DNA of 64,000 bases from Acidipila rosea (lineage in GTDB: Bacteria > Acidobacteriota > Terriglobia > Terriglobales > Acidobacteriaceae), in contig NZ_SMGK01000004.1 in the NCBI RefSeq assembly GCF_004339725.1, positions 186,001 through 250,000 on the forward strand. Reading direction: 5' to 3'. A model generated the notes under the pieces. That model ran no database searches, had not been told where the DNA came from, and saw nothing but the letters and a program-made list of their open reading frames with translations. This document shows, in pieces, positions 1 through 64,000 of the stretch. Position numbers and translations under genes: made by a program. Numbering within the stretch: position 1 is the stretch's first letter; every line of letters begins with the position of its first letter.

Positions 1-996
1 GGCATACAGAACGCCGGGTTCAAACGATACGGCGTATCCGGGGCGGCGAAATCCTTCGTTGCCGCCGATAAGATCGTGGGCCGGAACGCCTTCTTCGCGC
101 AGACCAGCGGACACGGTGAGCCCGTTCACGCTAGCCATGGAATACGCAAATCCCAATTGCGCGAGGTATTCATCGGCAATGGAGATATAGGCATTCTGCG
201 GGGCCGGCGGCGGAAAGCCCGGGGGCGGAGTGTTTGCCACTCCGTTCGTTTCTTGCGGGGTGATCAGATAGCTGCCGTTGAAATAGGCCTGGGTCCGTTG
301 GCCGATCGACTGGAATGCTGTCCATGTAATTGGAATGCCCCACCCCCCCAGTCCGGGCTGCACGGAATAATCCGCAGTGGAATCGATGGGAGCGCTTCCC
401 GGCGTCAGGATCAGTCTGTTCTGCAGATTGTCGCGTCCGGTCGGGGCCTGTATTCCAATGCCAAGCTGGATGTTATGTGAGTTCTGATGCAGCGGGTTCC
501 AGAGCCAGCCCTGCACGCCGAAGCTGATATCGCCAGCTCCGGATACGCCATAATCTCCGGTGATTTCGACAGGAGGATTATTCCCGATACTGTGTGCGGG
601 TATTATGTAGCGGCGGCTGGCGAATTCGGCTGGAAGATTGGCATCAACACTGAATCGCGGTGTCGCCTGGTACGTAAGCGTTACGTCGAATAAGTTGATC
701 CGGTTGCGCACATTTGAACCGTCCTGTGTACGGTAGACCTGCTCTTCTGATCCTACGAAATGACGAAACGAATATTGGTGGCGATAGGAAAACGCCAACT
801 GGAAATGCCCTGATTGCAAATAGCCGCCTTGACTCTCCGGTCCTCCGACTTCTCCTACAGAGTGGGCGATGATGCATCCCTGAGCGTTCAGTGGGGAAGA
901 TTGGATCATTGCACAAATGAAAACAAAAGCCAGCATGAATACCACCGGCACACTTTTTCTGCGCGTCACAGCCATAGCCTCAAAAAGTCCTTTCAT
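1..996 (-). CDS. outer-membrane beta-barrel protein, C-terminus cut by window edge
   Basis: An open frame of 332 codons runs without a stop from an ATG at 996 to the left edge, so the C-terminus lies outside the window. The N-terminus is a basic stretch plus a hydrophobic segment ending in LNAQG, which looks like a signal peptide. The mature part alternates short amphipathic strands with Gly/Asn/Ser-rich turns (YRHQYSFRHF, RINLFDVTLTYQ, HNIQLGIGIQAPTGRDN, LAQLGFAYSMASV). This pattern suits an outer-membrane barrel; the GIGIQAPTGRDN strand-turn resembles proteins of the phenol-degradation MetA-like barrel group. The family placement is an inference. It is transcribed divergently from the Asp-box protein gene; no clear ribosome-binding site precedes the ATG. 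Confidence 0.7.
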   Translation of the reverse strand, partial: MKGLFEAMAVTRRKSVPVVFMLAFVFICAMIQSSPLNAQGCIIAHSVGEVGGPESQGGYLQSGHFQLAFSYRHQYSFRHFVGSEEQVYRTQDGSNVRNRINLFDVTLTYQATPRFSVDANLPAEFASRRYIIPAHSIGNNPPVEITGDYGVSGAGDISFGVQGWLWNPLHQNSHNIQLGIGIQAPTGRDNLQNRLILTPGSAPIDSTADYSVQPGLGGWGIPITWTAFQSIGQRTQAYFNGSYLITPQETNGVANTPPPGFPPPAPQNAYISIADEYLAQLGFAYSMASVNGLTVSAGLREEGVPAHDLIGGNEGFRRPGYAVSFEPGVLYA

Positions 997-1025
997 GTGG
1001 GTCTTCTGATGATTCGCCCAAGGCT

Positions 1026-1046
1026 ACAGACAGAGTCTGCGTCTGT
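1026..1046. promoter_or_regulatory. imperfect 21-bp palindrome in a divergent promoter region
   Basis: ACAGAC at 1026-1031 is mirrored by GTCTGT at 1041-1046 around a near-symmetric core; 17 of 21 positions follow dyad symmetry, counting the centre as unpaired. A further half-site-like AGTCTGTC lies at about 1058. It sits between the divergent barrel gene and the Asp-box gene, where a dimeric regulator could bind. The role is inferred from position and symmetry only. Confidence 0.3.
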
Positions 1047-1174
1047 CGTGGGCCGAAAGTCTGTCATGTCGCTCCTTCGTACAGCTGATGTCCGCCTCCA
1101 TCGAATGTTGTTTTTCGCGGACAGGAAGAATGCAATAATCGTGCTTCGTCCCATTACTAATTCACGGGTGAGTG

Positions 1175-4100
1175 ATGAGCATCCCTTTCAGGCGCTTTGT
1201 GGGTGCGCTTGCAGTTGTTTCCCTTTTGTCCGTCTCCGCTATAGCGCAGACCAGCTCTGTCCAGCAGCTTTTTGGCGATCTCCACTGGCGACTCATCGGT
1301 CCCTTCCGTGGTGGCCGTGCCGTCGCCGTTTCAGGAGTGCCCGGCAGCGCCACGCACTTTTACTTCGGCTCGGTAGACGGCGGCATCTGGGAGACGACCA
1401 GCGCCGGAACCGTCTGGAAGCCCATCTTTGACAGCCAGAAGATAGCCTCCATCGGCTCCATCGCCGTCAGTGAATCAGACCCCAGCACCATCTACGCCGG
1501 AACCGGCGAATCCGACATCCGCTCCGACCTCGCCACCGGCGACGGTGTTTACAAGTCCACCGATGGCGGAGCCACCTGGAAAAATATCGGCCTGCGTGAC
1601 TCGCGCCAGATCAGCCGCGTCCTCATTGACCCGCAGGACCCCGGCACCGTCTACGTCGGCGTACTCGGCCACGCCTACGGCCCCAGCGACGAGCGCGGCG
1701 TCTACCGGACAAAGGACGGCGGCGCGACCTGGGAGCGCATCCTCGACAAGGGCCCCAGCGTGGGCATTGCAGACATGGCGCAGGCCGCGGCTAAACCCGC
1801 CGTGCTCTTTGCCGCCACCTGGAACGCGCACCGGCCGCCGTGGAGCACCTACGCCCCGCTTGAGGGGCCCGGCAACGCCATCTATCGCACCACTGACGGC
1901 GGAGATAACTGGTCGCAACTCACCGGCCATGGCCTTCCCGCGGGTGACTGGGGCCGCGTAGGCATCGCCGTCTCGCCTGACGGCCAGCGCGTCTACGCGC
2001 TCATCGACGATGCCGGGCAGTCCGGCCTCTATCGCTCCGACGACGGCGGAGAAAGCTGGACCTTGGCCAACAGCGACCCGCGTCTCACCAGCCGCTCCTG
2101 GTACTTCAACTGCATCACCATCGACCCGCAGCATCCTGATACGCTCTACATTCCCAACGTCGCCCTCTATCGCACCACCGACGCCGGCAGGACCATCTCC
2201 ATCGTGCGCGGCGCACCCGGCGGCGATGACTACCATCAGATCTGGGTTGATCCGAAAAATGCCGACCACCTGGTGCTCGGCACCGATCAGGGAACATCCA
2301 TCAGCCTCGACCACGGCGCCACCTGGACGACCTGGTACAACCAGCCCACCGGCCAGCTCTATCACGTCACCACCGACCACCGCTTCCCCTATGCCGTTTA
2401 TGGAGCACAGCAGGACAGCGGAGCCATGGCCGTCTACAGCCGCACCGATCACAGCCGGATTACTCCACGCGACTGGTTCCAGCCCGGCGGCAGTGAGAGC
2501 GGCTACATCGCCCTCGATCCCAAAGACGAAGACATCATCTACATCACCGACACCTACGGCGGCTTGCAGCGCTTCGACCGCAGGACATCCTTCAGTCAGA
2601 ACATCACTCCGTTGCCGACCGACGCCTTCGGCACATCCATTGACAAGCGCAAATATCGCGATGCCTGGACGCCCGCGCTCGTCTTCTCGCCCGCCGATAA
2701 AACCTCTCTCTACCTCGGCACGCAATATGTCATGAAGACTGTAGACGGCGGAATCCACTGGCAGCAGATCAGCGGCGATCTCACCGGCGCAGTCAAGGGC
2801 GCCTCCACCACCGGCCCCACCACCGTAGACAATGCCATGCAGCGCGGCTACGGCGTCGTCTATGCCATCGCCCCATCGCCCCTCGATGCGAAGCTCATCT
2901 GGGCCGGCAGCGACACCGGGCTCGTCCATCTCACCCGCGACGGCGGAGCCACCTGGTCGGATGTCACGCCCAAAGGCCTTACCCCGTGGAGCAAGATCGC
3001 GCTCATTGAAGCATCGCCCTTTGACCCCTCAACCGCTTATGTCTCCGTCGACCGTCATCGTCTCGACGACATGAAGCCATACATCTACGTTACCCATGAT
3101 GCCGGCCACTCCTGGCAGCTTGCCGTCGATGGCATCGCGCCCGATTCCTTCGTCAACTGCGTCCGCGAAGATACAAAGCAGCGCGGCCTCCTCTACGCCG
3201 GAACCGAACGCGGCCTCTATGTCTCCTTCGACGATGGAGCTCACTGGCAGCCACTCCAGCTCAATCTCCCCACCACGTCGGTTCGCGACATCAACATTCA
3301 CGGCGACGATGTCGTCATCGCCACCCACGGCCGTTCCTTCTGGATTCTGGATGACGCCGCCCCGCTGCGGCAGATGGCCGCCGCTGCGGCAGCGCAGAAG
3401 TCCTTCTTCTACGTCACCGCGACCGCCCTTCGCGTAGACAACGATGCCTTTCTCGGCACACCCCTGCCGCCCGAGGAGCCGACCGCCGCCAACCCCCCGT
3501 CAGGTGCCATCTTCGACTACCTGCTCAAGGTCCCGGCGCAGACAATCACGCTCCGGATTTACGATCAGCACCACACCCTGCTCCGGCACTTCTCCAGCGG
3601 AGAAAAGCCCGCTGCCCATCCGCCGCTTCCCATCGCCGAGCGCTGGTTTCCAGCCCCGCAGGTGCTGCAGACCACGGCCGGAGAACACCGCTTCATCTGG
3701 GATCTCGCCACCGGTGAGTCCGGCGCATCCGCGGCAGACGATGACGACGATGATGGTGGCACACCCCAGGGCCCGCGTGTTCCGCCCGGCGTTTACAGCG
3801 CCGTGCTCACCATTGATGGGCAGACCTTCACCCAGCCGCTCACCGTTGCCATGGACCCTCGCGTCACCGCCACCACCGCCGCCCTGGTGCAGCAGTTTGA
3901 TCTCGGCCAGAGGATCTATGCCGACACGTTGAACAGCCGCAAGGCGCTCGCCGAGGCGCAGTCCGCCCAGCAGCAACTGAAAGCGCTGGCCAGCCCCGAC
4001 CTCACCAAAGGCGTGCAGGAGGCCATCGGCAAAATCCTCGATGGCGATGCCGGTCTCGCAAGAGCCAATTCCGAGCTCAGTCAGGCGCTCCAGGTTGTCG

Positions 4101-4303
4101 AGAGCGGTCACGGCCCAGCCCCCGCCACTGCGCTGGACCTCTATCGGCAGGCGCGCTCCGCGGCCTCCGCAGCAGAAGGGAAGTGGGCTGCCCTCAAGTC
4201 CTCCGAGCTGCCCGCGCTCAACGAGCAACTGCGCAAGGCCAACAAGAAGCCCCTGGCCATCTCTCAGATTGAGCAGACGGTCGAATACCTCATGACGCGG
4301 TAA
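1175..4303 (+). CDS. secreted Asp-box (BNR/sortilin-like) beta-propeller protein
   Basis: A protein of about 1042 residues with a signal peptide ending near SAIAQ. It carries about ten Asp-box motifs of the form S/T-x-D-x-G-x-x-W: KSTDGGATW, RTKDGGATW, RTTDGGDNW, RSDDGGESW, KTVDGGIHW, LTRDGGATW, VTHDAGHSW and VSFDDGAHW. These fold as propeller blades in VPS10/sortilin-like and sialidase-like domains. No sialidase catalytic set was identified, so binding or scaffold roles are as likely as hydrolysis. The C-terminal 280 residues hold a beta-rich segment, an acidic D-rich patch and a helical tail, as in secreted Acidobacteria homologues annotated only as glycosyl hydrolases. An in-frame GTG lies one codon upstream of the chosen ATG. 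Confidence 0.85.
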   Translation: MSIPFRRFVGALAVVSLLSVSAIAQTSSVQQLFGDLHWRLIGPFRGGRAVAVSGVPGSATHFYFGSVDGGIWETTSAGTVWKPIFDSQKIASIGSIAVSESDPSTIYAGTGESDIRSDLATGDGVYKSTDGGATWKNIGLRDSRQISRVLIDPQDPGTVYVGVLGHAYGPSDERGVYRTKDGGATWERILDKGPSVGIADMAQAAAKPAVLFAATWNAHRPPWSTYAPLEGPGNAIYRTTDGGDNWSQLTGHGLPAGDWGRVGIAVSPDGQRVYALIDDAGQSGLYRSDDGGESWTLANSDPRLTSRSWYFNCITIDPQHPDTLYIPNVALYRTTDAGRTISIVRGAPGGDDYHQIWVDPKNADHLVLGTDQGTSISLDHGATWTTWYNQPTGQLYHVTTDHRFPYAVYGAQQDSGAMAVYSRTDHSRITPRDWFQPGGSESGYIALDPKDEDIIYITDTYGGLQRFDRRTSFSQNITPLPTDAFGTSIDKRKYRDAWTPALVFSPADKTSLYLGTQYVMKTVDGGIHWQQISGDLTGAVKGASTTGPTTVDNAMQRGYGVVYAIAPSPLDAKLIWAGSDTGLVHLTRDGGATWSDVTPKGLTPWSKIALIEASPFDPSTAYVSVDRHRLDDMKPYIYVTHDAGHSWQLAVDGIAPDSFVNCVREDTKQRGLLYAGTERGLYVSFDDGAHWQPLQLNLPTTSVRDINIHGDDVVIATHGRSFWILDDAAPLRQMAAAAAAQKSFFYVTATALRVDNDAFLGTPLPPEEPTAANPPSGAIFDYLLKVPAQTITLRIYDQHHTLLRHFSSGEKPAAHPPLPIAERWFPAPQVLQTTAGEHRFIWDLATGESGASAADDDDDDGGTPQGPRVPPGVYSAVLTIDGQTFTQPLTVAMDPRVTATTAALVQQFDLGQRIYADTLNSRKALAEAQSAQQQLKALASPDLTKGVQEAIGKILDGDAGLARANSELSQALQVVESGHGPAPATALDLYRQARSAASAAEGKWAALKSSELPALNEQLRKANKKPLAISQIEQTVEYLMTR

Positions 4304-4312
4304 TCTGGCGAT

Positions 4313-4579
4313 ATGTCTATCTTCAACGAACGCCGCGACGAACTTGAAAAGCACGAATTCATGCTTGGGCCCGCTCGGGGCAGGCTTGCCGTTTCTCTCG
4401 ACGTGCTGACCGACGCACTCATCCTCGTCGGCCAGCACGGAGTTTACTGCACCTCGACCCGCAATCCATCCATGCCTGCCCTTGACCTGCAGGCCGTGCT
4501 CTCAGGCATCAACGGCGCCAAGGAACTCATCCAGTCCGTGATTAAGGAACTGGAAGCGGAGCGGGCTACTCAGCCGTAA
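4313..4579 (+). CDS. small hypothetical protein, 88 residues
   Basis: A short ORF 9 bp after the Asp-box gene on the same strand, predicted mostly helical, ending KELIQSVIKELEAERATQP. There is no signal peptide or membrane segment. It is probably co-transcribed with the gene before it and overlaps the end of the convergent DUF2911 gene by 14 bp. I do not recognise the family. The compact helical composition and its placement argue for a real gene, but no motif supports a function. Confidence 0.55.
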   Translation: MSIFNERRDELEKHEFMLGPARGRLAVSLDVLTDALILVGQHGVYCTSTRNPSMPALDLQAVLSGINGAKELIQSVIKELEAERATQP

Positions 4580-5111
4580 CCGGCACGTAGACGTCAGTCT
4601 TATCCCAGACCAGGTGCAGCTCCGTCTTGTTGCCGCTGGTGTTCTCGAACTTGATCTGGAACATCTCCACCGGCGACGACGGTGCCGTGCCATTCATCAT
4701 GTCCACGCGTCCCAGGTCCTTTGTCGGGTCATACATCGTGCCCCACTGGCCCGTCTGCTTGTTCACGATGAGTCTCCAGCTGCTCTGCGAGGGAATCGAA
4801 TAGAGCGTATAGGTTCCCGCCGGTACGCTCAGCGATCCGATCTTCAGGTTCACCGCGGTCTTCAGCGTTGTGGCTGCGTTCGCCCCTGTCCGCCATTCCT
4901 TGTCCCACGGCACCAGGCCGCCCATGATCTTGCGTCCGCGCATGGAGGGCGCGCTGTAGTCGATCGTGATCGCCTTGCCGTTCAGCATCACGCTGGCCTT
5001 TTCCGGCGGGCTGAGCGGCGCTTTCTTGTCCATCTGCGCCGACGCGGGCAAACTGACGCATGCGGTGGTGAGCACACAGCCTAACAGGGCAACGAATCTT
5101 CTTCTCAGCAT
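4566..5111 (-). CDS. DUF2911 family secreted protein
   Basis: A 181-residue product starting MLRRRFVALLGCVLTT, a signal peptide with probable cleavage after PASAQ. The chosen ATG is preceded by AGGAGA at good spacing; an ATG 39 bp upstream lacks such a site. The body has the DUF2911 hallmarks: SPPEKASVMLNGKAITIDYS, RGRKIMGGLVPWDKEWRTGANAAT, and a beta-rich C-terminal half with GTYTLYSIPS and WGTMYD. Members are periplasmic or exported proteins of unknown function common in Acidobacteria and Bacteroidetes. It converges on the small hypothetical gene at its 3' end. Confidence 0.85.
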   Translation of the reverse strand: MLRRRFVALLGCVLTTACVSLPASAQMDKKAPLSPPEKASVMLNGKAITIDYSAPSMRGRKIMGGLVPWDKEWRTGANAATTLKTAVNLKIGSLSVPAGTYTLYSIPSQSSWRLIVNKQTGQWGTMYDPTKDLGRVDMMNGTAPSSPVEMFQIKFENTSGNKTELHLVWDKTDVYVPVTAE

Positions 5112-5261
5112 CTGGTTTTCTCCTCTTGCGAATCGAACCCATCCGAACATTCCCGCCGTTACCCTGTCAACTTCAGCTTGCCCGTGCTGCCGTTGTCATC
5201 CTCCGCGGTGCATCCTAGCTTTATAGTGGACAAGGGCAATACTTATACCCAAGGAGAAGAT

Positions 5262-5690
5262 ATGGAGCGCACAGCAAATGCCGTCTGGAAGGGCGGCTTG
5301 AAGGATGGCAAAGGTACCATCTCATCCCAGAGCGGCATTCTCAAGGAAACCCAGTACTCCTTCAGCACCCGTTTTGAGAACGGCATCGGCACCAATCCCG
5401 AGGAGTTGATCGCGGCAGCACACGCCGGCTGCTTCACCATGGCCCTCAGCGCACAGCTCGGGAATGCGAGCCTCACTCCCGAATCGCTCGAAACCACTGC
5501 TTCCGTCAAGTTCGAAAAGACGGATGCCGGCTTCACCGTCACAGCGATTCACCTGACCACACGTGCAAAGGTGCCCGGCGCGACCTCTGCTGCCTTTGAC
5601 GCCGCCGCCGAGAACGCCAAGAACGGCTGCCCAATCTCCCGCCTCTTCAAGGGCAACACTGAGATCACCCTCGACGCCAAATTGGTCTAG
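5262..5690 (+). CDS. osmC: OsmC/Ohr-family peroxiredoxin
   Basis: A 142-residue protein matching the OsmC length. These enzymes reduce organic hydroperoxides with two reactive cysteines; here Cys57 ([10 protein letters not shown]) and Cys123 (NGCPISRLF) stand at the expected places. The start at 5262 is preceded by AAGGAGA at 5251-5257; a longer in-frame reading from 5178 lacks such a site and adds residues outside the family core. It is monocistronic and divergent from the DUF2911 gene, with about 150 bp between them for two promoters. OsmC rather than Ohr is preferred for the [13 protein letters not shown] start, but the two subfamilies are close. Confidence 0.9.
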
Positions 5691-5749
5691 GCGAACATCC
5701 CGTGGAGGGCGAAGCCTGCGCCTCGCCGGCTTCTCCCTCCTCAGCAGCC

Positions 5750-5980
5750 TTAGCTGTTCGCCAGCACATACTCCCGCAGTTCGCGGTTCAGTTTCGCTAC
5801 CTGGTCCACGCCGCTGCTCAGCATATTCCGCCATTGCTCGGCGTTCTCATCCAGGTTCCCCATCCCCAGCAGGTAGTTCGTTTGGACAATAATCTCAAGC
5901 GCATTGCTCAGGTCGTGCGACAGTCGCCTCAGTTCCTGCGCCTGCGCCTCGGGTATCTTCGACATCGATGGTTCGCTCAT
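5750..5980 (-). CDS. small single-domain H-box (DHp/HisKA-like) protein
   Basis: A protein of 76 residues, almost all helical. The segment LRRLSHDLSNALEIIVQTNYLLG resembles the H-box helix of histidine-kinase dimerisation domains, with His in the HDLSN context, followed by a second helix (WRNMLSSGVDQVAKLNRELREYV). No ATPase domain is present or nearby, so it cannot be a kinase alone; it may be a phosphotransfer or docking protein. Several in-frame ATGs exist (6097, 5980, 5965) and none has a clear ribosome-binding site; 5980 is a compromise. Similar minimal H-box proteins occur in Acidobacteria, from memory. Confidence 0.55.
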   Translation of the reverse strand: MSEPSMSKIPEAQAQELRRLSHDLSNALEIIVQTNYLLGMGNLDENAEQWRNMLSSGVDQVAKLNRELREYVLANS

Positions 5981-6211
5981 AAAAGTCAACAAAAGGCGCA
6001 TCTCACAGGAGGAGACCGCCATTCCTATCCTAGATGCAGATTTCGATGCAGGTTTCCTCAAAGTAGGGTGCTCGACGGGCACCTCGGCGCTGCCCATCGG
6101 TAACTACGAAGTCGCACCACGCCAGCCGTTTGACACAATCGCAAGTGTTCGCAATACTAGGAACTGCTGCTGCCTCGTCTGGCCATTCGCGCCAGATCGT
6201 GTCATCACAGT

Positions 6212-6298
6212 GCCGAAGTGGCGGAATTGGCAGACGCGCATGGTTCAGGTCCATGTACTCGCAAGGGTGTGGGGGTTCGAGTCCCTTCTTCGGCACCA
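6212..6298 (+). tRNA. tRNA-Leu (anticodon CAG)
   Basis: A complete 87-nt class II tRNA. The acceptor stem GCCGAAG (6212-6218) pairs with CTTCGGC (6288-6294), followed by discriminator A and an encoded CCA. The D-arm region reads TGGCGGAATTGGCAGACGC, the anticodon arm is CATGG-TTCAGGT-CCATG with anticodon CAG, a long variable arm follows, and the T-arm contains GGGTTCGAGTCCC. It decodes CUG. No integrase and no duplicated tRNA end are seen nearby, so there is no sign that it serves as an integration site here. Confidence 0.97.
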
Positions 6299-6393
6299 AT
6301 CATTTCTTCTTCCTCATCAGCAAGGTCAATCAAGCACCGCTCTTCGTGAGTGAGTGCTCTTGCCTTGCCTGAGAGGCAGCTTCTGCCCGGCCG

Positions 6394-7950
6394 CTAGAAG
6401 CTCCCCTCAAACACTCTGAATCTCCGTTCCAGCTCCCACTCCTGCGCAGCCTTTTCGCTATCCGCCAGCAGCCTCGCGCACCCGCCTGCCGCGTGCTCGT
6501 TGCCCAGTTGTCCCCGGCATGCCGCGACAGGTCTGTCGAGCCGTTCCGGTGTGCTGCGCTGCCACAGGCTCTCCCCCGGCAGAAAGCTATGCTCCACACT
6601 GGCGCGTACCATCTGCTTCAGCTCTCCATAGCTCAGAGAATACGTAGCCGCCGCCCGCACAAATTCATGCGTCAGGTCGATCCGCGACACTCCTTCATCG
6701 TCCGTCGAGAGCGCCACCGGCACGTGGTAACGCAGATACACCGGCAGCGGATGATCCCGGCCCGCAACATTCAGAATCACGTCATTGCTCGTCAGGTTAA
6801 TCTCCACCAGGATGTGCTTCGCCGCCATCTCCTTCAGCAGATCATCGGCCCTGTCTTCATAGGTCACGTCCACGCCGTGTCCAATCCGTTCCGCGTGCCC
6901 CTGCTCCACCGCGCTTCTTATGTGAAACCGCAATCCATCCGGCGGCACCAGCCCTTCCGTCAGCTCACCTGCATGCAGGCTGATGTGCACCTGGGGATAA
7001 AGCCCATGCAGCGCATCGAGCATGCTCATCTGCAGCCGGTAGTCGTGCATGCACACGTAGCAGTCCTCCGGCATCACGAAGTTCATCCCCACCACCCGCG
7101 GATCAGCCTTCGCCAGCTCAAACGCCAGCACCACCTGCGCAAAGACTGACTCCTTCGGCTGTCCACGCAGCACCTGGAAGAGATACCGCACCTCCACCTT
7201 GCACGCAGCCTGTGCGTCCTTCTGTCCGCAGTGTTCCCGCTCCCGGCGGTCTGCCTCTGCCTCGTCCAGCTGTTGCCGGATCGAGGGCAGGCTCTTGTCG
7301 ATCCCGTCTGCCAGCAGCCGTGCGCGATACCGTCTGAAGTCCGGATCGAATCCGTCCTTGACCGCAAGCGCCGCCGCCGCGCTGAAATCCGGTGTATTCA
7401 TCAGCTCCAGGTACTGCTCATTCTGCGCCGCCGCGCGCGTCGCTACCTCATCGATCCACTCCCCGAGGTGCCGCTTGTCCGTACCGCTAAACTTCGCAAA
7501 CGTATCGAAAAAGTGGTCGTGTCCGGAGTCGCCCGCAACCGGCACAAAAGTCCTCATGGAAAATGAATCGATCAGCTCGTCGTAGAGGTGCTGGTCGCCG
7601 GCCACTGCGCCCGCCGCCACCTCGCCGCTCTCGCATTCCGGAGCGTGGTGCCGCTTGTCCAGGGCCAGCGCCGCGACATTCACGCACATCCCGTCCTCAG
7701 CCGCATCCTTCAGCAGCGTCTCCGCATAGACAGCACCGCTCAGGTGCATGTGCAGATCAGCCCCCTTGGGCATCTCATACAGAAATGTCCGTAAGGCAGG
7801 CGGCCCCTCCATCCGTGCGCTTTCATACGCCTTCGCGGCGCGCGCTTCCGGGGTGGCTGCTTTCTGCGCACGTGCTGGCGCTGCGAACGCAGCGCAGACC
7901 ATCAGGCTGAAGCACAACAACTGGCAACGTTTGGCTCGAAACATTAGCAT
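6394..7950 (-). CDS. secreted adenosine deaminase-like protein (ADGF-like)
   Basis: A 518-residue product with a signal peptide ending near PARAQ. It has adenosine/AMP deaminase hallmarks: the metal-binding HxH pair in ADLHMHLSGA (His67 and His69), HAGEL, ERIGHGVDV, and the catalytic LSTDDEGV near the C-terminus. The length and an N-terminal helical extension before the HxH resemble secreted growth-factor-type deaminases (ADGF/CECR1) rather than the cytosolic enzyme of about 340 residues. It would deaminate extracellular or periplasmic adenosine to inosine. The open frame continues upstream to 8673, but that part is antisense to the neighbouring glycosidase gene, so the ATG at 7950 or 7944 is used. 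It is divergent from the glycosidase gene with 18 bp between starts. Confidence 0.85.
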   Translation of the reverse strand: MLMFRAKRCQLLCFSLMVCAAFAAPARAQKAATPEARAAKAYESARMEGPPALRTFLYEMPKGADLHMHLSGAVYAETLLKDAAEDGMCVNVAALALDKRHHAPECESGEVAAGAVAGDQHLYDELIDSFSMRTFVPVAGDSGHDHFFDTFAKFSGTDKRHLGEWIDEVATRAAAQNEQYLELMNTPDFSAAAALAVKDGFDPDFRRYRARLLADGIDKSLPSIRQQLDEAEADRREREHCGQKDAQAACKVEVRYLFQVLRGQPKESVFAQVVLAFELAKADPRVVGMNFVMPEDCYVCMHDYRLQMSMLDALHGLYPQVHISLHAGELTEGLVPPDGLRFHIRSAVEQGHAERIGHGVDVTYEDRADDLLKEMAAKHILVEINLTSNDVILNVAGRDHPLPVYLRYHVPVALSTDDEGVSRIDLTHEFVRAAATYSLSYGELKQMVRASVEHSFLPGESLWQRSTPERLDRPVAACRGQLGNEHAAGGCARLLADSEKAAQEWELERRFRVFEGSF

Positions 7951-7968
7951 CTCTGTGGGTGAATCGGA

Positions 7969-10458
7969 ATGGTACTTAGTGTAGGACATCGGCTTCGAAT
8001 CGTGGCATGCGCCGTCTTCATGGCGGCTCTCTCGGCAACCTGCGGCGCGCAGACAGCGGCTCTTCAGCCCATCGCGCAGTTTCCGCTCGCCTCCGGCAGC
8101 ATCGCTATCGACCGGCACGCCGAGCCGCAGAAGCCCTTCACCGTAGCCGGTGAGTGCGGCATGTTCGTTGGCCAGCAGGACGGCAGCTTTGAGGCATGGC
8201 TCTTTCCCATCAAGCTGCTGAGCCACTTCCGCATCCGTGCAGATGTTCAGGGCTACACCGTCCCCATTGACGTCAACGACGCAGCCGCCGAGATTGAGGT
8301 CCATCCCGACCGCACCACCATCACCTACTCTCACATTGCCTTCACCATCCGCGAGACGCTCTTCGCTACCCAGTGCGGGGCTGAAGGCTCCGGCGGCGTC
8401 ATGGCCCTCTTTCAGATCAGCTCCGTCGCTCCCATGAAGCTGACCTTCTCCTTCACTCCTGAGATCAAGCGCATGTGGCCCGCGCCCAACTTCAACGCGC
8501 CTGATCCCGAGTGGGTCCCGCAGGGCTCCAGCGGCTATTACATCCTCCACACGGACTCCAGCGCTCTCGCCGGAGCCGTCGCCCTGCCCGGCGCACAGCC
8601 CGGTATCCTCGCTCCTTATCAGGAGCGGCCAAAGTTCTGGCCCCTGCAGTTCGTCCTCAACTTTGATCCCCACCGCGACTCAGGCAAATACTTCCCGCTG
8701 CTCATGGCCGCCGGCAGCACCCCGCAGACTGCGACCAAGGCAGCGCTCACGGCCCAACTCGCGGACCTCGATGTCCATGCGGCGAAGCTCTACCAGCAGA
8801 CCGCCGACTACTACGCGCATTTCTTCGATCACCGCCTCATCGCCGAGACCCCCGATCCGCGTTTCGATCAAGCCTTCCGCTGGGCCGAGCTTTCCATCGA
8901 TCAGCTGCGCGTCAGGCACGGCAGTGAAACCGGCCTCGTCGCCGGCTTCTACTCTTCAGGAGACTCCGACCGTCCCGGCTTCGGCTGGTTCTTCGGCCGC
9001 GACACGCTCTTCACCCTCTTCGCCATCAACAGCTACGGAGACTTCAGCCTCAGCCGCTCCGCGCTCGACTTCCTCATCGCCCGCCAGCGCGCCGATGGCA
9101 AAATCATGCACGAGTACTCGCAGACCGCCGAGCTTACCGACTGGTCAAAGCTCCCCTACGAGTACGCCGCCGCCGACTCCACCCCGCTCTTTCTCATGGC
9201 CATGGAGGACTACGTCAACACCAGCGGCGATATCGCTTTTCTCCAGCAGAACTGGGCCGCAGTCCAGAAGGCATGGACCTTTGAGACCACCCACGACTCC
9301 GACGGCGACGGCATCTATGACAATGCGCAGGGCACCGGCTGGGTTGAGAGCTGGCCCAGCGGCATGCCCCATCAGGAGATCTATCTCGCCAGCCTCGATC
9401 AGCAGGCCAGCGGAGCCTACGCGCGGCTCGCAGGGCTGATGCATCAGCCCGATGCTGCCCAGGCCGCCGGCGCACGTGCCCAGAAAATAGCAACCACCAT
9501 CGAGCGCGAATACGCCGGACCCATGTACGCCTTCAGCCGCAACCCCGACGGCTCGCTCGACAAGACCGCGACCATCTACCCATCCATCGCCTGGTGGGAC
9601 GGCCATTTCTCGCTCAAGCAGCCTGACGCCATGTTCACCCGCTGGGCCTCGCATGAGTTCTCGACCGACTGGGGCACGCGCGACCTCGGCGACCACGAGG
9701 CTTTCTACAATCCCATCAGCTACCACCAGGGCTCCGTCTGGCCGCTCTTCACCGGCTGGACATCCCTTGCTGAGTACCGCACCGGCCGCTCGCTCTCCGG
9801 CTACGCCCACCTCATGCAGAATCTCAATCTCACCTGGGCACAGGATCTCGGTGCCGTCACCGAACTGCTCTCCGGCGCCTACTTCCAGCCCTTCGGCCGC
9901 AGCACCACCCATCAGCTCTGGTCCTCGGCCATGGTGCTCACGCCCGCCATCCGGGGGCTCTTCGGCCTCGGCTTTGACGCTCAGCAGAACGCCATCACCG
10001 TCGATCCTCATCTCCCCGCCGACTGGGATCACGCCACACTTCGCCATGTGCCCGCCGGCAGCCACGCGGTCGATCTCACCTTCCAGCGCGAAGGCGCCGT
10101 CCTGCTCGTTCGCGCCAGCGGGAATCAGGTCAAACTCCTCGGCCCCAACGGCACAGCAGGCAAGAACGGCGAACTTCGCATCCCGCTGCCCGGCGTCGAG
10201 GTTGCAATCCCGCATGACCTCCCGCTGCCCGGCGCCAGCACGCAGCAGTTGAAGGTGCTAAGCCAGCAGTCCACCGCGCACTCCCTCACTCTCGAACTCG
10301 AAGCCCAGGGCGGCTCCAGCTACGACCTGCCCCTGCGCCTCAACGGAGTCAAAGGCGCAATCCACACCGAGAACGCAACCGCCTCGGACGGCAAGCTGCA
10401 CATAGCCTTCCCCGCAGGCGAAAGCTATCAAAAGCAGAATGTGAAAGTGAGCTGGTAG
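7969..10458 (+). CDS. secreted six-hairpin glycosidase related to glycogen-debranching C-terminal domain
   Basis: An 829-residue protein with a signal peptide (MVLSVGHRLRIVACAVFMAA, cleavage near CGAQ). The central part is rich in paired helices typical of an (alpha/alpha)6 barrel and includes PGFGWFFGRDTLFTLFAINSYGD around residue 340, like the FGRDT motif of amylo-1,6-glucosidase/GDE_C proteins. Other landmarks are SLDQQASGAYARLAGL, YHQGSVWPLFTGW and a beta-rich C-terminal region. It probably cleaves alpha-glucosidic or related linkages outside the cytoplasm; substrate and GH family cannot be fixed by eye. It shares a very short divergent promoter region with the deaminase gene. Confidence 0.8.
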   Translation: MVLSVGHRLRIVACAVFMAALSATCGAQTAALQPIAQFPLASGSIAIDRHAEPQKPFTVAGECGMFVGQQDGSFEAWLFPIKLLSHFRIRADVQGYTVPIDVNDAAAEIEVHPDRTTITYSHIAFTIRETLFATQCGAEGSGGVMALFQISSVAPMKLTFSFTPEIKRMWPAPNFNAPDPEWVPQGSSGYYILHTDSSALAGAVALPGAQPGILAPYQERPKFWPLQFVLNFDPHRDSGKYFPLLMAAGSTPQTATKAALTAQLADLDVHAAKLYQQTADYYAHFFDHRLIAETPDPRFDQAFRWAELSIDQLRVRHGSETGLVAGFYSSGDSDRPGFGWFFGRDTLFTLFAINSYGDFSLSRSALDFLIARQRADGKIMHEYSQTAELTDWSKLPYEYAAADSTPLFLMAMEDYVNTSGDIAFLQQNWAAVQKAWTFETTHDSDGDGIYDNAQGTGWVESWPSGMPHQEIYLASLDQQASGAYARLAGLMHQPDAAQAAGARAQKIATTIEREYAGPMYAFSRNPDGSLDKTATIYPSIAWWDGHFSLKQPDAMFTRWASHEFSTDWGTRDLGDHEAFYNPISYHQGSVWPLFTGWTSLAEYRTGRSLSGYAHLMQNLNLTWAQDLGAVTELLSGAYFQPFGRSTTHQLWSSAMVLTPAIRGLFGLGFDAQQNAITVDPHLPADWDHATLRHVPAGSHAVDLTFQREGAVLLVRASGNQVKLLGPNGTAGKNGELRIPLPGVEVAIPHDLPLPGASTQQLKVLSQQSTAHSLTLELEAQGGSSYDLPLRLNGVKGAIHTENATASDGKLHIAFPAGESYQKQNVKVSW

Positions 10459-10565
10459 CTGGGCTCGTTCAGTCTTGTGCGACTGTTTGCGTCTCTAAAA
10501 GGCAACCACTGCCTCCTGCAGAGCTCGATCCCGAACGGGCTCTCTCATCCAGTCTTCAAAGGAGA

Positions 10566-10597
10566 GTCGTCTTGGCGCAGAAGATCGCTAAGACGAC
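10566..10597. other. strong intergenic hairpin between convergent genes
   Basis: GTCGTCTTGGCG (10566-10577) pairs with CGCTAAGACGAC (10586-10597) through 12 bp including one G-T wobble; the loop is 8 nt. It lies in the 243-bp gap between the six-hairpin glycosidase gene and the GH2 gene end, which converge there. There is no T-run, so it may stabilise or stop transcripts by other means. Smaller stems (AGGCA/TGCCT near 10500) occur in the same gap; no gene was seen in it. Confidence 0.4.
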
Positions 10598-10701
10598 CCT
10601 CCAGGCTGCCCACAGTGAGGTGACCGTTTGGATTTATTGAAGTCCGCCAGCAGATCGACAGCTGATAGGGCATTCGCCTCGCCACGAGGTTTACACCCCC
10701 A

Positions 10702-12579
10702 TCAATTCTTCATCCCCTGCTTCGCGTAGAACTCCTCGACATTCAGCTCCGGCTTCTGCTGCAGCTCCCCGTAGTAGCGCTGCACCGTAAAGAAAGCCTT
10801 CTTCTTCTCCCCTTGGTCTGAGATGAAACCCTTCCGGTTGAAGAAGTCCTGCAGTCCCGGCAGCTGCCGTGTCGGCGAGCGAAAATCCATCAGCACCCAC
10901 GGCGTCAAACCCGCCAGGAACGGAATCTTCTTGAACATCGCAAACTGTTCATCGAGCAGCTTCGCCTGGAACTCCTCGCTGAATCGCGTATTCACATCGC
11001 CGTGCATTCCCGCCTTTGCGCCGCCGCCAAACTCGCTCATGATGAGCGGCTTGCCCATCGGGTCTTCCCACGTATAGTCGGGAATCTCATCCACCTTCCC
11101 CATGTACCAGCCAATGTATTCGTTGTACCCCAGCACATCGAGATACTGTCCCAGCGGATCGTTCATCACCGCCGTCTTTCCGGTGAAGTGCGTGACCACT
11201 GCCGAAGTAATCAGCCGCGTCGGGTCCTGCTCGCGCGCCAGCACCGTCAGCTTGTGAATGAACTCCGTACGCGCATCGCTGACCGGCGTCTCGTTCGACA
11301 TGGACCAGAGGATGACCGAGGCCTTGTTATGATCCCGCCGGATATTCTCGTGCAGCTGCTGTGAGGCGCTCGCGAACGCAGCCGGGCTCGCCCAGTCGAT
11401 CGACCAGTAGACCGGAACCTCTGACCACACCAGGATGCCCATCCTGTCCGCCGTCCGCGTAAAGTTCTCGTCGTAGGGGTAGTGCGCCAGCCGCACAAAG
11501 TTTCCGTGCATCTCATGCACCCATCCCAGCAGCGTCTCCGCATCCTGCTGCGACCACGCCCGTCCCGTCTTGTAGGGAGTCTCCGCATGCATGCACACTC
11601 CGCGCAGAAACAGCGGCTCGCCATTCAGCAGTATCTTGTCTCCCTGCACCTCGACCGTGCGAAATCCGATCTGGTCCTTCAGCTCATCGCTGCCCGCCTG
11701 CATCGCTACGTCGTAGAGTTGCGGATGCTCCGGCGACCACCGCTGCAGCCCCGCAGCCTTGAAGGAGAACGCCGCCCGCCCATCGCCGTCCGTCTGCGCC
11801 GTCTTCGTCACGTGCAGCGCAGGCACGCTCACTGATACCTCCGTGCCCGCGCTCGCGCCCGTCACATGCACATAGCCGTCAATCTCATTCTCTGACCCCT
11901 TTTTCAGCTGCAGCGAGTAGTCGTCGATATACTTCTCCGGCACCTCCACCAGTGAAACCTCGCGCGTAATCCCGCCATAGTTCCACCAGTCCGTCTTGAG
12001 CGTAGGCACGCGCTCCACGGTGCGCGTATCGTCCACCGCCACCACCACAAAGTTGTCGCCGTCCTTCAGCGTGCTCGTCACCTCGCAGTCAAACTGCGTA
12101 AAGCCGCCCTCGTGCGTACACACCGGCTGGCCGTTCACAAACACATCGGCCCGATAGTTCACCGCGCCGAAATTTAGAAACGTCCGCATCCCGGCCTTCG
12201 GGTGATAGGTAAAGTCCTTCTCGTACCACATCAGCCCTTCGTAGAAGAGCAGCTCTTTCTTCTGCGTATTCCAGTCGCCCGGCACATTCAGCGTCGGCGA
12301 CTTCTCAAAGTTGTACTCGGTAGGCCCACCCACGGAGTTGGTATGCGCATTCTTCGCATAACCATTCAGGTCGGCTTTTTCGGGATTATTGCCCCAGCCC
12401 CCGCGATAGGGGTCAACGATGTAGTGCCACGGTCCGTTCAGGCTGGTCTGCGTGCGATGGTCGACGTCCACCAGCAGCTTGGTTTGCTGCCCGTAGGCGA
12501 CTGCGCAAAGGAGAAGGGTCAAACAGAAAGCGGCAAATCGTCCGTGGCTGAGCATGAGCAACATATTACTGCTCCCCAT
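10702..12579 (-). CDS. secreted GH2 family beta-glycosidase (beta-glucuronidase/galactosidase type)
   Basis: A 625-residue protein with a signal peptide ending near AVAYGQ. GH2 architecture is visible: a jelly-roll sugar-binding domain (residues about 45-215, with NVPGDWN, FYEGLMWYEKDF and NYRADVFVNG), an immunoglobulin-like domain (about 215-310) and a TIM barrel. The acid/base Glu430 is in SMSNE and the nucleophile Glu516 in IMSEFGGG; HAETPYKTGRAW and RLAHYPYDENF are also family-typical. It hydrolyses beta-galactosides or beta-glucuronides in the periplasm; the exact sugar is not decidable from motifs. It lies upstream of tyrA in the same direction as that cluster but 28 bp beyond its end, so it is probably a separate unit or read-through target. 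Confidence 0.9.
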   Translation of the reverse strand: MGSSNMLLMLSHGRFAAFCLTLLLCAVAYGQQTKLLVDVDHRTQTSLNGPWHYIVDPYRGGWGNNPEKADLNGYAKNAHTNSVGGPTEYNFEKSPTLNVPGDWNTQKKELLFYEGLMWYEKDFTYHPKAGMRTFLNFGAVNYRADVFVNGQPVCTHEGGFTQFDCEVTSTLKDGDNFVVVAVDDTRTVERVPTLKTDWWNYGGITREVSLVEVPEKYIDDYSLQLKKGSENEIDGYVHVTGASAGTEVSVSVPALHVTKTAQTDGDGRAAFSFKAAGLQRWSPEHPQLYDVAMQAGSDELKDQIGFRTVEVQGDKILLNGEPLFLRGVCMHAETPYKTGRAWSQQDAETLLGWVHEMHGNFVRLAHYPYDENFTRTADRMGILVWSEVPVYWSIDWASPAAFASASQQLHENIRRDHNKASVILWSMSNETPVSDARTEFIHKLTVLAREQDPTRLITSAVVTHFTGKTAVMNDPLGQYLDVLGYNEYIGWYMGKVDEIPDYTWEDPMGKPLIMSEFGGGAKAGMHGDVNTRFSEEFQAKLLDEQFAMFKKIPFLAGLTPWVLMDFRSPTRQLPGLQDFFNRKGFISDQGEKKKAFFTVQRYYGELQQKPELNVEEFYAKQGMKN

Positions 12580-12607
12580 GCCGGCGGTCTAACCAGTCGA
12601 TAAGGGG

Positions 12608-13477
12608 CTAACTCTTCGTCAGCCGAAACTCGTTCGCCCGTTCAAACTCGTCGCGCAGCTCCGGCGTCCGCAGGTTCTCCCGCAGATGCGCAATCCGCTG
12701 TTCCAGCGCAAACAGCGCATCGGCCACCGCGTCCGTGTTGGTGTGCGCAATGTCGCGCCACATTGAGTAGGGGCTGGCCCCCAGCCTCGTCATCTCCCGC
12801 AGTGCCCGGCCGCCAATCGCGCGCAGGTCCGCATCGCCCGGGAAGAGGTCTTCGAGCAGCGCGCTCATAGCTGTTGAGACAAACTGCGGCAGGTGGCTCA
12901 CCCACGCGCATAGTTCGTCATGCCGCTGCGGATCGAGATCCAGCACCCGGCAGCCGAACCGCTTTACCCACGCGCGCCACTCCTCGGCGTGCTCGCGCGC
13001 CACCGGGTTCAGGTGCGGACTCCCGCACTGGGTAAAAATCCACACCGCGCCATCAAACAGCTTGCCGTCTGCATTGGCCGCGCCGCTTACTTCTTTTCCC
13101 GCCATCGGGTGCCCTGGCAGAAACGCCGGCTGCCCCGGCTGGTTAAACCACATCTGCGCCCGCGAGCAAAGCGCATTCTTCACGCTGCCCACATCGGTCA
13201 CCAGCTGGTGCGGCTGCAGCACGCTGCTCAGGTGTTCCATCCAGCCCAGAATGCTGAAGACCGGCCCGGCCAGCACCACCAGGTCGCTCTGCTGCGCGGC
13301 CGTCACCGGATCGTCCGCTGCCTTGGTGATCGCACCTCGTTCGGCAGCGATCGCCAGCTGTTCCGGGTCCCGGTCCCAGCCCAGAATCTCGCCCTTAAAG
13401 CCATGCGAGCGCAACGCCAGCCCTACCGAAGCTCCAATCAGCCCCGTTCCGAGAATGGCGATGCGCTCAATAGGCAT
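12608..13477 (-). CDS. tyrA: prephenate dehydrogenase
   Basis: A 289-residue enzyme that oxidatively decarboxylates prephenate to 4-hydroxyphenylpyruvate in tyrosine synthesis. The N-terminal Rossmann fold has GTGLIG (residues 10-15) for NAD(P). TDVGSVK (94-100), GHPMAG (122-127) and SHLPQ (194-198) are family motifs; the last holds a conserved His. The C-terminal half is helical, as in the dimerisation domain. No ACT domain is attached. It starts 3 bp after the DAHP synthase stop, so the two are co-transcribed and probably translationally coupled. Confidence 0.95.
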   Translation of the reverse strand: MPIERIAILGTGLIGASVGLALRSHGFKGEILGWDRDPEQLAIAAERGAITKAADDPVTAAQQSDLVVLAGPVFSILGWMEHLSSVLQPHQLVTDVGSVKNALCSRAQMWFNQPGQPAFLPGHPMAGKEVSGAANADGKLFDGAVWIFTQCGSPHLNPVAREHAEEWRAWVKRFGCRVLDLDPQRHDELCAWVSHLPQFVSTAMSALLEDLFPGDADLRAIGGRALREMTRLGASPYSMWRDIAHTNTDAVADALFALEQRIAHLRENLRTPELRDEFERANEFRLTKS

Positions 13478-13480
13478 GGA

Positions 13481-14500
13481 TCAGGCTATCTTTCTTCCAA
13501 CCGCCGAGGAGATCAGCCGCAGCGACGCCATCAGCTCTTCGAACTGCTCAGGGAAGAGTGACTGCGCGCCATCGGAGAACGCCTTGTCCGGGTTCGGGTG
13601 AACTTCGATCAGCAGGCCGTCCGCGCCCGCCGCCACCGCGGCCCGCGCCATCGCCGGCACCTTGTCGCGCAACCCGACTCCGTGCGAAGGATCGCCCAGG
13701 ATCGGCAGGTGCGACAGCTTCTTGATCACCGGGATCGCGGAGATGTCCATCGTGTTGCGGGTGTAGGTCTCGAACGTGCGGATGCCGCGCTCGCACAGCA
13801 TCAGGTCATAGTTGCCGCCGGAGAGAATGTACTCCGCCGACAGCAGCACTTCCTCGATCGTCGCCGCAATGCCGCGCTTCAGCAGCACCGGCTTGCGCAC
13901 CAGTCCCAGCTCGCGCAGCAGGTTGAAGTTCTGCATGTTGCGCGCGCCTACCTGGAAGCAGTCCACATACGGCAGCATCAGCTCAATCTGCGAAATCTCC
14001 ATCACTTCGCTGATGATCAACAGCCCGCTGGCGTCGCCCACATCGCGCAGCAGCTTCAGCCCTTCGAGTCCCATGCCTTGGAACGAGTACGGCGAACTCC
14101 GCGGCTTGAAGGCGCCTCCCCGCAGAAACTTCGCACCCGCGGCCTTCACCTGTGCCGCCGCCAGTGCAATCTGCTCGCGCCCTTCTACTGAGCAGGGGCC
14201 GGCCATCACCACCACTTCGTTGCCGCCCACGCTCACGCCGTTCTTGAAGCGCACAACCGTGCCCTCAGGCCGAAACCCGCGTCCTGCCAGCTTGTAGGGC
14301 GAAGAGATGCGGTGCACATGCGCTACGCCCGCAAGCAGTTCAAAATCCTTGTGGTCGAAGTTTCCCGGCGTTCCCACTCCCGCCAGAATCGTCTGTACCG
14401 CGCCCGTCGTGCGGTGAACATTGAAGCCAATCTCTACCATGCGTTCGAGGACGCCCTGTATCTGTTCCTCGTTCGCGGTCTCCAGCATTGCGACAATCAT
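13481..14500 (-). CDS. aroF: 3-deoxy-7-phosphoheptulonate synthase (type I-beta, N-terminal regulatory domain)
   Basis: A 339-residue enzyme condensing phosphoenolpyruvate and erythrose-4-phosphate, the first step of the shikimate pathway. Residues 1-70 form a ferredoxin-like domain as in Thermotoga-type DAHP synthases, which mediates feedback control in that family. The TIM barrel has GPCSVE (101-106, metal-binding Cys), RGGAFKPRSSPYSFQG (127-142) and LGDPSHGVG near the end. Its ATG overlaps the chorismate mutase stop codon (ATGA at 14497-14500), which suggests a functional partnership: in some bacteria the separate chorismate mutase binds and feedback-regulates this synthase. Confidence 0.95.
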   Translation of the reverse strand: MIVAMLETANEEQIQGVLERMVEIGFNVHRTTGAVQTILAGVGTPGNFDHKDFELLAGVAHVHRISSPYKLAGRGFRPEGTVVRFKNGVSVGGNEVVVMAGPCSVEGREQIALAAAQVKAAGAKFLRGGAFKPRSSPYSFQGMGLEGLKLLRDVGDASGLLIISEVMEISQIELMLPYVDCFQVGARNMQNFNLLRELGLVRKPVLLKRGIAATIEEVLLSAEYILSGGNYDLMLCERGIRTFETYTRNTMDISAIPVIKKLSHLPILGDPSHGVGLRDKVPAMARAAVAAGADGLLIEVHPNPDKAFSDGAQSLFPEQFEELMASLRLISSAVGRKIA

Positions 14501-14826
14501 CGTTCTTTTCCTGTCTCGCGGTCTTCTCCCGCGCCCGTTACTTCTCTGGCTGCTCTCTCCGAAGCCAGTTCGTCTTTCTGCAGCGCGCGCATCACGTCGA
14601 TAATGCGCTCGTAGATATGCGTAAGTTCTATATCCGGCAGAGGGCCATGGTTCGCCGCTCGCACGTTTTCAAAAATCACGCGCTCCCGGGTTGGCTCGTA
14701 GACTGGCAGGTCCGTTGCATTCTTCAGTCTGCCAATCGCCTGTGCTGCTTTCGCGCGCTCACTGAGCAGCGAAACGAGCTGGCGGTCAATCTCATCGATT
14801 TTCAGTCGCCACTCTGCGATGTCCAT
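14497..14826 (-). CDS. chorismate mutase, AroQ type
   Basis: A 109-residue all-helical enzyme converting chorismate to prephenate. The first helix reads WRLKIDEIDRQLVSLLSERA, typical of AroQ mutases; Arg24, Lys35 and the TRERV segment (46-50) occupy positions of the E. coli active site residues. The start MDIAEWRL at 14826 is preceded by GGAG at suitable spacing; the frame extends 14 codons upstream but those residues are not part of the family core. It overlaps the DAHP synthase start by 4 bp. The C-terminal 20 residues, after the mutase core, are charged and have no assigned role. Confidence 0.92.
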   Translation of the reverse strand: MDIAEWRLKIDEIDRQLVSLLSERAKAAQAIGRLKNATDLPVYEPTRERVIFENVRAANHGPLPDIELTHIYERIIDVMRALQKDELASERAAREVTGAGEDRETGKER

Positions 14827-14908
14827 AAGATCATCTCCAGAAATCTGCGCATGCACGGTTCCCCGCACATGCTGTTCTTAAAAAATAGAAAAAAGTGTAG
14901 GGGCGGGA

Positions 14909-15688
14909 TTAACGGGCCAGCGCCACAGCCGGACGCAGACCCTTGATAAATCGTGCGATCGAGCTGGGCGCATCTTCGCGCGCAGAGGCCTCGACAATCG
15001 CCACAATGGCGCTGCCCACCACGGCCGCATCTGCAAACTCGCCCAGCGCAGCCACATGCTCCGGCTTCGATACCCCAAAGCCCACTGCAATCGGAAGCGC
15101 CGTATACTTCCGCAACCTCTTCACCAGCTGCTCTGCATCGCCCGTCATCGTCTGTTGCGCGCCCGTGATTCCCGTCCGCGAAATCGCGTACACAAATCCG
15201 CGCGAGGCTTTCGCAATCCGCGCCAGCCGCTCATCCGGGCTCGTAGGCGCAGCGAGGAAGATCGGCGCAAGCCCATGCGCCTCCAGCACTTTCAGATATT
15301 CGTCGGCCTCTTCGACAATCATGTCCGTGATCAGCACGCCATCCACGCCTGCCTCGGAGGCTTCCTTGCAGAAGCGCTCCAGCCCATAGCGCAGCACCGG
15401 ATTGTAGTAGGAGAAGATAACCAGTCCCGCTTCCCGCCGTACCTTGCGTATCTCCGCCGCCAGCCCCAGCACGTCGCTCAGCTTCGTTCCGCGCGCCACC
15501 GCGCGCTCGCTTGCGCGCTGGATCACCGGGCCGTCCGCCAGCGGATCGCTGAAGGGTACGCCAAGTTCAATCACATCGGCTCCCGCATCGATCGCAGCCA
15601 CTGCAATCTCGCGGGTCGCGTCGAGGTCAGGATCGCCAGCCGTCAGGTAAACAACCAGGCCCGGCTTGCTGGCAAAGCGGATAGGCAT
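14909..15688 (-). CDS. trpA: tryptophan synthase alpha subunit
   Basis: A 259-residue TIM-barrel subunit that cleaves indole-3-glycerol phosphate to indole and glyceraldehyde-3-phosphate. Catalytic Glu41 (VIELGVPFSDP) and Asp52 (LADGPVIQ) align with E. coli Glu49 and Asp60. RTGITGAQ and VGFGVSKPEH are the phosphate-binding loops. It follows trpB by 7 bp, the usual arrangement for the alpha2-beta2 complex. An 82-bp gap separates it from the downstream chorismate mutase, which may have its own promoter or be co-transcribed. Confidence 0.97.
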   Translation of the reverse strand: MPIRFASKPGLVVYLTAGDPDLDATREIAVAAIDAGADVIELGVPFSDPLADGPVIQRASERAVARGTKLSDVLGLAAEIRKVRREAGLVIFSYYNPVLRYGLERFCKEASEAGVDGVLITDMIVEEADEYLKVLEAHGLAPIFLAAPTSPDERLARIAKASRGFVYAISRTGITGAQQTMTGDAEQLVKRLRKYTALPIAVGFGVSKPEHVAALGEFADAAVVGSAIVAIVEASAREDAPSSIARFIKGLRPAVALAR

Positions 15689-15695
15689 CGTGCTC

Positions 15696-16907
15696 TCAGG
15701 CTCCCTTGAGGTTCAGCTCGCGCGCGAGAATACCCATGTCTTTATCGCCGCGGCCGGAAACGTTGACTACCAGTATGTCACGAGGCGACATCGATGGGGC
15801 AATCCTTGCACACTCGGCCACCGCGTGCGCGCTCTCCAGCGCCGGCAGAATTCCTTCCGTCCGCGCCAGCAGTTTCACCGCCTCGAGCGTCGCGTTGTCG
15901 TCCGCCGACACATACTCCGCCCGCCCCGAGTCGTGCAGCGCCGCATGCTCCGGCCCGATCGAGGCATAGTCCAGCCCCGCTGAAACCGAGTGCGTCAGCG
16001 AAACCTGCCCCGCATCGTCCTGCAGCACATAGGAGTAGGTACCTTGCAGCACTCCCGGCGAGCCGCCCTGGAAGCGTGCCGCATGCTCGCCCAGCCCCGT
16101 GCCGCGGCCGCCTGCCTCCACACCGATCAGCCGCACATTCTTGTCCTCGATGAACTCGAAGAACGCGCCCATCGCATTCGATCCGCCGCCCACGCACGCA
16201 ATCACCGCGTCCGGCAGCCGCCCTTCCTTTTCGAGCATCTGCGTCCGCATCTCGCGGCTGATCACGCGATGAAAATCGCGCACCATCGTCGGGTAAGGAT
16301 GCGCTCCCAGCACGCTGCCCAGCAGGTAGTGGGTCGTCCGCACATTTGTCACCCAGTCGCGCATCGCCTCGTTGATCGCGTCCTTCAGCGTCTTCGATCC
16401 TGAACTGACGCCGCGCACCTCAGCGCCCAGCAGCCGCATGCGGTAGACATTCAGCTCCTGCCGCCGCATGTCTTCCTCGCCCATGTAGACGACGCACTCC
16501 ATGCCGAACAGCGCACACACCGTCGCCGAAGCGACGCCATGCTGCCCCGCGCCCGTCTCCGCGATGATGCGCTTCTTGCCCATCCGCCGCGCCAGCAGCC
16601 CCTGTCCCAGGCAGTTGTTGATCTTGTGCGCGCCCGTATGCAACAGGTCCTCGCGCTTCAGATAGATCTTCGCCCCGCCCAGCTCTTCGGTCAGCCTCTG
16701 CGCGTAGTAGAGCGGCGTCGGACGCCCCGCATAGTCGCGCAGCAGCAGGTCCAGCTGCGCATGAAAGTCAGGATCGGCCTGGGCCTCGGCGTAGGCATGC
16801 TCCAGCTCTTCGAGCGCCGCCATCAGGGTCTCCGGCACAAATCGCCCGCCATAGGCTCCAAAACGCCCCGCCACAACGCCCGCCGGTGTATTCGCAGCAG
16901 TACTCAT
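15696..16907 (-). CDS. trpB: tryptophan synthase beta subunit
   Basis: A 403-residue PLP enzyme that joins indole with serine to form tryptophan. [13 protein letters not shown] carries the PLP lysine (Lys95); GGGSNAMG binds the cofactor phosphate; [11 protein letters not shown] and [12 protein letters not shown] are family-typical. The N-terminus starts [16 protein letters not shown], as in TrpB1. It lies between trpF (90 bp upstream) and trpA. Confidence 0.97.
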
Positions 16908-16996
16908 ACAGAACCTCTTCTCCTAGACTACATTTCGACGACTACATTGCGACTGCATTTCCAGCCATCCCTTGCCACGCAAGGCTCACTGCATCT

Positions 16997-17683
16997 TTAA
17001 GCCGAAACCGCGGCCTTTCTGCTTTCGAGGAACGCCAGTCGCGCCGCCGCCACAAAAGCCCTCACCCGTTCCGGATCCTTCTTGCCCGGCCGCTCTTCCA
17101 CCCCGCTGGCCACATCCACGCCCCACGGCTGCAGCGTGCAAATCGCCTCCCGAACATTTTCCGGCCTCAACCCTCCGGCCGCGATCAGCCGCAGATGCGG
17201 CGCGCACTCAAAAAAACTCCGGCTCGCCGCCTGCCAGTCAAATCGTATTCCCGTGCCGCCCACCGCCTTCGCCGTCCGCGAGTCGATCAGCACCGCATCC
17301 ACCGCATGGTCTCCGCGCATCGTCTCCAGTTGCGGCGCCAGCTCATCGGAGTAGTGCAGCACGCGCAGTATCCCCAGCCTGCCCGGCCGCCCGGCAAAAT
17401 ACTCCCGCAGCTGCAGCGGCAGCCCTGCGTCCGGTGTCGAGTGCAGCTGCACTCCCGTCAGCCCGCACTCGCGCACCGTCGCCACAATCTCGTCGAATCC
17501 CACATCTACAAACACGCCATATTTTTCGATCGTTTGCGGCAGCCGCGGCGCAATCTCCCGCACCTGCTCGCGCGTCACCCGTCGCGGGCTCTCGGCGAAC
17601 ACAAAGCCCACTGCATTCGCACCTGCCTCCACGGCGAGCGTGGCGTCTTCCAGTGAAGTATTTGCGCAGACCTTGATCCACAT
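16997..17683 (-). CDS. trpF: phosphoribosylanthranilate isomerase
   Basis: A 228-residue TIM barrel that isomerises phosphoribosylanthranilate in tryptophan synthesis. The start MWIKVCANTS matches the usual KICG-type strand with the catalytic Cys, although Ala replaces the common Gly. GFVFAESPRRVT, GVQLHS, VLIDSR followed by GGTGIRFDW, and AAGGLRPENV match the family; the Asp of LIDS is the likely general acid. It is the first gene of the minus-strand trpF-trpB-trpA run; trpE, trpD and trpC are not in the window, so the pathway genes are split. No Trp-rich leader was found upstream. Confidence 0.95.
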   Translation of the reverse strand: MWIKVCANTSLEDATLAVEAGANAVGFVFAESPRRVTREQVREIAPRLPQTIEKYGVFVDVGFDEIVATVRECGLTGVQLHSTPDAGLPLQLREYFAGRPGRLGILRVLHYSDELAPQLETMRGDHAVDAVLIDSRTAKAVGGTGIRFDWQAASRSFFECAPHLRLIAAGGLRPENVREAICTLQPWGVDVASGVEERPGKKDPERVRAFVAAARLAFLESRKAAVSA

Positions 17684-17883
17684 CGGCTTCTTTGATCCCC
17701 GGAATTCTCTACTCTTTCATCATAGCGAGTCCCGCGCTCACCGGCTCTCTGCTTCCTTCCGGCCATTCGCTCCGCCACTCTCAACCGTCTTTGATTCCAG
17801 GCAGGTCAAACCCGGATGGCCTTCGTCGCTGGCCTTCGTCTTCGCCGCCGTTCGCTGTATCATCGGCAGGCAGCATCTAGAGA

Positions 17884-17957
17884 GAGTGAACTGTCCTGTC
17901 GAAGCGGCCCTCGCCATCCGGTGAAAGGCCGCGCCCCGGGGGACAGCCGCGTCACTC
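17884..17957 (+). ncRNA. nested-stem structured leader upstream of carbonic anhydrase
   Basis: Three collinear, nested perfect 6-bp stems can be read: GAGTGA (17884-17889) with TCACTC (17952-17957), CTGTCC (17891-17896) with GGACAG (17941-17946), and GCGGCC (17904-17909) with GGCCGC (17927-17932). It ends about 55 bp before the carbonic anhydrase start and may be its 5' leader. It does not match any riboswitch consensus that I recognise. The 328-bp gap from trpF to the carbonic anhydrase gene holds no gene that I can see. Strand assignment follows the downstream gene and is an inference. Confidence 0.4.
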
Positions 17958-18011
17958 ATGCGCCCGCGCCTGAGCCAGCGGTCACAAATTCCAGGAATCT
18001 GAGGATCGACA

Positions 18012-18623
18012 ATGCCCTCCACCCGGCCCAGTGCAGACCAGGTCATGCAGCACCTCCTTGAAGGCAACCAGCGCTTCCAGGCTGGTGAAATCGTCCACCC
18101 CCGCCGCACCCCCGAGGACTTCCGCGCTCTCGCCGCCGGCCAGAGCCCTCTCGCCGTCATCATCGGCTGCGCCGATTCCCGCGTCACCCCCGAGATTCTC
18201 TTCGACTGCGGCATCGGCGAGCTCTTCGTCGTCCGCATCGCCGGCAACTACATCGCCGGAGCCGGAGCCTCCGTCAAAGGCAGCGTCGAGTTTGCCGTCG
18301 CTGAGCTTGGCGTCCCGCTCATTATGGTTCTCGGTCACAGCCAGTGCGGAGCCATCAAGGCCGCCATCCAGCACATCGACGACCGCGCCGCTCTGCCCGG
18401 CGCCCTCAACGACCTCGTCAACAGCATCAAGCCCGCCGTCACCGCCAGCGTCAACCGCCCCGGCGAACTCCTCGATAACGCCATCGCCGCCAACGTCCGG
18501 CGCGGCGTCACCCGTCTCAGGAGCCTGCGCCCCGTCGTCGCCCCGGCGCTCAAAGAGGGAAGAGTCAAGATCGTCGGCTGCACCTACGACATTGAAACCG
18601 GCAAGGTTACGGTCCTCGCCTAG
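18012..18623 (+). CDS. beta-class carbonic anhydrase
   Basis: A 203-residue enzyme interconverting CO2 and bicarbonate. The zinc site is complete: Cys53, Asp55 and Arg57 in GCADSRVTPE, His109 and Cys112 in GHSQCGAIKA. It starts MPSTRPSADQVMQHLLEGNQRF, with no signal peptide, so it is cytosolic, and lies in the prokaryotic beta-CA branch. A GAGG lies 8 nt before the ATG. The gene sits between the structured leader and the sulfite reductase leader; the intrinsic terminator at 18799-18840 separates it from the next gene. Confidence 0.95.
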   Translation: MPSTRPSADQVMQHLLEGNQRFQAGEIVHPRRTPEDFRALAAGQSPLAVIIGCADSRVTPEILFDCGIGELFVVRIAGNYIAGAGASVKGSVEFAVAELGVPLIMVLGHSQCGAIKAAIQHIDDRAALPGALNDLVNSIKPAVTASVNRPGELLDNAIAANVRRGVTRLRSLRPVVAPALKEGRVKIVGCTYDIETGKVTVLA

Positions 18624-18686
18624 CCTGGTCTTGCTTGGCGGGGCTTAGGTTGACCCATCCTCCCGCTTCCAGCTATCCTGATCAGG

Positions 18687-18767
18687 ATGCACTGCTACTC
18701 CATCCCGTTCATGCCATTCGCATGTTGTCCCGCGCCAGCAGGACTTCGGGATGAGACTGCCTCATAG
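18687..18767 (+). CDS. putative cysteine leader peptide (26 aa)
   Basis: The ORF ATG at 18687 to TAG at 18765 encodes 26 residues with Cys at positions 3, 13 and 14; the pair at 13-14 is followed by Pro and overlaps the control region. The following gene makes sulfide for cysteine, so ribosome stalling at Cys codons when cysteinyl-tRNA is short is a coherent mechanism. The start is uncertain: the only SD-like AGG directly abuts the ATG, and an internal ATG at 18711 is possible. Polycysteine leader peptides are known upstream of sulfur genes in actinobacteria; its presence here is read from sequence alone. Confidence 0.6.
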   Translation: MHCYSIPFMPFACCPAPAGLRDETAS

Positions 18768-18798
18768 CCACAGCATCTAGGTCTTAGTCTTAACTCAG

Positions 18799-18840
18799 AA
18801 GCCCGCACCTCAGCCGCATCCTGCTGAAGCGGGCTTTTCT
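18799..18840 (+). terminator. intrinsic terminator in the sulfite reductase leader (putative attenuator)
   Basis: AAGCCCGC (18799-18806) pairs with GCGGGCTT (18829-18836), followed by TTCT. An inner stem CAGC/GCTG (18811-18814 with 18823-18826) extends it. Transcription into the sulfite reductase gene must pass it. Loop bases 18819-18826 (TCCTGCTG) are perfectly complementary to 18736-18743 in the leader ORF just after its Cys-Cys codons, and 18816-18823 to 18683-18690 at the leader start. Either pairing would open the terminator stem's interior. Confidence 0.75.
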
Positions 18841-18874
18841 ATTTCCACCCCTGTTTTCTCTTTTAAGGAGCCAC

Positions 18875-20578
18875 ATGCCGGAAGCCACCGCAGTCGCCGT
18901 CAAAGAAACCAAAGCGCAGAAGATGGAGCGCCTCAAGCGCGAGAAAAATCCCTGGCAGGTCTTTGACGAGGTACGCCAGTTCGCCCGCGAAGGCCGCGCC
19001 AGCGTCGTCCCCGAGTGGGCTTCCGCCTACTTCAAGTGGTGGGGCGTCTATACCCAGGGCGACGGCGTGGGTGCAGTCGGCGGCAAGGGCGGCGAGGGCC
19101 TCGCCAGCGAGTACTTCATGATGCGCATCGGCATCCCCAACGGAATCCTGCGCGCCGACCAGCTCCGCGTCATCGCCGATCTCACCCGCCGCCACGCGCG
19201 CAACCTCGCCGACATCACCGTCCGCCAGAACATCCAGCTCCACTGGCTCACCATCGACGCCCTGCCTGAGATCGTCGATACCCTCGACCGCATCGGCCTT
19301 TCGCCCCGCGGCGCCTGCGGCGACGTAGTCCGCAACGTCACTGGCTGCCCCCTCGCCGGCATCGCTCACGACGAGCTGATTGACGCCTCCCCGCTCGCCC
19401 TTGAGATCTCCCGCACCCTCATCGGCAACGATGAGTTCTACAACCTTCCCCGCAAGTTCAAGATCAGCGTCACCGGCTGCTCCAGCTGGTGCAGCTACCC
19501 TGAGATCAACGACATCGCCCTCACCGCCGCACGCCGCGATGGGGAAGTGGGCTACATCCTCCGCGTCGGCGGCGGCCTTTCCAACGAGCCGCACCTCGCC
19601 GTCAAGCTCAACGCCTTCATCCGTCCCGATCAGGCTCTCGCCACCGTCCGCACCATCGCTGAAATCTTCCGCGATCAGCAGGGCCTCCGCGAGAGCCGCG
19701 ACCGCGCCCGGCTCAAGTACCTTTTCATGCGCGAGGGCTGGACCGCCGAAACCTTCCTCGCTGAGATCGAGTCCCGCATGCAGACCACCTTCGATCCGGC
19801 GCCTCCCGAGCAGATCCCCGACGACGTCTACCGTGACCACGTCGGCATCCACGCCCAGCAGCAGCCCGGCCTCTGCTACGTCGGCGCGTCCGTCCTCCGC
19901 GGACGCCTCACCGGTGACCAGCTCGCCGCCGCCGCCGAGCTCGCAGAGCGCTACGGCACCGGCGACCTCCGCGCCACCGTCATGCAGAATCTCATCTTCG
20001 TCAACATCCCCACCGCCCGCGCCGGGGAGCTCGTCCGCGAGCTCGGCGACCTCGGCCTTCGCGTCGAGGGCAGCCAGTTCTGGCGCGGAGCCATCGCCTG
20101 CACCGGCACTGAGTTCTGCAAGCTCGCCATTACTGAGACCAAGGGCTTCACCCGCTGGCTCGTCGACGAACTCGAAGAGCGCGTCCCCGGCTTCGACCAG
20201 CAGCTCAAGCTCCACGTCACCGGATGCCCCAACGGCTGCGGCCAGCACTGGATCGCCGACATCGGCCTCGAAGGCAAAAAAATCAAGCACGAGGGCAGGA
20301 TGGTCGATGCCTACTACTTCTGCGTCGGAGGAGCTGTCGGCCGCCACGCCGCCACCGCCCGCCCCGTAGGCTACCGCGTCCCCGCCACTGAGGTTCCGGC
20401 CTCCATCGCGCGCCTGCTCACGCAGTACCAGGGCCAGCGCCACGTCGGCGAAGACCTGCGCGCCTACTTCTCCCGCCACACCGTTGAGGAACTACGAGCC
20501 CAGTTCGCCGGCGAGGTGCTCACCGCCGTCGCCACCCGCGATCAGCCCCAGGGCCGCGCGCCTCAGGCGGCCGACTGA
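18875..20578 (+). CDS. ferredoxin-dependent sulfite (or nitrite) reductase hemoprotein
   Basis: A 567-residue reductase of the NirA/SirA type that carries out six-electron reduction to sulfide or ammonia. The siroheme-[4Fe-4S] ligands are intact: Cys409 and Cys415 (ACTGTEFCK), Cys451 and Cys455 (GCPNGCGQ). Two repeated halves are visible, with VRQNIQLHWL and VMQNLIFVNI as the substrate-side arginine-region and its counterpart. The Cys-rich leader peptide in front argues for a sulfur role, so sulfite is favoured over nitrite; the two cannot be separated by motifs alone. AAGGAG precedes the ATG. An intrinsic terminator follows. Confidence 0.93.
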   Translation: MPEATAVAVKETKAQKMERLKREKNPWQVFDEVRQFAREGRASVVPEWASAYFKWWGVYTQGDGVGAVGGKGGEGLASEYFMMRIGIPNGILRADQLRVIADLTRRHARNLADITVRQNIQLHWLTIDALPEIVDTLDRIGLSPRGACGDVVRNVTGCPLAGIAHDELIDASPLALEISRTLIGNDEFYNLPRKFKISVTGCSSWCSYPEINDIALTAARRDGEVGYILRVGGGLSNEPHLAVKLNAFIRPDQALATVRTIAEIFRDQQGLRESRDRARLKYLFMREGWTAETFLAEIESRMQTTFDPAPPEQIPDDVYRDHVGIHAQQQPGLCYVGASVLRGRLTGDQLAAAAELAERYGTGDLRATVMQNLIFVNIPTARAGELVRELGDLGLRVEGSQFWRGAIACTGTEFCKLAITETKGFTRWLVDELEERVPGFDQQLKLHVTGCPNGCGQHWIADIGLEGKKIKHEGRMVDAYYFCVGGAVGRHAATARPVGYRVPATEVPASIARLLTQYQGQRHVGEDLRAYFSRHTVEELRAQFAGEVLTAVATRDQPQGRAPQAAD

Positions 20579-20597
20579 TCCATCTCCCTGCACGATA

Positions 20598-20624
20598 AAA
20601 GGCCCCGCATCGAGCGGGGCCTTT
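20598..20624. terminator. bidirectional intrinsic terminator
   Basis: AAAGGCCCCGC (20598-20608) pairs with GCGGGGCCTTT (20614-20624) as an 11-bp perfect stem with a 5-nt loop. The stem's A- and T-runs make it symmetrical, so it can end both the sulfite reductase transcript and the convergent DUF481 transcript. Confidence 0.92.
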
Positions 20625-20645
20625 GTCATGCCCTGCATCCGTTGC

Positions 20646-21851
20646 TTAGTACTTCGACTTGATGTTGTAAGTCACGCCCGTCTGAAACTGGAACGAGTTG
20701 CGCTTGATTGGCGGCAATCCCGCTGGCGGATTGTTCAGATAAGTATCCAGTGTGCCCACCGTCAGGCTCAGGCTCTTATATACCGGCAGCCCCAGCGAAT
20801 TCGTCTCCGTTGCGGAGTAGGCATGGGGATTGTTGTACGCCGGAATAAACTCCACCTGCTGCGAGAAGTTCATTCCCTTCGGCAGGTGCGCCGCGTACGT
20901 TGCCGAGTAGGTTGAGCCGATCAGGTTCTGGTTCTCTCCTGGCAGCGCATTCAGAAACAGCTGCTTCTCGTACTGGATCGTAGCCAGCACATTCAGCTCC
21001 TGCTTGGGCGTCTTGTAGGCGGTGAAGCCGATACCGGCCCCATAGATCTGCTGCAGGTCGAGGTTCAGCGCGTAGTTGTGGTCAAACGCCGTCTGCGCCA
21101 GCGCATAGAAGCGCCGGGAGAAATACTCGTCCCGTTCCGCATCCGCATGGTAGATCGCGCTCTTGATGGTCAGCGCCGGGGTCGTAACCCCGTTGGCCGT
21201 GTAGGCAGCCTGCGTGATCTTGCCAAACGATCCGTTGAAGTCCGCCGTCGTCCGGTTGCGCGGATTCAGCCACGACACCGTCGGCACCGTCCGGGAGAGA
21301 GCCATCGCCCCGTTGAAGGTGTACTGGTTCTGCGTCGCCTGTACGATCGTCGCTCCGGCCGTGGCGCTGCCGTTCCATCCCTGGAAGAAATTTGGGTGCC
21401 CGCGAAGTTCCTTGTCCAGTGTCACCTTATCCACGACGTACTGGGCATCGGCCACGGGAATCGGCGCCAGCGCCGTTCCATCCGGAGCCGTCAGGATGAT
21501 CGCCTCATCCTGCATCGACAGCGTTCCTTCCGGAATCGCCGAGTCCGGCGTCTTCTTTCCCGCATGCAGTCCCTTTTTCAGCACAGCCATGCTCTGGCCG
21601 GTGCGCAGTTCCTTGATCTTGGCCCAGGGGACGCTCACGTCGCCGACCACATCGTTGTGGAACGTCACCGTCCCGCCGACCTCGCGTACAAACTTGCCTG
21701 TGAGTTGATCGCCATTCTGGAGCACGAGCACGTCCGGTTGCGGCTTTGGCTTCTGCGCGACGGCAGGCAGCAGTCCCGCAAACATTACGGTAGCCAGAGC
21801 GGCTCCGGGGGCTGAGAGCAACCTGCGGTGAAGTTTTCTGGAAAAGAGCAT
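20646..21851 (-). CDS. DUF481 family outer-membrane protein
   Basis: A 401-residue protein with a signal peptide ending near PAVAQ. The N-terminal domain (VLVLQNGDQLTGKFVREVGGTVTFHNDVVGDVSVPWAKIKEL) is a small beta-domain common in Acidobacteria ahead of DUF481 barrels. From about residue 150 the sequence alternates amphipathic strands (WNGSATAGATIVQATQNQ, AIYHADAERDEYFSRRFYAL), ending in an aromatic-rich strand at the C-terminus (FQFQTGVTYNIKSKY) typical of barrel insertion. Function is unknown in the family. It converges on the sulfite reductase gene at a shared terminator. Confidence 0.88.
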   Translation of the reverse strand: MLFSRKLHRRLLSAPGAALATVMFAGLLPAVAQKPKPQPDVLVLQNGDQLTGKFVREVGGTVTFHNDVVGDVSVPWAKIKELRTGQSMAVLKKGLHAGKKTPDSAIPEGTLSMQDEAIILTAPDGTALAPIPVADAQYVVDKVTLDKELRGHPNFFQGWNGSATAGATIVQATQNQYTFNGAMALSRTVPTVSWLNPRNRTTADFNGSFGKITQAAYTANGVTTPALTIKSAIYHADAERDEYFSRRFYALAQTAFDHNYALNLDLQQIYGAGIGFTAYKTPKQELNVLATIQYEKQLFLNALPGENQNLIGSTYSATYAAHLPKGMNFSQQVEFIPAYNNPHAYSATETNSLGLPVYKSLSLTVGTLDTYLNNPPAGLPPIKRNSFQFQTGVTYNIKSKY

Positions 21852-22137
21852 GAGCGAAAGATCTAACTCCTTGTTTTTTTGAATGAACGTATGGGGTTTC
21901 CGTGGAACCTGACCCGGGTGAAGTCTGTTCAGGAATGCGGCTGAAGCCGTTTATGCCTCAGTAACTCGCATTGTTATCTTTATGTTACTTCGTCGGGCCG
22001 TTTGCTGCAGCTATACCGTTGAGCGGTTTATTCGAAATAGGATGCAACCTTTCACTCACAGGAGGGCGAGCATCCCGATTTTTTGGCCTAATCAACTCGC
22101 GCCCCCGGACACCCTCCTCCAGCGGTAAAATAAGTAC

Positions 22138-23184
22138 ATGTCGATCTCCCGTGAGCAAGCCCTCGATTATCTCCGCTCGGACGACCTCATTGGCCTCGGC
22201 ATGGACGCCGACGCCCTCCGCCGCAAGCTCCATCCTGAGGGCGTAGTCACCTACATCATCGACCGCAACATCAACTACACCAACTTCTGTACCGAGTACT
22301 GCACCTTCTGCGCCTTTTACCGCCCGCTCAAGGGCAAGCTGGCTAGTGAGGGCTACATCCTCGACTTTGAGACCATCTACAGCAAGATCGACGAGACCGT
22401 CGAGATGGGCGGCACGGGCGTGCTCATGCAGGGCGGCATCCACCCTGATCTCAAGATCGAGTGGTTCGAGCGCCTGCTCTCCGGCATCAAGCAGCGCTAC
22501 CCGCAGGTCTGGCTGCACTGCTTCTCGGCCTCTGAGATTCTGGCCATCGCCGAATACAGCGACCTCAGCCTCCGCGACACCATCGCACGTCTGCGCGACG
22601 CCGGCCTCGATTCCATCCCCGGCGGCGGCGCCGAGATCCTCGACGACGAGGTCCGGCACCGCATCGCCCGCCTCAAGTGCGGCACAGAGGACTGGCTCGC
22701 CGTCCACCGCACCGCCCACCAGCTCGGCATGAGAACCACCGCCACCATGATGTTCGGCGTCGGCGAGAGCGACGAGCAGAAGATCAACCATTTCGAGGCC
22801 GTCCGCCGCCTGCAGGAGGAGACCGGCGGCTTCACCGCCTTCATCCCCTGGAGCTTCCAGCCGCAGAACACCGCCCTCGGCGGCCGCGGATGGGAAGAGG
22901 CCACCGCCGTCGATTACCTCAAGGTGCTGGCCGTCTCCCGCCTCTACCTCTCGAATATTGAGAATGTTCAGGCCAGCTGGGTCACCCAGGGGCTCAAGGT
23001 TCTCCAGCTCGGCCTCCACTTCGGCGGCAACGACGTAGGCTCCGTCATGCTCGAGGAGAACGTCGTCAAGGCTGCTGGCACCTCCAACTGCACCACTGAG
23101 GAGGAGCTGCGCCGCATCATCCGCGACGCCGGCTTCAAGCCCGCCCAGCGCGACACCCTCTACACCACCATGTTCCTCAACTAG
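22138..23184 (+). CDS. mqnC: cyclic dehypoxanthine futalosine synthase (radical SAM)
   Basis: A 348-residue radical SAM enzyme of the futalosine route to menaquinone. The [4Fe-4S] motif is C-x3-C-x2-C at Cys51, Cys55 and Cys58 (NFCTEYCTFCAF). Other family marks are IIDRNINYTN, QGGIHPDLKIEWFE, HCFSASEI, GLDSIPGGGAEILDD and HFGGNDVGSVMLEENVV. MqnC is distinguished from the related MqnE and CofH by the PGGGAEI and NDVGSVMLEENV segments. It is followed by aroDE on the same strand, which is plausible because both act on chorismate-derived menaquinone supply. The 286-bp gap before it holds only short stems (GGCT/AGCC near 21940) and no gene. Confidence 0.95.
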   Translation: MSISREQALDYLRSDDLIGLGMDADALRRKLHPEGVVTYIIDRNINYTNFCTEYCTFCAFYRPLKGKLASEGYILDFETIYSKIDETVEMGGTGVLMQGGIHPDLKIEWFERLLSGIKQRYPQVWLHCFSASEILAIAEYSDLSLRDTIARLRDAGLDSIPGGGAEILDDEVRHRIARLKCGTEDWLAVHRTAHQLGMRTTATMMFGVGESDEQKINHFEAVRRLQEETGGFTAFIPWSFQPQNTALGGRGWEEATAVDYLKVLAVSRLYLSNIENVQASWVTQGLKVLQLGLHFGGNDVGSVMLEENVVKAAGTSNCTTEEELRRIIRDAGFKPAQRDTLYTTMFLN

Positions 23185-23287
23185 CCGCGCCGCCCCGCGC
23201 TGCTCCGCTTTTGCTCCATACAGCCCCGCCCGCAGGATCCCAGTTGCATCCGGGCGGCGAAGCCGTTAAGATGCCGCAATTGCATCC

Positions 23288-24853
23288 ATGAATACCGCGA
23301 GCACAGCGCTGTCTCTGCAGCATCTGCGCGCACGCCTTGGTAAGGTCTGCGTATCCATCATCGGCTCTACACCTGACGAGATGTTCGAGAAGGCCGCCGA
23401 GGCCGTCCGCGAAAACTCCTTCCTCGAGCTGCGCCTCGATTACTTGCCGAAACCGCAGCTGGCCCTGCCCATGCTGAAGAAGTTCATGGCCTCGCACAGC
23501 GCCGCGACCGTCATCGCCACCTGTCGCCGGGTTGCTGCTGGAGGCAGGTTCAAGGGTGCCATCGCCGCCGAGCTTGAGATCCTTGAGGGTGCCATCGCCG
23601 CTGGCTGCCAGCTCATCGACCTGGAGATCGAGAGCGCCGAGGCTCTCAAGAAGCCCCAGCTCGCCGCCCTCCGCTCTCACGGTGCCGCGCTCATCATCAG
23701 CCATCACGACTTTGAGGCCACCCGCGACCTCGACGCCACCTTCCACCGCATCCAGCCCTTCGCGCCCGAGTTCATCAAGATCGTCTCTACCGCGAAGAGC
23801 CTCTCTGACAACGTCACCATGATGCGCTTCCTTGAGCGCACCCGTGACCTCGCCAACCTCATCGGCATCTGCATGGGCGAGCAGGGAGTCATCAGCCGCG
23901 TCCTCAGCATCCGCGCCGGCAGCGCCTTCACCTTTGCCGCCGCGCACGCTGGCGAGGAGACTGGCCCCGGCCAGATCGACGCCCGTTCGCTCATCGAGAC
24001 CTACCGCATCGGCCAGCTCGACGCCGCGACCCGCGTTTACGGAGTCGCAGGCAATCCCATCAAGCACTCGCTCTCGCCGCTCATGCTCAACACCGCCTTC
24101 CGCCGCGAGACCGTCAACGCCGTCTTTCTCGCCCTCCAGACCAGCAAGCTCACTGACCTCCTCAAGCTCGTCCGCGAAGTGCCGCTCCACGGCCTCGCCG
24201 TCACCATGCCGCTCAAGCAGGAGATCCTCCCGCATCTTGAGAAGACCGACCCGCTCTCCCAGCGCATCGGAGCCTGCAACACCATCGTCCGTTCGCAGGA
24301 GGGCAAGCTCTACGGCTTTAACACCGACGTGGCTGCCATCGTCCGCCCGCTTGAGAAGCGCCTCCAGATCAAGGGCTCCAGGATCCTCGTCATGGGCGCC
24401 GGGGGAGCCGCCCGCGCCGCCGTCTTCGGCCTCAAGGAAAAGGGTGCCGAAGTCTTCGTCATGAACCGCACTCACGACGAAGCCCTCAAGCTCGCCCGTC
24501 AGGCCAAGGCCAAAACCCTCAAGCGCGAAGCCCTCGCCAAGAACAGCTTCGACGTCATCATTAACGCCACGCCCGTTGGCATGCACGGCGTCAAGGCCAC
24601 CCACCTCCTTGACCCGAAGGAGCTCAACACCCGGCTGGTCTTCGATCTCGTCTACAACCCCGTCGATACCCCGCTCATCCGCATGGCGCGGGAGAAGGGC
24701 CTGCCCTACATCACCGGCGTCGAGATGTTCGTCCACCAGGGAGCCCGCCAGTTCGAGATCTGGACCGGCAAGCCCGCCCCTGAAGACGAAATGATGCGCG
24801 TCGTCATCCGCGCCCTCCAGCGCCGCTCCGACGAAGCCCCCAAACCTCAATAA
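23288..24853 (+). CDS. aroDE: bifunctional 3-dehydroquinate dehydratase / shikimate dehydrogenase fusion
   Basis: A 521-residue fusion catalysing two consecutive shikimate steps. Residues about 18-240 form a type I dehydroquinase: His140 (ISHHDFE) and the Schiff-base Lys164 (FIKIVSTAK) match E. coli His143 and Lys170. Residues about 250-510 form shikimate dehydrogenase: GNPIKHSLSPLMLN (255-268), VTMPLKQE with the catalytic Lys, IGACNTI, GFNTD, and the Rossmann GAGGAARAAVFGL. Fusion in this order is familiar in plants and some bacteria including Acidobacteria. It lies about 100 bp after mqnC and ends at a terminator shared with ald. Confidence 0.95.
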   Translation: MNTASTALSLQHLRARLGKVCVSIIGSTPDEMFEKAAEAVRENSFLELRLDYLPKPQLALPMLKKFMASHSAATVIATCRRVAAGGRFKGAIAAELEILEGAIAAGCQLIDLEIESAEALKKPQLAALRSHGAALIISHHDFEATRDLDATFHRIQPFAPEFIKIVSTAKSLSDNVTMMRFLERTRDLANLIGICMGEQGVISRVLSIRAGSAFTFAAAHAGEETGPGQIDARSLIETYRIGQLDAATRVYGVAGNPIKHSLSPLMLNTAFRRETVNAVFLALQTSKLTDLLKLVREVPLHGLAVTMPLKQEILPHLEKTDPLSQRIGACNTIVRSQEGKLYGFNTDVAAIVRPLEKRLQIKGSRILVMGAGGAARAAVFGLKEKGAEVFVMNRTHDEALKLARQAKAKTLKREALAKNSFDVIINATPVGMHGVKATHLLDPKELNTRLVFDLVYNPVDTPLIRMAREKGLPYITGVEMFVHQGARQFEIWTGKPAPEDEMMRVVIRALQRRSDEAPKPQ

Positions 24854-24872
24854 CCGCAGCCCGAAAAGAAAA

Positions 24873-24902
24873 ACGCCCCACCCTCATCGGAGAGTGGGGC
24901 GT
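24873..24902. terminator. bidirectional intrinsic terminator
   Basis: ACGCCCCAC (24873-24881) pairs with GTGGGGCGT (24894-24902), with an inner CTC/GAG extension. A-rich sequence precedes and T-rich sequence follows, so it can serve the aroDE transcript and the convergent ald transcript. Confidence 0.9.
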
Positions 24903-24921
24903 CTGTTTCTTCAGCAGGGAA

Positions 24922-26037
24922 CTAGGCCAGCAGCTCCCGTACCGCACGCCACGGCTTCTGCTGCGAGTTCGCCACCGGCTCGCACGTCAGCGTTCCGTCA
25001 TAGGTGTTCACCCCGTCGCGAATCCCGTCGTCGGAGAGGATCGCTTCCTTCGCGCCCAGCTTCGCCAGCTTCAGCACGTAGGCAAACGTGGCATTCGTCA
25101 GCGCCAGTGTGGACGTATTCGGCACCGCCGCCGGCATGTTCGTCACGCAGTAGTGCACTACCCCGTTGACCTCATACGCCGGGTCGGAGTGGGTCGTCGG
25201 CCGCGCCGTCTCGATGCAGCCGCCCTGGTCGATCGCCACGTCCACGATCACCGCGCCCTTCTTCATCTTCGCGACCATCTCCTTGGTCACAATCTTCGGC
25301 GCAGCCGCTCCCGGAATCAGCACTCCGCCGATCACCAGGTCCGCCTCGCGCGTCGCGTGGCTCACGTTGTAGCTGTTCGACGCCAGCGTGTAGATGCGTC
25401 CGTTGAAGATATCGTCGATCTCCCGCAACCGGTTCAGGTTCAGGTCCACCAGCGTCACCTTCGCCCCCATCCCCAGCGCAATCTTCGCCGCGTTCGTCCC
25501 TACGATTCCCCCGCCGATGATGCACACATTCGCCGGCGGCACTCCCGGAACCCCGCCCAGCAGCACCCCGCGTCCGCCTTTTTCCTTCTCCAGGTAGGCC
25601 GCGCCCACCTGCACTGACATCCGCCCCGCCACCTCGGACATCGGCGTCAGCAGCGGCAGCGTCCCCGCCCGGTCCCGGATCGTCTCATACGCGATTCCCG
25701 TGACCTTCTTCGTCAGCAGCTTTTCCGTCAGCTCCGGCACAGGAGCCAGGTGCAGGTAGGTAAACAGCACAAGATTCTCGCGGAAGAAGCCGTATTCCTT
25801 CTCGACCGGCTCCTTCACCTTGACCACCATGTCCGCATTGGCCCACACATTGTGCGCCGACCCGACAATCTCCGCCCCCGCCGCCTGGTACTCGTCGTCG
25901 GTGAAGGCAGACAGCTCGCCCGCATGCGTCTCGACCAGCACCTTGTGCCCGGCCTCGCTCAGCGCCTTCGCCCCGGCAGGCGTAATCCCCACCCGGCTCT
26001 CGTGGTCTTTTACTTCCTTCGGTACCCCAATAATCAT
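24922..26037 (-). CDS. ald: alanine dehydrogenase
   Basis: A 371-residue NAD-dependent enzyme interconverting alanine with pyruvate and ammonia. Signature segments are [26 protein letters not shown] with the substrate Lys, LFTYLHLAP with the catalytic His, [11 protein letters not shown] and the Rossmann [38 protein letters not shown] and [13 protein letters not shown] complete the family pattern. The length is the usual one. It is a single gene convergent with aroDE and divergent from the TlpA-like gene. Confidence 0.96.
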
Positions 26038-26185
26038 CGATGTGTCCTCAGAACCAAACTCCTGATCATACCGGAAACGGAAAATGATGCCTACGATTTA
26101 AAGGGCCATCTGCGAGCATTTCCTTCAACTTGCACGATTAACAGAGTTGGATATACTTGCCGTGCTTTTCCTGGGAGATTCGCGA

Positions 26186-27043
26186 ATGGTACGAATTGGC
26201 ACTGCTTTTCTGATTCTATGCATGGGCAGCATGGCGTTTGGGCAGCAGTCCAATCCCAACACCATCAAAAATAAACTTCAAACCCTGCGGCAAGTGCCCG
26301 ACGCCAGGCGCGGAGCCGCGACAAAAGATCTCGCCCTTGAAATACGGGCGCTCCCGCCCAGCCGCATGAAGGTTGCTCTTGCTGATGGGCTCGCGCGTCT
26401 TTCCACGGAAGGCGAGGAAGATACCGGCGTCATCCAGGAAGTGGCGACTACCCTCTCCAGCGCGCTCAAGGAGACGCCGATGGTGTCGAATAGCGCTAAG
26501 CCGAGCGAGCCATATTATGCGCTGGCAAAGCTGGTGCGATATGAGGGCGTTACCAGTGACATGACCGATCCACAGTACAAGCAATCGATGGAGATATTAA
26601 AAGCGCACGACGCCGATGCGGGAACATCCGATTTCACGCTCGAAGGCTACAACTTAAAGCAATTGGGCATGAAGAAAGTAACTCTCAGCAAGCTTCGCGG
26701 CAAAATCGTCCTCGTGAATTTCTGGGCCACATGGTGCCCGCCCTGCCGCGCGGAAATGCCGGACCTGCAGGCGATCTATAACCATTTCCAGGATCAACTG
26801 GTAATTCTGTCAATCACGGACGAAGAGCCGTTGAAGGTGGCCAGCTTTGTTGGCTCCGCCGGTTATAAGTACCCAATCCTGCTTGATCCCGGCCGCAAGG
26901 TTGCCAATGAATTTAGGGTAGATGCGATACCGCAGAGCTTCGTGTTCGATCGTAGTGGCAAACTCGTCGCACACTCGGAGGACATGAGAACGCAGAAGCA
27001 GTTATTGGCAATGTTGGCGCAGGCCGGGTTGAAGCCCGAGTAA
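26186..27043 (+). CDS. exported TlpA/thioredoxin-family disulfide oxidoreductase
   Basis: A 285-residue protein with a signal peptide MVRIGTAFLILCMGSMAFGQ. Residues about 30-140 are helical with no recognised domain. The C-terminal 140 residues are a TlpA-like thioredoxin fold with NFWATWCPPCRAEMPDLQ as the redox CxxC, and a cis-Pro loop at VDAIPQSFVFD. It probably reduces disulfides in the periplasm. The start at 26186 follows GGGAG at 10 bp; the frame is open 13 codons upstream. Downstream lies repeat copy A. It marks the left edge of the lower-GC accessory stretch. Confidence 0.85.
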   Translation: MVRIGTAFLILCMGSMAFGQQSNPNTIKNKLQTLRQVPDARRGAATKDLALEIRALPPSRMKVALADGLARLSTEGEEDTGVIQEVATTLSSALKETPMVSNSAKPSEPYYALAKLVRYEGVTSDMTDPQYKQSMEILKAHDADAGTSDFTLEGYNLKQLGMKKVTLSKLRGKIVLVNFWATWCPPCRAEMPDLQAIYNHFQDQLVILSITDEEPLKVASFVGSAGYKYPILLDPGRKVANEFRVDAIPQSFVFDRSGKLVAHSEDMRTQKQLLAMLAQAGLKPE

Positions 27044-27060
27044 GCGCCGCACTGGTAGCG

Positions 27061-27290
27061 AGCAGGCGGATCGGCCCCCGCCAAAGAAATCCACCCTCCA
27101 CCGTCCTGCACACTGCGCAGCGGCCGAGGAGCGCGTACCTTCCAAGCATCCTCGAGAGCCCCAGACGAATCAGCAGACTTTTGGATACCAATCTGCATCC
27201 ATGAGTGCATCGGCGATTGCTCATAAGTCGAGGAGCACTCAGGCCAGGATCACAAGTTCCTAGCGCGTTTATCGGGAGCAAGCCTGAGAA
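27061..27290 (+). repeat. modular intergenic repeat, copy A
   Basis: It carries module 2 (CACTGCGCAGCGGCCGAGGA at 27110-27129, continuing to about 27180), module 3 (ATGAGTGCATCGGCGAT at 27201-27217) and an end block GCGTTTATCGGGA. Module 2 aligns with copies B and C at roughly three of four positions or better. The 375-bp gap 27044-27418 contains only this element and no gene that I can see. It is called from similarity to the other copies. Confidence 0.7.
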
Positions 27291-27418
27291 ATGCGCGTAA
27301 CTTGCACTCGATCATCACGTTGGGCTGTTTTGTGAATAGATGTTTCTGACGGTGTGTCAACAGGGAGCGCTAGATTTCCAACCACATGGAAAGTTCGAGC
27401 ACCCGGGTCGTGGATGCC

Positions 27419-28882
27419 CTACCTCCAGTGAACTACATGTTGGTTCAGTTGATGCAACCAGTTTTGCCAGTCTGTTGACACAGCTTCTTCACCGAGTTTC
27501 CCTGCGGCTTTCTTAACAGCTTCTTTAGCGATTTGCTGGATGAAGTGAACGCTTTTTGAGAGTAGGGATTGGTCGGGATCTTGCCTGTGAAGCTCGCTGG
27601 TAGCAGAAAGGATCACAGCCTGAAGTTTAGTCTCCTCATCTGCTGGAAGCTGCAGGTCAGCACGGTTATCTACGATTTTCTCGAGAAGGGCGAGAATTGC
27701 GGAGTTATCACCGATGCTCTGGTGAAAATCCAGCTTGGATTCGCCTCCTGAAATCATCATCCCGGTGACCGGTGCGTTGAATACATTCTGGGGTGCTCCA
27801 GCGTGAAGCATTGCTGGAATGAGCTTTCCTATAAAGAAATTCTCAATATAAGTTTTCTCAATTCGCAAGCGCTCTGTTTCCTTTTCGCGCAGGGCGAGTT
27901 GCGCATGATAAACCTTCATGGCGTCGGCTCTGACGTTTTCGACTGTCTCGGGATCGGAGTCTGCGACGCTAATGGAGATTCTGGCGCCGCCGCCAGTTTC
28001 ATCGATCGATTTGAGACGAATACTGGTGTTTGGATGCAGTGTAGCTAGATGGTGAAGTAGCACAGGGAGCGTACTGATCTCGAAGGTGGAAACGCCACTC
28101 TGGTAGAAAAGTTCGATACATGTTTGCTCAGAGTGGAGTCGTTCAAACTCTCCGGGCGCGTAGAGAGTTGCATATTCAGCAGATTTGTCCCAGTAGACGC
28201 GTTCGCAGATAATTCCCTTAATCGACCAGCCTGCCCTTTGTGTCTCCCATAACTTTATGTCCGTCACTTTGGCACCGTCTAGTTTTGCGCCCTGAAGTGA
28301 GGATGAACGTAGGTCAGCTCCAGCCAGGTCGGCTCCACTAAGGTCAGCGGAATTTAGCTTTGCATCACTCAGATCAGCTTCGCAAAACTTTGCATGCTCG
28401 AGTTTTGCGCCAACTAGGTCCGCTCCACTGATGTCGGCTTCGCTTAGATCTGCCTCAACCATGCGAGCAGCAACCAGCTTTGCTCCACCCAGTTGTGTGC
28501 TCCGCAGGTTGGCGCCACACATGTTCGTATCAACCAAGAGGGCGTAGTCCAATGTTGCTTCGCTCAAGTTCGCGCCGCTGAGATTCGCCCATCGAAGATT
28601 CGAGTGGCTCAGATCCGCGCTACTAAGATTCGCGCCGCTTAGGTTTGCAGAGTACATGCGCGCACTACCGAGCATTGCTCCGCTAAGATTGGCCCCGCTC
28701 AGGTCTGCGTTATCTAAATTGGCTTCGAAGAAGTCCACCCCGCTCAAATCTGCATTGCTTAGCTTCGCATTCTGCAATTTCGCCTTCGTGAGATTGATTC
28801 CAATGTCAGGGTGTTGCTTAATCCACTCGTTCCATGCACCAACACCTTCCTGAAGCTTCGCAAGCTGATGTCGATTGGCCAT
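27419..28882 (-). CDS. pentapeptide-repeat protein with a novel C-terminal half
   Basis: A 487-residue protein. Residues 31-205 are about 35 tandem pentapeptides of the A(D/N)LxX type, predicted to form a right-handed quadrilateral beta-helix. YAPGEFERLH follows at 241-250, then a domain of about 240 residues with mixed strands and helices, lacking a motif that I recognise, ending in charged helices (KEAVKKAAGKLGEEA). There is no signal peptide. Pentapeptide proteins can mimic DNA or act as binding scaffolds; the role here is unknown. Its ends touch repeat copies A and B, unlike the neighbouring genes it lies on the minus strand, and its GC is lower than the core genome. Confidence 0.85.
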   Translation of the reverse strand: MANRHQLAKLQEGVGAWNEWIKQHPDIGINLTKAKLQNAKLSNADLSGVDFFEANLDNADLSGANLSGAMLGSARMYSANLSGANLSSADLSHSNLRWANLSGANLSEATLDYALLVDTNMCGANLRSTQLGGAKLVAARMVEADLSEADISGADLVGAKLEHAKFCEADLSDAKLNSADLSGADLAGADLRSSSLQGAKLDGAKVTDIKLWETQRAGWSIKGIICERVYWDKSAEYATLYAPGEFERLHSEQTCIELFYQSGVSTFEISTLPVLLHHLATLHPNTSIRLKSIDETGGGARISISVADSDPETVENVRADAMKVYHAQLALREKETERLRIEKTYIENFFIGKLIPAMLHAGAPQNVFNAPVTGMMISGGESKLDFHQSIGDNSAILALLEKIVDNRADLQLPADEETKLQAVILSATSELHRQDPDQSLLSKSVHFIQQIAKEAVKKAAGKLGEEAVSTDWQNWLHQLNQHVVHWR

Positions 28883-29067
28883 GCGGAAAGAATAGCAAAG
28901 CCAGGCCGGGCGCTCTCAAGAAGAGCGAGCGTTGAGAACCGCACTCCAAACATGTGGGTTAATGATCCGTTATCGCCACGTAATCATCGAGGGCCGGCAG
29001 TCACGGTAGGTTGGCAGGGCTCGCCGATCAGATTGCGCACGATTCTCGATCTCCGCTACGAGCTAAT

Positions 29068-29360
29068 GCACTCATCGCCCCAAGGTCGAGCCGCCCTTCT
29101 AGGACAAGTCCCCAATAAACGCCAATTTCGCTGCTCAGCAGGCGCGCCCAGCCCTGGCATCTGAAACCGCCGCCAAAGCAATCCACACTGCGCAGCGGCT
29201 GAGGAGCGCGTACCCTCCAAAACATCCTCGCGGGCCCCAGACAAATCACCAAATATCGGCCGACTCGTGGTTATCAACCCTGGTCAATGAGTGCCTCGGC
29301 GATAATTCGTAAACTCAAAGGCATCGCTGGCTACAACGGCGTTTCCCGGTACCGATCCTG
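29068..29360 (+). repeat. modular intergenic repeat, copy B (most complete)
   Basis: The fullest copy: module 1 from 29068 (CACTCATCGCCCCAAGGTCG at 29070-29089), module 2 (CACTGCGCAGCGGCTGAGGA at 29191-29210), module 3 (ATGAGTGCCTCGGCGAT at 29287-29303) and an end block near 29334-29350. GCACTCAT (29068-29075) and ATGAGTGC (29287-29294) are a perfect 8-bp inverted pair, hinting at terminal inverted repeats. The 694-bp gap 28883-29576 holds this repeat and no gene that I can support. Confidence 0.75.
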
Positions 29361-29576
29361 AAAATGACGCCGAAGTGTACTCCTATATAACTTCCGGATC
29401 GGCCACTAACCGCTCGCACGCCGAATCATCCGGAGAATTCTACGTTGCACAGGGATTTGATAGACTCGGGCCAAGACGCAAACTCGACGACAGTCGAACG
29501 TATATGAAGTCATCTCTTTTGAAGTAACCGCTCGCGAACGCCCTGGGGCTCGCCAGCCTTCCCGAGGAGCCTGTGG

Positions 29577-30410
29577 ATGAGTCCAGCGACGAAGATTTCT
29601 CCTGTTTCAACAAAGCCCGCAGCGTCCGCCAAGATCAATCAGCAGGAGACTCCTTTCGAAGCGCTGGCCAGCATCTGCTCAGTTCTGGTGGTGGGCCTAT
29701 TTATTCTGACCTTCTTAGCTCAGAACTACCTCATTCCGTCAGGCTCGATGAAGAACACGTTGCTTGTAGGCGATCACCTGCTCGTCGACCGGATCACGCT
29801 AATGCCGCCTGCTTCGTGGATGCCGCTCATCAGGTATCGCGAGCCGAGGCGCGGCGATATCGTGGTCTTCCTCAAGCCCGTCAATCAGCCTGGTATTGAT
29901 GCCACTGACGCCGACGGAACACCACAACACACCCCCCTGGTGAAGAGGTTGATTGGCGTACCGGGAGATCATATTCATCTACGCAACGGCATTGTGATTG
30001 TTAATGGTGTTGCACAGCCCGTGGGATTTGCGCAGCCGACGACGACGGATAACTTCAACGAGTTCCTCGACGATTTCCCCGCAGTACCTCCAGCCGAGGT
30101 GCCTGGCTCAGCAGAGTCGTGGGCCGTGAACTTCTCGAGTTATATCCAGGACGGCGACCTGGTGGTTCCACCCGGCATGTATTTCATGATGGGCGATAAC
30201 CGGCACAACAGCCTGGACTCGCGCTACTGGGGCTTGGTGCCGCGCGCTAACATACTTGGCCGTCCACTTTTCAACTATTGGTCGTTCAAGGCCGCAGATG
30301 GACAACTTGAACAAACAGGATTCAGTCACCAGCTCGCGTGGATCAGCCACGTTCTGGTGCATTTCTTCCCAGACACGCGCTGGAAACGCACTTTCCACGT
30401 TGTTCGTTGA
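29577..30410 (+). CDS. lepB: signal peptidase I
   Basis: A 277-residue membrane protease that removes signal peptides. One transmembrane segment lies at about 28-48; catalytic Ser57 is in PSGSMKNTL and general base Lys123 in VKRLIGVPGD. The GDNRHNSLDSRYWG box near residue 215 is diagnostic. GAGGAG lies 7 nt before the ATG, a strong ribosome-binding site. It is monocistronic, followed by repeat fragment E. Nothing indicates a specialised substrate; it may be an extra copy, since it lies in the accessory stretch away from other secretion genes. Confidence 0.95.
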   Translation: MSPATKISPVSTKPAASAKINQQETPFEALASICSVLVVGLFILTFLAQNYLIPSGSMKNTLLVGDHLLVDRITLMPPASWMPLIRYREPRRGDIVVFLKPVNQPGIDATDADGTPQHTPLVKRLIGVPGDHIHLRNGIVIVNGVAQPVGFAQPTTTDNFNEFLDDFPAVPPAEVPGSAESWAVNFSSYIQDGDLVVPPGMYFMMGDNRHNSLDSRYWGLVPRANILGRPLFNYWSFKAADGQLEQTGFSHQLAWISHVLVHFFPDTRWKRTFHVVR

Positions 30411-30495
30411 ACCGAAATTATAAGATCCCGATTTGATCTTGGTGCGCTCCGGTCGTATAACCGCCTATTCGGCAATTACTACTTGTGCACTACCC

Positions 30496-30560
30496 GACTC
30501 TTGGTTATCAAGGTTGCTCGGTGAGTGCCTCGGCGATTGGGTGCTCGTCATGCGAGTGTC
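30496..30560 (+). repeat. modular intergenic repeat, fragment E
   Basis: This fragment carries module 3 with its left flank: GACTC-TTGGTTATCAA then GTGAGTGCCTCGGCGATT (30521-30538), matching copy B (GACTCGTGGTTATCAA and ATGAGTGCCTCGGCGAT). The other modules are absent. It lies between lepB and the ArsR gene. Confidence 0.6.
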
Positions 30561-30636
30561 AGGATTCGGAGATCAGGGAGCAGAAATCTGGAATCGCCAG
30601 AATGCTAATTGACATTCAGTCGAAATCCACTACCAT

Positions 30637-30990
30637 ATGGTTGTGGATAGGCTGGGTACAACATTTGCGGCTTTGTCCGATCCAACCCGGCGGGCGATGG
30701 TCGAACGGCTCTCCCGCGGGCCTGCCTCTGTGCATGGCTTGACGGAGCCGTTTGCACTCTCGCAGCAGATGATTTCAAAACACATTGCCTATCTGGTGCG
30801 GGCGCGGATTGTGATCAAGACGAAGCGTGGACGAGAGAGTATCTGCACGCTCAGGCCAGAGGCGATTAAGACAGTCAGCGACTGGGCGCTCAGCTATCGC
30901 CGATTCTGGGAAGAGAGCTTCGACAAACTCGATGTAGTTGTAAATCAAATGAAGAAAGAGGAGGTCAGAGATGACAGAAAAAGCGGTTAG
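30637..30990 (+). CDS. ArsR-family winged-helix regulator
   Basis: A 117-residue DNA-binding protein. FAALSDPTRRAMVERLSRGPASV and LSQQMISKHIAYLVRARIV form the winged helix-turn-helix; the recognition helix is SQQMISKHIAYL. No metal-binding Cys motif (ELCVCDL type) is present, so a metal sensor is unlikely. It overlaps the AHSA1 gene by 20 bp, so it is in the common ArsR-SRPBCC operon type, where the regulator usually controls its own operon. Confidence 0.9.
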   Translation: MVVDRLGTTFAALSDPTRRAMVERLSRGPASVHGLTEPFALSQQMISKHIAYLVRARIVIKTKRGRESICTLRPEAIKTVSDWALSYRRFWEESFDKLDVVVNQMKKEEVRDDRKSG

Positions 30991-31477
30991 CGAAATTGAG
31001 CGGATGGTCATTACAAGAATTTTTGATGCCCCACGCGAACTGGTTTGGAAGGCGTGGACAGACCCGAAGTACATCATGCAGTGGTGGGGACCGAAGGGCT
31101 TTACTGCGCCGGTTTGCAAGATGGATTTTCGCGTGGGAGGAAAACTTCTCTGCTGCATGAGATCGCCGGATGGGCAGGAGGGCTGGAATGCGGTGGAATA
31201 CTACGAGATTGTTCCGTACGAGAAGATCGTTTCCCTGATGTACTTTTCCGACGCGGAGGGAAACAAGATTGACCCTGCGCAATTGGGAATAGAACCGGCC
31301 ATCGAGGGTGCTTACGACGTGGCTCTTTTTGAGGATCTCGGAAACGGCCAGACGAAACTCACCTTCATTGGAAATGAACCCTTGGAGAGCGCAAAGAACA
31401 GCGGTCAACTCGAGGGCTGGATCGAGATACTCGATAAGCTTGCTGCGGTTATTGGTGGGCTGGCGCAGGCGAAATGA
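30971..31477 (+). CDS. SRPBCC/AHSA1-domain protein
   Basis: A 168-residue single-domain protein of the AHSA1 START-like family (helix-grip fold with a hydrophobic ligand pocket). ITRIFDAPRELVWKAWTDPKYIMQWWGPKGF at the start and GWIEILDKLAAVI at the end are typical. No ligand can be predicted. The start overlaps the ArsR stop, which implies translational coupling. After it comes a palindrome and repeat fragment F. Confidence 0.9.
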   Translation: MTEKAVSEIERMVITRIFDAPRELVWKAWTDPKYIMQWWGPKGFTAPVCKMDFRVGGKLLCCMRSPDGQEGWNAVEYYEIVPYEKIVSLMYFSDAEGNKIDPAQLGIEPAIEGAYDVALFEDLGNGQTKLTFIGNEPLESAKNSGQLEGWIEILDKLAAVIGGLAQAK

Positions 31478-31524
31478 GAAGCTGAAGCTTGGACGATCGT
31501 CATGCGCGAGCTACGGAACGGAAA

Positions 31525-31592
31525 GGAAAGGCAGGCTATCTCGGAGCCCCCGGCCAGGGGCTCCGAGGCGGCTCAGTTGTAGCCTGCTTTCC
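31525..31592. repeat. long REP-like palindrome downstream of the AHSA1 gene
   Basis: The inner stem CTCGGAGCCCC (31540-31550) pairs perfectly with GGGGCTCCGAG (31557-31567), with a 6-nt loop. Outside it GCAGGCTA (31531-31538) pairs with TAGCCTGC (31580-31587), extended to 31525/31592 with one bulge. Further out, CGAGCTACGG (31507-31516) nearly mirrors CCGTGGCTCG (31630-31639). It could be a transcription terminator or a REP/MITE-like unit. The 356-bp gap 31478-31833 holds this and fragment F but no gene. Confidence 0.6.
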
Positions 31593-31659
31593 GTCGCCTG
31601 GCGGGATGGCCGCCTTTCCGGACAAGCGACCGTGGCTCGACGGTTGCCAACACGCCCAA

Positions 31660-31710
31660 GGCACTCATTGACCCAAAGGCCGGGCCGGGCCGCGTCCTCT
31701 ATCGATCCGT
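31660..31710 (+). repeat. modular intergenic repeat, fragment F
   Basis: It matches the start of module 1: CACTCATTGACCCAAAGGCC (31664-31683) compared with CACTCATCGCCCCAAGGTCG in copy B and CTCCCATCGACCCAAGGTCG in copy D. The similarity fades after about 45 bp. Weakest of the six. Confidence 0.4.
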
Positions 31711-31833
31711 GAATCAGCTGTTTACCGCTCAATAGGCCAACGGAAAAGCGAAGCGCATTTTTAAACGATAGGGTATGCTTTTTTTGCATCAATGTTTATG
31801 TGGTTATAGATTTGCGGCCATAGCGACGATCCC

Positions 31834-33810
31834 ATGAACAAGCCTACCCACGTATTCCCCTCGGACTTGTTGATTACCGGATCGAGCGAGATGGCTCGAC
31901 GCATTCGCGCATGCGACTGGTCGAGCACCCCTTTGGGTCCAATCGAAGAATGGTCTGAGACTCTGCTTGCAACGGTGAATCTCATGTTGCATTCGCCGTT
32001 TCCGACCATCCTCTCCTGGGGGCCGGAAATGGTGATCCTGTACAACGACGCCGTGATTGCAACTCTCACCGTCAAACATCCGGGCGCCCTTGGCAGGCTC
32101 TTTCGAGAGGTCTTCCAGGAGGCGTGGAGTCTTGTCGGTTCCGATCTTGAAGCCTGCTTCTACCGGGGGGAGACGGCTGTCCGGGACAACATGCTCATCC
32201 CTCTTCTCTTCAACGGAGTGCTCGAAAATCACTATTGGAGCTACTCCCTGATCCCCGTCTTTGAAAACGGTCGAATCGGAGGTGTGTATAACGCCTTCCG
32301 CAACGTCACCGAAACGGTGCTCAGTGCCCAACGCTTAAGCGAGAGCGAAGCGAAATTGAAGCTTGCGACTGAAGTTGCCGGGTTGGGAGTTTTCGTATGG
32401 GACACCGCTTCCGATCACGGGAATTGGGAGAACGACCGCATGTACGAGATTTTCGGACGGTCCCGCGAGGAGCCCCCGGTCAACAGCGCAACGTTCCTCT
32501 CCGAGATCCTCCATCCGGATTATCGTGATGCCTTCCGGGCTACCGTCGAGCGGACATTATGGAGCTGCGAGCGATTCCATTTTGAGGGCCTGATCTTCCG
32601 GCCCGATGGGGCCTTGCGATGTATCGAGGTCAACGGGAATCTCCAGCCTGCGGAGTCGGGATCGAGTGGCAGGATTCTGGGTACCATCCAGGATGTGACA
32701 GAAGTGCGGGAAACCGAGCGGGCATTGCAGGAGAGCGCCAAGCACCTTGGGGAACTTGCGGCGATTGTCTCTTCGTCTGAAGACGTCATTATCAGCAAGA
32801 ATCTCAATGGGATTATCACCAGTTGGAATGATGCAGCCACGAGAGTCTTCGGTTATACCGCAGAGGAAATGATCGGCGCATCAATCCTCACCCTCATTCC
32901 CGAGCATCTCCACGCAGATGAAAAGACGATTATCCAGAACATTCGTGCAGGCCGGCGTATCGAGCACTTTGAAACGGTTCGACAGACGAAAAGCGGAAAA
33001 CTGATCGATGTCTCCCTCACCGTGTCCCCCGTCAAGGATGCGAAGGGGCAGGTCATCGGCGCCTCGAAGATTCTTCGTGATGTTTCCAATCGCAAACGCA
33101 TGGAGCAGTCGCTGCTGCAGGCGGAGAAGATTGCCGCCACTGGACGTATGGCCGCAACCATTGCTCACGAGATCAACAATCCTCTTGAAGCGGTGATGAA
33201 TTTGCTTTACCTGCTACGGCCTAAGATCACCGACGAAGCGGGCGCCAACTTTCTCGCTACGGCAGAGGATGAACTCGGCCGCGTTTCCCATATCGCCAAA
33301 CAGACCCTCGGGTACTACCGCGAGCACGCCAACGCGAGCCCGGCCTCTCTCGGTGAGCTGGCGGAACACGCCCTCAGTATCTACGAACCGCGTTGCGCCG
33401 AAGCAGGCATTGCTATCAGGCAATCCCTGCCGCCTTCGCGAAAGGTGGTTCTGCGGCGTGGCGAGATGATGCAGGTGATCTCTAATCTCATCGTCAATGC
33501 GATCTATGCCATGCCCTCCGGAGGCATGCTTTCTGTCTCGGTTCACGATACTGAAAGCCCAGCCAGCGGTGTCGTCCTCACCGTTACTGACAGCGGCGTA
33601 GGAATACCCGCGGACGTTTTGCCAAAGGTTTTCGATGCGTTCTTCACGACGCGGTCTACCGTCGGCACAGGGATAGGCCTGTTCGTCGCGAGGCAATTTA
33701 TCGAGGGCCATGGTGGGCAGATTGAGATTGAGAGCAGCGTCGATCCGGAGCGGCACGGCACCACGGCTCGCGTATTCCTTCCTGCGCATACCAGGTATGA
33801 GCAGGAATGA
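31834..33810 (+). CDS. PAS-domain sensor histidine kinase, orphan
   Basis: A 658-residue soluble-looking kinase with three tandem sensor domains: a degenerate GAF/PAS-like region (about 40-160), a PAS with PAC (180-295) and a PAS with PAC (305-420). The H-box is MAATIAHEINNPLEAVMNLL with His445. The ATPase domain shows the N-box (QVISNLIVNAIYAM), DSGVGIP and GTGIGLFVARQFIEGHGGQ. No transmembrane segment is evident, so it is probably cytosolic. No response regulator is encoded next to it. It is flanked by repeat fragments F and C. Confidence 0.93.
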   Translation: MNKPTHVFPSDLLITGSSEMARRIRACDWSSTPLGPIEEWSETLLATVNLMLHSPFPTILSWGPEMVILYNDAVIATLTVKHPGALGRLFREVFQEAWSLVGSDLEACFYRGETAVRDNMLIPLLFNGVLENHYWSYSLIPVFENGRIGGVYNAFRNVTETVLSAQRLSESEAKLKLATEVAGLGVFVWDTASDHGNWENDRMYEIFGRSREEPPVNSATFLSEILHPDYRDAFRATVERTLWSCERFHFEGLIFRPDGALRCIEVNGNLQPAESGSSGRILGTIQDVTEVRETERALQESAKHLGELAAIVSSSEDVIISKNLNGIITSWNDAATRVFGYTAEEMIGASILTLIPEHLHADEKTIIQNIRAGRRIEHFETVRQTKSGKLIDVSLTVSPVKDAKGQVIGASKILRDVSNRKRMEQSLLQAEKIAATGRMAATIAHEINNPLEAVMNLLYLLRPKITDEAGANFLATAEDELGRVSHIAKQTLGYYREHANASPASLGELAEHALSIYEPRCAEAGIAIRQSLPPSRKVVLRRGEMMQVISNLIVNAIYAMPSGGMLSVSVHDTESPASGVVLTVTDSGVGIPADVLPKVFDAFFTTRSTVGTGIGLFVARQFIEGHGGQIEIESSVDPERHGTTARVFLPAHTRYEQE

Positions 33811-33859
33811 ATACGCGCCATCATTGACGCGCACCCGCACCCGCAGCTCCAGCGTCTGA

Positions 33860-34030
33860 GCCTCTGAGCTGAGGAGCGTGTACCTTCCAAAACGTCTTCG
33901 CGAGCGCCAGACAAATCAGCAAATGTGGGGCAAACTGTCGGCTGCCAGCCCCGCTCGATGAGTGAATTGGCGATTTGGCATCAACCCAGAAGCACCTCAG
34001 ACGAGAACGGCGTTTATCAGGACTTATCCC
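33860..34030 (+). repeat. modular intergenic repeat, copy C
   Basis: It has module 2 (GCTGAGGAGCGTGTACCTTC at 33868-33887, then CAGACAAATCAGCAAATGTG at 33908-33927), module 3 (CGATGAGTGAATTGGCGAT at 33956-33974) and the end block GAACGGCGTTTATCAGGA (34005-34022). It lies in the 309-bp gap directly upstream of the 1262-residue gene; nothing else was seen there. Confidence 0.72.
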
Positions 34031-34119
34031 CGTCAATGAGCTGAACGGGAGTCGATGCAGACGGAGCGAATAGCGTGCGATAACGGCAGTAGAATGGTTC
34101 GCATTCAGAAAGAAAACAA

Positions 34120-37100
34120 ATGAGATGGATCAGCGCTAAACAACTTGAAACCTGGGCGGGAGAACGCATCGATGCCCGCACTGTTTTATCGCGCCTCATT
34201 GGCCAGCTCATCCGCGGCTCGGCAGCTGAGATTTCTGTTTTTCGATTCCCTTCAGGTGACAGCGCACAACTCCAAGGATGGGATGGTCGGCTTATCGCTA
34301 GTCCCCATAAGCAGTTCAAGACATATGTTCCGGACGGCAGCTCAGTGTGGGAATGGGGAGTCGAAAAATCCCCAGCGACGAAAGCAAAGAAAGACTATGG
34401 CAAGCGAGCCGCCGATCCTGGCGAAGGCATAGTCCCGAGCGAGACAACGTTTGTCTTTGTGACACCGCGAACCTGGAAGGGGGCAGCGACGTGGGCAGCG
34501 GGCAATAAAAAGAATGGACCATGGAAGGATGTTCGCGCTCTTGATGCGGTTGACCTTGAAGAATGGTTGAGTCTTTGCCCTGCCGTCGCGGCATCATTCG
34601 CGCGAGAGAACGGTTTTGCGCCTTCGGATCATGCTCAGAGCATAGATGAGTTCTGGGATATTTACTCCGGTCGATTCTCCCCACCATTGAAGGAAAAGGT
34701 CCTACTCGCTGGTCGCTCCCAGCAAAAGCAAGAGTTGGAGCAGGCGCTAGCCGCTGGGTCAGAAATACAGCGGTGCAAAGGAGACTCGCTTGATGAGGTA
34801 CTTGCCTTCGTTAGTGCTGTTATACGAAGTGTTGAAGACGGGCCGAGGGAATTTCTGCGTGCCCGTACGCTCATCGTTGAAACAGAAGAGGCGGCAAGGC
34901 AACTTCGAAATTCTGACGGTCTGGTCCTGGCTGTTCGTGGCAGCGCAACTGGCGCTGCCGGCATGCTTGCAAATGAGGGCCATCGTGTCATCGTCCCAAT
35001 TGGCAGAGACACGATCAAGCCCTCGTCCGCGATCATTCTGCCACGTCCTTCAGCATACGAAATGAGCGAGGGGCTCCAGGAGATGGGATTCTCCGAAGAT
35101 GAGGCCCTGAGACGTGCCTATGAATGCGGCAGGAGTGTGAGCATCCTGGCTAGGAGAATCCCAAGCGCTACGGCGGAGCGTCCTGCATGGAGCAACGATC
35201 AAAGACTTATACCAGCCTTCCTCGCGGGCGCGTGGGACCAATCAAAGGATGCTGACAAATCAATCATAGTGGCTCTCGCAGGAGCTAATTCATACGAAGA
35301 CGTTGAGTCGGGTCTAAGGGAGTTTCTTTCCTTGGCTGATGCTCCTCTGGAACTTGTTGGTTCCGTTTGGGCAGTACGAGCGCCTGTGGACCTTTTTGTC
35401 CATGTCTCGCATCTCCTCCAGCAGGATCGTCTTACGACTTTGGGGCACGCTGTTTCTGAAGTGCTATCAGAGCTCGATCCAGCTCTGGAATTGCCGCCGC
35501 GTGAACGGATGTACGCTTCACTCAACGGCAAGGTTCTAAAGCACAGTGAGTGGCTTCGAGATGGGTTGGCGACAACGCTGCTCATCCTGTCTGCAATGGG
35601 CAAAGAGAATGGTGTTCAAACACCAGCGTCTTCACCGGAGTTGTTCGTCTCTGGGCTTGTCGAAGCCCTGCCTGGCCTGAGAGACGATTACAGGGTTATC
35701 GCAAGTCTCTCACGACAACTGCCGATGCTGATGGAGGCGGCTCCCGACCCTTTATTGTCGGCCCTCGAGCAATTGCTTGAGGGCGGCGGGGCAAAATTGA
35801 AGCCCGTCTTCCAAGACAGCCGCGAAAGCAGTTCGTTCTGGTCAAGCAGCCCACATACCGGTCTCTTGTGGGCACTAGAGAGGATCGGACAGGATCCCAA
35901 GTACCTGCAGCGGACAACCGATATCTTGGCAGGACTGGTCGCGATCGACCCAGGTGGAAGCCTTTCGAACCGACCATTAGCGAGTCTTCACTCCCTGTTC
36001 TTGACCTGGAAGCCGGCGACTAACGCGTCGCTTGAGATGCGACTGGCTGTATTGGAGAACTTGGTTTCTGCCCGGCCAGACATTGCTTGGCAGCTAATAC
36101 CAGGTCTCTTGCCCAGACACGGCCAAATCCAATTCAACTCGGAATCCCCGCGATTTCGAGACGCCGGGGCATCTGAACGCGAGAAACTCACCTACCCGGT
36201 ATTGTTCAAGACCATTAGCGCAATCTTGACGATGGCAATCCAGCTTGCAGGATTGGATGAAAAACGATGGTCAGCATTGCTGAGGAAAGTTCACGAACTT
36301 CCTACGGCCGATAGAGATCGACTGATCGCGGCGTTTGGGCATGCTGTAGACCAGATGAGCGCCGAGCAACTCCCGGCATTGTGGAAAGAGCTTGCACAAA
36401 TAACTCGGCATCACCGCGCATATCCTTCGGCAAAATGGGTGATGGAGGACAATCAGATTGTGGAGCTGGAACAGATTGCGGCGCGAATTGCTCCGGAAAA
36501 GCCTGGAATTCAGGATGAGCACCTTTTTACAGAAAGATTTCCTGACATCCCAAGGCTCGATTCAACTAGGCTCCTGGAGCAGGTAGAGGAACTCCGAAGA
36601 AACGCCATCGAACGCATCGTAGCCTCATCTGGCATTCCGGGAATCATCGATTTTGCAATTCGCGTAGAAGCCCCGTCTATTGTTGGCGGCGTGTTTGGAA
36701 GCATAGCGAAGTCCCCATCTGAGGCGGTGAGCGCCATTCTGATGTCCGAAGCGCTACCCGAAAGGCCGATTCGATTTTCTTCGGGCGTCTCCAGTGCAGC
36801 ATTCATTCGATTCGGAGATTCCTGGCTCTCGGAGATTCAACGTGAAATTGATACAGGAAGAATTCCGGTGGAGTTACTTCCGAGTCTCAGCGAGTGGTGG
36901 CCAATTGTTCCTCTAGTCTGGAATTGGGTTGCCCAGTTCGGCGCAGTTGCGGAGAAGGGATTCTGGCAGGCGAAATCACCGTGGGGGCTTAAATCCACTG
37001 GAGAGGAATTATCTTACGTAGTAAGTCAATATCTGCGTTTCGAACGCCCGGAGTTCGTCATTGAAGCACTGTCTGACAGCGCGTCAGACATCTCGAGCTC

Positions 37101-37908
37101 TCAGTTGATCGAGGCACTTATCGCTTTTGAGCAGCAGATTGGCGTCCGGCCGGAGCTTCTCCGAGGAGGCATTTCTTTCCATCTTCAGCAAGTCTTTCAG
37201 GTACTGCAGGTTCGAGAGGACTTGTCACTGGAGAAGGTGGCTGCTCTTGAATATCGTTATCTTCCTCTCCTTCGCCAAATGTGGATGAACGTTAATCCCG
37301 AATCTGCCTTGGATCGCTACTTGGCACAAAGCCCTGCCTTTTTCGTGCAGGTTGTCGCAGACGTTTTTCGACCAACCTCAAAACGTAAGGAGCCGAAGGC
37401 TGCCCCTACTCCAGAAGAACAGTCGCGTGCGCAAATTGGAATCACCTTGCTGGAGAGCTTTAGCCGAGTTCCGGGTCAATCTGAGAATGACATCGACGGC
37501 TCAACTCTGAATCGATGGGTTCAAGAAGCGCAAGTGATTGCAAAGGAACAGGACCGCTCTGAAATCGCTGAGCAGTATATTGGGAAAGTCCTTACCCACG
37601 CGGTCGCCGATCCCGAGGACCATGTTTGGCCCCACAGGGCCATTCGCGAAGGCTTGGAGAAGTGGAAAGCAGGCCAGATCGAGATGGGGATCTACATCGG
37701 ACTCATGAACTCGCGCGGCGTAACCACCCGAGGCCCGTTTGACGGAGGCAAACAGGAGCGCGAACTTGCAAACCAAATTCGTGAAAATGCTCGAAAGCTG
37801 GATCGATGGCCAAGAACAAAGGCTGTGCTCATTGCTCAAGCTGAAAGCCTGGAACGAGAGGCGCAACGTGAGGACACCGAAGCAGAACAGCTTCGCCTCC
37901 GTGAGTGA
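34120..37908 (+). CDS. 1262-residue orphan protein with nuclease-like N-terminus; possible defence protein
   Basis: No named family is recognised. Residues about 1-150 look like a restriction-endonuclease-like fold: an N-terminal helix (LETWAGERIDARTVLSRLIGQLI), GWDG with Asp55, then SSVWEWG with Glu78 and Lys83 nearby, and the strand ETTFVFVTPRTW, which suits a PDDEXK-type core with an unusual third residue. Residues about 190-350 begin AGRSQQKQELEQALAAG, as in STAND NTPases after the VGR motif, but no Walker A P-loop is present. Residues 400-1240 are helical, possibly repeats. The last 20 residues are Glu/Arg-rich. It has no signal peptide, lies between repeat copies C and D, and has lower GC than the core genes. 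Defence is an inference from architecture and context. Confidence 0.85.
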   Translation: MRWISAKQLETWAGERIDARTVLSRLIGQLIRGSAAEISVFRFPSGDSAQLQGWDGRLIASPHKQFKTYVPDGSSVWEWGVEKSPATKAKKDYGKRAADPGEGIVPSETTFVFVTPRTWKGAATWAAGNKKNGPWKDVRALDAVDLEEWLSLCPAVAASFARENGFAPSDHAQSIDEFWDIYSGRFSPPLKEKVLLAGRSQQKQELEQALAAGSEIQRCKGDSLDEVLAFVSAVIRSVEDGPREFLRARTLIVETEEAARQLRNSDGLVLAVRGSATGAAGMLANEGHRVIVPIGRDTIKPSSAIILPRPSAYEMSEGLQEMGFSEDEALRRAYECGRSVSILARRIPSATAERPAWSNDQRLIPAFLAGAWDQSKDADKSIIVALAGANSYEDVESGLREFLSLADAPLELVGSVWAVRAPVDLFVHVSHLLQQDRLTTLGHAVSEVLSELDPALELPPRERMYASLNGKVLKHSEWLRDGLATTLLILSAMGKENGVQTPASSPELFVSGLVEALPGLRDDYRVIASLSRQLPMLMEAAPDPLLSALEQLLEGGGAKLKPVFQDSRESSSFWSSSPHTGLLWALERIGQDPKYLQRTTDILAGLVAIDPGGSLSNRPLASLHSLFLTWKPATNASLEMRLAVLENLVSARPDIAWQLIPGLLPRHGQIQFNSESPRFRDAGASEREKLTYPVLFKTISAILTMAIQLAGLDEKRWSALLRKVHELPTADRDRLIAAFGHAVDQMSAEQLPALWKELAQITRHHRAYPSAKWVMEDNQIVELEQIAARIAPEKPGIQDEHLFTERFPDIPRLDSTRLLEQVEELRRNAIERIVASSGIPGIIDFAIRVEAPSIVGGVFGSIAKSPSEAVSAILMSEALPERPIRFSSGVSSAAFIRFGDSWLSEIQREIDTGRIPVELLPSLSEWWPIVPLVWNWVAQFGAVAEKGFWQAKSPWGLKSTGEELSYVVSQYLRFERPEFVIEALSDSASDISSSQLIEALIAFEQQIGVRPELLRGGISFHLQQVFQVLQVREDLSLEKVAALEYRYLPLLRQMWMNVNPESALDRYLAQSPAFFVQVVADVFRPTSKRKEPKAAPTPEEQSRAQIGITLLESFSRVPGQSENDIDGSTLNRWVQEAQVIAKEQDRSEIAEQYIGKVLTHAVADPEDHVWPHRAIREGLEKWKAGQIEMGIYIGLMNSRGVTTRGPFDGGKQERELANQIRENARKLDRWPRTKAVLIAQAESLEREAQREDTEAEQLRLRE

Positions 37909-37984
37909 CCTTGATCGGTCCTCATATGTCGGCTTCTCAGAAGCGATCCGTCCGGCGTTCTCAACTTGCGTGAACAGGCCAACG

Positions 37985-38140
37985 CTCCCATCGACCCAAG
38001 GTCGAGCGGCGTTTCTAGGATCGCTCTTCTCAAACGTCCATTCCGCTGCTCGCCGGAACCCTCAGCCCGCGCGTCTAAGCCTCTGCCCCCAAAGAAATCC
38101 GCCCTGCGTCATGTACACTGCGCAGCGGAGGATGTAGCAG
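37985..38140 (+). repeat. modular intergenic repeat, copy D
   Basis: It carries module 1 (ATCGACCCAAGGTCGAGCGG at 37990-38009, then AACGTCCATTCCGCTGCTC) and the start of module 2 (CCAAAGAAATCC and CACTGCGCAGCGG near 38115-38128). It breaks off at GGAGGATGTAGCAG, 5 bp before the next start codon, so the repeat may supply the upstream sequence of the glycosidase gene. Confidence 0.7.
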
Positions 38141-38144
38141 CCCA

Positions 38145-40130
38145 ATGGCAACACGAATCGCAGTCTTTCTCCTCTTCACGTTGGTGACGAACTTCTCTGC
38201 ACTTGGCTTCGGAGCAACCTTGAATGGAACCCAGCCCGGCCACGCTGAGGGGATTTTGCAGTCCATTGAAAATGCCACGGTCACTCCATCGGGAGAAGAC
38301 CTCCTGGTCACGCGCAAGGATCCAGGCGCCCCGGTAGAGATGGTGTTTACCCGTTGCCAGGGGCTGGGCGTTCAGTATCAGGAGCATCAGTGGTGGGTCC
38401 TTCCGATTAGCGCGAGTGGCGCGCAGGTCGATGCGAATAAAGCTCTGTGGGTTCTGCCTCTCGATCCAACTTCGAAGGACCACTCGTGGCACATCGCACT
38501 CCACGGCGGCCAACTGCAGGCGAAGAAGACTGAAGCAGGACTGACCGTCACTGCCGTCGCGGAGAGTGTGACTCTCTCTCGAGCAGAGGCTCGACCGCAC
38601 AGCGACCCCTTCGGCAATCGATTTTCTCTTGAGATGTCAGGCGGCCCCGAGCTCGAACAAGCACTGGCAGCCTTCTACTGGGGAACCATTCTGCCTTCCG
38701 TGGTGGAGAAGACCATGGCGGCGAACTTCCCCTACAGCAGCGGTTATGTTCTGAGCACGCTGAATGTGAACTCCTACGCAGGCTCCTATCCCGCGGTCGA
38801 TCACGAATTTCAAATCAAGGGTCGCCTCGCAATGGGCTCAGCGGTCGATCTCGATATAGTGAAGCGAATGATTGAGCTTCAGTTCAAGCTCATGAACGAT
38901 GACCCGGAACAGCTCTTTCGTGCGCCGACCTCGGTGCAGCCGAACGGGACCCGTGAGTACCACGTGCGCAGAAACAGTTTGGACAATCGCCAGAACGCGG
39001 CCATGTTTCCCTTGACCGGCGACATCGAGGTAATCGAAGAGAGCTGGCGATACTACGAAGCCGGAAAAGACGCAGCGTGGCTGCAGGCGAGTATCGGGAA
39101 CCTTGAACACGCGGCGGGCTGGATCTTGTCGCACACCGATCAGTACGGCCGCGTATGGTCGGATGTCTATTACGAAGACCAGGTGATCAAGGACGGACGC
39201 GAGACAGAAGCCCAGGCCTTCGCCGCTCACGCCTTCGAACTGCTCGCCGGTATGGAGACCCTGCTAAAACGGCAGGACAAAGCTGCAAGCTTCACCGCAG
39301 AGGCAAAGCGCATGGCCGATGCGCTCGTCGCACCTGTGCCCATGGGATATTGGGACGCAAAGAACCAGCGGTTCATTGATTGGATCGATCGCAATGGACA
39401 GGTTCACGATCACATTCATCTTCTTGCCAATGAACTTCCCGTGACCTTTGGATATGCCACCGCGGATCAGGCAGCAGCGGTGCGGCGCCTGATCGACGCC
39501 AATGCCGCCGAGTTTGAACGATTCCCCAGTTTTGTTGCTGCGAAGATCGCCGACTACAACAAGTCTGAAATTGGCAGTGGTGGCCCCTACGATCTTTGCG
39601 CGGCAGGCAGATATTGGTATTGGGATGCCGCCTTCGATGCATTGCAGCAGCAGAACGGAATTCTGTTCGATCAGCTCAAGACCGTGGCCGCTGAGGGAGC
39701 ACGAAATGGCTACTTCATGAGCGAACGCTACGACATGGACCATGTCTATTACATCGATGGCAAGCACGCTCACGGAGCCGAAAAATACTACGAATACCCT
39801 AATGTTTTCGCGGCTGTTCTGATTGACAGGTTTCTGGGATTGTCCGTTCCCGCGGATGCCGATGTATCCGTTGCGCCCCATCTCACAAGTTATGGCAGCG
39901 TAGAGTTCCAACTTCCCAAATATGCCCTGCGCTACAGCTTCAGCAAAGACGGCTTTGTGCTGAAGAATCTTTCAGACAAGCCGCGGCGATACAAGGTGGA
40001 TTTGTCGGCGCTTGGCTTTTCCTCCACGCAATACCGGTTGAGGAGCAGGTCCGGGGACGGAATCGTAGACGCCCATTCCACCGTGACCCTGCCTGCGCAC
40101 GAAGAGGCGCGCTGGACTCCAGTCCATTAG
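38145..40130 (+). CDS. secreted six-hairpin glycosidase-like protein
   Basis: A 661-residue protein with a signal peptide (MATRIAVFLLFTLVTNFSAL, cleavage near GFGA). The central and C-terminal parts have the (alpha/alpha)6 pattern with conserved WSDVYYEDQVIKDGRETEAQAF, then GGPYDLCAAGRYWYWDAAFDAL and a C-terminal beta-domain. It may act on exopolysaccharide or plant polymers; the GH family is not certain and the acid/base residues were not identified. A GGAGG lies about 13 nt before the ATG, slightly too far; an internal start is possible. It follows repeat copy D. Confidence 0.8.
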   Translation: MATRIAVFLLFTLVTNFSALGFGATLNGTQPGHAEGILQSIENATVTPSGEDLLVTRKDPGAPVEMVFTRCQGLGVQYQEHQWWVLPISASGAQVDANKALWVLPLDPTSKDHSWHIALHGGQLQAKKTEAGLTVTAVAESVTLSRAEARPHSDPFGNRFSLEMSGGPELEQALAAFYWGTILPSVVEKTMAANFPYSSGYVLSTLNVNSYAGSYPAVDHEFQIKGRLAMGSAVDLDIVKRMIELQFKLMNDDPEQLFRAPTSVQPNGTREYHVRRNSLDNRQNAAMFPLTGDIEVIEESWRYYEAGKDAAWLQASIGNLEHAAGWILSHTDQYGRVWSDVYYEDQVIKDGRETEAQAFAAHAFELLAGMETLLKRQDKAASFTAEAKRMADALVAPVPMGYWDAKNQRFIDWIDRNGQVHDHIHLLANELPVTFGYATADQAAAVRRLIDANAAEFERFPSFVAAKIADYNKSEIGSGGPYDLCAAGRYWYWDAAFDALQQQNGILFDQLKTVAAEGARNGYFMSERYDMDHVYYIDGKHAHGAEKYYEYPNVFAAVLIDRFLGLSVPADADVSVAPHLTSYGSVEFQLPKYALRYSFSKDGFVLKNLSDKPRRYKVDLSALGFSSTQYRLRSRSGDGIVDAHSTVTLPAHEEARWTPVH

Positions 40131-40215
40131 GAGAGGAAGGAGCAGCAACTGGCGAGCCACCGCGCGCCCCAGTTTCCGCGGCCCACCAACCGCGAAAACT
40201 CCACCTCGCGAACGC

Positions 40216-41202
40216 TTACCGGCGCATGCTGCCCGTGAGGCGCTCCCAATTGGCATGCGCAATCTTAGCCTTATCGTCATCGCTCACAGGGAGCTGCGCT
40301 AAGAAGTTTCTCGGTCCACCGCCCGGCCGATATTGATACGGGTAGTCGGTAGAGAAGAGAACCCGGTCGATGCCGACAACCTCTACCGCATGCTGAAAAT
40401 TCGACTGGCTGAACATGCCGCTTGGAGTCACGTACAGGTTCTCGCGCATCGTATCGACGACCGGCCGCTGCAGCTTCGTCACGCGTGAGAACGCCTTCAG
40501 CCGCTCTGCATAGAAGAGCACCACTTCGCCCCAGTGGCCAAGAATGATCTGAAGATCCGGAAACCGGTCAAAGACGCCCGCCAGCGCAAGCCGAACAAAC
40601 TGGATTCCACAATCGTAGTGCCATCCCAGCCCGAACGTCGCAAATGCGAGATCCACCTGCGGATCAAATCCGGAGTAGTAGGCCTCCCGCACCGCGCGAG
40701 GCGGCGTCTGCGGATGGATGAACAGCGGAACACGCAGGTGCGCCGCCATCTCGAAGATCGGCCAGAAGTCCGCATGATCGAGATTCTTCTCCATCGTTCG
40801 ACCAAAGAGCATTCCGCCCTTCATCCCCAGCTCGAGAACACATCGCTCCAGCTCCCTCACCGCCTCTGCAGGAGCAGTCGTCGGGATCGTGGCGAAACCA
40901 TCGAAGCGCTCAGGATGGCGCGCAATCGTTGCAGCGATAAGGTCGTTCGTGCGGCGTGCAAGCGAGACGGCCTCAGCGGCCGCGAGATGGTGCAACCCCG
41001 GACTCGTCAGGGACAGAACCTGCACATCGACCCCGCTCTCATCCATTCTCGCCAGGCGTTCCTCGCTCAGCTCTTCCAGCCTGTCTTGCATCTCTCCCAG
41101 GTGCAGGGATGCGCTGGTGTCCTGCCCCGCGCTGGCCGCCGCTGCCCAGGCCGCCCGCACCTCAGCACAAAGAAAGTGCTCTTCGATCGCAATTGTCTTC
41201 AT
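40216..41202 (-). CDS. amidohydrolase-2 (ACMSD-like) family protein
   Basis: A 328-residue TIM-barrel metal enzyme. It starts MKTIAIEEHFLC, where the usual metal-binding HxH is replaced by EEHF, as in some aromatic-acid decarboxylase relatives. Further marks are FIHPQTPPR, LGHWGEVV and LFSTDYPYQY, the last being the catalytic Asp region. It probably hydrolyses or decarboxylates an aromatic acid; the substrate is unknown. GGAG lies just before the ATG at 41202; the frame extends upstream into mrdA without a better start. It lies 25 bp after mrdA and may be the last gene of that operon. Confidence 0.88.
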   Translation of the reverse strand: MKTIAIEEHFLCAEVRAAWAAAASAGQDTSASLHLGEMQDRLEELSEERLARMDESGVDVQVLSLTSPGLHHLAAAEAVSLARRTNDLIAATIARHPERFDGFATIPTTAPAEAVRELERCVLELGMKGGMLFGRTMEKNLDHADFWPIFEMAAHLRVPLFIHPQTPPRAVREAYYSGFDPQVDLAFATFGLGWHYDCGIQFVRLALAGVFDRFPDLQIILGHWGEVVLFYAERLKAFSRVTKLQRPVVDTMRENLYVTPSGMFSQSNFQHAVEVVGIDRVLFSTDYPYQYRPGGGPRNFLAQLPVSDDDKAKIAHANWERLTGSMRR

Positions 41203-41227
41203 GAAACTCCAAAGGAGGAAGCACCAC

Positions 41228-43231
41228 CTACCGCACAGCAGCCTCAACCGGCGGAATCGTCAGATAGAAATGTCCCCCGTGCATCGCCGCCAGGCTCGCA
41301 TCCTGTCCCGCCTTGGGGTGTGCCACCACTGCTCTTCCGCCATACACCTGCGGATGCGCCGGGTCTGACCAGATCGCGCCCACATCCACTCGCGCTACCG
41401 TCTTCGGCTGCTCCACGTTCTTGTGCTCGCGCCGCTGCTTGTTCACGTATGCTTCGATCACCCTCGCTGCCAGCCTTCCCGCCAGCGTGCCGTGCTCGCC
41501 GCCCTCAAACAGGATGCACACCGCAATATCAGGATTCCGGCGCGGAGAGAAGCCCACAAACCATGCATTGTCCTGCATTGATTTCGCATGGCCCATCCGC
41601 TGCGCCAGCGCGTTGCTCATCGTCTGCGCGCTCCCCGTCTTGCCTGCGAAGTCGATGCCTTCCAGCCGCGCGCTGTAGTCCGTGCCGCCCGGGTCCATCA
41701 CCTTCGCCATCGCATCGGTAATCGTCTCCCAGTTCGCCGGATCGATCGGGATCGTCACATCCCCCGACCCCGGAAACGAATCCAGAATCGCCTTCCGGTA
41801 CTCCGGCGGCAGCTCATCAGGAAAGACCACATGCGGCCGCTTCAGCGCGCCGCCCGAGGCAATTCCCGCCAGCGCCCGCACCATCTGCACCGGCGTTGCC
41901 GCCACCGCGCCCTGCCCAATGCCCACCGAGATCGTCTCGCCCGCATACCACTTCTGGTGGAAGTTCCTCATCTTCCATTCTTCCGAAGGCATCGTCCCGG
42001 CGACCTCATTCGGCAGGTCGATCCCCGTCTTTTGCCCCAGCCCCAGCATGTGCGCCCACTTCGCGATCTTCTCGATCCCCAGCCGCTCCGCCAGCGTGTA
42101 GAAATACACATCGCACGACTGGAAGATGCCTCGCGTGATATTCACCGCGCCATGTCCCGAGTGCACCCAGCAGCGGAAGTAGTGGCCGTAGAAATTCGCC
42201 CCGCCGCGGCAATCCACGTTCAGCGTCTGTGCAATCCCTTCCTGCAGCCCGGCCAGCGCCATGATGATCTTGAACGTGGACCCCGGCGCCAGCTGCGCCT
42301 GGATCGCCTTGTTCAGCAGCGGGTGCGCCGGGTCTGTAATCAGCTTCGACCACTCCTCGCGCCCGATCCGCACCGCAAAGGCATTCGGATCATAGGTTGG
42401 CCGGCTCACCATCGCCAGCACCTCGCCGGTATGCGGATCGATCGCGATCACCGCGCCATTGCGGTCGCCCAGCGCATTCTCTGCCGCTCTCTGGATGTCG
42501 ATATCGATCGTCAGCTTCAGGCTCTTGCCCGGAATCGCATGCTCCGTGCCCAGCCGCCCCATCTCCCGCCCGTGGCTGTCCACCAGCACATCCCGCGAGC
42601 CGTCCGTCCCCCGCAGGATCGAGTCGTAGGACTCCTCCACTCCCGACCGTCCCACCACGTCGCCCGGCGCATAGTAGGCATAGCGCGGGTCGTCCAGCAT
42701 CTCCTCTGAAACCTCGCCCACATACCCCACCAGGTGCGCCGCAAACCCATCCCGCGGGTAGAGCCGCCGCTGCTCGTCAATCGTCTCCAGCTCCGGCATC
42801 TCATCGCGGTGCGCCTCGATGAACTCCTGCTCATCCGGCGTAATATCCTGCTTCAGCGGCAGCGGCTGATACTTCGGCGCAGTGCGGTACTTCTTCAGGA
42901 TCGCCTCGATCTGTTCGACTGTCATATGCAGCCCCCGCGCAATCAGCGGCAGGTCGGCCATGTAATCGTGGCCCTGTTCGCGTACCAGGAAGCAGGAGAC
43001 AGAGGGATAGTTGTCGACAATCAGCCGCCCCTCGCGGTCAAAGATCTTGCCGCGCGGCGCAAGGATTGGTACCTTGCGGATCCGGTTCGCCTCGGCCATC
43101 GCCCGGTAGTTGCTCGCGCCCACCACCTGCAGTCGCCAAAGCCCAAACAGCAGGATCAGCAGGATTCCCACGATCACATACTGAATGATCGTGAGCTTGA
43201 TGGCGGGCAATTTTTCGTCCCGGTTCAGCAT
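41228..43231 (-). CDS. mrdA: penicillin-binding protein 2
   Basis: A 667-residue class B transpeptidase for lateral cell-wall growth. One transmembrane helix lies at residues 15-32; the PBP dimerisation region follows. Catalytic Ser318 and Lys321 stand in PGSTFKI; SCD at 372-374 is the SxN-type motif with Asp in place of Asn; KTG is at 531-533 (FAGKTGSAQ). The last 60 residues after the transpeptidase core are variable. It is downstream of mreD by 226 bp in the same direction. No rodA follows; an amidohydrolase gene does. Confidence 0.96.
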   Translation of the reverse strand: MLNRDEKLPAIKLTIIQYVIVGILLILLFGLWRLQVVGASNYRAMAEANRIRKVPILAPRGKIFDREGRLIVDNYPSVSCFLVREQGHDYMADLPLIARGLHMTVEQIEAILKKYRTAPKYQPLPLKQDITPDEQEFIEAHRDEMPELETIDEQRRLYPRDGFAAHLVGYVGEVSEEMLDDPRYAYYAPGDVVGRSGVEESYDSILRGTDGSRDVLVDSHGREMGRLGTEHAIPGKSLKLTIDIDIQRAAENALGDRNGAVIAIDPHTGEVLAMVSRPTYDPNAFAVRIGREEWSKLITDPAHPLLNKAIQAQLAPGSTFKIIMALAGLQEGIAQTLNVDCRGGANFYGHYFRCWVHSGHGAVNITRGIFQSCDVYFYTLAERLGIEKIAKWAHMLGLGQKTGIDLPNEVAGTMPSEEWKMRNFHQKWYAGETISVGIGQGAVAATPVQMVRALAGIASGGALKRPHVVFPDELPPEYRKAILDSFPGSGDVTIPIDPANWETITDAMAKVMDPGGTDYSARLEGIDFAGKTGSAQTMSNALAQRMGHAKSMQDNAWFVGFSPRRNPDIAVCILFEGGEHGTLAGRLAARVIEAYVNKQRREHKNVEQPKTVARVDVGAIWSDPAHPQVYGGRAVVAHPKAGQDASLAAMHGGHFYLTIPPVEAAVR

Positions 43232-43457
43232 GGTTGACCGCTATTCATCTCGCGTGCGAAGGGTAACTTTAGGATAACGCCGAATGGAAGAAATCGACGT
43301 GACTATGGATCAAAGAGCGCGTTGGTACCTCTTTAGTTCCTCCGGCAGGGAGATATTGCTTGATGTAGTCGGCATGCTGCCTCCCGATGCTTCCCATTTC
43401 ATGCCTCTCCGTTTGTCCGGAGCGCACGCTTATTGCCAGCATCACGGACCGCTGAAA

Positions 43458-43979
43458 TCAATAGTCCCGCTGCTTCGCCAGGTCCAGCAGCCCAAACAGC
43501 ACCACTCCGATCACTCCGTCGATCAGCGCCCGCACCAGCTCATGCACCCAGTTCCAGTGGAACGGCTGCGCCAGCAGGTGCCGCACCACCAGCCAGTAGA
43601 TACCGTTGTGGGCCAGCGTAAATCCGATACAGATCAGCAGCCGCGCCCCCGGGTTCTCCGTGTCGATCTGCACCCCGAGCGACGCCGCAAGATATCCGAT
43701 AATCGCCTTGCAGATGCCGAAGGTCCCCAGCGGCTGCCGCGTCAGCGCATCCTGCAGAATGCCGATGATCGCGCCCGTAAAGGTGCCCGCAATCGGGCTC
43801 CGCAGCATCAGCGCAAAGTAGATTGTGACCAGCAGCGGCAGGTCCAGCGATGCCATCCGCGGAAAGTGCAGGGAAGCGAACGACTCGATCCCAACCGCCG
43901 CCAGCGGCACCAGGAAATAGAGAAAAGTAGGGTAGCCGCTGCGTTCCGCTTCCCGCCTTGAGGTAGACATCAGCGCCAT
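43458..43979 (-). CDS. mreD: rod shape-determining protein MreD
   Basis: A 173-residue inner-membrane protein with four to five hydrophobic segments (VPLAAVGIESFASLHF, LLVTIYFALML, TFTGAIIGILQDALT, ICKAIIGYLAASLGVQ, LIDGVIGVVLFGLLDLA). It belongs to the elongasome with MreC and PBP2. It starts 2 bp after mreC. The 226-bp gap to mrdA contains no supported gene; a plus-strand reading that begins there is antisense to mreD over most of its length. Confidence 0.93.
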   Translation of the reverse strand: MALMSTSRREAERSGYPTFLYFLVPLAAVGIESFASLHFPRMASLDLPLLVTIYFALMLRSPIAGTFTGAIIGILQDALTRQPLGTFGICKAIIGYLAASLGVQIDTENPGARLLICIGFTLAHNGIYWLVVRHLLAQPFHWNWVHELVRALIDGVIGVVLFGLLDLAKQRDY

Positions 43980-43981
43980 GG

Positions 43982-45511
43982 TTAGAGCGCCCCCTGCGGC
44001 GTTGCAGGAGCAGTCTTATGCGGCGGCGGAGTACTTCCATCCGACGGCACGATCTCCGGCCCCTTGTGCTTGACCGGCGCAGCCGCCTTCGGTGCACCAG
44101 ACTTTGGCGCACCTGGCTTCGGCGCACTTGGCTTCGGCGCCACCTGCACCGGTGTAGTTGTCCTCGGCGCGGTGACAGTTCTTGGCGCAGTCGTCGTCTT
44201 AGGCACAGCCGCCGGTGTCCTCGGCGCCACTGTCGTTCTGGGCGTAGCCGCCGTCTTAGGCGCACCCGTTCCTGGTAGTACCGTAGCCGGCGTCCTGTGC
44301 GGTGGCGGAACACTGCCGTCCGACGGCACCAGCTTCGGTCCACGCGGCTTGGCAGCCGGCATCTGGGCCGCGCTCATCGGGGCCACGTTCTTTCCTGAGC
44401 TCACATCCGGCGAGTGTGCTCCCGGCGTCAGATCCGCTGCCGGCGGCGTCTCGTCCGGCGAATAGCGATCCGGGTGCAGCGCCTGCAGCGGCCGCATCGG
44501 GCGCGTCACATCCGCAAGGTTGTCGCTCGTCGCGCCCTGCTGCTCCAGCGGAGGCGCATTCGGGTCCACCCGGCTTGGCAATCGTTCCGCCAGGATATCC
44601 GAGGCCCTCTGCTGCATATTGTCCAGCTCCGCCTGATCCAGGTCCTTCTGATCCTGCTTCGGCATCTGGTCTCCGGTACTGGTCACCACCAGCACCTCTT
44701 CAAGCTGCGCCAGGTTCGCGCCCGGTTTGATCAGCACATCCTGCATCGGCTCGTGGTCCGGGTCATCCACCATCTTCTCGACCGTTCCCACCGGCAGCCC
44801 GCGCGGAAAGATCTGGTCTCCGCCGCTGGTCACGACCTTTTCGCCCGCCTTGATCCGTTCATCCGGCATCACGTTGACGATTTCCGGCTGGCCCATCGCA
44901 TTCCCGCGCAGCACTCCACGAATGCGCGTCGTCTCCAGCACCACCCCGGCTCCGCTCGCCGGGTCTGAAATCATCAGCACCTGGCTCGTATGCGGAAAGA
45001 CGTCCCGCGTCTTGCCCACGATTCCATCCGGCGTAATCACCGGCATATCCGCCTTGATCCCGTCGTGCGAACCCTTATCGATGTAGAGTACCCGCGATTG
45101 GTCCGCGCCCGAGGCTCCGATCACCTGCGCCGCCACCGTCTGGTAGACGTATTTTCCTTTGAAGTCGAGCAGCTGCTTCAGCCTCTGCCCTTCGAGTGCA
45201 TCTTCCGCTAGGCTCGCCTCTTGCAGCTTCATCCGGTCGATCTCGGCCTGCAATTCGCGGTTCTGCCGCCGCACGTGAACCATGTCGACATAGTTCATCC
45301 ACCAGCTGCGTGAAACGCTCCCGGTGCCGTGCGCCACCCGCTCCGGCGGAGCTACCAGGCTCACCATCCAATAGCGGATCAGCCGCACCGGCCCGCGGTC
45401 CGGCTGGCCGGGCAGCGTCCGCCGCACCTGCACAGCCAGCCCGAGGGTTTGCGCCAGCAGCACCGCGATCAGTACCAGGGCGTTTCGGTATCGGCTGAAG
45501 AAAGATTCCAT
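43982..45511 (-). CDS. mreC: rod shape-determining protein MreC with long Pro/Ala/Thr-rich tail
   Basis: A 509-residue protein, far longer than the usual 270-370. Residues 11-31 are the membrane anchor, 75-115 a coiled coil, and about 120-280 the beta-barrel pair of MreC (VIGASGADQSRVLYIDKGSHDG, GIVGKTRDVFPHTSQVLMISDP, VVTSGGDQIFPRGLPVG). Residues 290-509 are low complexity and periplasmic; 391-407 (GPKLVPSDGSVPPPHRT) and 484-500 (GPEIVPSDGSTPPPHKT) are near-identical, bracketing an Ala/Pro/Thr/Lys-rich spacer. It may bind cell wall or act as a flexible linker. It lies between mreB and mreD. Confidence 0.95.
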   Translation of the reverse strand: MESFFSRYRNALVLIAVLLAQTLGLAVQVRRTLPGQPDRGPVRLIRYWMVSLVAPPERVAHGTGSVSRSWWMNYVDMVHVRRQNRELQAEIDRMKLQEASLAEDALEGQRLKQLLDFKGKYVYQTVAAQVIGASGADQSRVLYIDKGSHDGIKADMPVITPDGIVGKTRDVFPHTSQVLMISDPASGAGVVLETTRIRGVLRGNAMGQPEIVNVMPDERIKAGEKVVTSGGDQIFPRGLPVGTVEKMVDDPDHEPMQDVLIKPGANLAQLEEVLVVTSTGDQMPKQDQKDLDQAELDNMQQRASDILAERLPSRVDPNAPPLEQQGATSDNLADVTRPMRPLQALHPDRYSPDETPPAADLTPGAHSPDVSSGKNVAPMSAAQMPAAKPRGPKLVPSDGSVPPPHRTPATVLPGTGAPKTAATPRTTVAPRTPAAVPKTTTAPRTVTAPRTTTPVQVAPKPSAPKPGAPKSGAPKAAAPVKHKGPEIVPSDGSTPPPHKTAPATPQGAL

Positions 45512-45537
45512 GAGCTGTTACGGCTGCCTGCTGCGCC

Positions 45538-46602
45538 TCAGTCGATCTTGATCTTCCGCAACAGCCGGAAGTCGCTCAGCATCTTGCCCGTTCCCAGCAC
45601 CACGCTGGCCAGCGGATCGTCGGCAATCGACACCGGCAGCCCCGTTTCCTCGCGAATGCGCTTGTCGAGATTCTTGATCAGCGCGCCGCCGCCCGTCAGC
45701 ACGATGCCGCGATCGCTGATATCCGCACTCAACTCCGGCGGCGTCCGCTCCAGCGCTACGCGAATCGCGTTCAGGATCGTCGAAATGCACTCCGTCAGAG
45801 ATTCGCGAATCTCCGAGTCGTCGATGGTGATCGTCTTCGGCACGCCTTCGATCAGGTTGCGGCCCTTGATCTCCATCGTGATCGGCTTGTCCAGCGGGTA
45901 GGCCGACCCCAGTTCGATCTTGATCTGTTCCGCCGTCCGCTCGCCGATCAGCAGGTTATATTTCCGCTTGAGGTAGTTCATGATGGCCTCGTCCATCTGG
46001 TTCCCGGCCATCCGTACCGACCGCGAATAGACGATGCCCGACAGCGAGATCACCGCAATATCCGTGGTGCCGCCGCCAATGTCCACCACCATGTTGCCGC
46101 TCGGCTCCGTAATCGGCAGCCCTGCGCCGATCGCCGCCACCATGGCCTGCTCCACGAGGAAAACCTCGCTCGCCTTCGCCCGGTAGGCCGAGTCCTCGAC
46201 CGCGCGCTTTTCCACCTGCGTAATCTCTGACGGCACTCCGATCACAATGCGCGGATGCACCATCATCTTGCGGTTGTGCGCTTTCTGGATGAAGTAGTTC
46301 AGCATCTTCTCGGTGATCTTGAAGTCTGCGATCACTCCATCCTTCATCGGCTTGATGGCGACGATATTGCCCGGCGTACGCCCGAGCATCTCCTTCGCCT
46401 CCTTGCCCACGGCCTCTACTTCGCCGGTGTTCTTGTTGATTGCAACTATCGACGGCTCGTTGACTACGATGCCTTTGCCGCGTGCATAAACGAGGGTGTT
46501 TGCCGTGCCGAGATCGATCGCCAGATCGCTCGAAAAGATGCTGAACAGCGAGCGCACACCGTGCGAACGCGACGAACGCGATGAAAAACCATTTAAGGCC
46601 AT
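45538..46602 (-). CDS. mreB: rod shape-determining protein MreB
   Basis: A 354-residue actin homologue that positions the elongation machinery. Nucleotide-binding motifs are [14 protein letters not shown] (phosphate 1), [15 protein letters not shown] (phosphate 2) and [17 protein letters not shown] (adenosine). It starts with a short Ser/Arg-rich segment before SDLAIDLG. It is first in the mreB-mreC-mreD-mrdA set on the minus strand, with 26 bp to mreC. Confidence 0.97.
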
Positions 46603-46706
46603 TGAAGTGGGAACTTTTCCGTGAGTCTCAAGCCAATTGTAAGGCCTGTGCCGGAATGACGCATTTCGAAAAAGTGACTATTGTGGCACCTGTTTCAGAA
46701 TGGGAG

Positions 46707-47432
46707 TTACTTCCGCTGCTCCAGCCCCGCCACCGGCGCGCCCATCTCTCCCTCTACCGCCGGGAACAGCAGAATCCGCAGGTCGATCAGCGCATGCACC
46801 ACCATCGGCAGCAACAGCGATCCCGTTGCTAGATACGCCGCGCTGAACACTCCTCCCAGGACCGTTGTCGCAAGTATCCCCGAAATTCCCTGGTAGCCAT
46901 GCCCCAGCCCGAAAGCGACGGCCGCCAGCACCACCGCCCCCCACAGAGGCGCATTCCACGAATGCGCAAAGTAGTGGAAAAGAAAGCCGCGATAGAGTGT
47001 CTCTTCGCACACGCCAGCCGTGATCGATAGCAGCGCAAACAACTGTCTCTCCCGCCTCGTCACCGGCAGAAAGAAGGCCAGCCTGCTCAGCTGCTTTTTC
47101 ACCTTCTCCCGCATCTGCAGGTTTCTTGCTGCGGCCACCACCGGCAGCGCCAGCCCGATGGCTATCGCCAGCATCAGCCCATAGACAAATCCGCCTGTCA
47201 GCCCTTCTGTCGGACTGCTGTTCAGCCGGTACCCGAACCCCGGTCGCATCCTCGCCCACACGATCGCCGTCGCCACCCATAGCCACAGCGCCGTCACCGC
47301 GTAGGCCCGTATCTTCTTGTTCGGCTCCGTCGAGCGCTTCAGCCGTAGCGTATACCAGTAGTCCCAGATGGGCACGACGACGATCAGAAAGGCAGCAAGC
47401 AGAAAGGGCATGGGCGGTATCCTAGCAGTCAC
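46707..47432 (-). CDS. CPBP family intramembrane metalloprotease (CAAX-protease type)
   Basis: A 241-residue membrane protein with about six hydrophobic segments. Family motifs are EETLYRGFLF (about 137-146), GLGHGYQGISGI and MVVHALIDLRILLF, which contain the Glu-Glu and His metal ligands. Substrate is unknown. It starts MTARIPPMPFLLAAF; a second ATG 7 codons in is possible. It lies upstream of mreB in the same direction with 104 bp between, so co-expression is uncertain. Confidence 0.9.
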   Translation of the reverse strand: MTARIPPMPFLLAAFLIVVVPIWDYWYTLRLKRSTEPNKKIRAYAVTALWLWVATAIVWARMRPGFGYRLNSSPTEGLTGGFVYGLMLAIAIGLALPVVAAARNLQMREKVKKQLSRLAFFLPVTRRERQLFALLSITAGVCEETLYRGFLFHYFAHSWNAPLWGAVVLAAVAFGLGHGYQGISGILATTVLGGVFSAAYLATGSLLLPMVVHALIDLRILLFPAVEGEMGAPVAGLEQRK

Positions 47433-47578
47433 CCCCGAAAATCTTTCTCAGAAAATCTCTCAGTACTCTCAGGGTTGAAAGATCGTTAATTCCCTGGTCA
47501 TCACCCTATGGTTACTATCGTTTCTGAAAACAGGTCTATCCTGTTGAGCCCCCCGGCATCTTTCTCCAAGATAGAGAG

Positions 47579-48814
47579 ATGCGTTTGCCACACCACGCCG
47601 GGCCACTTCTAAGCACTACCCTGAAACACCCATCTCTCTCTCTTCCGAGCGAAGCGCAGCCTGCATCTGCTGCCGGAGCCGGGCCCAGCGCCTTCCGTCC
47701 GCCTCTGCTCCTGCCGGCTGCGATCCTGCTGGCCGTCGCAGCCTTGTCCTTCGCCTTCTGGCCGCAGATCAGGTGGCATCTTCAGGCTCTCACCGTGCTC
47801 ATGGGCATCAACGGAGACAGCATCCCGCGCCCGCTCCAGCTCGTTGCCGACGCGCCGGTCCTCGTCGTGGACACAACCATCCCCGGCGTCCACGGCCCTT
47901 TTCCGGGCCGTCTTTACCGTCCCCAGGGCATCGCCGCGCCGCCCGCCGTCGTCCTCGTGCATGGCCTCTACTACATGGGTATGGATGCGCCGGACCTCAC
48001 CTCCTACGCCCGCCGCCTCGCCGCCTGCGGCATGCTCGTGCTCACCCCTGACCTCGCCCAGCTCCGCGACGACCGCATCGACGGCAGCTCCATTGACAGC
48101 ATCGGCGACTCCGTCCGCTGGCTGGCCGCGCAGAGCCACGCTCCCGTCGGCCTCATGGCCATGAGCTTCAGCGGAGCGCTCTCCCTGCTCGCCGCCGCCC
48201 GCCCGGAGAATCAGCCAAGCGTCCGCTTCGTCTTCGTTTCCGGCACCTATGACAGCCTTCCCCGCGTCATCCGCGCCTATGCCGCTCATCGCGAGCCGCT
48301 GCCCGGCGGCCACAGCGTGCCCACCGATGGCAATGACTACGGCTCGCTCGCCATCGAGTATGCCTATGTGGATCATGTCGTTCCTCCTGCCGACCGCGCC
48401 GCCGTTCAGGGTGTCATTCGTGCCCGGCTGCAGCGGCACAAGCGCCTCGCTCTCCAGTTGGAGTCTGCCCTCACCGCCATCCAGACCGCCGAGATGATCC
48501 AGCTCCAGAGCCCGGACACCCTCAGGCGTGCAGCCACCGATCTGGGGCCTGGCCTCGACTCGCTCTCGCCCCGCAACCAGCTCTCCGCCTTCCGCGCGCC
48601 CGTCTTCGTTCTTCACGGCAGCGACGACCCGATCATCCCCACCGGAGAAGCAGCCTGGCTGGTTCGCGATCTGCCCCCCGGCGTCCTGCGCGCCAGGCTC
48701 ATCTCGCCCATCTTCGCCCACGCCGGCATAGGCGTGGAGACCCACCGCTGGAAAGACCGCTGGCAGCTCGTCCACTTCTTCGCCCAGGTGTTAAGAACCG
48801 CCGAAGCAGGGTAG
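47579..48814 (+). CDS. membrane-anchored alpha/beta hydrolase
   Basis: A 411-residue protein with a hydrophobic segment at about 42-62 (LLLPAAILLAVAALSFAF) that anchors it or acts as a late signal. The hydrolase core has VLVHGLYYMGMDAPD (oxyanion), LMAMSFSGALSLL with the nucleophile Ser, VFVLHGSDDPIIP with the acid and ISPIFAHAGIG with the His. Substrate class (lipid, ester or peptide) is open. It starts divergently from the CPBP protease gene. The two share a 146-bp promoter region. Confidence 0.85.
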   Translation: MRLPHHAGPLLSTTLKHPSLSLPSEAQPASAAGAGPSAFRPPLLLPAAILLAVAALSFAFWPQIRWHLQALTVLMGINGDSIPRPLQLVADAPVLVVDTTIPGVHGPFPGRLYRPQGIAAPPAVVLVHGLYYMGMDAPDLTSYARRLAACGMLVLTPDLAQLRDDRIDGSSIDSIGDSVRWLAAQSHAPVGLMAMSFSGALSLLAAARPENQPSVRFVFVSGTYDSLPRVIRAYAAHREPLPGGHSVPTDGNDYGSLAIEYAYVDHVVPPADRAAVQGVIRARLQRHKRLALQLESALTAIQTAEMIQLQSPDTLRRAATDLGPGLDSLSPRNQLSAFRAPVFVLHGSDDPIIPTGEAAWLVRDLPPGVLRARLISPIFAHAGIGVETHRWKDRWQLVHFFAQVLRTAEAG

Positions 48815-48845
48815 GACTTTCCGCCACTCAATGTGTAGGTCATGT

Positions 48846-49820
48846 ATGTCCACCCCAAAATTGATAACGACCGTTGTGCTCGCGCTTGGATTCATTTCTC
48901 CTTATAGCGCTACGGGTCTGAGTACCCAAAAGGAGAGTTTGATCCGGAAAGCGGCCCCCGTTTCGATAGAGGCTGCCAAGCGCATCCCTGTGTCTATCGC
49001 AAGAGACTTGATCCTGGTGCCCGTTGAGGTGAACGGGCGCCAGACCCAGTTCATTCTCGACAGCGGGTTTGCAGGGATCGCGCTCAATCGAAGATTGGCT
49101 ACTGAGCAAAACCTTCTGCCTGCCGCCGAGAAGATGAAGTTGAAGGGTTTGACTCAAACAGCAAAAGGGATGCTCAGTTCAGTAACAGGAGTCCAGTTGG
49201 TGCTTGGTGGAGAAGATATTTCCGAGCCAAAAGTCCTCGTTCTGGACTTGTCGCCTATGGAGAGTGCCTCAAAGATACAGATCGGAGGACTACTCGGCGC
49301 TTCATTTCTTTCAAGGCACCTGGTCTCCATTCATTATCAGGAGCAAGTGATCGTTGTGGGTGGACGGGTGGAACCGTCTGGTGCAGATATTGTCCTCCCC
49401 TTTGATCGTTCGAGACTGCCAATCATCGCCATGCAGCTACAAACCGGCCCGCGCAAATTTAGCAAGGGGCTTTTTATGGTGGATACCGGCAGCGATTCGG
49501 GGATCATCTTGAATTCCAGCTTTGCCTCGCATCATGAGGCTGCCATCCTGGATCGCCATCTAGTTCCGAGAGGCTATGCGCTAGCTGGCCTCACCGGAAG
49601 CGCCAGCTATCAAGAGGGGTTTCTCCGGTCGGTTCTGGTAGGGGCTGGCCAGCTCTCCAATCAGCCCGTCACTATCGTAGAGGCCCAACGAGGCGTTGCC
49701 GGGGATAGCCATCTCGCGGGCACCATAGGCAATGCATTTTTGTCCAGGTTCACTTTGGTAATTGATTATGAACATGCCCGGGTGATCCTCCGCCCGCTGC
49801 CTCAATCGAAAGCAGATTGA
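48846..49820 (+). CDS. exported aspartic protease with two D-S/T-G motifs
   Basis: A 324-residue protein with an N-terminal hydrophobic signal segment (MSTPKLITTVVLALGF). Two catalytic-type motifs occur: QFILDSGFAGIAL with Asp72, and FMVDTGSDSGIIL with Asp213. Each lies at the start of a retropepsin-like domain, so one chain may form the two-lobed active site. Bacterial secreted members with such a duplication are known but poorly studied. The start at 48846 is the second ATG; five residues more are possible from 48831. Confidence 0.8.
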   Translation: MSTPKLITTVVLALGFISPYSATGLSTQKESLIRKAAPVSIEAAKRIPVSIARDLILVPVEVNGRQTQFILDSGFAGIALNRRLATEQNLLPAAEKMKLKGLTQTAKGMLSSVTGVQLVLGGEDISEPKVLVLDLSPMESASKIQIGGLLGASFLSRHLVSIHYQEQVIVVGGRVEPSGADIVLPFDRSRLPIIAMQLQTGPRKFSKGLFMVDTGSDSGIILNSSFASHHEAAILDRHLVPRGYALAGLTGSASYQEGFLRSVLVGAGQLSNQPVTIVEAQRGVAGDSHLAGTIGNAFLSRFTLVIDYEHARVILRPLPQSKAD

Positions 49821-50017
49821 TCGGCTTGCTTTACTTGCACATAAGGCTGATCGTCGCCGGTGTGTGAATCGCAGCCAGGACTGGTTAATGCCGTTCGAGC
49901 CGTTGCACGTCTATTAGACGTCGCGACTGTAAAAGCTGGCTGAGAGTCGAGAGCGCCACCCCGCTCCGCCTGCTATCCTTGATTGTTTAGCCAAACAACC
50001 ACAGGCGATTACGACCA

Positions 50018-51511
50018 ATGTCAGCAAAACTCTACAAGAACCTCATCGGCGGGCAGTGGGTTCCTTCCCGCACCGGCAAGACCTTCCTCAACATCAACCC
50101 TGCCGACCACAGCGACATCGTCGGCGAATTCCAGTCTTCCGCCGCCGAGGACGTCTCCGACGCCGTAGACGCTGCCCGCGAAGCCTTTAAGACCTGGCGT
50201 CTCGTCCCCGCGCCAAAGCGCGCCGAGATCCTCTACCGCACCGGCGAACTCCTTCTGCAGCGCAAGGAGCAATACGCGCAGGAGATGACCCGCGAAATGG
50301 GCAAGGTGCTCAAGGAGACCCGCGGCGATGTGCAGGAGGCCGTCGATACCGCCTTCTACATGGCCGGGGAAGGCCGCCGTCTCTTCGGCCAGACCACGCC
50401 CTCCGAGCTGCCTAACAAGTTCGCCATGTCCGTCCGCCTGCCCGTTGGCGTCATCGGCATGATCGCCCCGTGGAACTTCCCCATGGCCATCCCTTCGTGG
50501 AAGCTCTTTCCGGCGCTCGTCTGCGGCAACACCTGCGTCATCAAGCCCGCTGAGGACACGCCTCTCTCCACCTACAACCTCGTGCAGACCCTCATGGATG
50601 CGGGCCTGCCTCCCGGCGTCGTCAACATCGTCACCGGCTTCGGCCCCGACGCAGGCGCTCCACTGGTCTCGCACCGCGATGTTCGCGCCGTCTCCTTCAC
50701 CGGATCGAGCGAAGTCGGCCGCATCATCGGTCAGACCGCCGCCGCCAACTTCAAGCCCTGCTCGCTTGAGATGGGCGGCAAAAACGCCATGATCGTCCTT
50801 GAAGACGCCAACCTCGACCTCGCCCTGGAAGGCGCGCTCTGGGGAGCCTTCGGCACCACCGGCCAGCGCTGCACCGCCACCAGCCGCATCATCGTCCACA
50901 AGAGCGTTGCGGAGAAGTTCATTGCGAAGCTGGTCGAGCGCGCCTCCGCCCTCAAGGTAGGCAACGGCCTCGACGAGTCCGTGGAGATGGGCCCGCAGGT
51001 CAACCAGCAGCAGATCGAGACCTCCATGCGTTATTGCGAAATCGCGCAGCATGAGGGCGCGAAACTCGTCTGCGGCGGCTCCGTGCTTGAGGACGGCACC
51101 TTTGATCAGGGAACCTTCTTTGAGCCGACCGTCTTCGCCGGCGTCAAGCCTGAAATGCGCATCGCCCGCGAAGAGGTCTTCGGCCCGGTCGTCAGCGTCC
51201 TTGAGTGTGACAGCTTCGAGCACGCCATCGAGATCGCCAACAGCATCGACTACGGCCTCTCGACGGCGCTCTACTCCCGCGACGTCAATCGCGCCTTCCA
51301 GGCCATGCGTGATCTTGAGGCCGGCATCACCTACATCAACGCCCCGACCATCGGCGCTGAGGTCCATCTGCCCTTCGGCGGAGTCAAGCACACTGGCAAC
51401 GGCCACCGCGAGGGCGGCACCGGCGCACTCGACTTCTACACCACCTGGAAGTCCGTCTACGTCGACTACTCTGATCGCCTCCAGCGCGCCCAGATCGACA
51501 CCGGCGAATAA
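50018..51511 (+). CDS. aldehyde dehydrogenase family protein
   Basis: A 497-residue NAD(P)-dependent dehydrogenase. [40 protein letters not shown] with Glu251, and GQRCTATSR with catalytic Cys285 are all intact. The C-terminus resembles ALDH7 and related aldehyde dehydrogenases ([16 protein letters not shown]). The substrate is not fixed; aliphatic, semialdehyde or piperideine-6-carboxylate roles are possible. It is monocistronic. About 200 bp precede it, with a GACGTCTATTAGACGTC-type small palindrome near 49908-49922. Confidence 0.92.
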
Positions 51512-51517
51512 TCCCCG

Positions 51518-51550
51518 CATCCCCGGCGCACGCTCGTGCGCCGGGGGATG
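51518..51550. terminator. strong hairpin between convergent genes
   Basis: CATCCCCGGCGCACG (51518-51532) pairs with the run CGTGCGCCGGGGGATG (51535-51550), with one bulged G. It is between the ends of the aldehyde dehydrogenase and beta-propeller lipoprotein genes. It lacks a clear T-run, so terminator function is inferred from position. Confidence 0.6.
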
Positions 51551-51555
51551 CGCCT

Positions 51556-52749
51556 CTAATGCGTCGCCACCACCAGCGAAGCCGTCGTCGGGTCCGCTCC
51601 CGTCGTCGCTGAAAAGGCTGGAACCAGCGCTCCCGGCGTCGTCGTGCTGAAGGTGAAGACCTGCAGGTCCGGCAGTCCATTACTGTTCACCACCGCCAGG
51701 TACGTCTTCGTGTTGTCCTCGGCCAGTGAAACCGGAGCATATCCGGTCGCAAACGGTGAACCCGTCACCGGAGTCAGCCCGCCCGTCGTTACATCCAGGC
51801 TGAAAGCGCTGATGTCTCCCTGCCCGGTTCCCGCGCGATTGGCCACGTAGACAAACGCGCCCGTCTTATCCACCAGCACCGCCGTCGGTCCCAGGTCGGT
51901 CGCCACCGGCGAACCCTTCACCTCTGCCAGCGACCCGTTCGTGCTGATCTTCAGCACCCTCACCGCATTGATGCCCGTCTCTGTTGCAAACAGGTACTGC
52001 CCCGTCGGCTCCACCGCCAGCCCGTTGATCGAGTCGTTCTGATACCGCGGCTGCAGGATCGAGTTATATTTCGCCAGCGCGCCATTCCCCGGGTTGAAGC
52101 TGAAGAGGTCCATCCCCCCCGTCCCCAGTGAGATGTACACCAGCCCGCCATTCGGCGTATACGCAATGCTCGTCGGCGTCCCCGGATCGAGCGCAATCTG
52201 CCCGCCCGACACCTGTGACAGCCCGCCCGTCTGCGGGTCGATCTGGAACAGGTTCACCACCGCCGACACCCCGCCCAGCGAGTAGTCCGCCTCGAACAGC
52301 CAGTTACCCGTCGGGTCTACCTTCAGCACCGCCGGGCTCACCCCCGTCAGTACCGGATTCCCGTTGTTCAGGATGCTCAGCGATCCGTTCGCCCCGTTCA
52401 CCGCGTAGGCGTAGATGCCCCCCGCCACAATCCCGCCCACATACAGGATCGAGTTGCTCGGCGTTATCGTCATCGCATTTGGCGGAAACCCCACGTTATA
52501 GGGCGAATTCGTCGACAGCGCCAGCTGGCTGTTCGCCAGCGAGAACCCCGCCACTGTATTCAGGTTCTGCGCCTCGTTCGCCACGTAGAGGAAGTTCGCC
52601 GTCGTGGTCCCGCCGCCGCCGCCACCACCACCTCCTCCTCCACCGCCGCCGTTCGACTTCGGCTGGAAAAACTTCCCGCAGCCCGTCAGCCCCAGCACCG
52701 CCGCCAATCCAAAAATCCACGCAGCCTGCCGGCCTCGTCCCTGTCTCAT
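51556..52749 (-). CDS. YVTN/lactonase-type beta-propeller lipoprotein with polyglycine linker
   Basis: A 397-residue lipoprotein: MRQGRGRQAAWIFGLAAVLG then the lipobox LTGC. A run of 14 Gly residues (52608-52650) links it to a seven-blade propeller with repeated motifs (NFLYVANEAQN, LYVGGIVAGGIYAYAVN, VYISLGTGGMDLFSFN, VYVANRAGTGQGDISAFSLD). Such proteins, common in Acidobacteria, are related to 6-phosphogluconolactonase-like propellers but probably act as binding proteins on the cell surface. The start is chosen at the signal peptide; AAGGGA lies 8 nt upstream. The gly codons vary (GGC, GGT, GGA), so slippage would need several mixed units. Confidence 0.85.
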   Translation of the reverse strand: MRQGRGRQAAWIFGLAAVLGLTGCGKFFQPKSNGGGGGGGGGGGGGGTTTANFLYVANEAQNLNTVAGFSLANSQLALSTNSPYNVGFPPNAMTITPSNSILYVGGIVAGGIYAYAVNGANGSLSILNNGNPVLTGVSPAVLKVDPTGNWLFEADYSLGGVSAVVNLFQIDPQTGGLSQVSGGQIALDPGTPTSIAYTPNGGLVYISLGTGGMDLFSFNPGNGALAKYNSILQPRYQNDSINGLAVEPTGQYLFATETGINAVRVLKISTNGSLAEVKGSPVATDLGPTAVLVDKTGAFVYVANRAGTGQGDISAFSLDVTTGGLTPVTGSPFATGYAPVSLAEDNTKTYLAVVNSNGLPDLQVFTFSTTTPGALVPAFSATTGADPTTASLVVATH

Positions 52750-52828
52750 CCCTCGATCCCTTCCGTCCCTGCGCCTTCGGCGTTTCCCGTGGGCAGCCAC
52801 GCGCCCCTCCGTTATACTTTCCACACTC

Positions 52829-53833
52829 ATGCGCCGAACGCTCCTGCCCCTGCTTCTGCTTCTAACCCTTAGCTCTTCCTATTGTCGCCTCTCCGCCGCC
52901 GAATCGCCCAGATTCTGCGCCGACTGTGTCCGCGCCGACGAAGACTTCCTCGCCTCCGACGAGCTCCACGGCCGCGGCAGCGCCACCCGCGATGAACACC
53001 TCGCCGCCCTCTTCGCCGCCTCGCTCTTCCAGAGCTTCGGCCTCGCCCCAGGGGGAGACAACGGCAGCTACCTTCAGAAGGCGCCGCTTCCTCAACCGCT
53101 CCCGCCTCGCATCGCCGCTTTTCTCAGCAAGTTTCAAGACACCCCCCGCACCGAGACCTGGAACGCCGTCGCCATCCTCCCCGGCTCTGAAGCAGAGACG
53201 CGCCACGAGGCCATCCTGCTCACCGCCCACCTCGATCACCTCGGCATCGGCCCCGCCGTCAACGGCGACTCAATTTATAACGGAGCCGACGACGATGCCT
53301 CCGGCACCACCGCCGTCCTTGAACTCGCCCGCGTGCTCGCCCACGGCCCGCGCCCCCGCCGCACCATCATCTTCGCCCTCTTCGGTTCAGAGGAGCTGGG
53401 CGGCTTCGGCAACGCCTGGTTTCTCGCCCATCCGCCGGTCCCTCTCGCGCAGATCGTCGCCAACCTTGAGTTTGAAATGATCGGACGCCCTGACCCCGCC
53501 ACCGTCCCGTCCACTGACTTCTGGCTCACCGGCTACGGCCGCAGCAACCTCGGCCCTCAGCTCGCGAAGCACGGTGCCCGCATCGCCGCCGACCCCCATC
53601 CTAAGGAGCACTTCTTCCGCCGCTCTGACAACTACGCCCTCGCCCGGCGGGGCATCATCGCGCAGACCGTCTCCAGCTTCAACCTGCACAAGGACTACCA
53701 CCAGCCCAGCGACGAAATCGGCAAAATCGACTTCCCCTACATGGTCTCCGTCATCAGCTCCATGCAAAAGCCGATCACCTGGCTGGCCAACACCCGCTGG
53801 CGTCCCACCTGGAACTCCGGCGGCAAGCCTTAG
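52829..53833 (+). CDS. secreted M28-family zinc aminopeptidase
   Basis: A 334-residue metallopeptidase with signal peptide MRRTLLPLLLLLTLSSSYC. Zinc-site motifs are TAHLDHLG (His134, catalytic Asp136), NGADDDASGT with Asp154, GSEELGGFG (Glu188/189), NLEFEMIGR and KDYHQPSDEIG with the last His. It removes N-terminal residues from peptides outside the cell. It is divergent from the propeller lipoprotein gene, with 79 bp between starts. The open frame upstream of 52829 is antisense to that lipoprotein. Confidence 0.92.
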   Translation: MRRTLLPLLLLLTLSSSYCRLSAAESPRFCADCVRADEDFLASDELHGRGSATRDEHLAALFAASLFQSFGLAPGGDNGSYLQKAPLPQPLPPRIAAFLSKFQDTPRTETWNAVAILPGSEAETRHEAILLTAHLDHLGIGPAVNGDSIYNGADDDASGTTAVLELARVLAHGPRPRRTIIFALFGSEELGGFGNAWFLAHPPVPLAQIVANLEFEMIGRPDPATVPSTDFWLTGYGRSNLGPQLAKHGARIAADPHPKEHFFRRSDNYALARRGIIAQTVSSFNLHKDYHQPSDEIGKIDFPYMVSVISSMQKPITWLANTRWRPTWNSGGKP

Positions 53834-54042
53834 CGCTCCCTGCCGTCTATCCGGCTCGTGCCGCGGCGCAATTTTGGATTGAAACGCCCATTGAGACGTG
53901 CTCGCCATTTCATCCCTCGAACCCCTGGGCTGAGAGGTTGGCTCTGACGGAGTCGGGTCATGTGGCGAAAATGGGTACACCAATCCGGGATAAGCGCGCT
54001 CCAATACTTAGCTTATTAAGAGAGGAAAGGCTGGATCTGGTG

Positions 54043-54702
54043 CTACAGAGCGACAAGGTGATGTCGCACGGCGTGGAGGACGAGCGATACCCTGTCTTCA
54101 ACCTCGAGCTTGCGAAAGATCGAGGTGAGGTGGTGAGACACAGTAGCTTCACTGATGTGCAGGCGTTCGGAAATCTCCTTATTTCTCAGACCCTGACAGA
54201 TCAACTCAATCACCTCCTGCTCACGAGCACTGACCGGAGGTTTCTTCTCCCCATCTGCATGGTCCTTTTTCCCGTTGCCGTTTCGCAGCAGGTCACTCAG
54301 CATCCCTTCGGTAACGGCGCGCTCAAACCACAGTTCTCCGCGATTGACAGTGCGTATAGCGATAGGAATGTGGTGCACCGGCCTTTCGCGCTTGAAAACG
54401 CCATTGATGCCAAGACGTAAGATGTGCTGAAGAAATGCGGAATCGTGGCGGGCCGTCAACAGGAGCACGCGGGTATGCGGGTAATCCTCTTTCAGTGCTT
54501 GCAGCGGATCAAACTCTTCCCGCAGGAGTTCGGTGCTTACCAGTAGTACCTGCGGCGCGTGGGTAGATACTACCTCCATCAGGCACTCGCGCTCAGTACA
54601 TTCGGCGAGAATCCGTATATCGCTGTGATCTGCTATGGAACTTCTCAAGCCACACAGCGTCAGCGGCTGATTATCCGCGAGGACGACTTCAATCACATTC
54701 AT
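54043..54702 (-). CDS. LuxR-family regulator with degenerate receiver domain
   Basis: A 219-residue protein: a receiver-like domain (about 1-120) and a LuxR helix-turn-helix (PVSAREQEVIELICQGLRNK, EISERLHISEATVSHHLTSI). In the receiver the phospho-acceptor Asp is replaced: the segment APQVLLVSTELL has Ser56 where Asp is expected, and the acidic pair is ADNQ, not DD. Thr and Lys counterparts (LLLTARHD, NGVFKRE) are kept. It may respond to a ligand or partner instead of phosphate. It lies beside the exopolysaccharide locus and may control it. An ATG 13 codons upstream is less likely. Confidence 0.88.
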   Translation of the reverse strand: MNVIEVVLADNQPLTLCGLRSSIADHSDIRILAECTERECLMEVVSTHAPQVLLVSTELLREEFDPLQALKEDYPHTRVLLLTARHDSAFLQHILRLGINGVFKRERPVHHIPIAIRTVNRGELWFERAVTEGMLSDLLRNGNGKKDHADGEKKPPVSAREQEVIELICQGLRNKEISERLHISEATVSHHLTSIFRKLEVEDRVSLVLHAVRHHLVAL

Positions 54703-54838
54703 GGGTTCATTTCGATATTTCGTACGGGCCAGTGTGCCCAAATGTGAATCTAATTGACTACAGGGTGCCGATCAGGTAATAACTTTAGATAACATCCTTC
54801 ATGAATTGGTTGGTTCGCCTTCCACCAGGGGTAATCCC

Positions 54839-56170
54839 ATGCCCAATGCCGCTGTGCATTGTATGCAGGTGCTTGCAGCAACGATGCTGCTTGCCTGCTG
54901 TAGCTGCAGCTCGACCGCAGTAAGCCAGGCTCCAACGAGCCAAAACGCTGGAAGTCAAACAGCGCCTCTTCCTTCCGAGACGGCACGCAGCGCCTATGAT
55001 TTCGTCAACAGCATCGGCGTAAGTGCTCAGCTGAACTACTTCGATACCAGCTACGGCAACTTCCCGCTTGTCGAACGCGAACTGCAGTCCATTGGCATCC
55101 GGCACTTGCGCGTTGGCGCTCACTTGCAAGGAGCGGATTACAACGCGCTTCTATATGGGCGCTGGTCAAAGCTGGCCAGCCTGGGCATTCGCTACAACGT
55201 CGTAGTCGATCCGCGGAGCAATCTTGGCACTCTCGCCGCCCCGCTCCTTGAAGAGATCGACGACCTTGCGAACGGGTCCATCGAGTCCTTTGAGGGCGCG
55301 AATGAGATGGATGTCAGCAATATTGCGAACTGGGCCTCGATCGACCGCAACTACCAGGCATCGCTCTATCAGTCCGTACAGGGGATGGTGGATACGGGGC
55401 CGATCTCAGTGATTGGACCATCCATGGCCATGGCTGGCGATGGCGCCACCCTTGGAGACATCAGCCAGGATATGAATTACGGCAACCTGCATCCCTATCC
55501 CGCAGGCCAGGTGCCGTCGGTCATCTTTCCCCAGCAGCCAAAGCTGGCCCAGAGCGTATCAGCTTCTCTACCGGTCATCATCACCGAGACCGGCTATCAC
55601 AATGCGCTGAACGATCATCGCGACCAGCCGGGGGTCTCAGAGGCTGCTGCCGCGAAGTACATCCCCCGCGTCTTTCTGGAAGATTTCTCCCACGACATCT
55701 TCCGCACTTACCTCTACGAATTCATGGATGAGAAGCCGAATCCTGACCTTACCGATGAACAGCAGCACTGGGGCCTGCTCCGCGCGGACGGCTCGGAAAA
55801 GCCGGCATTTGCCGCGATGAAGAACCTGATCAGCGAGCTCAGCGATGCAAATGAAACGGCAAATCTGGGGCAGCTGAACTATTCGGTAAGCAATGCGAAT
55901 GCACAAACCCGGCATCTGCTGCTCCAACGGTCTGACGGACAGTTCTTTCTGATCTTATGGCAGGATGAGTCGAGCTTTGATACTAAGAATCAGGTAGACA
56001 TCGCGAATGCTCCCCAGCCGGTTACCGTCACCGTGAATGAAAGTGTCAAAAGCATGACCACCTATGAGCCGGCAGTTCAGGCTGCACCGATGAACTTCTA
56101 TAACGGCCAGAATAGTATCTGGGTGCAGGTTCCCGATCATCCGCTGGTTATTCAGATTGCGTTGAAATAG
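54839..56170 (+). CDS. secreted TIM-barrel glycosidase-like lipoprotein
   Basis: A 443-residue protein starting MPNAAVHCMQVLAATMLLACC, with a lipobox-like LLAC. The body shows IRHLRVGAHLQGADYN, ESFEGANEMDV (candidate acid/base Glu), NLHPYPAGQVPS and VIITETGYHN (candidate nucleophile Glu), which suit a GH-A clan barrel such as GH39, GH5 or GH79-like proteins. A beta-rich C-terminal domain follows. It may cleave or remodel the exopolysaccharide encoded next door. An AGGGG lies 8 nt before the ATG; its 3' end overlaps the convergent glycosyltransferase gene by 23 bp. Confidence 0.8.
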   Translation: MPNAAVHCMQVLAATMLLACCSCSSTAVSQAPTSQNAGSQTAPLPSETARSAYDFVNSIGVSAQLNYFDTSYGNFPLVERELQSIGIRHLRVGAHLQGADYNALLYGRWSKLASLGIRYNVVVDPRSNLGTLAAPLLEEIDDLANGSIESFEGANEMDVSNIANWASIDRNYQASLYQSVQGMVDTGPISVIGPSMAMAGDGATLGDISQDMNYGNLHPYPAGQVPSVIFPQQPKLAQSVSASLPVIITETGYHNALNDHRDQPGVSEAAAAKYIPRVFLEDFSHDIFRTYLYEFMDEKPNPDLTDEQQHWGLLRADGSEKPAFAAMKNLISELSDANETANLGQLNYSVSNANAQTRHLLLQRSDGQFFLILWQDESSFDTKNQVDIANAPQPVTVTVNESVKSMTTYEPAVQAAPMNFYNGQNSIWVQVPDHPLVIQIALK

Positions 56171-57302
56171 CGGAAGCTTCGCGATCCGGCAGGGCAACCT
56201 TAACGATGGCGTCGGGCCGCACAAGCTCGCAGTAAACGGCCAGAACTTCGGCAGCCATTACTTCGACTCGAAACGCCTCGACTCCCTGCATAGCCCGCTG
56301 CTGCCACATTCGGCGCTCGTGGTCGTCTCCGAGCAGCCGACATAGAGCATCAGCCAGTGCAGGTACATTCTCGGGCGGCACCAGCAGCCCGGCCCGGCCC
56401 TCGTCCAGCGCTTCGGCAGTTCCATCGGTGCGCGAGGCGATGATGGCACAACCAGCCTCTCGTGCCTCGATCAGGACGAGACCGAAAGATTCGCGTCGCG
56501 ATGCAAGGACAAAAACATCGGCGCTCATCATGTACGCCTGTGGGATGGCCTGGAACCCTTCAAAGTGGATCTGCTTGCTCCACTTGCTTGAGCGCGCCTG
56601 CTCCTCAAAAACCCGCCTGTCCGGACCATCGCCGACGAGATAGAGTTGTGCGCCCGTGCATCTCTCTGCAGCTATCTCAAAGGCGGATATCAGCTCGGCG
56701 ATGCCCTTGTTGTGGTACATCCCCGCGACTGTCACGATAGAGGGCCTGGCGATTACCGCTGGCCTCACGCTTTCCATCCTCGGCAGTCTGGGAGTTCCGA
56801 GGGTCCGGTTCAGCGCCACGCGGAGCTTTTTCCTTTGGATCCCCTTGGTCGACATCGTCGCTGCTACGGAGTGGCTGACGGCTATCACCCTGTCCGCCAG
56901 TCCCATGAGGGTTGATTCCCGCTCGCGGACATTGTGCAGGTGCGCGATCAGCGGAAAGCGGTAGACCAAGGACCAGCCCCATGCGAGCAGAAGGCCGGTG
57001 CGCATATGTGCATGCACTACATCGGGCCGGAACTGGCGGAGGTGCCGCCTGAACAAAAGCAGAGCGCGCATCATGTTGGGAACGCTGCGCGACTGATCGA
57101 GTTTGAAGTGACTGACTCCGAGTTCCTCAAGTAGAGGCTCATAGCCACCGCCTGCCGAAGCAATGGCCACCACGTGTCCCTGCCTCGCCTGTTCGATTGC
57201 CAGGTCGACAGCAGTATTCACGATGCCGTTGCCGAGGACGGTTACATCATTCAGGATGTGCAGAATTCGCATGGGCGTTTCACTGTTCTCGAGCGTTTTC
57301 AT
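56148..57302 (-). CDS. GT4 family glycosyltransferase
   Basis: A glycosyltransferase of about 384 residues in the GT-B fold. MRILHILNDVTVLGNGIVNTAVDLA is the N-terminal Rossmann start; GDGPDRR, FVLASRRESFGLVLIEAREAG and AIIASRTDGTAE are the C-terminal sugar-nucleotide-binding motifs with the E-x7-E pair. The start is not certain: 57302 (ATG), 57272 (ATG at MRIL) and an upstream TTG at 57329 are possible and none has a strong ribosome-binding site. It is the last gene of the exopolysaccharide gene row on the minus strand, 65 bp from the polymerase-like gene. Confidence 0.92.
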   Translation of the reverse strand: MKTLENSETPMRILHILNDVTVLGNGIVNTAVDLAIEQARQGHVVAIASAGGGYEPLLEELGVSHFKLDQSRSVPNMMRALLLFRRHLRQFRPDVVHAHMRTGLLLAWGWSLVYRFPLIAHLHNVRERESTLMGLADRVIAVSHSVAATMSTKGIQRKKLRVALNRTLGTPRLPRMESVRPAVIARPSIVTVAGMYHNKGIAELISAFEIAAERCTGAQLYLVGDGPDRRVFEEQARSSKWSKQIHFEGFQAIPQAYMMSADVFVLASRRESFGLVLIEAREAGCAIIASRTDGTAEALDEGRAGLLVPPENVPALADALCRLLGDDHERRMWQQRAMQGVEAFRVEVMAAEVLAVYCELVRPDAIVKVALPDREASAISTQSE

Positions 57303-57393
57303 ATTTGCCGTGAGCTTACGACGGGCCAATTTTTAACGAAGCAAACAACCTCAAGGGCATAGCCGTTACGGAAGAGAGGCGTCGATGCCCACT

Positions 57394-58845
57394 CTAAACG
57401 GCTGCGAATTCCAGCGGGTCCGGCTGTTCAACGGCGCCTGCAATACTCTCTGCCCCCGCCAGGCTCAAGGCCGCGAACGTCCACACCAGAAATCCGAGGA
57501 GTCCGGTGACCACGCTGTTCAGCAGACACTGTGCCGCCAGGCCGATGACGATTGCCTTCGATGCCATAACGAAAGGGTCGGAGTGGTCTGCCCGGGCCAA
57601 TTGGACAGTCAGCGTCACCAGTCCCACGCCATAGATCAGGGAGCCTATCCAGCCAAGCTCGTAAAGGAACTTGAGCACTGTGCTGTCGTCGGGGCCAATA
57701 ATGTCGTCGTCTCCCTCGGTATTGTGTTTGGCGTCCGTACTGCCGATTCCTTCTCCAAAAGGTTCCTGGGCCAGTACTCGCAATGCGGATTCATGTCCTT
57801 CGATTCGCGCCGAGTAGCTGACGTCCTCATTGGCGTTTGAGAACGAGTGAATGCGCGTCGTCACTTCACTATGAATGACCGGAATCTGCAGCGAGGCCAG
57901 AAGGAACACTGCACATGCCACGGCAGCAAGCGCCAGTCGCAGCCGCTGGCGCATGTCCAGCCTCATCGCGAGAAAGGCGAACCCGGCAATCAGATCTAGC
58001 CAGCCAGAGCGGACCATGGTAAGCATCAAAGCAAGAAAGCCGCAGCCGGCAGCCAGCAGACGTAGCTTCCCCTTCGCGCAAAACAGCAGCAGCAGACCTG
58101 CCGCCACAACAGCAGCAAAGATCATAGGGGCATTCATGGTGCTGAAGACACGCACTTCCATTGCTTCCGGAGTGCCGAAAGAGTTCATCTGTACATTCAG
58201 CATCCACATCTTGTCCCAGCCGGGCAGAGTGAAAAACTGATAAACGCCGTAGGCGCCTGTCACCAGCATTCCATAAAGAAATGCCTTCTCGATCGCACTC
58301 CGAAACTCCTGATACAACTCGCGGTGATGATAGAGAAAGTAGCCGAAGGCGATTGGCACCAGCCAGTTCAGCAAAGCGCGAAAAACATCGAACAGCGGGA
58401 AGCGCGACACCCCGACGAGGAAGCCGTAAAGAACGGCAACCAGTGCGCACGTATAGGGCAGCGACTGCCGCTTCCCAAGGTGCCGGAGTGAGGTGAGCAA
58501 GGTGATAAAAGAAACGCCCGCCGCGAGATAGGGTGCCAAAAGAACAGCGCTCTGCGCCTGCCATCCACTCTGGAAGTCTGCCATGCGTCTGAGGAACGGT
58601 GTTAGGAACCACAGCCAGAACACCAGGCCAACATAAAGTGGCTTCGACCGCCAGAAGAGAAAGGCGCTGACTGCCAGTGCGAGCACCGGAAAAATCAGCC
58701 GCAGCAGACCTGCCTGCCCTGCCGCAATGCATAGAGCAGGTACGCAGATCATCACCGCCACGGCCCCAAGCGTCTGCGCCCGATACGGGCGCACCGGTTG
58801 GATGGCCATCTGCGGCATGTTGTCGATGCGGGCAGCCGTCAACAT
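57394..58845 (-). CDS. O-antigen polymerase/ligase-like membrane protein
   Basis: A 483-residue protein with about 12 hydrophobic segments and a large periplasmic loop (about 340-400) that includes SYSARIEGHESALRVLAQEPFGEGIG. This is the Wzy/WaaL loop pattern, with the E-x-H-type charged residues often tied to polymerisation or ligation. Neighbouring glycosyltransferases and the flippase support a role in polymerising exopolysaccharide repeat units. Its start overlaps the flippase stop by 7 bp. Confidence 0.85.
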   Translation of the reverse strand: MLTAARIDNMPQMAIQPVRPYRAQTLGAVAVMICVPALCIAAGQAGLLRLIFPVLALAVSAFLFWRSKPLYVGLVFWLWFLTPFLRRMADFQSGWQAQSAVLLAPYLAAGVSFITLLTSLRHLGKRQSLPYTCALVAVLYGFLVGVSRFPLFDVFRALLNWLVPIAFGYFLYHHRELYQEFRSAIEKAFLYGMLVTGAYGVYQFFTLPGWDKMWMLNVQMNSFGTPEAMEVRVFSTMNAPMIFAAVVAAGLLLLFCAKGKLRLLAAGCGFLALMLTMVRSGWLDLIAGFAFLAMRLDMRQRLRLALAAVACAVFLLASLQIPVIHSEVTTRIHSFSNANEDVSYSARIEGHESALRVLAQEPFGEGIGSTDAKHNTEGDDDIIGPDDSTVLKFLYELGWIGSLIYGVGLVTLTVQLARADHSDPFVMASKAIVIGLAAQCLLNSVVTGLLGFLVWTFAALSLAGAESIAGAVEQPDPLEFAAV

Positions 58846-60200
58846 GCCGCACGCTCCGGACGCAGGCTTAAAGCCGCATGGAGAAGAAGCTTGAGATCGT
58901 TGCCGTTAGGCATCAGCTGCGGCGGGCTGGTCTTGAGGAAGATCCTGAATCCGCTGTAGATGAACAGGAGACGCGCGACCGTGGAAGTAAGCAGCGAAAT
59001 CGCTGCCCCGTAAATTCCATAGCGGGGAATCAGCCACAGCATCATAGGAATGCTCAGTGATAATCCAATCGCCTGCAGGATCGTCACGACTCCGGGACGG
59101 CCCACAGCAAGGAATGCCTGCGCCAACACAAATGTGGCTCCTGAGAGAATCACCTCAAGCACCAGAATGCGGAGCACCCCGGCGGCCGTGGCGTATTCCT
59201 TTCCATATAGGATGCGCAACAGCACAGGGCCGGCTACGCACACGAACAGTCCACATGCCGCAGTGATAAGACTGCTGATGCGAGCCGACCGTCCCGTCAG
59301 CGCCACAATGTCTTCCTGAGAGCGGCCCGTGGCCTTCGGAAACAGCACCATAACTACCGAGTTCTGGAAAAGATTCAACATCCGCGACAAGCTCAAGACG
59401 ACAACATAAGTTCCCATCGCGCTGGGAGACAGCATGCTGACTACCAGCACTTGGTCCACCTGGAGGGCTAATGTGCCGAGCACGTCGATGCCGTACGACC
59501 GTATGCCATAGCCCAGTAGCAGCTTCATTGAGGAGGGACTGAACTGCCAGCCGCCGAACCCAAGCCTCCGCACCCGGCCGAGCATGAGGATGAAAGTTGG
59601 AATGGAAGCGAGAATGTATGCAATGGCCGCGGTGTAAGGATTCAGTTTGTGTGCAGCCAGGAATGCGAGAAGCCCTAGCAGCGTAGCGAAGGGGGTGAGC
59701 ATCTGGATGGCATTCGATGCGGAGAACTCATCGGCTGCCTCTAGAACCGCACGACCGACCAGCGTCATTGAACAGATCGGCACAGTAAGCAGAAACCACT
59801 GTGCCGCATGGATCATCGACAACGGGTACTGATGCAGCCAGAACGGCAGCCCGAACGATGCGACGATTGCTGCCAGGGAGCCCAGCAGGGTCGCCATAAG
59901 AAAGCCGTTCGCAATCAGCCGCTCTCTTTGTTCCGGCAGTTTACGCAGGTGATAAATCAGGGAACTGGGGATACCCAAAGTGGTGAGGCTGGCCACAAGC
60001 AGCGGCCAGAGACCCATGGCGGCCAGTTCTCCCCGGCCGTGGGGCAGCAGCATCCGCGCCGTGAGAATTCCAGTCGAAGCCTGCAGTCCCAAAATAACGA
60101 TCTTGCTCAAAATAGAATGCGCGACCGCACGCGAACCCTTGCGGACGCGTGGAACCCCGGCCTCAGGCGTAGGCATTATTTTTGCCGGGGCTAAGCTCAT
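58839..60200 (-). CDS. Wzx-like polysaccharide flippase (MOP superfamily)
   Basis: A 453-residue protein with about 12-14 membrane segments. SILSKIVILGLQASTGILTARMLLPHGRGELAAMGLWP at the start is typical of polysaccharide exporters; GRPGVVTILQAIGL lies in the second half. It moves undecaprenyl-linked repeat units to the periplasmic side. Its ATG overlaps the stop of the preceding GT4 gene by 4 bp (ATGA at 60197-60200), and its end overlaps the polymerase start by 7 bp, so the set is co-transcribed. Confidence 0.9.
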   Translation of the reverse strand: MSLAPAKIMPTPEAGVPRVRKGSRAVAHSILSKIVILGLQASTGILTARMLLPHGRGELAAMGLWPLLVASLTTLGIPSSLIYHLRKLPEQRERLIANGFLMATLLGSLAAIVASFGLPFWLHQYPLSMIHAAQWFLLTVPICSMTLVGRAVLEAADEFSASNAIQMLTPFATLLGLLAFLAAHKLNPYTAAIAYILASIPTFILMLGRVRRLGFGGWQFSPSSMKLLLGYGIRSYGIDVLGTLALQVDQVLVVSMLSPSAMGTYVVVLSLSRMLNLFQNSVVMVLFPKATGRSQEDIVALTGRSARISSLITAACGLFVCVAGPVLLRILYGKEYATAAGVLRILVLEVILSGATFVLAQAFLAVGRPGVVTILQAIGLSLSIPMMLWLIPRYGIYGAAISLLTSTVARLLFIYSGFRIFLKTSPPQLMPNGNDLKLLLHAALSLRPERAAC

Positions 60201-61321
60201 GCAACTTCCTGTTGGCCTACTGGCAAGTTCTGGATCGGCGGTGAAATGCCAATCAAAAAATCAACCAGCCGCTGTTTGAATATGTGAATGTCATAGCGTT
60301 GGGCGCGCCGCCTGATCGCAGCAGGGTCCCACGTACGGCTTTCGCAATCTTCCAGACCCTCGATTAATGACGCCGTGGTCTGCTGACGAAAGAGCACGCC
60401 GTTTAGGCCCTGAATAATCGTCTCAGTCGCACCGCCGGCGCCGTAGGCCACTACAGGCCTGCCAGCCGCATTGATCTCCAGTGGCGTCATGCCAAAATCT
60501 TCCTCCCCAGGGAAGATCAGTGCTTTGCAGCGGCTTGCATATCGATTCACTACGCTGTCTGGCTGCCTTCCGAGGAAGGTCACCCGGGGTCCGGCCAGAG
60601 ACTCCAGCCGTGGACGGTCCGGACCGTCTCCTATCACTATCAGCCGGCGATTTGTCGCGTTGCATGCTTCGATAGCGAGATCGATACGCTTGTAAGGAAC
60701 GAGTCGGGAGAGCACCAGGTAATAATCATCGACCTGTGGACTTATCGTGAACCGTGATGTCACGATCGGAGGCTCGATCACGTGGGCCTCCACACCGAAG
60801 GCGGACTTCAGTCTCTCGGCGACAATATGAGAATTCGCAATGTAGTAGTCAGGGCGTTTCGCGGCGCGCAGCTCCCAGTGCTTGAGTCCCTGGATCATCA
60901 AGTTCAAGCCTGCCTTCGTTACCGAATTGAAATGCTCACGCTCCATGTAATCCGGAAAGCGCCATACCCATCGCATGGGATTGTGACAATAGCACACATG
61001 CACTGCTCCCTTGCGACGCTTCACTCCCTTGGCGTATCCGCAGCAACTACTCACAATAAGATCATATTCGTCCAGCTTTGCTGCCTCTATCCCGAAGGGA
61101 TAGAGCAGAAAGTAGTGTCTGTAGAGCTTGTCTTTTGCTGGCAGCAACTGCATCCATGTAGTCTTCGGGCCCGCGTCGCGAAGACGGGGTGATATCCGTT
61201 CTGGGACTGCGAACGTGGTACAAAGATCCGCGTCAGGCAGGGCATCGAGAAGCGCTTCCGTCACACGTTCTGCGCCACCCATCTGAGCAAGATAGTCTTG
61301 AAAAATCGCAATCCGGGACAT
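60197..61321 (-). CDS. GT4 family glycosyltransferase
   Basis: A 374-residue GT-B enzyme. The ATG at 61321 follows a strong AAGGAGA site; the frame is open further upstream into the next gene but those residues are not family-like. MSRIAIFQDYLAQMGGAERV, CYCHNPMRWVWRFPDYMERE, IGDGPDRPRLESLAGP and FPGEEDFGMTPLEINAAGRPVVA are typical of EPS mannosyl/rhamnosyl-type transferases. It ends at the flippase start with a 4-bp overlap. Confidence 0.92.
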   Translation of the reverse strand: MSRIAIFQDYLAQMGGAERVTEALLDALPDADLCTTFAVPERISPRLRDAGPKTTWMQLLPAKDKLYRHYFLLYPFGIEAAKLDEYDLIVSSCCGYAKGVKRRKGAVHVCYCHNPMRWVWRFPDYMEREHFNSVTKAGLNLMIQGLKHWELRAAKRPDYYIANSHIVAERLKSAFGVEAHVIEPPIVTSRFTISPQVDDYYLVLSRLVPYKRIDLAIEACNATNRRLIVIGDGPDRPRLESLAGPRVTFLGRQPDSVVNRYASRCKALIFPGEEDFGMTPLEINAAGRPVVAYGAGGATETIIQGLNGVLFRQQTTASLIEGLEDCESRTWDPAAIRRRAQRYDIHIFKQRLVDFLIGISPPIQNLPVGQQEVA

Positions 61322-61335
61322 GTTTTCTCCTTTTT

Positions 61336-62565
61336 TTATTTCGATCGTTGTCCGCTTGTGACAGTTGGGGATATCTCCCGTGCCGGATTGCGCATGGCCG
61401 GGAGTTGTGCATAAAAGGCATGCAGCCGAGTGAGAAATTGTTCTATCGAAAATCGAGGGCAGACAGTCTTCTTCGCCACTCGCGATACCTGCTCGAGTAA
61501 GTCGGGCCTTTGCGATAACTCCGCCAGCTTTAATGCCAGCGCTGACGCATCTCCCTTGTCGATGAGCCACCCGGTCTCACCGTCGGTGACGATTTCAGGG
61601 ATTCCACCTACGCGGGTGGCGAGCACAGGTGTGCCGCAGGACATGGCCTCCACCAGCACCAGGCCGAACGGCTCCTCGCGCGAGTTCAATACCATCAGGT
61701 CCGCCGATTGCATCACTGCGGCAATGTCGCGTCGCTCGCCGGTGAAATGCACCCTGTCCGCCAGTCCGTTTGCATTCACCTGCGCCAGCAGTGCGCTCAG
61801 ATACTGCTCTTCATGTTCAAAGACAGGTTTGCCAATAATCGCCAGATGTAGATGCGTCGCATTCTGGTGAATCTGCGAAAAGGCGTCCAGGAGTTCCCGT
61901 AGCCCCTTGCGCGCGCATATCTGTCCAACGGCGCATATCAGGAAGCTGCCCGTAGGCAAGCCGAGTTCACACTTGAGCGGGGCTTCTCCCTGCGTTCTCC
62001 ATGGGAACTGGCTGAGGTCAGCTCCATTGTGAATCACGTGAACTCTCTTCCCGAACGGGAGACTACCTTTGAACGCGACTGCGGTTGCGTCAGAGACCGC
62101 CACTACCTGCGTGCGGCGCGAGGTGTATGCGAGTGCACGGATGGCTGTGCTGAGAGGATGTCTCGGCAAAATATCATGCACGTGCCATAGCACGATGCGT
62201 CCTGTTCCGATCGTCGCGATAGTTGCAGCAATGCCTGCGCGCAATGTGTTGGCATGCACGAAGTCGGGATTGAGAGCGGCGATTTCGCGCCGCATCCGTG
62301 TCATCACGCGGACGAAGGAAATCGCATAGCTGAACAGCAGATCCAGTCGCCACGTAAACCGGGCCTTGAGTGTTGGGATGGTTGCATAGGGAATGCCTTC
62401 TGCAATCAGCGCGGTCTGCAGATCGCCGTCGGCAGGGCACATCACAACTGCTTCATAGTCCGAACGCTCAAGACCTCTGAGCATACTGAGGAGCACCTTT
62501 TCAGCCCCGCTCACCCGACCCGTATGATTGGCGTAGACGATCCGCCTTTTGCGTGAAGCGGTCAT
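61336..62565 (-). CDS. GT4 family glycosyltransferase
   Basis: A 409-residue GT-B enzyme starting [58 protein letters not shown] and IHNGADLSQFP are the GT4 motifs. The ATG at 62565 overlaps the stop of the sugar transferase gene (ATGA, 62562-62565), so the two are translationally coupled. The gap to the next gene is 14 bp. Confidence 0.92.
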   Translation of the reverse strand: MTASRKRRIVYANHTGRVSGAEKVLLSMLRGLERSDYEAVVMCPADGDLQTALIAEGIPYATIPTLKARFTWRLDLLFSYAISFVRVMTRMRREIAALNPDFVHANTLRAGIAATIATIGTGRIVLWHVHDILPRHPLSTAIRALAYTSRRTQVVAVSDATAVAFKGSLPFGKRVHVIHNGADLSQFPWRTQGEAPLKCELGLPTGSFLICAVGQICARKGLRELLDAFSQIHQNATHLHLAIIGKPVFEHEEQYLSALLAQVNANGLADRVHFTGERRDIAAVMQSADLMVLNSREEPFGLVLVEAMSCGTPVLATRVGGIPEIVTDGETGWLIDKGDASALALKLAELSQRPDLLEQVSRVAKKTVCPRFSIEQFLTRLHAFYAQLPAMRNPAREISPTVTSGQRSK

Positions 62566-64000
62566 GCGGCGCCCTTGCACTTGATCACCGCGGGAAGAGT
62601 CCTCACCAATATCTTCAAATCCAGCAGGAGCGACCAGTTGTCTATGTAATCGAGATCAAGCGCAATCCAACGATTGAAGTTCACATTGCTCCGCCCGCTT
62701 ATCTGCCACAGGCAGGTGAGCCCCGGCTTCACGCTGAAACGCCGCATAAGCCATGCCTCGGAAAAGCGGCCCACGTCGCGCAGGTTCAACGGACGCGGCC
62801 CTACCAGGGACATCTCGCCGCGCAGGACATTGAAGAGTTGCGGAAGTTCGTCGATCGAGGTTCTGCGCAGAAAAGCGCCCACTTTTGTTATTCGTGGATC
62901 GGAAAATATCTTGAACACCGGTCCGCTGTTCTGATTCAGGTGCTCCAGTTGCGCTTGTGCGGCTTCAGCATCGACAACCATGCTGCGGAATTTGTAGATA
63001 TGAAAGATCCGCTTGTGCAGGCCATATCGCTTCTGGCGAAAAAGCACCGGGCCTCTGCTGGTGGCTTTGATCAGGATTGCGACCACCAGAAGAAGCGGCG
63101 AGAGCAGAACCAGCCCGCAGGAGGCGCCTGCAATGTCAATCGCGCGCTTCAGGTGGTGACGCCGGTCGTCATAGACCATCTTCAGTACGATCCTGCGCAT
63201 GGCGCCGTTCTCGTCGCTGTAGATTCGTTTAGCAATCGACGTTTCAAAAATGTCGGCGCTGCATTGCACCTGGACCCCGGCGCGTTCGCAGATCCCGACC
63301 ACTCGTTCCACCGCGTCGTATTGTGAGCGGATCGGCAGCACGATAACTACCTCATCCACGACATGCCTCATCAGAATGTCTTCGAGATCTCCGACACCGC
63401 CTAATACGCAGTCTCCGGCCGCCGCTGTACTCAGGCGGTCTGTACCTACGAAGCCCAGCAGCGCGTATTTCCACTCCGGATGAGAGATCAGTTCGCGACG
63501 CGCATGCTCCGCGCGGAGACCGCTGCCCACGATGATCACGTTTCTTGTTTTCCTGAGGCGCGGACGCACGTAGGTGCCGTAGGCGGCGAGCACACTTCGC
63601 AGTGCGCATACCCCGCAGAGCGAAATCAGCCAGGAGAGCCCCAGGCTCTTCCAGAAGTGGCCATGGTGCCACAGGACGGAAACGGCGCTTGCCGATACTC
63701 CCGAGCTGAGACCGGTGGCCAGCGCGAGACGGCCGAAGAGTCCTTCCGCCGACCGCACATGGTGCCATGTGTAGAGATCGCAATACCAGAAGATGGATCG
63801 CCAGATGATCGCCAGCATCACCAGCATTACAAGGTGTTCTACTGAAACCCTCATTGCAAGCAGGTCAACAAGGCTATAGCCGGACTCTATGCTGTTCGCA
63901 GGAAGCGCAATGAGTATCAGACTGGCGCTAACGATCGCGAGGTCGAGGGTTCCGCAAATAAAACTGATCGGGCCTCTGACGAGAAAAGCAGGCAGGGTAG
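62562..64000 (-). CDS. undecaprenyl-phosphate sugar-1-phosphate transferase, N-terminus beyond window
   Basis: The frame runs from the TGA at 62562 to the right edge without a stop, so 479 complete codons are visible and the start lies outside. Up to 63854 an internal Met exists, but upstream codons encode another hydrophobic segment ([20 protein letters not shown]) that fits the N-terminal membrane region of WbaP/WcaJ-type proteins. The C-terminus has [50 protein letters not shown] and [14 protein letters not shown]. It primes exopolysaccharide repeat-unit synthesis by loading a sugar phosphate on the lipid carrier. Confidence 0.93.

Follow-up and report, generated by a model that had tools for sequence, protein, structure and literature searches.

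A putative cysteine-responsive transcription attenuator with a leaderless leader ORF upstream of the sulfite reductase gene sirA in Acidobacteriota

We observed that the sulfite reductase gene sirA of Acidipila rosea is preceded by a short ORF with clustered Cys codons and by an intrinsic terminator, and that both elements are conserved in front of orthologous genes. The locus is very probably a ribosome-mediated transcription attenuator that responds to cysteine and whose leader ORF is leaderless. A preliminary description had proposed that a Cys leader and a terminator together form a cysteine attenuator of sulfite reductase, and the conservation of the Cys ORF and terminator in orthologues upholds this core claim. 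All features of the locus described below lie on the forward (+) strand of the window, the 64,000-nucleotide stretch of A. rosea DNA that was analysed.

The leader-peptide ORF (MHCYSIPFMPFACCPAPAGLRDETAS; 18687–18767) begins with an ATG at 18687 and comprises 26 codons, its TAG stop codon ending at 18767. Direct reading of the sequence confirmed the ORF and its Cys codons at the positions first claimed for them: codon 3 (TGC, 18693–18695) and codons 13 and 14 (TGT TGT, 18723–18728), the latter pair being the predicted stall site. When the 445 candidate Cys ORFs of the 64-kb window were scored by promoter spacing and Cys content, this leader came out on top. Its promoter consists of a −35 hexamer, TTGACC (18650–18655), and a −10 hexamer, TATCCT (18674–18679), separated by an 18-nt spacer, and transcription is predicted to start at 18687 or 1 nt 5′ of it. 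Because 7 nt separate TTGACC-18-TATCCT from the ATG, the leader mRNA would be leaderless, with the ATG at its 5′ end. A missing Shine-Dalgarno sequence (SD) is therefore to be expected, and the weak SD that had been the main doubt about the leader no longer counts against it; among relatives, SD-like motifs were found in 1% of the leaders of a 167-locus set.

Next to this leader, the controlled gene (18875–20578, 567 aa, with an AAGGAG Shine-Dalgarno sequence at 18865–18870) encodes a ferredoxin-type sulfite reductase of the SirA/NirA family. NirA-family models match the product with scores below their curated cut-offs, and among proteins of solved structure its best relative is M. tuberculosis NirA (1zj8, E 4e-85). 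Alignment with that protein showed that the equivalents of Tyr69 and Cys161 are conserved (WWGVYTQ, GACGD); these two residues form the cross-link of M. tuberculosis NirA, a sulfite reductase. In several relatives cysH adjoins sirA, and these neighbours agree with a predicted role in sulfite reduction. The A. rosea genome also holds a sirA paralogue of 35% identity (G000:C2, L103), which showed no convincing leader.

To describe conservation of the leader, we used 167 orthologous sirA/nirA loci of the same family, in which leaders were selected without use of the promoter, avoiding circularity. A Cys-rich leader ORF was present in 133 of these loci, giving 120 distinct peptides. TGY codons made up 20% of codons in frame, compared to 9% and 3% in the other two frames of the 120 leaders, and this in-frame excess is in line with the predicted stall site at codons 13 and 14. 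The promoter recurred at a fixed distance: TAnnnT preceded the ATG at 6 nt in 35% and at 7 nt in 28% of leaders (63% in total), with 0–7% at other spacings, and TTG[AC] started 35–37 nt before the ATG in 69% of the 120 distinct leaders, the position at which the window carries its −35 hexamer. In a stricter test, which demanded the promoter together with at least three Cys including CC or CxC, 55 of 88 orthologous upstream regions passed, compared to 2/88 when the reverse strand was tested and a mean of 0.6/88 for dinucleotide shuffles. All P values count related genomes as independent. The leader was also found in 60 of 78 named genomes, a set that partly overlaps with the 88 regions and includes Terracidiphilus, Granulicella, Edaphobacter and Silvibacterium. 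The peptides span a range from MHGCPCCRRCMPLRAHR to the poly-Cys MSGSQNFRQMCRCTCCCCCCCCAFVSSDARGLLT, and are about 12 to 36 codons long; they retain the Cys cluster while the remainder drifts. Four sirA loci without a leader of their own (L014, L016, L023 and L110) have cysH directly upstream, and the genome of L014 has cysD immediately ahead of cysH in the same orientation. No leader was seen at distant sirA homologues outside the family.

Three contigs labelled Opitutia, Verrucomicrobia and Methylomirabilota (L107, L152 and L172) carried sirA genes 60–73% identical to that of the window, and L107 and L152 also had Cys leaders of the acidobacterial type. Their sequences suggest either misassigned labels of metagenome-assembled genomes or transfer.

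The second element, an intrinsic terminator (AGCCCGCACCTCAGC...GCTGAAGCGGGCT followed by TTTCTATT; 18800–18843), lies before the sulfite reductase gene, where the preliminary description had located it. Its hairpin (18800–18835, −19.7 kcal/mol) can be extended to 18797–18838, is followed by a T-run and stands 39 nt before the ATG at 18875. A beta-type carbonic anhydrase gene (18012–18623) lies on the same strand directly upstream of the attenuator, so the hairpin might simply mark the 3′ end of that gene, with the Cys ORF arising by chance. We consider this reading very unlikely and synteny disfavours it: carbonic anhydrase adjoins sirA in 1 of 110 loci, that of this genome, the leader and terminator occur with sirA in different gene backgrounds too, and the leader promoter sits between the carbonic anhydrase gene and the terminator. 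Since the carbonic anhydrase neighbour is peculiar to this genome, the leader and terminator travel with sirA. In support of a terminator that belongs to the leader, a hairpin with a T-tract followed the leader in 68 of 70 loci whose leaders had been picked without regard to a terminator. In the 67 loci that were analysed further, the terminator begins 18–53 nt after the leader stop codon.

Next, we computed the structures that the leader RNA of the window could adopt. The RNA folds at z = −2.43, and its elements can be assigned to four regions as in the trp attenuator. With no ribosome present, the minimum free energy fold predicts a 7-bp protector stem between CATCCCG (18701–18707, the 5′ arm in region 1) and CGGGATG (18747–18753, the 3′ arm within region 2), with Cys codons 13 and 14 inside it; a CCGG...CCGG counterpart of this stem is visible in relatives. 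Region 2 (18738–18759) is predicted to pair with region 3 (18785–18806), which extends into the terminator 5′ arm, in a duplex of −21.9 kcal/mol (z −2.6 relative to shuffled sequences; rank of its own partner 0.01). With a ribosome placed at Cys13, the same pairing forms in the computed fold of the stalled fragment (−24.3 kcal/mol) and occupies GAAGCC..GC of the terminator 5′ arm. Once the ribosome is placed at the stop codon, the terminator (region 3:4) alone remains in the computed fold of the window.

A different pair of interactions had been put forward originally, in which the terminator loop pairs with the leader. Both 8-bp complements are indeed present, one between 18736–18743 (CAGCAGGA) and 18819–18826 (TCCTGCTG) and the other between 18683–18690 (CAGGATGC) and 18816–18823 (GCATCCTG), but neither is conserved in relatives, of which 4% have a leader complement to the terminator loop of at least 8 bp. 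Because the second pairing starts 4 nt 5′ of the predicted transcription start, half of 18683–18690 would lie outside the RNA. We therefore rejected the loop complements as the working switch. The folding models instead support a trp-like set of 1:2, 2:3 and 3:4 pairings, in which the region 2:3 antiterminator would compete for the terminator 5′ arm.

This arrangement is retained among the relatives. The modelled region 2:3 duplex had a mean energy of −22.2 kcal/mol with its own partner, compared to −17.1 kcal/mol when partners were swapped between loci, and a mean z of −2.1 against shuffled region 2. We then modelled sequestration of the terminator 5′ arm on the RNA just before the terminator 3′ arm is made, with the ribosome halted on the cluster's first Cys codon. 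Sequestration averaged 0.66 in the stalled state, compared to 0.20 with the ribosome at the stop codon and 0.46 in shuffled controls, and was higher in the stalled than in the stop state in 64 of the 67 loci. For the window, the corresponding values were 0.39, 0.11 and 0.47. In this model, the window copy is thus a weak member of the group, with three Cys codons and a stalled-state sequestration above that of the stop state but not above the shuffled control. The group as a whole accordingly gives a stronger signal for mutually exclusive structures than the window does by itself, and the argument is carried by the relatives rather than by this copy alone.

RNAalifold predicted a consensus antiterminator for each of clades A1, A2 and C, in which the 2:3 pairing is conserved; clade A was aligned and folded as subgroups (MAFFT/RNAalifold) because its spacer length varies. 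The three clade antiterminators pair ACTTTGAGTGAAT with ATTCACACAAAG, CTTGTGGG with CCCATAAG, and CTGGCGCGGGG with CCCACCGCCAG, so their sequences differ while the arrangement is the same. Conserved Cys codons and covarying stems had been named as the check on the attenuator: the Cys ORF is kept across orthologues and the 2:3 pairing in these clades, but compensatory changes are few, with one pair per clade.

The genome of A. rosea contains a second Cys leader, MLHSLSNLACRMPRRCCCGCCAFQRG, which together with a terminator precedes the cysD operon (L102:4131-4211; contig C2 near 115.6 kb). We found a Cys leader before cysD in 26 of 30 relatives, most of them with a terminator. Cys leaders and terminators also precede cysD at L280, L282 and L285, from two other families of the phylum, and on the basis of these loci the device may be phylum-wide. 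In the A. rosea genome, which was searched by pattern, hisI-hisG is preceded by a leaderless His leader, MQIRTHHRHHHHHHVTNVSADPFGLR, and a terminator (L098; contig C5 near 127.5 kb, reverse strand), and a His leader was present at hisI in 28 of 30 relatives (L242–L271). Since Cys and His leaders both recur, leaderless attenuators seem to be in general use among these bacteria. No Rfam family scored above its gathering score at the sirA locus, the His leader or the cysD leader, and a known riboswitch or Rfam leader at sirA was rejected on this ground.

Some upstream ORFs that contain Cys codons are known to sense copper (CruR/DUF2946 type), and by analogy the Cys-rich peptide could be a nascent arrest peptide that senses copper, zinc or redox state rather than Cys-tRNA. 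We regard this as extremely improbable. Beyond their Cys runs the leader peptides diverge freely, in length as well as sequence, the controlled genes belong to sulfate assimilation (sirA, cysD and cysH), and a His-codon leader before hisI in the same genomes follows the pattern of a tRNA-charging attenuator.

Taken as an attenuator that responds to Cys-tRNA, the locus would work as follows. Transcription would start at the leader ATG, and a 70S ribosome would load on the 5′ end once it has emerged. With ample Cys-tRNA, the ribosome would reach the stop codon and cover region 2, the 3:4 terminator would form, and RNA polymerase would stop before sirA. When Cys-tRNA is scarce, the ribosome would stall at Cys13-Cys14 and leave region 2 downstream free to pair with region 3, holding the terminator 5′ arm, so that transcription would enter sirA. 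In RNA that is not translated, region 2 would mostly be kept in the protector stem 1:2.

The design can be compared with several known systems. With the trp, his and leu attenuators of Proteobacteria and the trp attenuator of Actinobacteria it shares regulatory codons, the predicted 1:2, 2:3 and 3:4 pairings and the intrinsic terminator; as in amino-acid attenuators generally, a leader ORF enriched in the relevant codon and an intrinsic terminator precede a gene of the matching pathway, here cysteine biosynthesis (sirA; cysD, cysH). It differs from the classical trp, his and leu cases in its cysteine codons, a rare specificity, in its predicted leaderless start and in its occurrence in Acidobacteriota. 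A leaderless attenuator leader is also found in rhizobial trpL (rnTrpL), whose RNA begins with the ATG of the leader ORF; that system is alphaproteobacterial and responds to tryptophan, and its peptide and sRNA also act in trans (PMC7298713).

Another close likeness is to Actinobacteria, for which cys leaders were predicted by Seliverstov et al. 2005, with no conserved intrinsic terminator (PMC1262725). Leaderless polycysteine sORF attenuators were described in mycobacteria (Canestrari et al. 2020, as cited in PMC9094748, PMC9031893 and PMC13236596), and as far as these citing accounts go, actinobacterial Cys leaders have been predicted and partly tested, without terminators. According to the same accounts, the mycobacterial sORFs share with the acidobacterial leaders a short leaderless ORF, Cys runs, a place upstream of sulfur-assimilation genes and cysteine as the proposed signal. 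For the acidobacterial leaders, it is the promoter position that points to an ORF at the mRNA 5′ end. Apart from Cys runs, we noted no likeness between the leader peptides of the two phyla.

The Cys leader might act on translation or in the mycobacterial manner, with a stalled or terminating ribosome affecting the gene start and the hairpin being secondary. The mycobacterial leaders, in the accounts cited above, work without conserved intrinsic terminators, and some acidobacterial cysD leaders with Cys runs lack a convincing one (L273, L275–L277 and L287–L290, mostly of one genus, g35); here the same control might work at the level of translation. For sirA we hold such a mode to be very unlikely, because nearly every locus has a hairpin with T-tract and because the predicted 2:3 pairing would take up the terminator 5′ arm. 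Unlike the actinobacterial cys leaders, transcription attenuation at sirA would draw on a terminator and a competing antiterminator, both conserved, in another phylum. We lean towards the view that Acidobacteriota control several amino-acid pathways, cysteine and histidine at the least, by one broad class of leaderless transcription attenuators of an origin independent from the actinobacterial polycysteine leaders.

Premature terminators had previously been computed for Acidobacteria, as in the present work, and a function had been assigned to hardly any of them (Naville and Gautheret 2010; PMC2965389); a text search of that paper found no cysteine leader. Our search of the open-access literature, with most subscription papers outside it, turned up neither a cysteine nor a histidine leader reported for Acidobacteriota. 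The parts are known from other phyla, and what is new is the combination of a leaderless Cys leader with an intrinsic terminator, in Acidobacteriota.

In conclusion, for a major soil phylum these results assign attenuators a probable role and describe a putative cysteine attenuator with all the classical RNA parts, including the terminator missing from actinobacterial cys leaders. They define a testable regulon, sirA and the cysD operon, and provide a set of homologues ready for a covariance model, of which Rfam holds none. If the proposed mechanism is true, promoter placement makes the leader ATG the first transcribed codon and couples ribosome loading with RNA polymerase from the very start of the transcript, and leaderless start codons are suggested as a normal route to attenuators in Acidobacteriota. 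Sulfur-assimilation enzymes would then most likely be made only when cysteine is short, through a device that recurs across the family and beyond.
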